IMG/VR virus record: IMGVR_UViG_3300030329_001051
Location: 1 to 25,600 of that record
Length of the DNA: 25,600 nt
Origin: a virus
Strand: one strand, 5' to 3'
The notes under the pieces were generated by a model, which was given only the letters and a program-made list of their open reading frames with translations, did not search any database and was not told the DNA's origin. The position numbers were made by a program, and so were the translations under genes. Every line of letters begins with the position of its first letter. Positions within the stretch are counted from its first letter, which is position 1. Below are positions 1 through 25,600 of this stretch, in pieces.

Positions 1-680
1 ACTTGTGACTTAGTTAGCGCCGCTTGTGCTCTATCGATTTTTTTATCGATGGCCGGTAGTTGGCTCTCGGGTGCTTTCTTTCTTTCTTTCTTGAGTGCCA
101 CCAGTGAATCAGTGACGGCAGTTTCTTGGGCTCTTATCTGCTCGGGGATTACGTGAGCATTTTGTAAAAGATCCCACGCCTTGGCGTTACGGTTCTTTTG
201 TTTGCTCTTTGTTATCTCCCATGCTTTTGCCATGTGGTCTTCGGTCGGGGTTATGAGTCCGACATTATTTTCACTTGCCCACTCCGCGGCGTGTGTTGCA
301 TTCGTTAACCGTGCCACTTGCTCACGTGATACGACACCCGCATTAATTGCTATGCGTAATGTGCGAATACCTAGCGTGAGTTTGCTAGCCGGTGCGAAGT
401 CACGAACGCCGACCCTTTCAACTAGTCGGGACAAGGCCAACAACTCGTAAGAATTTTTTCCTACTTTGTATCTGTGCTTTGTATGTCCGAAGTTGTTTTT
501 TAGTTGGCCGGTTATGTCTTGCCACGTGCCGCCCAAGTCTGTTAGTCGGATCGCCTCTAGTGCGATTCCATAATGCAGACCGTTAGCGGCCGCGGCTCTC
601 CTTCTTATGTTCGATGCCCAATCGGATACCGTCCAATTTTTTACCGAGCCGGTAATTTTTTTATCTGTTTTATTGCTCAT
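1..680 (-). CDS. Hypothetical protein, 3'-truncated by the window edge
   Basis: Reading leftward from an ATG at 680, the frame stays open to the window edge, giving 226 visible residues without a stop. The protein starts MSNKTDKKITGSVKNW and is basic. It has helical stretches in the middle and a Lys/Glu/Arg-rich, coiled-coil-like end near residues 195-226. I do not recognise the family. It is the only leftward gene at this end and faces away from the early operon, so a regulatory or DNA-binding role is possible but is inference. The start is uncertain. ATG 680 has only a weak purine-rich site (AGAAAG), and an in-frame ATG at 725 would add 15 residues but has no visible ribosome binding site. 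A palindrome (641-655) lies inside codons 9-13, which would suit autoregulation. Confidence 0.7.
   Translation of the reverse strand, partial: MSNKTDKKITGSVKNWTVSDWASNIRRRAAAANGLHYGIALEAIRLTDLGGTWQDITGQLKNNFGHTKHRYKVGKNSYELLALSRLVERVGVRDFAPASKLTLGIRTLRIAINAGVVSREQVARLTNATHAAEWASENNVGLITPTEDHMAKAWEITKSKQKNRNAKAWDLLQNAHVIPEQIRAQETAVTDSLVALKKERKKAPESQLPAIDKKIDRAQAALTKSQ
641..655. promoter_or_regulatory. Candidate operator palindrome within start of leftward gene
   Basis: TTACCGAGCCGGTAA is an inverted repeat with 6-base arms around a 3-base centre, flanked on both sides by T-runs (or A-runs on the other strand). It matches the palindrome at 957-971 at 13 of 15 positions, and the flanks are alike too. 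It sits 25-39 nt inside the leftward gene. Binding by a repressor is inference. Confidence 0.45.
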
Positions 681-707
681 GTTTTTATTTCTTTCTGTTT
701 GTATTTC

Positions 708-725
708 ATGCCTACTTTTAGGCAT
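708..725. repeat. Short inverted repeat in leftward 5' leader
   Basis: ATGCCTA-CTTT-TAGGCAT forms 7-base arms with a 4-base loop, 28 nt upstream of the ATG at 680 on the minus strand. It could be an RNA hairpin in the leader of the leftward gene or a protein-binding site. It also contains the alternative in-frame ATG (725) of that gene. Its function is unknown. Confidence 0.4.
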
Positions 726-748
726 ACAAATATTTTACTATAGGAAAC

Positions 749-761
749 ACCGATTTTCGGT
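749..761. promoter_or_regulatory. Third ACCG/CGGT palindrome in control region
   Basis: ACCGA-TTT-TCGGT is an inverted repeat with the same ACCG and CGGT half-sites as the palindromes at 641-655 and 957-971, but with 5 bases between the half-sites instead of 3. It lies in the non-coding divergent region upstream of the leftward gene. It is a candidate operator; the different spacing weakens the case. Confidence 0.3.
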
Positions 762-881
762 TGGTGAAAAACTAATTTTCAAATTTCCAAATTGGTCTTT
801 TTCTGTGGGTGTTTTTGCTTTTAGTCATTTTTATGTCGTTCCGGTTTTGTCTATTAGATGTATGGGTAGCGGTCTGAATGC

Positions 882-910
882 TTGAACGAGGGTACGACAT
901 ATGGTATGAT
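882..910 (+). promoter_or_regulatory. Sigma-70-type promoter for the early operon (extended -10)
   Basis: TTGAAC (882-887) and TATGAT (905-910) are separated by exactly 17 nt. A TGG directly before TATGAT gives an extended -10. Transcription would start near 917 and leave a leader of about 75 nt before the ATG at 992. The leader holds the 957-971 palindrome and an AGAAGGAG ribosome binding site (977-984). The rest of the 681-991 gap shows no convincing gene. Confidence 0.6.
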
Positions 911-956
911 GTGGGCTTGCTGTTTGGATGTACCAAGCAGTTGACATAAACAAATT

Positions 957-971
957 TTACCGAAGCGGTAA
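957..971. promoter_or_regulatory. Candidate operator palindrome in early-operon leader
   Basis: TTACCGAAGCGGTAA (6-base arms, 3-base centre) lies 20-34 nt upstream of the first early gene and just before its ribosome binding site. With its near copy at 641-655 it brackets the divergent control region, with centres 316 nt apart. It could be an operator or a small RNA hairpin close to the ribosome binding site. Confidence 0.5.
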
Positions 972-991
972 TTTTTAGAAGGAGAAATAAA

Positions 992-1420
992 ATGGAAATA
1001 TCAGGTGAGGTTGATATAACTATCGACCAGTATGCAGACTTCGAGATTGATCTCGATACAGATAGATTAGCAGAGGTTCTGTTAGATGATCACGAGTTCG
1101 TGAGTGTCACTACTGTGCATGGTCACGTAAGAGATTACTGTGACGATTATGTTGATGACCGTGTATCTGAGCGTGTTCAGGAAGAGATTCAGGAACTACG
1201 TGTTCAGAATGTTAATTTAGGACATGACCTTATGACAGAAAGAGTTCAGCGTGTGACTGACCATGAGGAACTACGCGAGACCATTGAAGAAATAGTGAGA
1301 GCAGAGATATGTGTTGCTTTCGCTGCTGGGCATCACAAGATGCAAGAGAAACTAAATAAAGTTCCACCGCCTAACGGCCTTACAAACTCCAACTGGGGAG
1401 AAGAAAACAAGGAGGGCTAA
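992..1420 (+). CDS. Acidic coiled-coil hypothetical protein, first early gene
   Basis: A 142-residue protein starting at ATG 992, with an excellent ribosome binding site (AGAAGGAG, 7-nt spacing). The N-terminal half is strongly acidic (many Asp/Glu in residues 1-65). A Glu/Gln/Arg/Val-rich stretch, about residues 55-105, looks like a coiled coil. The tail is Pro/Asn-rich. I recognise no family. As the promoter-proximal gene of the early operon it is expected to be made early and abundantly, so a host-interacting or DNA-mimic-like role can be imagined from its acidity, but this is inference only. Its TAA overlaps the next ATG by one base (TAATG at 1418-1422). Confidence 0.8.
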   Translation: MEISGEVDITIDQYADFEIDLDTDRLAEVLLDDHEFVSVTTVHGHVRDYCDDYVDDRVSERVQEEIQELRVQNVNLGHDLMTERVQRVTDHEELRETIEEIVRAEICVAFAAGHHKMQEKLNKVPPPNGLTNSNWGEENKEG

Positions 1421-1689
1421 TGCCTGACAAACCAAGAGCAGTAGATTTTGCTACTGCAACTTTAGACAAACTAGAAAAAGACCACACTCAAATAGAGAAA
1501 GGTCATTGCGATTTATGTGATGACATGCTCTTAATGCGAGGATGGGATTTGGTGGTTCGTGTAGGGAATGGTGACGGTAGTCATCTTGAACCTAGAAAAT
1601 GGACTGTTGATTATGTTGATAGTGTGAAAGATTTTCACCAAGATCAAAGAAATTTTGTGCGGAGATTCAACTTAGGAATGGAGGGCTGA
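1420..1689 (+). CDS. Small hypothetical protein with a CxxC pair
   Basis: An 89-residue protein starting in a TAATG overlap, with GGAGGG just upstream. It has one HCDLC motif (His29, Cys30, Cys33) that could bind a metal, an Asp/Glu-Lys-rich N-terminal helix and a WTVDYVDS segment near residues 61-68. No family is recognised. It is one of three consecutive early genes with CxxC pairs or zinc-ribbon spacing (with those at 1689 and 2752, separated only by a tiny gene and the Gp88-like gene). Its stop overlaps the next start (TGATG at 1687-1691), so translation is probably coupled. Confidence 0.7.
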   Translation: MPDKPRAVDFATATLDKLEKDHTQIEKGHCDLCDDMLLMRGWDLVVRVGNGDGSHLEPRKWTVDYVDSVKDFHQDQRNFVRRFNLGMEG

Positions 1690-1904
1690 TGCCTACTTAT
1701 GAAGATAGCAATGTGATACGGCTTAACACGCCAGAAAACATGCAACTCTACCGAGATATGTATGGGTTGAAAGTGTGTGGTTTTTGTGACCATACCTATA
1801 ACCCTGCTAAACATTTTGATGGGGTGATGCACAAAGATGGCAAACCTATATGTCATCGGTGTTTATACCCGTACAAGTACGGAGATGGGAAATTATATGA
1901 ATAA
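1689..1904 (+). CDS. Small zinc-ribbon-like protein
   Basis: A 71-residue protein with two CxxC pairs, Cys30/Cys33 (KVCGFCDHT) and Cys55/Cys58 (ICHRC), separated by 21 residues. This is the spacing of a four-Cys zinc ribbon or treble-clef fold, and such small domains usually bind DNA, RNA or a protein partner. The GGAGGG ribosome binding site lies in the end of the preceding gene, and the start overlaps its stop (TGATG). The exact family and target are not recognisable. Confidence 0.7.
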   Translation: MPTYEDSNVIRLNTPENMQLYRDMYGLKVCGFCDHTYNPAKHFDGVMHKDGKPICHRCLYPYKYGDGKLYE

Positions 1905-2013
1905 GAAATCAATTCACGACATGGAAGTAGCAGAAGTCTTGGGTTACTTCATGGACTTAGCATTACAAGACAAGGAGGAAGAACATGACGACGATATTCA
2001 GAGCGTCGAGTGA
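1897..2013 (+). CDS. Tiny acidic protein bridging two early genes (38 aa)
   Basis: ATG at 1897 opens a 38-residue frame (starts MNKKSIHDMEVAEVLGYF, ends DDDIQSVE). It overlaps the preceding gene by 8 nt and the next gene by 29 nt. AGATGGGA about 8 nt upstream is a fair ribosome binding site. Without it there would be an 80-nt gap in an otherwise gap-free operon, and that gap contains the ribosome binding site of the next gene within this frame. The function is unknown. Reality of the gene is likely but not proven. Confidence 0.5.
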   Translation: MNKKSIHDMEVAEVLGYFMDLALQDKEEEHDDDIQSVE

Positions 2014-2749
2014 CCGAAAGGTTGCACCGTATGGGCGTAAGCGTGGCAAGTCTGCTAATGGCATGGCACCGCTTAAAAATAGTTTCGGTCTGCCAGCAGG
2101 CAAAGACTATTCGTGTCCGGGAGCAACTGATTGGTGTCTGAGCAATTGTTACGCTGGGAAGTTAGAGAAACTGTTTCCCAATGTGCGTAACTTGCTGTTA
2201 GAAAACTGGTCTCTGTTTCAAGAGCATCACGACTCTTGGAGAGACTTGCAAAATGCGTTACGACCCATGCTCATCGAGTTCAAAAACGAGTGCGATAAGC
2301 GTGGCGTAGAACCAGTGTTCCGATGGTTCTGGGATGGGGATATACCCAACCGTAACTTCGCTAAGGCTATACGTAACCTTGCGTGGGAGTTCCCACACGT
2401 AAAGTTCTGGGCATACACCCGCAACTTTAATGTCGTTAGCGACCTGCTAGGTGCTGACAACTTCATACTCTATTTGAGTGTTGATGATGGCAATATGATT
2501 AATGCGCTGGCTACTAAGCAGCGTTACCCAGAGTTGAAGTTGGCATTCTGTGCTGACACTTGGGAGGAAACAGAGAGTCTTGCTGACCAGTTCGATGGTG
2601 AGCGTAAAGGTCCCCGTTGCCCTGAACTGACCGGCAAGTTGCCGCTAGTTGTATGGGACACGGAGAAAACAGGTCACGGTGCGTGTGTTGAATGCAACAT
2701 GTGTATCGATGGCGTTAACAATGTGAGGTTCGCCTCACAGAAAGGATAA
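1985..2749 (+). CDS. Gp88-like Cys-rich protein (possible Fe-S/radical-SAM-type fold)
   Basis: A 254-residue protein starting at ATG 1985 with a strong AAGGAGG site at 1972-1978. It resembles the phage 'gene product 88' family known from mycobacteriophages. Near the N-terminus it has Cys44-x6-Cys51-x3-Cys55 (the SCPGATDWC...NCYAG region), which looks like a metal- or Fe-S-binding loop. The middle alternates strands and helices (FRWFWDGDIP, VKFWAYTRN), as in TIM-barrel radical-SAM-like proteins. A second cluster lies near the end: Cys212, then Cys234-x2-Cys237-x2-Cys240. The reaction is unknown. The Fe-S assignment is inference from Cys spacing. It is one of the better conserved genes of the early operon. 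Confidence 0.75.
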   Translation: MTTIFRASSDRKVAPYGRKRGKSANGMAPLKNSFGLPAGKDYSCPGATDWCLSNCYAGKLEKLFPNVRNLLLENWSLFQEHHDSWRDLQNALRPMLIEFKNECDKRGVEPVFRWFWDGDIPNRNFAKAIRNLAWEFPHVKFWAYTRNFNVVSDLLGADNFILYLSVDDGNMINALATKQRYPELKLAFCADTWEETESLADQFDGERKGPRCPELTGKLPLVVWDTEKTGHGACVECNMCIDGVNNVRFASQKG

Positions 2750-2751
2750 CT

Positions 2752-2961
2752 ATGAGTCAAATACATGGTTACCTAAACAGTGTGCCTAGTGATTATGGGC
2801 ATCGCTGGACAAACAATTCAGATAACACAAGGGCTGAATGTCAGTACTGCGGGGATAGTTACGGCTCTCAACGCTGGTGCGATAATCGACTTGTGGTGTC
2901 TGATCAAGATAGAGACATGGATGATGCTATGTCTCAACACTATGGTCAGGAGGACCGATAA
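2752..2961 (+). CDS. Small Cys-motif protein
   Basis: A 69-residue protein starting two bases after the previous stop, with AAAGGAT as ribosome binding site. It carries Cys30-x2-Cys33 (ECQYCGDSYG) and Cys43 (RWCDN), with His17 as a possible fourth ligand, suggesting a small zinc-binding domain; the C-terminal third is acidic. An alternative frame at 2780 also stays open but starts inside this gene and lacks a good ribosome binding site. The stop overlaps the next start (TAATG at 2959-2963). Confidence 0.7.
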   Translation: MSQIHGYLNSVPSDYGHRWTNNSDNTRAECQYCGDSYGSQRWCDNRLVVSDQDRDMDDAMSQHYGQEDR

Positions 2962-3869
2962 TGACAGTTATAAATGATGGACCTATGTATGCAAGAGAAA
3001 TAATGGATGATGCTGGGGCTTTGTTCCCTGTGTATTATCCAGCGGCAAAACATTATTGCCTAGAAGGGAAAAACACTCGCATCCCTAAAATTGAGAGTGG
3101 CACTTATAAGGGTGAACCTTTATACAAGTTCGTTGTCCGTGAGGATACTGAACAGGTACTTGGGTTACATTCAGGGAAATACCCAGAGGTTGATGGATAC
3201 CAGATGCTTGCTGACATGGCAGACATGATGTTTCCTAGGTCATCTACTTCGTGCACCTTGTGGGGTGATGGTGAGAAAGTTGCTGTTACTCAGGAACTAG
3301 ACGAAGGAACTATCGATCTGGGTGGTGGGGATAAAATTTGCTCCCATCTGGTGTGGATTAGTTCCTTGGATGGTTCTTGGTCTACCAGTGTGTATGACAT
3401 GCAACGTAGATTCTTTTGCCAGAACCAACTGGTGGGTAAACCATTACTAAAGGTGAGGCACACTAAGAATCATGATGACATCTTTGAGATGAAAGCCACG
3501 ATCCTTAAGGAAGCGGCTGAACAGGCGCTTGCTTGGCAGGGTAAGGCTCTCGCTTTGAAGGAGCAACCTATGATTGATTTGGAGTTCTTTGCTCTTGTCA
3601 ATCTGTTGGTACCAATTGAGGATGATATGTCTAGCCGTAAGGAAAACTCTACTAGAAGAGCAAGAGGTGCGATGCTTGCTAGATGGGAGTTAGAAACCAA
3701 GGAGTGGGGCGAGGGTAATGGTTGGCTCGCTTGGAACGCTGTTCAAGGTGCAGAGCAACACACTATTAACGCTGGTACTAGACGTGACAAGGCTAAGTCA
3801 TTGCAGAAGGCTATTGAAGGTAAGACTCCTTTGGCTAACAAAGCGATGAGTCTTATATTGGCTAGATGA
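2961..3869 (+). CDS. DUF932 family phage protein
   Basis: A 302-residue protein that matches the pattern of the DUF932 (TIGR03299-type) phage/plasmid family. The signs are VVREDTEQVLGLHSGKYPEV (residues 58-77), a strand-rich middle, the FFCQNQL block (151-157) and VRHTKNHDD (165-173), followed by a helical C-terminal half. The family is widespread in phages and plasmids and its biochemical role is not established. The family's usual place among early, non-structural genes fits. The start is in a TAATG overlap with AGGAGG upstream. The stop overlaps the next start by four bases (ATGA at 3866-3869). Confidence 0.8.
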   Translation: MTVINDGPMYAREIMDDAGALFPVYYPAAKHYCLEGKNTRIPKIESGTYKGEPLYKFVVREDTEQVLGLHSGKYPEVDGYQMLADMADMMFPRSSTSCTLWGDGEKVAVTQELDEGTIDLGGGDKICSHLVWISSLDGSWSTSVYDMQRRFFCQNQLVGKPLLKVRHTKNHDDIFEMKATILKEAAEQALAWQGKALALKEQPMIDLEFFALVNLLVPIEDDMSSRKENSTRRARGAMLARWELETKEWGEGNGWLAWNAVQGAEQHTINAGTRRDKAKSLQKAIEGKTPLANKAMSLILAR

Positions 3870-4246
3870 TTACAAAAATATTACTAGTTACTGCTCTTAG
3901 TGGTGTCGGTGGATGTTCCACATTAGGCGAATACATTCAAGTGTATTTTGCTCCTGAAGATCATGATCTGATGGAACAGATTGCTTGGTGTGAGTCGTCC
4001 GCCGACCCTGATGATGAGTACTCAGTAGCAGTTAATAAAAAATCCGGGGCTACTGGTTGGTTCCAACACTTACCTAAGTGGTGGGATGAGCGTAGCAGGA
4101 AAGCAGGGTTTAAAGGTAGAAGTATCTATGATCCTGAAGCAAACGTGGGGGTAGCGAGTTACCTCTACTACAACATGAACAGCAATGAACGATGGGGTGG
4201 CGCTAGTCATTGGTATCCATCGAGACGTTGCTGGGGAGGTAAATAG
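3866..4246 (+). CDS. Small lipoprotein-like lysozyme-fold (transglycosylase SLT-like) protein
   Basis: A 126-residue protein. Residues 1-16 form a short hydrophobic signal ending in VGGC, so Cys17 could be a lipidated cysteine. Residues 35-122 resemble lysozyme-like or SLT transglycosylase domains: IAWCESSADP carries the likely catalytic Glu43, GATGWFQHLPKWW (61-73) fits the conserved 'GxxGxxQ' block, and IYDPEANVGVASYLYY (87-102) fits the next helix. Cys42 and Cys122 could form a disulphide. It would act on peptidoglycan outside the membrane. It lies in the early operon, far from the lysis cassette, which is odd for a lysis enzyme. It might instead act in superinfection exclusion or cell-wall remodelling, but this is inference. 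Confidence 0.65.
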   Translation: MITKILLVTALSGVGGCSTLGEYIQVYFAPEDHDLMEQIAWCESSADPDDEYSVAVNKKSGATGWFQHLPKWWDERSRKAGFKGRSIYDPEANVGVASYLYYNMNSNERWGGASHWYPSRRCWGGK

Positions 4247-4381
4247 ATGGGACAAATACCATCAGGTGTCAACGAGACACTTACAAGAGAAGAGTATCTA
4301 CGCTATCGTGCGGAAGACTCAAAAATTATCAGACAGAAAAAGGTAAAGAATGAGGATATTAGAAACAATGCCAGACACTAA
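4247..4381 (+). CDS. Small hypothetical protein (44 aa)
   Basis: ATG at 4247 follows the previous TAG directly and has a very good ribosome binding site (GGGAGG, 7-nt spacing). The frame encodes 44 residues, begins MGQIPSGVNETLTREEYLRY and is charged and helical, ending in a basic Lys/Arg-rich tail. No family is recognised. It overlaps the following gene by 32 nt, or by 14 nt if that gene starts at its second ATG. The strong ribosome binding site and exact placement make it likely to be real. Confidence 0.65.
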   Translation: MGQIPSGVNETLTREEYLRYRAEDSKIIRQKKVKNEDIRNNARH

Positions 4382-4571
4382 ACAAAAAAGAGAGGAGTAT
4401 CAATGGGATGTGATCTTTGATGGCAACCCACGGCTACTCGAAAAGGGTGTGGACTACAACTGTAGTGACAGAGGGTTCAAGGCTTCTGCATACTCGGCTG
4501 CTGCTCGGCGGGGCATCACAATCAAAGCGGTCATAATAGAGGATGGTGTTGCTATCGAAAGACAACCATAA
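4350..4571 (+). CDS. Small hypothetical protein (73 aa)
   Basis: A 73-residue protein from ATG 4350, preceded by AAGG at a 6-nt spacing. A second in-frame ATG at 4368 gives a more typical-looking N-terminus (MPDTKQKREEYQWDVIFDG) and shortens the overlap with the previous gene. The rest reads as a small alpha/beta protein: WDVIFDG strand, Ala/Arg-rich helix (FKASAYSAAARRGITI), and final strands (KAVIIEDGVAIE). Cys39 or so is isolated. The function is not recognised. Its TAA overlaps the next ATG (TAATG at 4569-4573). Confidence 0.65.
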   Translation: MRILETMPDTKQKREEYQWDVIFDGNPRLLEKGVDYNCSDRGFKASAYSAAARRGITIKAVIIEDGVAIERQP

Positions 4572-4801
4572 TGGTGGCGTTTTATTTCAATGGAGAAAAG
4601 AAAACTATTTCCCCACGAATCATAGTTGATTGGGGTGAATGGGAATATGAGATCTTTGACACCGTTGCATGGAGCGAGATCGTATCAAATGAGATAGTGG
4701 CATTGCAGGCTGCTATTGATGTGCGTAAACATGATCGGGTAACGTTTAATGAAACGTTTAACGAGATTGATTATGACATACTAGAAGGAGATGAAGATTA
4801 A
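4571..4801 (+). CDS. Small acidic hypothetical protein (76 aa)
   Basis: A 76-residue protein starting in a TAATG overlap, so translation is probably coupled to the gene before. It has a beta-rich N-terminal half (VAFYFNGEKKTI, then a WGEWEYEIF block), a helix near residues 40-52 and a strongly acidic end (DILEGDED). No family is recognised. It is the last gene before a strong hairpin (4806-4844), so it may end a transcriptional or translational sub-block of the early operon. Confidence 0.65.
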   Translation: MVAFYFNGEKKTISPRIIVDWGEWEYEIFDTVAWSEIVSNEIVALQAAIDVRKHDRVTFNETFNEIDYDILEGDED

Positions 4802-4805
4802 ATCG

Positions 4806-4844
4806 GCGGGAGTCGGGTTACCCCTCCTTCGACCCGGCTCCCGC
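4806..4844 (+). promoter_or_regulatory. Strong intergenic hairpin with anti-SD-like loop
   Basis: GCGGGAGTCGGGT pairs with ACCCGGCTCCCGC over 13 base pairs (one G-U wobble in RNA) around a 13-base loop, TACCCCTCCTTCG. It fills most of the 59-nt gap between two early genes. No T-run follows, so it is not a canonical intrinsic terminator. It could stabilise or process mRNA, attenuate transcription, or act through its loop, which contains CCTCCTT, the same bases as the anti-Shine-Dalgarno core of 16S rRNA. Confidence 0.6.
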
Positions 4845-4860
4845 TTCACGAAAGGTAATA

Positions 4861-5151
4861 ATGGAAGATAAGTTAGAGGATCTGGAAAACAGATTAACCC
4901 AGTTAGAAATGGTTGTTCTCAATGAGGACGGCACAAACATTGCACAAGCATTGATTGCTTTGTTTCAACTTGTGCATCAGACATTGCTGTTACTAGCAGA
5001 TTCTGAACATGATAAAGCACAGGCTCACGGCAAACTCCAATTTGAATTGGGTTATCTGATTGAGCAAGCGTTAGGTAAGGGAAGTTCAGAGGACTCGGAA
5101 GAGCCTGATAATGTCATCCCGCACCCGTCACTATGGACACCATCAGAGTGA
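4861..5151 (+). CDS. Hypothetical coiled-coil protein (96 aa)
   Basis: A 96-residue protein starting at ATG 4861 after GAAAGG. The N-terminus (MEDKLEDLENRLTQLEMVVL) has clear heptad-like Leu spacing for a short coiled coil. Residues 25-73 form amphipathic helices (AQALIALFQLVHQTLLLLAD), and the C-terminus is an acidic, Pro-containing tail. It is probably an oligomeric small helical protein. No membrane segment is convincing, although residues 29-46 are fairly hydrophobic. No family is recognised. It lies alone between two strong hairpins (4806-4844 and 5164-5206), unlike the overlapping genes around it. Confidence 0.7.
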   Translation: MEDKLEDLENRLTQLEMVVLNEDGTNIAQALIALFQLVHQTLLLLADSEHDKAQAHGKLQFELGYLIEQALGKGSSEDSEEPDNVIPHPSLWTPSE

Positions 5152-5163
5152 TCATCCACCCAC

Positions 5164-5206
5164 CATGCCATGCCATGTATTATAATCATATACATGGCAT
5201 GGCATG
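5164..5206. repeat. Perfect 17-bp inverted repeat with TATAAT in the loop
   Basis: CATGCCATGCCATGTAT (5164-5180) is the exact reverse complement of 5190-5206, around a 9-base loop TATAATCAT. Each arm is itself built of repeated CATGC/GGCATG units. It fills the gap between 5151 and the nuclease start at 5228. No T-run follows. The loop has a consensus -10 hexamer but no -35 at 17 nt. Candidate roles are a dimeric-protein operator, a replication or recombination site, or an mRNA processing stem. Confidence 0.6.
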
Positions 5207-5227
5207 ACAAGCCATGAAGGAGAGAAC

Positions 5228-6037
5228 ATGAGCACAGAAAAAATAATATTAAGACAGTCATGGCTGGGACAACTAGCCATGTGTCCTGAAAGAGCACGAC
5301 AGGACATGCTCGGTATATCCGAGTCAACAGATTCCACATCCACAGTCTTGGGATCTGCTGTGCATTACGGCGTAGAACAATGCCTCATAGACAAGATGCA
5401 AACAGGTGACCCGCTCACCAAAGGTGAAACAGTCGCAGCGTCTATGGAATACTGGACCAAGCATGTCAAAGACATTGTGCGTTGGAACCACAAAGAAGGC
5501 GAACCTGAAAAGATAATCATCGCTAACACAGAAGTATGGTGGGATGAAGTGATGCCCGATGTGCACCCAATCGCTGTGGAGAAACACTTCGAGTTACCAC
5601 TGGTTGTGGATCATCAACCGGAGATTTGGTTACAAGGAACCATCGATTGTGTCCAAGAGTTTCCCCGTCCGATACTCGATTGGAAAAATCCGGGACGTAA
5701 ACCATCAGACGACTGGGAGAAGAAACGATGGTCAGTTCAAGCCGCAGCATACACTTGGGCTGTAGCATCCATGTCGGACAACAACCTGTCTGAACCTTTA
5801 CAGTTCGAGTTCGTGTACCTAGTTAAAGGAAAGGTGCATAGAACTATTGTAGATTTTGGACCCGCTGAATGGGCATCGTTGGTTGCTCTTGCTCGTTCTG
5901 CGGGTTCACTTATTTCCGCTGACCTGCCCGTGTGGCCTCTCAATATGACTGGCTGGCATTGTGCACCTAAATGGTGTGGTGCTTGGAGCACCTGTCGTGG
6001 CAGGTTTGCGGGACCAGACCCATGGAACCAACTATAG
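5228..6037 (+). CDS. Cas4/RecB-like PD-(D/E)XK nuclease with Fe-S cluster cysteines
   Basis: A 269-residue protein. I chose ATG 5228 because AAGGAG lies 5 nt upstream; an in-frame ATG at 5204 sits within the hairpin arm. Motifs follow the RecB/Cas4/AddB family in order: Cys19 in LAMCPERARQ; GSAVHYGVE with His47; Glu118; the acidic ID of GTID (Asp140); DWK with Asp151 and Lys153; and QAAAY with Gln171 and Tyr175. Three more Cys near the end (Cys245-x4-Cys250-x5-Cys256) with Cys19 make the set that holds a [4Fe-4S] cluster in Cas4 and AddB. It likely processes DNA ends or flaps in replication or recombination. No cas1/cas2 genes or CRISPR array is near. Nuclease activity is inferred from motifs. 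Confidence 0.85.
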   Translation: MSTEKIILRQSWLGQLAMCPERARQDMLGISESTDSTSTVLGSAVHYGVEQCLIDKMQTGDPLTKGETVAASMEYWTKHVKDIVRWNHKEGEPEKIIIANTEVWWDEVMPDVHPIAVEKHFELPLVVDHQPEIWLQGTIDCVQEFPRPILDWKNPGRKPSDDWEKKRWSVQAAAYTWAVASMSDNNLSEPLQFEFVYLVKGKVHRTIVDFGPAEWASLVALARSAGSLISADLPVWPLNMTGWHCAPKWCGAWSTCRGRFAGPDPWNQL

Positions 6038-6054
6038 AAAGGTAGGTAGACCCT

Positions 6055-6621
6055 ATGGGAGAAACAACAGGGAACACATTTACGGTGTTCCGCAGACAAG
6101 TTATCCAAACAGGTAACTATGAACCAGCAGAAGCATCTTGCTCTGTCACTATCGCTGTCGACGCTGATGCGTCACAGGAGGAGGTAGCCGACTTGATATC
6201 CCAATGGGGTACAACGTTGGAGATCGCCAACTATGAAGCGTTGGGTGTCGGATATGAGATGCTTGAACAGGGCGTACGGAGGTTGGAAAAAAGCGTTTCC
6301 GAACCTGCAAAAAGTGCTCCCGTGGCCAAAAAATCCGGGGCTGCTGCCCCGACCACATCAGGTGGATCAACATTGGATTCGCTCTGGCGTGATCTAGTTA
6401 ATAATAAAACCGATTGGTGGGACCCGAACTGGGAGAAGAAGTTAGACCCAACGGCTAACTTTAATCCTAACGGTCCAGACTACAAGCGCAGGTCAGATGG
6501 CAAGGGCTTGTGGCTATCCAAGAAAGATGGAACTGCTTTAGTTCCGTCGTGGTTCGTTTGTCCGTTCACAAACAAAAACCATGATGAACTAGTGGACATC
6601 ATTGGACAACTCAGAGGTTAA
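6055..6621 (+). CDS. Hypothetical two-domain protein between nuclease and helicase
   Basis: A 188-residue protein with GGTAGG upstream of its ATG. Residues 1-80 look like a beta-rich then helical domain (TVFRRQVIQTGNYEPAEASC, then SQEEVADLISQWG). Residues 82-105 are a low-complexity Ala/Ser/Pro/Lys linker. Residues 106-188 form a Trp-, Asn- and Lys-rich domain (TDWWDPNWEKKLD; KGLWLSKKDGTALVPSWFVC). Aromatic and basic content plus its place between a nuclease and a helicase-like ATPase suggest a nucleic-acid-binding accessory, such as an SSB- or loader-like role, but no family is recognised. It overlaps the next frame by 20 nt. Confidence 0.75.
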   Translation: MGETTGNTFTVFRRQVIQTGNYEPAEASCSVTIAVDADASQEEVADLISQWGTTLEIANYEALGVGYEMLEQGVRRLEKSVSEPAKSAPVAKKSGAAAPTTSGGSTLDSLWRDLVNNKTDWWDPNWEKKLDPTANFNPNGPDYKRRSDGKGLWLSKKDGTALVPSWFVCPFTNKNHDELVDIIGQLRG

Positions 6622-7582
6622 AGAAGAACCTCTGTCGGTGGAAGATATTGCCCGTCGCCTCGCTACTGCTCATGTTAGCGAGGAGGCGGGTTCTTCCGAT
6701 AGGCCCAAACGTTGGGCGCTGACATCCCTAGTAGTAGATAACCTAGTCGGGTTCATACAGAACCCTTCTGAACGGTGGTATCTAGGTATACCAGAGGTAG
6801 ACATCGCTACTAGAGGAGTCGGACGAGGCGAGTTGATGCTCGTAGTAGGCAGATCACACACAGGTAAATCTCAAGTGTTGTTAAACAGCATTGTGTCTAA
6901 CCTAGTGAACAACCCTGCTGCACACGTAGTTATCTTCTCAATGGATGAACCAAGAGAACTGGTCGTGATGAAACTGTTCTGTTTGTTACGTGGAAGATCC
7001 TCAGATGTCGTAGAGAACCTCATCAAAGAACAAGATGAAGACATGTTGGAAGATCTTGAACGTGCAGCGAAAGAAGAACTGTCACGAGTAGCGATCATAG
7101 ATGAATCAATCCCTCTTAATGCTATGGCAGAAGTGATGGATGAGATACGTGAATGGTGGGGAGTGAACCCGTCATTCTGCATGATCGATTACCTCGAACT
7201 GTTACCCGGAGGTGACTCCGATGCAACAGGAGTAACAACCAAAGCACAAGCAGTGAAACGCTGGGCTAAAACACAGCGTGTTCCAGTCGGTCTTGTGCAC
7301 CAAGCAGGAAGAGGTTCAGGAGACAAAGGCAAAGCAGCCGGAATCTACGCAGGTAGATACGGTGGTGAACAAGAAGCCATCTTTGTACTGGAAGTGTACC
7401 GTCAGAAAGACAGGTACGATTTGTCCGAATGGGAAAAGAAATACCATGCGAACAGTGTCAACCTGAACCTGTGTAAAAACAAAAGAACCGCTCGTTTAAA
7501 CGATCAGGTTTATTACATGGACCCTGAGTGTGGGCATGTGCACCCATACTGGGAGGAGTTGATACCAGATGTTAATGTCTGA
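6602..7582 (+). CDS. DnaB-like/RecA-fold replicative helicase ATPase
   Basis: A 326-residue protein. Walker A is GRSHTGKS (83-90), an acidic DEPRE (115-119) follows the next strand, Walker B is SFCMIDYLEL with Asp196, and a sensor-like VHQ (232-234) follows. A basic NKRTARLND block (293-301) may hold the arginine finger. This order fits the RecA-fold C-terminal domain of DnaB-type helicases. The protein is shorter than DnaB (about 450 aa): residues 1-60 replace the usual helical N-terminal domain. It should hydrolyse ATP and unwind DNA at the fork with the primase two genes on. The start is a TTG with a weak ribosome binding site inside the previous gene, so coupling is likely; a downstream start is possible. 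Confidence 0.82.
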   Translation: MDNSEVKEEPLSVEDIARRLATAHVSEEAGSSDRPKRWALTSLVVDNLVGFIQNPSERWYLGIPEVDIATRGVGRGELMLVVGRSHTGKSQVLLNSIVSNLVNNPAAHVVIFSMDEPRELVVMKLFCLLRGRSSDVVENLIKEQDEDMLEDLERAAKEELSRVAIIDESIPLNAMAEVMDEIREWWGVNPSFCMIDYLELLPGGDSDATGVTTKAQAVKRWAKTQRVPVGLVHQAGRGSGDKGKAAGIYAGRYGGEQEAIFVLEVYRQKDRYDLSEWEKKYHANSVNLNLCKNKRTARLNDQVYYMDPECGHVHPYWEELIPDVNV

Positions 7583-7745
7583 ATTTAAAATAACTAGAAA
7601 ACCCATAGCCTTAGGAGCAGGCATATGGATACAACGATGGATAGTGGAACACGAAGGACGAGTCCTCACGTTGACTGACAGTAAAGAAGAAGCAGAAACA
7701 TTCGTCTCTACTAAAGTTGACAACTGGAGGTCACGAGATGAGTAA
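7575..7745 (+). CDS. Small hypothetical protein (56 aa) between helicase and primase
   Basis: ATG at 7575 opens a 56-residue frame that overlaps the helicase end by 8 nt and the primase start by 8 nt, filling what would otherwise be a gap of about 155 nt. It begins MSEFKITRKPIALGAGIWIQ and has alternating strands (WIQRWIVEHEGRVLTL) followed by an acidic helix (DSKEEAETFVS). That is a plausible small folded domain. The flanking frames are closed and the GGAGG site of the primase lies within it. No family is recognised. Confidence 0.6.
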   Translation: MSEFKITRKPIALGAGIWIQRWIVEHEGRVLTLTDSKEEAETFVSTKVDNWRSRDE

Positions 7746-8733
7746 CGGTAACGTGTCAGACGAAACAGTTATGAAATTCGCTAACCTTTTCAGAGGAGGG
7801 AAAGTCGCTTTAGATGATGGGAAGTTCCGCCCTTGGGTAACAGACACAGGCAAACACGTTGATGCAGATGGAAAAGACTTTGTTTCCACAATCGCAGATC
7901 ATTTAAAAACAGGACCATCCATCGGCGTGTACCCTCTTTTTGTTCAAGACGATGGACTTAAAGTTTACTGGGGGTGCGTTGACTGGGACACAGGCAGGAA
8001 AGAATCTTACGTGCATGCTTGCAATGTGTACGAAACACTGCGTCAACTGGATGTCATGGCTTGGATAGAAAGATCAAAGTCCAAAGGGTTTCACCTGTGG
8101 GTGTTCTTTAAAGAAGCGATGCTGGCTTCCGATGTGCGTTACGGTTTGATAGGAGCATGCAATATAGTTGATGCGCCCACGAAAGAAGTCAACCCGAAAC
8201 AAACGGAACTGACTAACAAAGGGTTAGGTAACGGAGTTAGATTACCTTATGGTTTTTTAAGAGAAACAGGCGGTCCTAATGAAATGGACAGACCAGAATG
8301 GTCTTTTTCTAAGGTGCCTGTTAAATCCTTTGTAGATGAAGCATCCGAAAACATGATATCACCTGAAGCGTGGAAGCCTGTCAGAGCCTTATACAAGCCT
8401 CCTGAGAGGTCTGTGATACCCATACTAGGATTAGGTACCAGAACAGGGACTTTGACGGGTCTGGCGGGGAGTATAAGGGAGAACGGTCCCCGTGAATCGG
8501 TAGAAAAAGGATACGTTGACAGATCAGGAGCCTTATATTCCCTAGCCTGCGCAATGGTAAGGCAAGGATACACAGATAGACGCATCATGGATGAACTAAT
8601 AAGTGCAGACAAAGAATGGGGAGCGAAGTACGCTTCCCGTGATGATGGAGCACAACGATTACACGACACACTAAATAATGCAAGAAAGCATGCTTATGAA
8701 AACGAACACGGTTACAATCCAGAGACGACCTAA
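7738..8733 (+). CDS. Archaeo-eukaryotic-type (AEP) primase
   Basis: A 331-residue protein. ATG 7738 was chosen because GGAGG lies 7 nt upstream; a TTG at 7717 is also in frame. The AEP motifs appear in order: WGCVDWDTG with Asp82 and Asp84 (metal ligands), SKSKGFHLWVFF with Gly117 and His119, and GNGVRLPYG with Arg168. Residues about 245-331 form a helical C-terminal region (GALYSLACAMVRQGYTDRRI) similar to primase C-terminal helper domains. It should make primers for phage DNA synthesis with the helicase-like ATPase just upstream. Some AEPs also polymerise DNA, and no separate polymerase is visible here. The exact AEP subfamily (TOTE-like or other) is not settled. Confidence 0.75.
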   Translation: MSNGNVSDETVMKFANLFRGGKVALDDGKFRPWVTDTGKHVDADGKDFVSTIADHLKTGPSIGVYPLFVQDDGLKVYWGCVDWDTGRKESYVHACNVYETLRQLDVMAWIERSKSKGFHLWVFFKEAMLASDVRYGLIGACNIVDAPTKEVNPKQTELTNKGLGNGVRLPYGFLRETGGPNEMDRPEWSFSKVPVKSFVDEASENMISPEAWKPVRALYKPPERSVIPILGLGTRTGTLTGLAGSIRENGPRESVEKGYVDRSGALYSLACAMVRQGYTDRRIMDELISADKEWGAKYASRDDGAQRLHDTLNNARKHAYENEHGYNPETT

Positions 8734-9058
8734 AGTAAAAGCAAGACCCCGACATAACAAAAAAGGTCAGGTCTTTACACCCAAGTCAACACTCGATGAA
8801 GAAGACTTTGTTGCTGAAGCGTGGCAAGAACAAGTAGGGGAAATAATGGAAGGACCATTAGAAGTAACACTCTTCTACAGTCCAACAGAAACTATCCTGC
8901 ACGTAACATCATCCCCTCATTCTGCTAAAACATTAACAGGTGACCTAGATAACTATGTTAAGTTAACATTAGATGCTTTAAATAAAGTAGCGTGGGAAGA
9001 TGACAAGCAAGTTGTTCGCATAAATGCGGTAAAGGTGGACAAGAATGATGCTGATTGA
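8696..9058 (+). CDS. rusA: RusA-like Holliday junction resolvase
   Basis: A 120-residue protein from ATG 8696, which equals the usual RusA length; in-frame ATGs at 8678 and 8690 are alternatives, and all overlap the primase end. The family pattern is clear: a basic N-terminus (RRPKVKARPRHNKKG), TGDLDNYVKLTLDAL with Asp83, Asp85 and Asp93, then EDDKQVVRINAVK with Asp102/Asp103 and a final Lys. RusA dimers cut four-way DNA junctions with Mg2+, resolving recombination or replication intermediates before packaging. It fits with the nuclease, helicase and primase upstream. The stop overlaps the next gene's start region by 14 nt. Confidence 0.88.
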   Translation: MKTNTVTIQRRPKVKARPRHNKKGQVFTPKSTLDEEDFVAEAWQEQVGEIMEGPLEVTLFYSPTETILHVTSSPHSAKTLTGDLDNYVKLTLDALNKVAWEDDKQVVRINAVKVDKNDAD

Positions 9059-9539
9059 ATTAGAAAAATGGGAATATGAATGGGCATCTCATGTAGGTAT
9101 CAGACGCTTTACGGAAAACTGGGAAAAACAAGATGCTTCCCATTATAACCGAGAACGAATGGAAGATGACAGAACAGCGCAAGTAGCAGCAGCAATAGGG
9201 GAACTAGCAGTCGCTAAAGTAACTAACCAATACTGGGGTGGACACGTCTGGCCCGGAAACCGTCACGCAGAGAACCGCACCAGAGCAGACGTAGGGCACA
9301 ACATAGAAGTCAGACGAGTAAGAACCTCAGACAACGCAGCAGTAAGAAGGAGACAACTAGGCATGGGATTAGTCCTATTCGTAGTTAGACCAGTACCTCC
9401 CGAATTTAGAGAAGTAGAAATGTTAGGATGGATAGACCACGACGAAGCGTGGGAACTAGGAGAACCATCAGGGTACGACCCAGACAACACTAGAGTTATA
9501 GCAGCCGCAATGTTACATCCGGTGACCCATATACCCTGA
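9045..9539 (+). CDS. PD-(D/E)XK-like nuclease/hypothetical protein
   Basis: A 164-residue protein with two ATGs in a row at 9045 and 9048. IGELAVAK (Glu53), RADVG (Asp82) and HNIEVRRVR (Glu88-Val-Arg90) fall in the order of a PD-(D/E)XK core. A hydrophobic strand (LVLFVVRPV) and MLGWIDHDEAW follow, as in many small phage endonuclease-like proteins. The catalytic Lys position holds Arg, so activity may be altered or lost. It could act on branched or host DNA with RusA, or be a structural relative without activity. The placement between RusA and the sigma-like gene fits a late-early recombination role. Confidence 0.6.
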   Translation: MMLIELEKWEYEWASHVGIRRFTENWEKQDASHYNRERMEDDRTAQVAAAIGELAVAKVTNQYWGGHVWPGNRHAENRTRADVGHNIEVRRVRTSDNAAVRRRQLGMGLVLFVVRPVPPEFREVEMLGWIDHDEAWELGEPSGYDPDNTRVIAAAMLHPVTHIP

Positions 9540-9541
9540 GA

Positions 9542-9931
9542 ATGCCCAACAAACGTAAAGAATACCCTGTCGAAATAATCGATCAAGAATACTGGGGTAG
9601 TCCCATGTTTGAACCAAGACCCGACAGTCTAATAGAAGTAATTATGAAAGAACCTCCCCCCGGAGTTCATTTAAGTTACGTCGATCAAATATCTTTAGAT
9701 CAAACAGAAGCATTAAGAGAAGTGATAGCCGACGCTATAGAATCCCTCGATCCAGAAGATAGATGGCTAATAGAACGACTATTGATAGAAGGATTATCAC
9801 TCAGAAAAACCGGCGCAGTGTTAGGAATATCCAAAACATCTGTTGCACGTAAACGTGACAGAATAAGAATAGAATTAATAAAAAAACTTTTAAAAGAACC
9901 TCAAGTTATAGTGTGGACTCAAAGAAATTAA
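9542..9931 (+). CDS. Sigma-70 region-4-like HTH regulator
   Basis: A 129-residue protein. Residues about 57-118 resemble sigma-70 region 4: REVIADAIESLDPEDRWLI, then LIEGLSLRKTGAVLGISKTS as the helix-turn-helix, then a basic helix (VARKRDRIRIELIKK). No region 2 is present, so it is not a complete sigma factor. It could bind a -35-like site with host polymerase and activate late genes, as small phage sigma-like activators do; that role is inference. It is the last gene of the early operon, and its stop overlaps that of the convergent late gene. The N-terminal 50 residues are unknown and Pro-rich. Confidence 0.65.
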   Translation: MPNKRKEYPVEIIDQEYWGSPMFEPRPDSLIEVIMKEPPPGVHLSYVDQISLDQTEALREVIADAIESLDPEDRWLIERLLIEGLSLRKTGAVLGISKTSVARKRDRIRIELIKKLLKEPQVIVWTQRN

Positions 9932-10242
9932 GGCAGATCATAGTAAGTAACAGCCTGCCTTACTAAACCTATAAGAGAAGTAGCCCAAACAGCGAACGCT
10001 TCCCCTGCTTCCTCCACCCCATCAAGAGCGGCTTCAAAAGCAGCGAGAAGTAGTTCAGCCTCCTCCTCGTGAAACACAAGGAGCAGACCGAGAACACCAT
10101 CGGGCGACCACTTAGCATGAATACCGTCTCGGACATCAAACAAATGGGCTGTGTCTTGAAGATGATCGTAGATATCTTTTTGAAGAGAGTATCCCTCGAC
10201 CTTCATGAACTCATCCCATTTCTGTTCGAGATCGGATTCCAT
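9928..10242 (-). CDS. Hypothetical acidic protein, last gene of late operon
   Basis: A 104-residue protein read leftward, starting two bases after the holin stop. It is strongly acidic and helical (MESDLEQKWDEFMKVEGYSL; HEEEAELLLAAFEAALDGVE), with no membrane segment and no Cys. The family is not recognised. Its position after the holin could make it a lysis regulator or a morphogenesis protein, but nothing in the sequence decides this. Its stop overlaps the stop of the early operon. Confidence 0.7.
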   Translation of the reverse strand: MESDLEQKWDEFMKVEGYSLQKDIYDHLQDTAHLFDVRDGIHAKWSPDGVLGLLLVFHEEEAELLLAAFEAALDGVEEAGEAFAVWATSLIGLVRQAVTYYDLP

Positions 10243-10244
10243 AA

Positions 10245-10415
10245 CTATTTCGCTACTTTATCTTTAACAAATGTTTTCAACACAGACACAACCGCTGCTA
10301 AACCAGCAACACCTGCGCCTTTGGCTGAAGATAAATCAGCGACAACAAACACACCGAGGAATGATTGAGCGAAAGTCCAAGCAGCCCTCTCTAACATATC
10401 TGTTAAATTTTTCAA
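10245..10415 (-). CDS. Holin (r1t-like, small)
   Basis: I favour a TTG start at 10415, giving 56 residues, because AAAGGA lies 6 nt upstream; an in-frame TTG at 10436 adds 7 residues but has no ribosome binding site. The protein has the form of small r1t-type holins: ERAAWTFAQSFLGVFVVAD as a first hydrophobic helix, a Gly/Ala-rich AKGAGVAGLAAVVSVLKTF as a second, and a basic tail (VKDKVAK). It should form the membrane lesion that lets the endolysin reach peptidoglycan. It lies four frames downstream of the endolysin in the same operon. Confidence 0.75.
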   Translation of the reverse strand: MKNLTDMLERAAWTFAQSFLGVFVVADLSSAKGAGVAGLAAVVSVLKTFVKDKVAK

Positions 10416-10442
10416 ATTATTTCCTTTGTTAGACAAATGTAA

Positions 10443-10478
10443 TCAGTACCTCGGACGAGGCCTTTTCTTGCGGGCCAT
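10443..10478 (-). CDS. Candidate 11-aa cationic mini-gene
   Basis: The ATG at 10478 overlaps the stop of the preceding 53-aa gene in a TAATG. The peptide MARKKRPRPRY has seven Lys/Arg among 11 residues. It sits between the small lysis-region genes and the holin. Support is only positional coupling plus composition, so it may be a chance frame. Confidence 0.3.
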   Translation of the reverse strand: MARKKRPRPRY

Positions 10479-10639
10479 TAATCGTTCTCGTCAAACTTGG
10501 CTCGCATACCATTAGCCATACGAAGCATAGCGTCACCAGTTAATGACCCTTGATTACCACCACGACTAACAGAATCAACTAAAACCTGAGAGGCTTTAGG
10601 TACTCGCATACTTTTACCATCTAATTGATGTGGCATCAT
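10478..10639 (-). CDS. Small hypothetical protein (53 aa)
   Basis: Two ATGs in a row at 10639 and 10636, with AGTAGG just upstream that overlaps the stop of the preceding gene. It encodes 53 residues with a helical middle (VPKASQVLVDSVSR) and a second helix (GDAMLRMANGMRAKFDEND). No family is recognised. It lies between the endolysin and the holin, in a run of three very small genes that leaves almost no gaps. Confidence 0.6.
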   Translation of the reverse strand: MMPHQLDGKSMRVPKASQVLVDSVSRGGNQGSLTGDAMLRMANGMRAKFDEND

Positions 10640-10642
10640 AAC

Positions 10643-10831
10643 CTACTTTCCGAAAGGGCGACCATTCTGATTGGCGTTGCCCAAATTAGTTCCCCGCAGA
10701 TACGCTGCGGCTTTCTTAGCCTTCTGACTCATATCCCACATATTAAACGAGGACGTAGAGTTATAAGGCTGATCATCCTGCGACCCAAATGTTTCTTGGA
10801 ACGAAGGACCATATCCTTTACCTTTTGGCAT
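10643..10831 (-). CDS. Small hypothetical protein (62 aa) after endolysin
   Basis: A 62-residue protein with a good ribosome binding site (AAGGAAATATT before its ATG) that overlaps the endolysin stop region. The N-terminal half is polar and disordered-looking (Gly, Ser, Gln, Asp rich). A basic helix SQKAKKAAAYLRG spans residues 35-47, followed by an Asn/Gly tail. There is no membrane segment, so it is not itself a holin. The family is unknown; a minor virion or lysis-related role is possible from position only. Confidence 0.65.
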   Translation of the reverse strand: MPKGKGYGPSFQETFGSQDDQPYNSTSSFNMWDMSQKAKKAAAYLRGTNLGNANQNGRPFGK

Positions 10832-10840
10832 AATATTTCC

Positions 10841-11614
10841 TTATTGTATAAACAGGCAGCCGAACGTTTCACCGTTCACCACACCTGTAACCTTCAAAAA
10901 ACCTTGTGTCTCTTGAAATTTTCTAACAGCAGCCACAGTTTTCTTACCGAAAATCCCATCCACAGGACCCGGATCAAAACCACGCTCTACTAATTTTCCC
11001 TGCACTAAACGCACAGGCAAACCTCTGCTACGAGAAGGACGAGACAAAGGAGTCTTCTTAACCTGCTCGTGTAAATCTTTAAAGAACTGGATGATAGCAG
11101 CCCAATCAACAGCCTCAGGTGCCTCAACAACACCCATGCCTCCCTCAACCCAGTCGCCTAAAATATCACCCGGACATGTCGTGTACCCTTCACGGCTTTT
11201 CTTACGATGAGTGGAAACCCACAAACCTCTACCGAAATGTGATTCCGCTGCTTTAACAACTTCCTCTAATGAACGTAACGCTTCATCACGAGGTTTATTA
11301 AACCCCCAACCTGTGAAGCACACACTGATGGAACGACTGTTCCAACCCTTAGTGCCAGCGCCACGATTGTCCCAACCGCGCCCCTCAAAAATAGTTCCGC
11401 TCTCATCAACAAGCCAGTTGTACCCGACACCATCCCATCCTTTACCCATGTGATGACGTTCAAAAGCCTTAACAGCATCAGAGCCTTTAGGCCCGTTCTC
11501 TACACCAGAATGGTGAATAACAACACCCTGAACTCTCGCCTTATTTAACTTGTCAAACTTTCCCTTAGGTGGCGGTTGTGCACCCCACCCGGATCTAGAA
11601 ATGTACTTCATCAT
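10841..11614 (-). CDS. Endolysin: N-acetylmuramoyl-L-alanine amidase with peptidoglycan-binding domain
   Basis: A 257-residue protein from ATG 11614, with AGGAGG 7 nt upstream. Residues about 5-155 are an Amidase_2 domain: SRSGWGAQ at the start, VVIHHSG with His34 and His35, VGYNWLVDESGTIFEGRG (63-80), and the zinc ligands His136 (STHRK) and Cys147 (TTCPGD). Residues about 155-195 are a linker with a helix and a basic SRPSRSRG segment. Residues about 197-255 form a peptidoglycan_binding_1 domain (LVERGFDPGPVDGIFGKKT). It cuts the bond between muramic acid and L-Ala. No signal peptide is present, so release depends on the holin. The architecture suits a Gram-positive host. Confidence 0.92.
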   Translation of the reverse strand: MMKYISRSGWGAQPPPKGKFDKLNKARVQGVVIHHSGVENGPKGSDAVKAFERHHMGKGWDGVGYNWLVDESGTIFEGRGWDNRGAGTKGWNSRSISVCFTGWGFNKPRDEALRSLEEVVKAAESHFGRGLWVSTHRKKSREGYTTCPGDILGDWVEGGMGVVEAPEAVDWAAIIQFFKDLHEQVKKTPLSRPSRSRGLPVRLVQGKLVERGFDPGPVDGIFGKKTVAAVRKFQETQGFLKVTGVVNGETFGCLFIQ

Positions 11615-11635
11615 GTAAAAGCCTCCTGTGTCCCA

Positions 11636-14600
11636 TTACCTAACACGATACTCTATATCTTGCTTGTCTTTAATTTCTTGAGCACGATTCATCTCATTAT
11701 GAACTTGAGCACTGTATTTAGCCTCAGGAGTAAGCACCCTTAAACTCTGACCAGCAAGAAAAGAAGCCCAAGTTTGCACCCTTTTCTTCTGAAATTTTTT
11801 CTCATCACTCAACAAACGTCTAGCCATATTAAGTTGTGGTAAAGATTTACCAACAAGGTCCAAGTCACGGTCAGTCATCTTCCACTCACCCTTAGAGTTT
11901 TTCTTAGCCAACCCCACCATACCTAAAGAAGTCATCAAGAAAGGAATCTTCTCCCACGCAGAAGGAACATTCTGGTACCTGCCAGTAAAAGGAATGTTAC
12001 CAAAGATCTGTTTACCAGCCCAATACTCAATAGGTGCTTTCATTAAAGGAGACGCACCCGAAGCCAAGTTAGAAAGCATACCTTTCCAACCCTCAGCAGA
12101 AGGATCTAACCTGAACAAATCTTGAAAAGGCCAATCAGGAACAGAATAAACTTTATCTCCACCTATTTTAAACGGAAGTTGCACACCGAACGGTTGCAAA
12201 AACCAATCAGGAACCAACCCTTCGTTTTCTTTTTCCTCCCCGTACTCCAAGTTTCTTTTAAGATCAAACAACCTGTTGTACTTACCCGGATTACGAGCAA
12301 GGAACTCTACCTGCAAAGGAAGATTGTTACGTGACCAAGTGTAAAATGGGAACACCCTCTTACCCCACTTCTGCTCCCAGTCAGACAAATCAGAGTAATC
12401 GAAATGCAATTTGTAAATAGTTCCAATAGCATCATCCAACTGGCGACCATTACGCATAGCCCACAAACCTGTACCTAAACGCATAGCCTCTTCAGCAATA
12501 GTGTTCGCTTCACGCACTACCGAATAGCCAACAAAATCTGCGCTACGAGGATCCAACGTATAAGTCTTACCCGTTCCAGCCATACCCTCAGCGCCACGTT
12601 CAACCCTTGAAGTGATAGAAAAACGTGACTGTTTAATAATTCCACGCTCAATAGTTGACGCTGCCTGACCGCCCAAACCAGCACCAGCCTCAACCAACGT
12701 ATTGAAATTCTCCAACTCATTACGAGAAAATGTGCGCCCATAAATGCGAGTAGTCTTACCTTTAGTTTCATTCAACAACATGCGAGCACCCGCGACAGTA
12801 TCACCACGACCAAGATTGCTGGCCTTAAAGTTCAACAAGAACGCATCCAAAATCTCAGTAGGAGGTATACCATAGAACCAGTTGTTAAACGCACCACCCA
12901 TGATGTTCCTCATAACGAAACCCGGAGTGGCTATAAGATTCGCTTTAACCCAGTTATGCAACCTGTCATAATCACGTATAAAACCTTCCACCCTGTCCTG
13001 AGTAAACCCAACAGTAGCGTTCATCGCTTCAACAACATCATCAGCCCATCCCTGACCACCATCACTGATAAGCCAAGGCCCCCATCTCATAACATTGTCA
13101 TCCAATAATTGAATAAGTTCTTGAGCATTAAGATCACCAAGTCTTAACTCACCTCCACCAAACTTACCTAACTGATACATCCCATTGATACCTTCAACAC
13201 CTTCAGACAATTCATCAAAAGTTTTACCAATCATCAACCTCAAGTTGTCAGCCTGCGTACTGTTCATAGCCAGATTTGTTTCTATAAGAGCACGTTCAGC
13301 CTTGATAGTTTGAATCAACAATTGTTTCTCTATAACCTCGTTCTGTCGATTTAAAATTTCTTTTTGAACACCTTGAATAGTTTGTTCAACACCACCAAAC
13401 TCTTCCCCGATAACCCCTCGTCCTTCTTTAACCCCCCTGCCGGTCTTGGTGACATAAGCAGGACGGTTGAAATAAATTTTTTGTTCAGGAGTAGCAACCC
13501 CTACAATCGTGGCAATGTTGTTACGATGAATAGCCGCCTCATCAAGCAGCCCATTAATAATCTCAACTTCCGTCTCATAACGAGCCTGAGCGTCTCTCCA
13601 ATTTTTTATCTTCCGACCCGCTTCTATCACACCCTTACGAGTCTCCCTGTTTAAACCAGTAGCCCAAGAAGCAAACACACCCGGACCAGCGAATTCAATA
13701 GGACCATTCTTTTGCAAATTCTGAGCACGACGCAAAGCAGCCTGCAAAGCCTTCTTCTGGTCGTCACCTAATTGTAATAAACCACGTCCAACTTTAGGAC
13801 CACCCAACTGCACGAGTTTAAACAACTCGGACAACTCTTCAATCTCATCAACCAATTCTGCCCAACGGGTCATAACACTCGCTTTCCAACTGTTATGACG
13901 AGTCAAAGGAATAGGCATGCTAGGAGAAGAACCCGTTTTCAGAATCCGCAACATCTGTTTAGCAGCAGCCACACTGCTGTCTTTCAACAAACCTTCTTCC
14001 ATAGCATTAATCAAAGCAGGCAATAACTCATCCACTAAAGGATCAATAGCCCCACCAAGCATCCCCTCCATGTCATCAAAGAATTGTAAAAATACTTCAG
14101 CATCAACTTGATCTAAAGGAATCTCATAAATAGATTCAGTCAACACACCCTTCTCACGCAACGGCTGATTCTTATCTTTACCACGAAACAAGTTACGAGC
14201 AGGATTAAGAGGACGGCTAGGAGTACCCGGAGAAGTAGAAGCAATAGCCTCCTGTGCTCTTAAAGCAGCCAACTCTTTAGGAGTAGCAACACGAGGGCCA
14301 CCTAAAGGAGAAACAAACTTACCATCAGCATCCTTCAAAGGAGCACGACTAGGAGCAACAGGAACACCCGCATTATCAACCCCCTGCCTGAACAAAGGAG
14401 CGCCTTTACCGATAGGGAACTGCTGATTAACCATAGAAGGACTCAAGAATTGAGGCACATCCAACCTAACCTCACCCGTGTACCTCACAGGCACCCCTTT
14501 ACCAGAAAAAGTACCTCTGCGTAAAACAACAGGGATCTCTTTAAAACCTAACTGTCTAGCCGCCGCCAACTTCGCCGCATAATCCTCACCCGGAGCGATA

Positions 14601-17548
14601 GCCATTCTGGATTTCTCCAACAGAGAAGCAGCACCAGTTTTAGCCTGAGGTGTTACAGTCCCAGTGAAAAGAATTTCTAAAGGCTCATCCATTCCACCCT
14701 GCTCAGTGAATTGAATAACATATCTGTTAACCAGACCCGGATCAGCAGGACCGATAAACAAATCATCCAGCACAGTGTCCGCTGAATCAACAAATTCCGC
14801 TTCAGGAAAATCTGCCATAGCAGGATGCAAACGTGCGCTCTGAACTACACGCACATTCATCCCCTCAGGACCAGCCGCAGTCAATCCTTCCTTCAGAATA
14901 GTTTTAACTTCAATCAACTGTTGACGAGCAGCCTGAGCGTAAGCAATCACTTCCAAATACTCATCCAACTCGCTGACCAACGGAAAGATTTCCTCCACAG
15001 CATTTATCACACGCTCACCAGCAGGCCCCGGCTCATCAACAAACCTTCCCAACCTGCTATCAAAACCACCAAGAACTTCACGCAACTCATCCGTTGTTCT
15101 AGTAATGTCATCAGCCAACTGCTCCAACACAGCCTGCCGTTCAGTTATCTCAGCAACTATCTCACGCAAACTAGCCCGCGCTTCACCTTTAGCCTTCTGA
15201 ATGTTAGCCAACATCCGCTCCATAAACTGGATCGATTCTTTACCAGCAATCACAGACTGATTAACCCTCTTAGTTAACTCGTAAACACGAGAAGATTCTT
15301 TCCCCTCTTCCTTAAGTTTACGCTCTAAAGCCTTCTCAAGTTTCTCCCCCGCTTTCATCAACTTGGCGTACTCCGCTAACTGTTCATCCAATGTGCGACC
15401 ATCAAACAACACGCCCATCTTCTCCATGTACCGAGCGAAATGGGTAACCCTAAACTCTTGAGCCATGCTCGCCAAATAACGAGCCTCCCTTTGAGTAAGG
15501 TTCTTAACATACAAACTTGTCTGATCATCAATCAAACCAACCGCTCGTAAAAAATCATCCATCTGATCTTCAATAGACAAACCCTCAGGATGAGCGACAA
15601 TGTTCATGTTCGCACGAGTAGGAGACACCCCTCTAGTCAGATCCTCAACAGGTCTAAGAATCTCAAACTCAACATAAGCCAACTCATCTACTTCTTTAAT
15701 CGCATCAGCCTCATCCATTCCCGCTCTTACACGACGTTGAACAGCCAAACGTTTCTGCAAAGGACCAATAGCATTCCACAAATCATCTATCGTCTGCCCC
15801 TCAGCAGCATCAATAGCCAAAACAGTACCCGGATTTAACTTACGTTTCTTTAAAAACCCACTATCAGCAGGAGCAGGACGACGACCCATCCGACCAGCAA
15901 CCACATCCGCTGCCTCATCCTCATCAAACATGCGTAACGGATTAACAAAATCTTTACCCTCTTTAACAAGCCTGTTGTTCTGAACCAACCTTAAACGCTT
16001 ACTAGTAAACAGAAAATCTCTCAAATCAGGATCAATGATTCTAGGCGAATAACCACCCGCCGCTTCAATAGAAGCCAAGAACTGCCTCGTGTACCTTCCA
16101 TCAGGATCAATCTCCTCAAAAGATTTCCTCAAAGGTTGTTGAACACGACTCTCCCAAATTTCCTGAGCGCCACGTATAACATCCTCAGAAACACCGAGAC
16201 GAGCAGCAACCGCAGGAGTAGGACTTTGAGCACGAGTTAAAGCACCCAACAACTCCTCGTCCGTGATGCCATACACCTGCTCCATCTCATTACGATAAGC
16301 GCGCTCACCAGCAGTACGTTCATTAACCCAACGACCTATACGAGCATTAGAAACCTGCGACCCACCCATAGCAAACCGAGCAGTGATAATAGCCTGAGGG
16401 TCCTCGTTCTCTATTCCTCTACGCAACCATTGCTGTGCATTAAATTTAGCGTCACTCGTCAACATCTTTCTTAAACCAGTACCCATGTTCGTTCCGCCTA
16501 TTTTAGAAATAGCAGAACCCGGCAACCCAGCCAAAGAAGCATAAACTTTTCCAGCCTTACCCATACTCACACGAGAAGCAAAAGGAACCAACTCGACAGG
16601 CATCCTAGCGGCACGTTGAATACCCGCTTGAACAAACGGAGCCAACACTGGGTCAGCCTTAAATGCTTCTTTAAACAAATCATCAGCCATACCTTGATCT
16701 GCTTTTGAACCAGCCAACTTGCGGAAAATAGTTTCTAACTTAGAATCATCCAACCCAACTTTACGTGCCTCTTCCTTCAAAAACTTAGGTGCTTGTTTCA
16801 CACGAGCAGCACTAGTAACACCAAGCCTGTTACCTAACTTGCGTAACACAGGTCCAGTACCCGGAACTCTCACACGGTTACCGAAACCTAAACCAAGGTC
16901 ATCAATAATTTTAGCGCCTTGCTCACCGCCTTCTCTTTGTAAAACTCTTAACGCGGCAGCAGGACTTTTCTGTTTATTAGCAGCAGTAATAGCACGACCC
17001 ATAAGAGCACGACCCGAATCGTCCAAAGTCATAGCGTATCTACCCGCTGTTTCAGTGAACTCTTTAGTAGCGCCACGCCAAAACGCTGAACCAACACCCC
17101 AATTAACCAAAGGATCAGTAATCAGATCACCAGTAAAACCAAGGATGCGTTTACCCCAACCGCCTAAACCAAACCAAGAGTTGTCAATATCCTCAGCGGA
17201 CAACCCCTGATTAGCCAACAGGTCAAGAAAACCTATACGCTCATCAAACTGACGCTTCCAATCGCTAGGAGAAAACCCTCTACCACGCAACAAATCAACT
17301 GTTTCATTAACTGTTGAACGCACAAACGCTCCCGGTGCAGTCAACGTGCTCGCTAACCCTCCTAGGATTCCTTCAAATGTGGAAGGACCTTCACGAGATT
17401 TACGCACACGATCTAACGCATCTTGAAACTCTTCAGGAGATAACTTTCTTTTAACAGGTGTATTAGGAAGTTGTAAATTGTTTAACCCTCCAAAGCCCGA
17501 CTTTCTTTGTTGAAGGGCTTGGGCTATATCGTTGCGCCCCCAACCCAT
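11636..17548 (-). CDS. Giant virion protein (1970 aa), LPD38-like C-terminal region
   Basis: ATG 17548 was chosen because it overlaps the previous stop as TAATG; a start at 17584 would add 12 residues inside the previous gene. Residues about 30-350 are Gly/Arg-rich helices, and about 715-835 are a long coiled coil (Glu/Lys/Arg/Leu rich). The C-terminal quarter has RNMIGGAFNNWFYGIPP, and then, from residue 1716, FDYSDLSDWE and KRVFPFYTWSRNNLPLQ. This block recurs in very large phage proteins called LPD38-like. Size, coiled coils and position before the lysis genes suggest an internal or ejected virion protein. No peptidase or transglycosylase motif stands out. The domain call is from memory of the pattern. 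Confidence 0.8.
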   Translation of the reverse strand: MGWGRNDIAQALQQRKSGFGGLNNLQLPNTPVKRKLSPEEFQDALDRVRKSREGPSTFEGILGGLASTLTAPGAFVRSTVNETVDLLRGRGFSPSDWKRQFDERIGFLDLLANQGLSAEDIDNSWFGLGGWGKRILGFTGDLITDPLVNWGVGSAFWRGATKEFTETAGRYAMTLDDSGRALMGRAITAANKQKSPAAALRVLQREGGEQGAKIIDDLGLGFGNRVRVPGTGPVLRKLGNRLGVTSAARVKQAPKFLKEEARKVGLDDSKLETIFRKLAGSKADQGMADDLFKEAFKADPVLAPFVQAGIQRAARMPVELVPFASRVSMGKAGKVYASLAGLPGSAISKIGGTNMGTGLRKMLTSDAKFNAQQWLRRGIENEDPQAIITARFAMGGSQVSNARIGRWVNERTAGERAYRNEMEQVYGITDEELLGALTRAQSPTPAVAARLGVSEDVIRGAQEIWESRVQQPLRKSFEEIDPDGRYTRQFLASIEAAGGYSPRIIDPDLRDFLFTSKRLRLVQNNRLVKEGKDFVNPLRMFDEDEAADVVAGRMGRRPAPADSGFLKKRKLNPGTVLAIDAAEGQTIDDLWNAIGPLQKRLAVQRRVRAGMDEADAIKEVDELAYVEFEILRPVEDLTRGVSPTRANMNIVAHPEGLSIEDQMDDFLRAVGLIDDQTSLYVKNLTQREARYLASMAQEFRVTHFARYMEKMGVLFDGRTLDEQLAEYAKLMKAGEKLEKALERKLKEEGKESSRVYELTKRVNQSVIAGKESIQFMERMLANIQKAKGEARASLREIVAEITERQAVLEQLADDITRTTDELREVLGGFDSRLGRFVDEPGPAGERVINAVEEIFPLVSELDEYLEVIAYAQAARQQLIEVKTILKEGLTAAGPEGMNVRVVQSARLHPAMADFPEAEFVDSADTVLDDLFIGPADPGLVNRYVIQFTEQGGMDEPLEILFTGTVTPQAKTGAASLLEKSRMAIAPGEDYAAKLAAARQLGFKEIPVVLRRGTFSGKGVPVRYTGEVRLDVPQFLSPSMVNQQFPIGKGAPLFRQGVDNAGVPVAPSRAPLKDADGKFVSPLGGPRVATPKELAALRAQEAIASTSPGTPSRPLNPARNLFRGKDKNQPLREKGVLTESIYEIPLDQVDAEVFLQFFDDMEGMLGGAIDPLVDELLPALINAMEEGLLKDSSVAAAKQMLRILKTGSSPSMPIPLTRHNSWKASVMTRWAELVDEIEELSELFKLVQLGGPKVGRGLLQLGDDQKKALQAALRRAQNLQKNGPIEFAGPGVFASWATGLNRETRKGVIEAGRKIKNWRDAQARYETEVEIINGLLDEAAIHRNNIATIVGVATPEQKIYFNRPAYVTKTGRGVKEGRGVIGEEFGGVEQTIQGVQKEILNRQNEVIEKQLLIQTIKAERALIETNLAMNSTQADNLRLMIGKTFDELSEGVEGINGMYQLGKFGGGELRLGDLNAQELIQLLDDNVMRWGPWLISDGGQGWADDVVEAMNATVGFTQDRVEGFIRDYDRLHNWVKANLIATPGFVMRNIMGGAFNNWFYGIPPTEILDAFLLNFKASNLGRGDTVAGARMLLNETKGKTTRIYGRTFSRNELENFNTLVEAGAGLGGQAASTIERGIIKQSRFSITSRVERGAEGMAGTGKTYTLDPRSADFVGYSVVREANTIAEEAMRLGTGLWAMRNGRQLDDAIGTIYKLHFDYSDLSDWEQKWGKRVFPFYTWSRNNLPLQVEFLARNPGKYNRLFDLKRNLEYGEEKENEGLVPDWFLQPFGVQLPFKIGGDKVYSVPDWPFQDLFRLDPSAEGWKGMLSNLASGASPLMKAPIEYWAGKQIFGNIPFTGRYQNVPSAWEKIPFLMTSLGMVGLAKKNSKGEWKMTDRDLDLVGKSLPQLNMARRLLSDEKKFQKKRVQTWASFLAGQSLRVLTPEAKYSAQVHNEMNRAQEIKDKQDIEYRVR

Positions 17549-19521
17549 TACGAGATCAAACCTAGTTCTGACACTACACGCCACGCTTCATTAATAACTT
17601 TATCACCAGACATCATAGCCTTTTCAGAGGCGGTACCCCAGATGTCAGTTATTTCTGGCAGCGTTAATCCTTCTTGCATCATTCGGCTAGTAAATATAAA
17701 CATATCTTCAGACATTCCAGCCATGCCAGCACCCAATTCTTGTCCAAGTAATTGATCACGTATGTTTATAGATTCTGGAATGAGCAAATCCATCATCCCA
17801 GCCTCAGCCAACTCCTTCATCACAACAGGAGCAATCTCATCAGGCAAAACAACATTAGGATCTTGATCTATTTGATTCATGTACCAGTTAATAATGTCAT
17901 AATCAGGTTCTGCACCCTGATCCAAAGCCAACTGTGCGCTCCTATAAGCCTCATCCAAAGCACGATCAAGAGAACGCTCCGCTGCACCAGCCTTTTCTTT
18001 GCGTCTTTCTTCACCAATAGTAGCCATATCTAAACCAGCCATCGTGCCAGTAAAGTATTGAGCAGGATCTAAACCAAACTCAGGACCCAACGTTTCAGCC
18101 TGACGAGCATCCCTAGCCAACTGTCGTCGCATCATACCAGCCGACCTGTTAATATCACCACGAGCAGCACCAAACCTTTGAGCACCTTCAGTTCGTAAAC
18201 TAGCCTCAGCCAACAAACCGATATCACGCATAGCATTCAAATAATTACTTTCAGTCTCAGCCACACCATCATACAAAGCGTTAACAAACGCAATATCAGA
18301 AGCAATCAAATCAGGATTAACACCCGAATCAATCATCTGCTGCTTCATCGCCAACAACTCTTCACCACGAGCAATGTCACGATCAGAAACACCCTGAGTG
18401 TACTCATCAATAACCATTTGTTGCCGAGGCACAAACCCCGGAACGAACTGACCTGTGCTGCCAGTAAACCCAGTAATGTATTTATCTAACAACTGGTTGT
18501 AAGTCCTCTCGGCAGCATTAACATCCATCATCCCAGTAGTAACCATGTCGTCCACCATCGCCACTTCAGACGCTAACGCATCTTCCAAAGAAGGACCCAT
18601 GTAAGGAGGTGGAGCAAACTGGTTGCTAGGAGCCAACGCTGCTAACTCTATTGCAGCCGCAGGGTTACCCACAGGAGGAGCAGCGCCTGTTGGACTTCCG
18701 AAAAGTCCCATCCAAGAATCCATCACATCTGTTTCAGATAAAGGAGTCATACCAGCAAAAGGATCAACAGGGTCTGTAACCACATTTGGACTCATTCCCC
18801 CAGTTTGAACATTAACAGGCAAAGCAGTTTCAGCATAATCCTGCCATTCAGGACTTAGTTGAGAAAGATAATCCGCAAAAGCATCAGCATTTTCTTGAGG
18901 CATTGTGCCTGTGCCATACATCCTGTCAACAGTTGCTGTTACAGGTTGACCACCAGTGAATGTTGCTAAATCATTTTCTATATTTCTTAATAAATTTTCT
19001 CTACTCGTTAAAGATTCTTGCAAAAATTGTGTGTACGCTTGATTCTCATATCCGGGTCTAATAATTGACTCATCCACAGGTACAGTAATGTCACCAATTT
19101 TGAACCCCATAAAAGGTGACCCGCTTCCTGTTTGAAGAGTTTGAGGGCTGAAAGCACTTAACAGATCACCAGCGCGAGCATACCTGTCACCAGACCACAA
19201 AGGATTTTGAGCCGCAGGTAAATTAGGAAATATTTGAGGCAACCTTAGATTTGCCCCACGAGGATCTATAGCCCGTGAACCTCCACCCATCTGTTGAGCA
19301 GCAGCCTGTAAAGCCATAAAATCATTAAGATTTTTTATTTGATTTTGATAACTTGCTTGATCGGCAAGCATAGCCTGATATGCCTGTGATTGGTAATCAG
19401 GTGGAACATAAGGATCAGTAAATACTCTAGACCAGATATCTCCATAATTGATAGCATCAGGCCCACGACCTAAAACACCTTGTAATGGATTAATAACTTT
19501 GTCTTCTATCCAATCAATCAT
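17548..19521 (-). CDS. Large putative virion protein (657 aa)
   Basis: A 657-residue protein starting in an ATGA overlap with the gene before. The N-terminal third is rich in Gln, Pro and Gly (SQAYQAMLADQASYQNQIKN). The middle has many polar loops. Residues about 430-500 are a long Ala/Arg/Gly helix region (EASLRTEGAQRFGAARGDIN, then MMRRQLARDARQAE) typical of internal or ejected phage proteins. No enzymatic motif is seen. It shares an LSPxWQD phrase and a similar Ala/Gly/Arg C-terminal style with the 655-aa neighbour, so the two may be distant relatives or partners. The role is inferred from order and composition. Confidence 0.75.
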   Translation of the reverse strand: MIDWIEDKVINPLQGVLGRGPDAINYGDIWSRVFTDPYVPPDYQSQAYQAMLADQASYQNQIKNLNDFMALQAAAQQMGGGSRAIDPRGANLRLPQIFPNLPAAQNPLWSGDRYARAGDLLSAFSPQTLQTGSGSPFMGFKIGDITVPVDESIIRPGYENQAYTQFLQESLTSRENLLRNIENDLATFTGGQPVTATVDRMYGTGTMPQENADAFADYLSQLSPEWQDYAETALPVNVQTGGMSPNVVTDPVDPFAGMTPLSETDVMDSWMGLFGSPTGAAPPVGNPAAAIELAALAPSNQFAPPPYMGPSLEDALASEVAMVDDMVTTGMMDVNAAERTYNQLLDKYITGFTGSTGQFVPGFVPRQQMVIDEYTQGVSDRDIARGEELLAMKQQMIDSGVNPDLIASDIAFVNALYDGVAETESNYLNAMRDIGLLAEASLRTEGAQRFGAARGDINRSAGMMRRQLARDARQAETLGPEFGLDPAQYFTGTMAGLDMATIGEERRKEKAGAAERSLDRALDEAYRSAQLALDQGAEPDYDIINWYMNQIDQDPNVVLPDEIAPVVMKELAEAGMMDLLIPESINIRDQLLGQELGAGMAGMSEDMFIFTSRMMQEGLTLPEITDIWGTASEKAMMSGDKVINEAWRVVSELGLIS

Positions 19522-21485
19522 GCCAACAACTTCCTCAACTCAGGAGCAATAGCAGCCCTAGCCGCATCAGTACCACCCTTCAAAGCCTTATCAAACTGAG
19601 CACCAGAATAACCACCCCAAGCACCCAACTCCTCAGCAGTCAACTCACCCAACGCTCTATTAAACTCGCTACCAATCTTAGACTTACCCCGATAATAATC
19701 AGAATAAGCATCCCCAGTAGCCCTATCCTCTAAACCACTAACCTCCATACCACGAGCCGCGAACTCTTCCTGAATCTGAGGCAACCTCTTACCAAAAGCA
19801 TTCTCCCAGTCATACAAAGCCTCACCAACATCCATACCCATATACTGAGCGCGACGAGTAATATCAGCCAAAGCCATAGCCAACGTTTGCTCAGGAGTCA
19901 TCCGATACGGATCAACAGCAGAGAAACCAGTGTTCGCTGTGCCATAATTTAGACCACCGCCATAACCACCCATCGAACCATAATCCATCCCCTGATCAGT
20001 CATATCCATAAAAGTGTCAGCCGGATCAACAAATGCACTGGCAGCCGGAACAGGATTGGGCACACCATCCAAAAGATTCTGAGCATTAGAACTAATCTGA
20101 CCCAAACCTAAAGAACCAAAATCGTAATCCGCTAAATCTTGTAATCCGTAGCCGCCTGTTAAATCAGTACCCGGGAACCTATCCATCGAAGTTAGTTCAG
20201 AACCCAGCGCATTTAAATAAGCATTAAAGATCGGGCTATAACTAACACCCTTACCTTGATCCACAACCTCACCGAAACGTTTAGGCATCCAAGTCCTCAA
20301 CCCTTCAGCAGTTCTCATAAACGGATTATTACCACCGCCTGCCAACTGACCGTAAGCCTTATCAACAAGATTCTGTAAACGCATACTCTCACCTTCAGGA
20401 GTAAACGATTGAGTTAATTCTGTTTGTAACGCTGCATCAGCCAACCCCGGATTCATAAAATATTCACTCTCAGGGTTATTAACCTGATCAGTAAAATATT
20501 GTGCTAACGAAGCAGGAGTAGCACCATAAAAAGGATCGTCAGCGTAACGGTTTAAAAACGCATCATAAATATCTTCTTCAGAAGTAACATCCAACGCTGT
20601 GCGCTGCCCTTCATAAACAGGTAAGAAAGGCTGACCAGTAATAACATCAATAGGTAACTGCATACCAGCAGCATCAGCCGCTTGTTGCAATAAAATTCCA
20701 TTAGTATCCCACCCAGTTTGCTGATACAACTGTTCAAAATCTATAGGTGATGCACCCCAACTTAAACTGGCTGCATCAGTATCAAACAAACCAGTTTCAG
20801 GATTAAAATAAGTAAACTCAAACCCACCATCATCACCAGCGGCTTCCATCCCGCCTACTTCTTCATCTACAGAAACCTCAGCGGGACTTTCAGGACTCGG
20901 AGTCGTAGTTGTGGTAGTCGGTCTTTCACCCTCGGATGTTAAAGCACCAGTACCAACAAGATAATCTCTTAACTGCAACCAATCACTATAAGCATCTTCC
21001 CCACCCTGATCAGTCGTAGGATAGTTACTGTTTCTTAAAAACTCTGCAAACTGATCTTGCCAAACAGGACTCAAATCCAAATAAGAAGGAGTAGCATCAA
21101 CCTCAACGGTATCAGCAAGCCCTAGTTGAGACGCTAACATCGCCTCTTCTTGACCCGCAGCGTACTCACCGAAAGGCATCGTCGGGTATTGCGCCACAGT
21201 CGAATCAACATCATTAAGGAAAGCCATCTGAGCGCCATCGCCCTCAATGTACTCAGTAGCGAACTCTTCCGCAGACATCTCCCCCAACAAAGAAGGATTA
21301 CTAATAATCTCCTGAGTTACATAATCAACAAAAGGAGAATACTCAGAATCAGGACCACCGAAACGAGGATCATTCAATGCCGCACGAGCGATCTCCTGCC
21401 AAGCAGCAGTATCTTTACCCACCTGCTCCATAAGAGCAGCGGGATCATCAGAAGTTAAAACCGCAGTGACGACATCAAAAGCCAC
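19518..21485 (-). CDS. Large putative virion protein (655 aa) with Thr/Pro linker
   Basis: A 655-residue protein from a GTG at 21485, preceded by AGTAGG at 6-nt spacing. Residues 1-185 are acidic and helical (MAFDVVTAVLTSDDPAALME; SPVWQDQFAEFLRNSN). A low-complexity linker with six Thr followed by Pro/Ser/Glu spans residues 188-205 and separates it from the rest. Residues about 560-655 are helical with the RGMEVSGLEDRATGDAYSDY type of segment seen in phage internal proteins. The family is unknown. It starts the run of three large proteins before lysis. The stop overlaps the next start as ATGA. Confidence 0.75.
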   Translation of the reverse strand: MAFDVVTAVLTSDDPAALMEQVGKDTAAWQEIARAALNDPRFGGPDSEYSPFVDYVTQEIISNPSLLGEMSAEEFATEYIEGDGAQMAFLNDVDSTVAQYPTMPFGEYAAGQEEAMLASQLGLADTVEVDATPSYLDLSPVWQDQFAEFLRNSNYPTTDQGGEDAYSDWLQLRDYLVGTGALTSEGERPTTTTTTPSPESPAEVSVDEEVGGMEAAGDDGGFEFTYFNPETGLFDTDAASLSWGASPIDFEQLYQQTGWDTNGILLQQAADAAGMQLPIDVITGQPFLPVYEGQRTALDVTSEEDIYDAFLNRYADDPFYGATPASLAQYFTDQVNNPESEYFMNPGLADAALQTELTQSFTPEGESMRLQNLVDKAYGQLAGGGNNPFMRTAEGLRTWMPKRFGEVVDQGKGVSYSPIFNAYLNALGSELTSMDRFPGTDLTGGYGLQDLADYDFGSLGLGQISSNAQNLLDGVPNPVPAASAFVDPADTFMDMTDQGMDYGSMGGYGGGLNYGTANTGFSAVDPYRMTPEQTLAMALADITRRAQYMGMDVGEALYDWENAFGKRLPQIQEEFAARGMEVSGLEDRATGDAYSDYYRGKSKIGSEFNRALGELTAEELGAWGGYSGAQFDKALKGGTDAARAAIAPELRKLLA

Positions 21486-21488
21486 AAA

Positions 21489-21698
21489 TTACCTACTTCG
21501 TGTTTGAGAAATACTAGGATATTTTTTAGCAACAGCCGCACGAACCTGACGCTTTAAAGCCGGAGTTCCATGCTGAGAAACACGAGCCAAAGCATTCCGA
21601 GCATGAGACTTATCATTAATTGGATACGCACGTTTCGACGGTTGTGCAAAAGCACTCCGAGGCAATGCGTTCCTTTGCGCTGCTGTCAATTTAGCCAT
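21489..21698 (-). CDS. DUF6582-like small protein
   Basis: A 69-residue basic protein. LTAAQRNALPRSAFAQP near the N-terminus, then YPINDKSHARNALARVSQHG, then VRAAVAKKYPS near the C-terminus, match the short DUF6582-type domain often seen in actinophage and phage-associated proteins. It has no assigned biochemical function and often occurs as a stand-alone small protein or as a domain in prohead/minor structural proteins. Its ATG follows the previous TAA with no gap, and the next gene begins 4 nt after its stop. Confidence 0.75.
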   Translation of the reverse strand: MAKLTAAQRNALPRSAFAQPSKRAYPINDKSHARNALARVSQHGTPALKRQVRAAVAKKYPSISQTRSR

Positions 21699-21866
21699 TT
21701 AGTTAAACACCTGACCCGCAATGACAAGAGTGGCAGTCTCTACAACAACATTGAGAGTGACAGCCCCCGAAGACCCACCGCCGCTCAGAGCAGTACCAGC
21801 ACTCACATCCGAAATGTCTCCCGTGCTTGTCTGTGTTATACGTTGGTTTATTCTCTGTACGCTCAC
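21699..21866 (-). CDS. Small tail-type protein (55 aa)
   Basis: A 55-residue protein from a GTG at 21866, with TAGGTG upstream. It begins MSVQRINQRITQTSTGDISD and continues with VSAGTALSGGGSSGAV and a TLNVVV strand. This 'sGDIsdVsaGtaLsGGGssG' pattern is common in phage tail-fibre and other surface proteins, usually as part of a larger protein. Here it is a stand-alone, very small gene, and it may assemble with the neighbouring virion proteins. Stop and next start are directly adjacent (TAA ATG). Confidence 0.65.
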   Translation of the reverse strand: MSVQRINQRITQTSTGDISDVSAGTALSGGGSSGAVTLNVVVETATLVIAGQVFN

Positions 21867-21874
21867 AACAACAC

Positions 21875-22165
21875 CTACCCAAAGTATGTAATCTGAATAT
21901 CAGAATCTGACGATCCAGCCCTAATAAATTTCACATCCGTTAAATCGTCTTGGTATAAATCCATGACACTATACGGATTCAAGTAATGCCCCACAGAAGC
22001 AGTTGGTGTACCCCACCTGACTCTGATTGGTTCAGCACCATTTGTTATCATCGCCGCAATAGCACCAGTCGCTGCTGTGCAACCAACAGCCACAGTGGAC
22101 ACTGTTAACTGCTGATCACCTACAGATGACCCATACTGTGAGGCGTTATATCTTATTCCTGACAT
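21875..22165 (-). CDS. Small beta-rich virion protein (96 aa)
   Basis: A 96-residue protein with TAGGAG just upstream of its ATG, overlapping the stop of the gene before. It is strand-rich: QLTVSTVAVGCTAATGAIAA, then AEPIRVRWGTPTASVGHYL, then FIRAGSSDSDIQITY at the end. This resembles a small family of phage beta-sandwich proteins found among tail or head decoration genes, with an 'IRVRWxGTxPTxxxGHxL' style core. Its exact place in the virion is unknown. No Cys pair, signal or membrane segment is present. Confidence 0.65.
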   Translation of the reverse strand: MSGIRYNASQYGSSVGDQQLTVSTVAVGCTAATGAIAAMITNGAEPIRVRWGTPTASVGHYLNPYSVMDLYQDDLTDVKFIRAGSSDSDIQITYFG

Positions 22166-22172
22166 GTTTCTC

Positions 22173-22301
22173 CTAACCGCCTAACGCCGTTACGCGGGTT
22201 TCTAAATCATCCAATTTTTCTTGGATCTTAAACAACTCATATTCAATAGCGCGAGCATTCTCACCTAACATTTTTTGTGTGGGCTGGTATACGACAGTCA
22301 T
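22173..22301 (-). CDS. Small coiled-coil protein (42 aa)
   Basis: The ATG at 22301 overlaps the preceding stop in a TAATG. The 42-residue protein starts MTVVYQPTQKMLGENARAIE and ends in a clear short coiled coil (YELFKIQEKLDDLETRVTAL) followed by GG. Its stop codon overlaps the ribosome binding site of the next gene, so the three genes read as one unit. A trimerisation or anchoring peptide for tail components is possible, but this is inference. No family is recognised. Confidence 0.65.
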   Translation of the reverse strand: MTVVYQPTQKMLGENARAIEYELFKIQEKLDDLETRVTALGG

Positions 22302-22591
22302 TACTCTGGTGGTGTAGGGAAATCACCGAAATCAGACCTTTTAGTTCCTGTTGTCGGAAAATCCCGCAGTTCTTGACGATAAGTAGCCCACTCTGCTTTC
22401 TTCTCATCAGACAAAGGACTATCCGCGGTTTGTGTCCAATCAGAAACTTGAAGCAACGAATTGCGTGTTTGACGCAAACCGCTTAAATCAAGTTCTGCTT
22501 GCTCACGATCCGCAAGTATTTCTGCTATTTCTTCTTCAGTGAGTTCTATCAACTCACCGTTTTCCATTCTATGTGTAGGCTCATTCGACAT
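22301..22591 (-). CDS. Tail-assembly-chaperone-like protein
   Basis: A 96-residue protein with a TAGGAG site before its ATG. RQTRNSLLQVSDWTQTADSPL (residues 40-60) followed by KKAEWATYRQELRDFP matches the conserved block of phage tail assembly chaperone/tail-fibre assembly proteins (Phage_tail_APC type). The N-terminal third is acidic and helical (GELIELTEEEIAEILADRE). Such proteins help fold or attach tail fibres and are usually encoded next to the fibre genes. Here the fibre-like genes lie just upstream. The stop overlaps the next start as TAATG. Confidence 0.75.
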   Translation of the reverse strand: MSNEPTHRMENGELIELTEEEIAEILADREQAELDLSGLRQTRNSLLQVSDWTQTADSPLSDEKKAEWATYRQELRDFPTTGTKRSDFGDFPTPPE

Positions 22592-22600
22592 TATTTACTC

Positions 22601-23131
22601 CTAACTGTAGCCATTCAATCCATACAAAGTCATATTCGTGTAAGTATCAAAACTACCATTATCAGGAGCAAAATAAAGATTACTAATAGCCGTTGTATTC
22701 TCCCACATTACAGAGTTCAACATGAGGCTATGTTCATTACTACTACTAGAATTACCCATGTTGCCTGATCTGAAAAGTATGTTTTTATACTTAGTGCTGA
22801 CAGAATAATCAGGTATCCACATTTCAAACTGGTTGTACTGTAAAGTATTCCACCCAGCGTGAGGTATCCTGAAATCAAGATCAACAATAGCCGCACCCCA
22901 GTTGGCACCACCAGTCGGGGTTGTGGTCGTGTTGTAAAAATACCTCCACACATATCCGCTTGTGGCACTATTAACTTTCATGTTCATTTTAACTTGGGTA
23001 CCAGCACTCGCACTATGATCGCTTCTTACCGTACCTACTAGATACAAATTGTTGTAAGTAGCAGGAATTGAACTGAAAGTGTAACTAGCACCTGATCCTG
23101 ATATGTTTGTTATTACTTCTGCTGTTGCCAT
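22601..23131 (-). CDS. Beta-sandwich-like tail/receptor protein, paralog A
   Basis: A 176-residue protein starting in a TAATG overlap. Near the N-terminus YTFSSIPATYNNLYLVGTVR, and at the C-terminus MTLYGLNGYS, frame a strand-rich, Ser/Thr/Asn/Gly-rich middle. The same framing occurs in the adjacent gene (VTFSSIPQTYQHLKL... TLYGLKSS), so the two are paralogs. Such proteins are common near phage tail-fibre genes and probably form exposed beta-structures that bind host surfaces; receptor binding itself is inference. No enzymatic motif is present. Confidence 0.7.
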   Translation of the reverse strand: MATAEVITNISGSGASYTFSSIPATYNNLYLVGTVRSDHSASAGTQVKMNMKVNSATSGYVWRYFYNTTTTPTGGANWGAAIVDLDFRIPHAGWNTLQYNQFEMWIPDYSVSTKYKNILFRSGNMGNSSSSNEHSLMLNSVMWENTTAISNLYFAPDNGSFDTYTNMTLYGLNGYS

Positions 23132-23706
23132 TATGAACTCTTCAATCCGTATAAAGTAAACATGGAACCCAACTGGTAATTGTTTGAACCGTAAGGGTCC
23201 AGTTTTATTTTTTCTATAGCAAATTTTTGTGCTGCTGTAGCACCATTACTATTAAGATTAGTGCTAACCAATGTTGTGTAAGTAGTTCCTGCACCAGTGC
23301 TGTCAGAAACCGAATTGTTATGAAATGATAGATATCCATGAAAAACGTTTGAGTTAGTGTAATCAGGGAAAAGTAGTTCAGAAAGAGCATAAGCAGAACC
23401 TCTAGGGTTCGCTAAACTTGTCGCAAACGCAGACCACGGTGCCGCAATGTTAACTGATGTGCTTGCCGCACCACTACTTCCACCGTTGGCATACATCTGT
23501 GTCATATTGTATCCACCTGCGGCAAAAGCACTACTGCCTGCTATTTCTACGTTTATAGATTCATACCAGTTGGATGTTGCTTTAACTGTTCTTGCACTCA
23601 TAGTAAGTTTAAGATGCTGATAAGTCTGAGGTATAGAAGAAAAAGTAACATCACTTATTCCTGTGCTTTCCACATATTGTGTTTTGATCGCTTCCCAAGA
23701 TGCCAT
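23131..23706 (-). CDS. Beta-sandwich-like tail/receptor protein, paralog B
   Basis: A 191-residue protein joined to both neighbours by TAATG overlaps (23131 and 23706). VTFSSIPQTYQHLKLTMSAR near residues 20-39 and the final LYGLKSS match the adjacent paralog at 22601-23131. The middle (residues 60-165) is Ser/Asn/Ala/Gly-rich and differs strongly from that paralog, as expected if the frame is conserved while the exposed face diversifies. It is likely a virion surface protein beside the Gly-rich tail protein. Its host partner is not known. Confidence 0.7.
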   Translation of the reverse strand: MASWEAIKTQYVESTGISDVTFSSIPQTYQHLKLTMSARTVKATSNWYESINVEIAGSSAFAAGGYNMTQMYANGGSSGAASTSVNIAAPWSAFATSLANPRGSAYALSELLFPDYTNSNVFHGYLSFHNNSVSDSTGAGTTYTTLVSTNLNSNGATAAQKFAIEKIKLDPYGSNNYQLGSMFTLYGLKSS

Positions 23707-24317
23707 TAGTTCACCATCCTTGGTAGGACACCATATAAATCAAAATGTGAATATTCAGCCCAGTTCATTCCGCCGCCTTCTAACTTCAAACTGTAAACTC
23801 CACTCGAAGTGTTGTTGTAACTCCAAGCACCAGCCATTGTGTAACCTGTGGCATAACCAGTACCAGCGTTCTGCCATTGGAAACTAGCAAACTTGCCTGA
23901 ACCGGGGTCGTTCAAAACTCCTACCAACGCTCCAAAATAATTGCTCGTTCCAGCATTATCAGAAGGACCGTAACCTGCGTAACCATTTGCAACAGTATCA
24001 ACATAAGCGGCAGTACCCGAAGTTGCCATTTGCATAGCGACACATGCTGAGTAGTTACCAGTGGTGCTATCAGAATTACATTGAACTTTGAAAGGACCCC
24101 AATTAGCCCCATTGTAACCAAATTGGTATGAACAGACCACTATAAGATACTGGTACTGAGTCCAATCCAACACTTTATCTGTCGAAGTGCTACCAGCAGA
24201 TGTAAAAGTCACAGAAGCAACACCACCAGAACCAACAGTACTAGAACCTAAAGCAACAATAGCCTCACCATCTGTCAAAACACCAGTAGCGGCATCTATA
24301 TAAGTAGGATTCGCCAT
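23706..24317 (-). CDS. Beta-sandwich-like tail/receptor protein, distant paralog C
   Basis: ATG 24317 was chosen because it overlaps the stop of the Gly-rich gene as TAATG; a GTG at 24329 is also in frame. The protein has 203 residues. VASVTFTSAGSTSTDKVLDW and YQYLIVVCSYQ near residues 36-70 and the terminal HFDLYGVLP resemble the two following paralogs (TFSSIP... LYGL), but more loosely. The middle is Tyr/Gly/Asn-rich. It is probably a third, diverged copy of the same surface-protein module. Confidence 0.65.
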   Translation of the reverse strand: MANPTYIDAATGVLTDGEAIVALGSSTVGSGGVASVTFTSAGSTSTDKVLDWTQYQYLIVVCSYQFGYNGANWGPFKVQCNSDSTTGNYSACVAMQMATSGTAAYVDTVANGYAGYGPSDNAGTSNYFGALVGVLNDPGSGKFASFQWQNAGTGYATGYTMAGAWSYNNTSSGVYSLKLEGGGMNWAEYSHFDLYGVLPRMVN

Positions 24318-25360
24318 TAGACCGCACACTCGTATCTGACTAGAATTATTCCAGCACCACCATCACCTGAGGCTGAAGCCTGACTTTTAGCGGCACCGCC
24401 GCCACCACCGAAATTAGGTACACCACCTACACCTGTTGCTGTACCATCGGGACTTCCTGCACCGCCTCCTCCTGTGCCACCGTCACCCATGTTCGTACCT
24501 GAGTTACCAGTTCCACCACCGCCACCACCATAAGTAGTGTTGAGTTGATATCTTCCTATCATGTTGGTTGTTCCAGCACCGCCGTCACCGCCAACATAAC
24601 CTGAAGCAGTACCAGCGGCTCCAACTGCACCAGAACCACCGCCACCGCCACCAGCGTTTGCGGCTCCTGCGCCACCACCATAACCTGTTCCTGCTACTCC
24701 ACCTTGAGCGGTACCTGCTGTACCTGCGCCAGAACCAGAACCACCTGCAGCGCCACCACCAGTACCAGCATTATGACCGTTCATATTTGCAGTATTGTCA
24801 ATTTGGTTAGATCCTCCTGCACCACCGCCATAAGCATAATAACTGCTACCCCCACCCGCTGGTCCATCATCTATGTTTGTTCCAGCGTTTGCACCATCAG
24901 TACCTTGAGTACTGGAATCTTCTACCCTTATTCCACCAGCAGGGATAGTAAAATACTTATTGTAACCTGCTTCTACACTTGTTGTAAATCCACGACTAGC
25001 ACCGCTACCGCCGCCACCGCCGCCGCCATCAGGTTGACCTGATTTACAGCCACCGCCGCCAGCGCCACCGCCACCAACCATAGAAACCTCAATATCTCCT
25101 GAACCAGCAAGTACATAAAAGTAATTGTTATTCCCTGCTTGTCTGAAAGCATGAACACGGTAATGACCTGTTGAAGAACCTGCATCAGCATATTGGGATA
25201 TCATCCCACCATAAGCAACTATAGGTGCAGCACCACCGCCAGCCAAACCGCCATTCATCCACGCAGAAACAGCCGTAGACGGATTCGCCTTCGGCAAATC
25301 CTTCCGAGCCTTCCACGTAGAAACCGCAGTACTAGGGTTAGTCCTATCTTGTCGAAACAC
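24317..25360 (-). CDS. Glycine-rich tail protein
   Basis: A 347-residue protein from a GTG at 25360 with AGAGG 7 nt upstream. Two copies of NPSTAVSxW occur near the N-terminus (residues 8-16 and 26-34). A short strand domain (residues 66-94, VHAFRQAGNNNYFYVLAGSG) leads into a long Gly-rich region (about 95-335, runs of GGGGAGGGG). The C-terminus is a strand (ILVRYECAV). This matches glycine-rich phage tail-fibre or adhesin tips, in which Gly-rich helices expose loops to the host surface. The role is inferred from family pattern; the host receptor is unknown. Its stop overlaps the next start as TAATG. Confidence 0.8.
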   Translation of the reverse strand: MFRQDRTNPSTAVSTWKARKDLPKANPSTAVSAWMNGGLAGGGAAPIVAYGGMISQYADAGSSTGHYRVHAFRQAGNNNYFYVLAGSGDIEVSMVGGGGAGGGGCKSGQPDGGGGGGGSGASRGFTTSVEAGYNKYFTIPAGGIRVEDSSTQGTDGANAGTNIDDGPAGGGSSYYAYGGGAGGSNQIDNTANMNGHNAGTGGGAAGGSGSGAGTAGTAQGGVAGTGYGGGAGAANAGGGGGGSGAVGAAGTASGYVGGDGGAGTTNMIGRYQLNTTYGGGGGGTGNSGTNMGDGGTGGGGAGSPDGTATGVGGVPNFGGGGGAAKSQASASGDGGAGIILVRYECAV

Positions 25361-25370
25361 TATAGAACCT

Positions 25371-25600
25371 CTACTTGTCTATTCTATTAACAAACCCGTT
25401 GATGTTGATAACATCCCCCGCTGCAGCAAAAGCCTTAACGATAAGACCATTTTGCAAAAGCAGTCCGGGGCATATCAGCACCCAACCTGAGTCAGCAGCG
25501 ATTTCAAGTTCCACTAGATCATCTTGATCTGTGGTTCCACCGTATTCGATGGTAAGAACACGGGCTGTTGCTGATGTGTTGCAAGCGTACAACCATATCT
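25371..25600 (-). CDS. Virion/tail protein, 5'-truncated by the window edge
   Basis: An open leftward frame from the right edge to a TAG at 25371-25373. At least 76 residues are visible and the start lies beyond the window; a TTG at 25592 need not be the start. LYACNTSATARVLTIEYGGT, DLVELEIAADSGWVLICPG and VIKAF-like strands look like a small beta-rich phage virion protein of a kind found near tail genes. The exact family is not certain. It is followed after 10 nt by the Gly-rich tail gene. Confidence 0.65.
   Translation of the reverse strand, partial: IWLYACNTSATARVLTIEYGGTTDQDDLVELEIAADSGWVLICPGLLLQNGLIVKAFAAAGDVININGFVNRIDK

Follow-up and report, generated by a model that had tools for sequence, protein, structure and literature searches.

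Kayvirus Tgl (PMC7150955) is an exported SLT-like enzyme that is transcribed early by the host polymerase, with which its promoter is active, and that is akin to host autolysins. S. aureus is lysed by it only upon loss of the membrane potential; until nisin collapses that potential no lysis occurs (PMC7150955). Lys of the Fletchervirus F352 is a Sec-exported SLT (PF01464) endolysin encoded outside any lysis cassette; its source (PMC7692668) describes it as its phage's endolysin, with a Gram-negative host and an ordinary signal peptide. The membrane-bound Mlt-type lytic transglycosylases MltE (outer-membrane-anchored according to its structure title), MltC and MltF resemble the enzyme analysed here in fold, but they are Gram-negative, larger and only remotely similar in sequence. 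MltC is a lipoprotein. Small lysozyme-like domains also occur in actinobacteria as the Rpf domains of mycobacteria and others, in which a Cys is next to the catalytic Glu. Proteins known to exclude superinfecting phages include small phage lipoproteins, such as T5 Llp and TP-J34 Ltp.

Here we analyse a virus record of 25,600 bases, the whole of which we call the window, and within it a gene for a predicted lipid-anchored SLT-fold enzyme of 126 amino acids (3866..4246, + strand).

The SLT gene and its predicted lipoprotein signal

The sequence and the ORF list place the ATG of the SLT gene at 3866 and the end of its stop codon at 4246; the assignment draws on the sequence, Pfam, the family alignment, a structure model and structure comparison. 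Residues 1–16 (3866..3913, + strand) form a predicted lipoprotein signal, in which MITK is followed by about 12 uncharged residues that end in V-G-G before Cys17, a stretch shorter than an ordinary membrane span. The N-terminus has the features of a bacterial lipoprotein (charged n-region, hydrophobic stretch, lipobox, and a Cys within the first ~30 residues), and in a pattern scan it fits both a PROSITE-like lipobox and a stricter Gram-positive pattern. Cys17 (3914..3916, + strand) is predicted to be lipidated by Lgt and, following cleavage by LspA, to be residue 1 of the mature protein. A signal-anchor-release endolysin was considered and rejected, as the hydrophobic stretch Ile5–Gly16 has only about 12 residues and ends in Cys.

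The predicted catalytic residue is Glu43 (codon 3992–3994), which together with Cys42 occupies 3989..3994 on the + strand. It is followed by GATGWFQ (residues 61–67; 4046..4066, + strand), located from the family alignment and from the Pfam SLT alignment, which spans residues 34–108; we take this motif to be the counterpart of GxxGLMQ in SLT enzymes. The family alignment also marks an invariant C-terminal Cys, Cys122 (4229..4231, + strand), to which Cys42 is perhaps disulfide-bonded. The ORF, its length, a short signal ending in VGGC, Glu43 and GATGWFQ had all been correctly located in the sequence by the initial annotation.

Fold and enzyme class

Pfam SLT (PF01464) matches the window protein at E 7.2e-4 with 19.5 bits, below its gathering cut-off of 21.3, and a PHROG transglycosylase family matches it at E 1.1e-3. 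Half of the aligned family members (19/38) match Pfam SLT at E ≤0.1, the best at 6e-5. The window protein found no match in NCBIfam, only weak matches in a sequence search of the PDB (best E 0.45, phiKZ gp144), and none in a profile search of the PDB.

The AlphaFold2 model has a mean pLDDT of 81, with block means above 90 over approximately residues 21–100 and weak confidence at both ends. Foldseek ranked SLT70, Slt and MltE first, with a best E of 0.011 and none at 0.001. In the VIA comparison, SLT70 gave Z 9.2 (rmsd 4.5, 106 aligned) and phiKZ gp144 Z 8.7 (rmsd 2.7, 103 aligned); the remaining rows are, judging by their titles, lysozymes and transglycosylases. No Rpf chain is among the VIA rows listed, which does not count against a resemblance. 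Among viral structure models the best match reached E 1.9e-4, and phage transglycosylases were among the top matches. Fold prediction and structure comparison (SLT70, MltE, phiKZ gp144) thus agree with the SLT/lysozyme-like fold initially suggested. As modelled, the protein is a lysozyme-superfamily domain of the SLT type, weak by sequence and clear by fold and motif; it is SLT-like by these two measures and not a Pfam SLT member by score.

The family carries an ES motif followed by GA-G-FQ: CES is found in 49/49 relatives counted, and E43, G64, F66 and Q67 are invariant in 38/38 aligned sequences. The equivalence of these positions to the active site of SLT enzymes is drawn from the motif and the Pfam alignment, not from coordinates. 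SLT-type glycan cleavage by the window protein is a prediction from motif and model.

Family conservation and selection

Relatives are encoded in 44 viral loci by sequence search and in 55 distinct loci when the alignment was used as query. Cys42, Glu43 and Cys122 are invariant throughout the 38 sequences of alignment A1, which excludes L023 (frameshifted), L043–L045 (cut at a contig end) and the duplicates L010, L021 and L026. Left out of the count of 49 relatives are L088, the partial L092, which nevertheless shows CES, and L047 and L048, whose protein is identical to that of L046. Conservation of the glutamate, as the initial annotation had expected, is thus complete. Its companion expectation, a conserved lipobox Cys, holds in most of the family: an N-terminal Cys follows a hydrophobic stretch in 47/49 relatives, and is missing in L054 and L055. 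A PROSITE-like lipobox fits 35 of the 49 and the stricter Gram-positive pattern 20; poor lipoboxes are seen in L011 and L012, with Arg at -1, and in L057, with Thr before the Cys. L091 was read from stop to stop; its first listed Cys precedes the likely start, and a TASC motif follows a later Met.

The family has two forms. In the short form (~126 aa) the domain follows straight after the Cys, beginning about 3 residues after Cys17; the long form (~183 aa) has a tether of ~60 residues, and its model confidence is low up to about residue 36.

Compared with five relatives, the window gene has dN/dS values of 0.037–0.082, at dS values of 0.88–2.09 that are partly saturated; saturation left four other comparisons without a value. 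Purifying selection on the SLT gene is strong. Since relatives occur in viral loci and dN/dS is low, the gene is not a chance reading frame; dN/dS rules out a spurious ORF. With an active site that is invariant and a gene kept by purifying selection, selection seems to act on enzyme activity. In L023 (3022–3400) the SLT frame is broken by one or more frameshifts, and this is either a decaying copy or a sequence error.

Genomic setting

A DUF932 gene (2961..3869, + strand; Pfam, ORFs) lies directly upstream, its stop overlapping the SLT start codon (ATGA), and a 44-aa ORF (4247..4381, + strand; sequence) starts right after the SLT stop. Downstream on the same strand are nuclease, DnaB, primase and RusA genes, among them the PD-(D/E)XK nuclease gene of the replication module (5204..6037, + strand; Pfam) and the DnaB-like helicase gene (6602..7582, + strand; Pfam, PHROG). 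The separate lysis cassette is on the other strand. It includes a holin gene (10245..10436, − strand; PHROG holin E 3.1e-11) and the main endolysin gene (10841..11614, − strand; Pfam, PHROG), whose product has Amidase_2 and PG_binding_1, that is, amidase and wall-binding domains only by Pfam. The distance from the SLT gene to the holin gene is ~6.0 kb, which bears out the initial placement about 6 kb from an oppositely oriented lysis cassette; the neighbouring genes are those of replication.

The usual order in related loci is GP88-DUF932-SLT-small ORFs-nuclease-DnaB-primase-RusA-sigma-like, after which the lysis genes come from the other side. Among the 57 loci examined (window, L002–L057), a DnaB gene was seen in 48, always on the strand of the SLT gene (48/48), and DUF932 lies upstream on that strand in 32. 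Where the amidase gene was seen, it is on the opposite strand to the SLT gene in 21 loci, and in 6 the two share a strand. In a second lineage (L022, L042, L046–L048) the SLT gene is placed after DnaB. Divergent SLT genes of L088, L091 and L092, whose contigs have a WhiB gene, are upstream of DUF932, not downstream. The position of the gene suggests that it is expressed early. An early cell-wall enzyme had been called unusual in the initial annotation; it is less so given Tgl, an early-transcribed exported SLT enzyme (PMC7150955).

Several other features of the window were observed. The 44-aa ORF (4247–4381, + strand) holds LTREEYLRYR, and by eye a similar FTREELLQFRKE stretch is found in ORFs of relatives, even in those that have no SLT gene. 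For the primase (7717–8733, + strand), Pfam gives the archaeo-eukaryotic primase domain of TOTE conflict systems at E 1.2e-15. A 1982-aa ORF (11636–17584, − strand) is nearly without family matches (over 100 residues it resembles a PHROG tail-fibre family, E 1.4e-4), and beside it lie two ORFs of 655–657 aa without an assigned family.

A GC-rich hairpin of 15–16 bp with the loop ACCCCTCCTT is located at 4804–4846 (+ strand), just before the ORF at 4861–5151 (RNA fold z -3.6). Hairpins of relatives lie in the same region and have different stems, with 8/12 consensus pairs changed on both sides across 18 sequences. Among 23 distinct cases, most have a loop complementary to an AGGAG or GAGAGG ribosome site downstream; the summed complementarity was reached by 41/2000 permutations of loops against sites and by 0/1000 shuffles of the downstream sequence. 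Only 4 loop bases of the window's own hairpin match its ribosome site, and Rfam has no match in the window, hairpin included. The hairpin looks like a translational switch in which the loop would pair with the ribosome site as a pseudoknot.

Presence and absence among related phages

Through DnaB, 77 relatives were collected, some of which are the same contigs as the loci from the sequence search; 28 have the whole DUF932–nuclease interval and 49 are incomplete. In the complete intervals the SLT gene is between the two genes in 5, upstream of DUF932 in 3 and seen in none of the other 20, within loci that span ~5 kb on each side, so that a gene farther off would be missed. It was seen in 4/49 incomplete intervals. 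A search of 13 longer records gave a match in 11 and none in two (38 and 21.5 kb). As it was not seen in 20 complete intervals or in two longer records, the SLT gene is accessory, and it has moved or been gained more than once.

Amidases are 255–285 aa long in 21 loci without the SLT gene and 238–296 aa in 28 loci with it; as they are not longer without it, lysis does not need the SLT gene. No convincing other lipoprotein or wall enzyme was found in the same slot of 18 relatives (17/20 of those without SLT, and L109), where two pattern flags looked like chance.

The phage record collection yielded no phage close to this window: a single-sequence search of its 50,697 records gave no match, nor did queries with two distant relatives or the window's first 12 kb. 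A single-sequence search of genome contigs gave 60 pattern matches, none of which was confirmed.

Host and origin

WhiB-like genes are a mark of actinobacterial phages (PMC7771536). WhiB-like ORFs were found in 13 loci (L036, L052–L057, L088, L090–L093 and L102), and two ORFs of L057 pass Pfam WhiB; their presence in contigs related to the window suggests that the hosts are actinobacteria. The source of L057, which has an amidase ORF as well, is an Acidimicrobiales MAG.

Within the class to which this MAG belongs, a match was found in 70 of 247 genomes. Four of these matches (L133–L136, on contigs of 15–152 kb) are lipoprotein-like with Thr-rich linkers. L158 is chromosomal, as indicated by its neighbours, a BipA/TypA GTPase, an ABC transporter and a nucleoside hydrolase. 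In a tree of 123 columns and 73 rows, 48 phage rows group with the chromosomal lipoproteins L133–L136 (support 100/98). The 21 other host proteins, many of which have by eye a membrane-anchor-like N-terminus, stand apart. The tree has 15 open forks and long branches for L132, L161, L057 and L051, and the finer place of the phage rows in it is unsure. Descent of the phage gene from Acidimicrobiia host lipoproteins is the simplest reading and a probable one.

A second, divergent SLT-like protein is encoded in L161 (7150–7746; 51419–51730 of the 81 kb record G002). It has a hydrophobic N-terminus and a weak PG_binding_3 match, and it lies in a module with an SSB gene, with a VanY/PG_binding ORF on the other strand. 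The record may consist of two phages joined.

Possible roles of the enzyme

Our best reading, about as likely as not, is that the protein is an exported, lipid-anchored, glycan-cleaving helper lysin, Tgl-like but membrane-tethered and made with the replication proteins. It builds on the computed fold, conserved active site, signal shape, gene position and kinship. The enzyme would be exported by Sec and anchored via Cys17 at the outer face of the cytoplasmic membrane, next to new wall. Co-expression with the replication proteins would put it in place before the late genes are on, and with an energised membrane and wall repair its cuts would be tolerated. Once the holin collapses the membrane potential, the enzyme, working from the side of the membrane, would attack the glycan strands and the amidase the peptide stems, and the lipid anchor would keep the enzyme on the infected cell. 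The SLT enzyme would add a second kind of bond to the one cut by the main endolysin, whose domains are an amidase and a wall-binding one only.

Several findings count against a helper lysin. The gene is outside the lysis cassette and inside the replication operon, a place that suits action before lysis; it is accessory, and amidases are no longer without it; several lipoboxes are poor, and L054 and L055 have none. With the domain of the short form starting about 3 residues past Cys17, its reach into the wall would be limited.

Alternatively, phages of uncultured marine Acidimicrobiia may have taken a host wall-trimming lipoprotein and stripped it to anchor and catalytic domain, the enzyme, made alongside the replication proteins, then reworking the wall of the living infected cell, by exclusion or wall growth, and not serving lysis. 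We regard this as possible, if on the doubtful side. In one version, which we find somewhat unlikely, the anchored enzyme would trim or otherwise alter the wall next to the membrane early in infection, leaving a second phage unable to bind, open the wall or inject. An accessory gene in the replication module with a predicted membrane anchor would suit such exclusion, as would the small-lipoprotein examples T5 Llp and TP-J34 Ltp; these two are not known to be enzymes, whereas here the catalytic Glu is invariant and purifying selection strong. The superinfection block of the initial annotation is so far unsupported, and nothing favours it over a helper lysin or wall trimming.

In another version, rather unlikely in our judgement, the enzyme would replace a host wall-trimming lipoprotein after host shut-off, and the wall of the infected cell would stay growing and intact. 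Its closest relatives in cells are chromosomal lipoproteins that carry this domain, such as L158 beside a BipA/TypA GTPase and an ABC transporter; the expected timing fits and anchoring would limit damage, but related phages manage without the gene.

It is very improbable that the protein is a growth or waking factor of the Rpf kind, one that would act on slow or dormant cells by stimulating them via wall turnover. The actinobacterial setting and the Cys just before the catalytic Glu would agree with it, and the Rpf-type Pfam family (PF06737-type) weakly matches 1/38 members (E 0.071) and one host homologue (E 0.0055, below cut-off). Lipid anchoring, however, is at odds with a diffusible factor, and Pfam SLT is the better match (19/38 at E ≤0.1); the poor Rpf-type match is also what sets the family apart from mycobacterial and other Rpf domains. 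A virion enzyme that penetrates the wall at entry but is encoded in the early module is most unlikely and was rejected: phage tail and core proteins often contain SLT domains (as among the viral model matches; core-protein chain 7eyb in the VIA comparison), but position and signal speak against a tape-measure or virion lysin, the gene having a predicted lipoprotein signal and a replication-module position on the strand of DnaB in 48/48 loci.

A lipobox-bearing enzyme in a replication operon, found in several lineages and with host-lipoprotein kin, makes a cleaner case in which to ask how phages act on the wall before lysis. With E43 and C17, single-residue tests could tell catalysis from anchoring, and lysis from exclusion. 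The gene is also a handle on phages of uncultured marine actinobacteria.

Comparison with known systems

Returning to the helper lysin reading, the window protein shares with Tgl an SLT/lysozyme-like domain, Sec export (predicted here), the place of a second enzyme beside an amidase-bearing endolysin and, probably, transcription by the host polymerase and a kinship with host wall enzymes. Its signal-like N-terminus and modelled lysozyme-like fold make it a candidate for the exported endolysins of the Tgl/Lys44 type. The Tgl core, represented by PhageK_067, which was taken as Tgl from its size and place, aligns with alignment A1 (hhalign E 1.1e-6, 50 columns, 42% identity). Tgl differs in its AXA signal, which is of the signal peptidase I type, in its long middle region and in the place of its gene a few genes from lysK, whereas the window protein has a lipobox, almost no linker and a replication-module position, its gene being neither in nor near the lytic module. 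Unlike F352 Lys, it comes on top of an amidase, and its signal is of the lipoprotein kind. The Acidimicrobiia lipoproteins L133–L136 share a lipobox-like N-terminus, a linker and the same domain, and form one clade with the phage proteins, but they are chromosomal with Thr-rich linkers, a linker being absent from the short phage proteins. The open-licence PMC papers searched gave no account of a phage SLT enzyme that is a lipoprotein encoded in an early operon. Exported SLT phage enzymes are already known from Tgl and Fletchervirus Lys (PMC7692668). New are a lipoprotein signal followed by hardly any linker, a place in the replication module that is kept across lineages, and the kinship with Acidimicrobiia lipoproteins.
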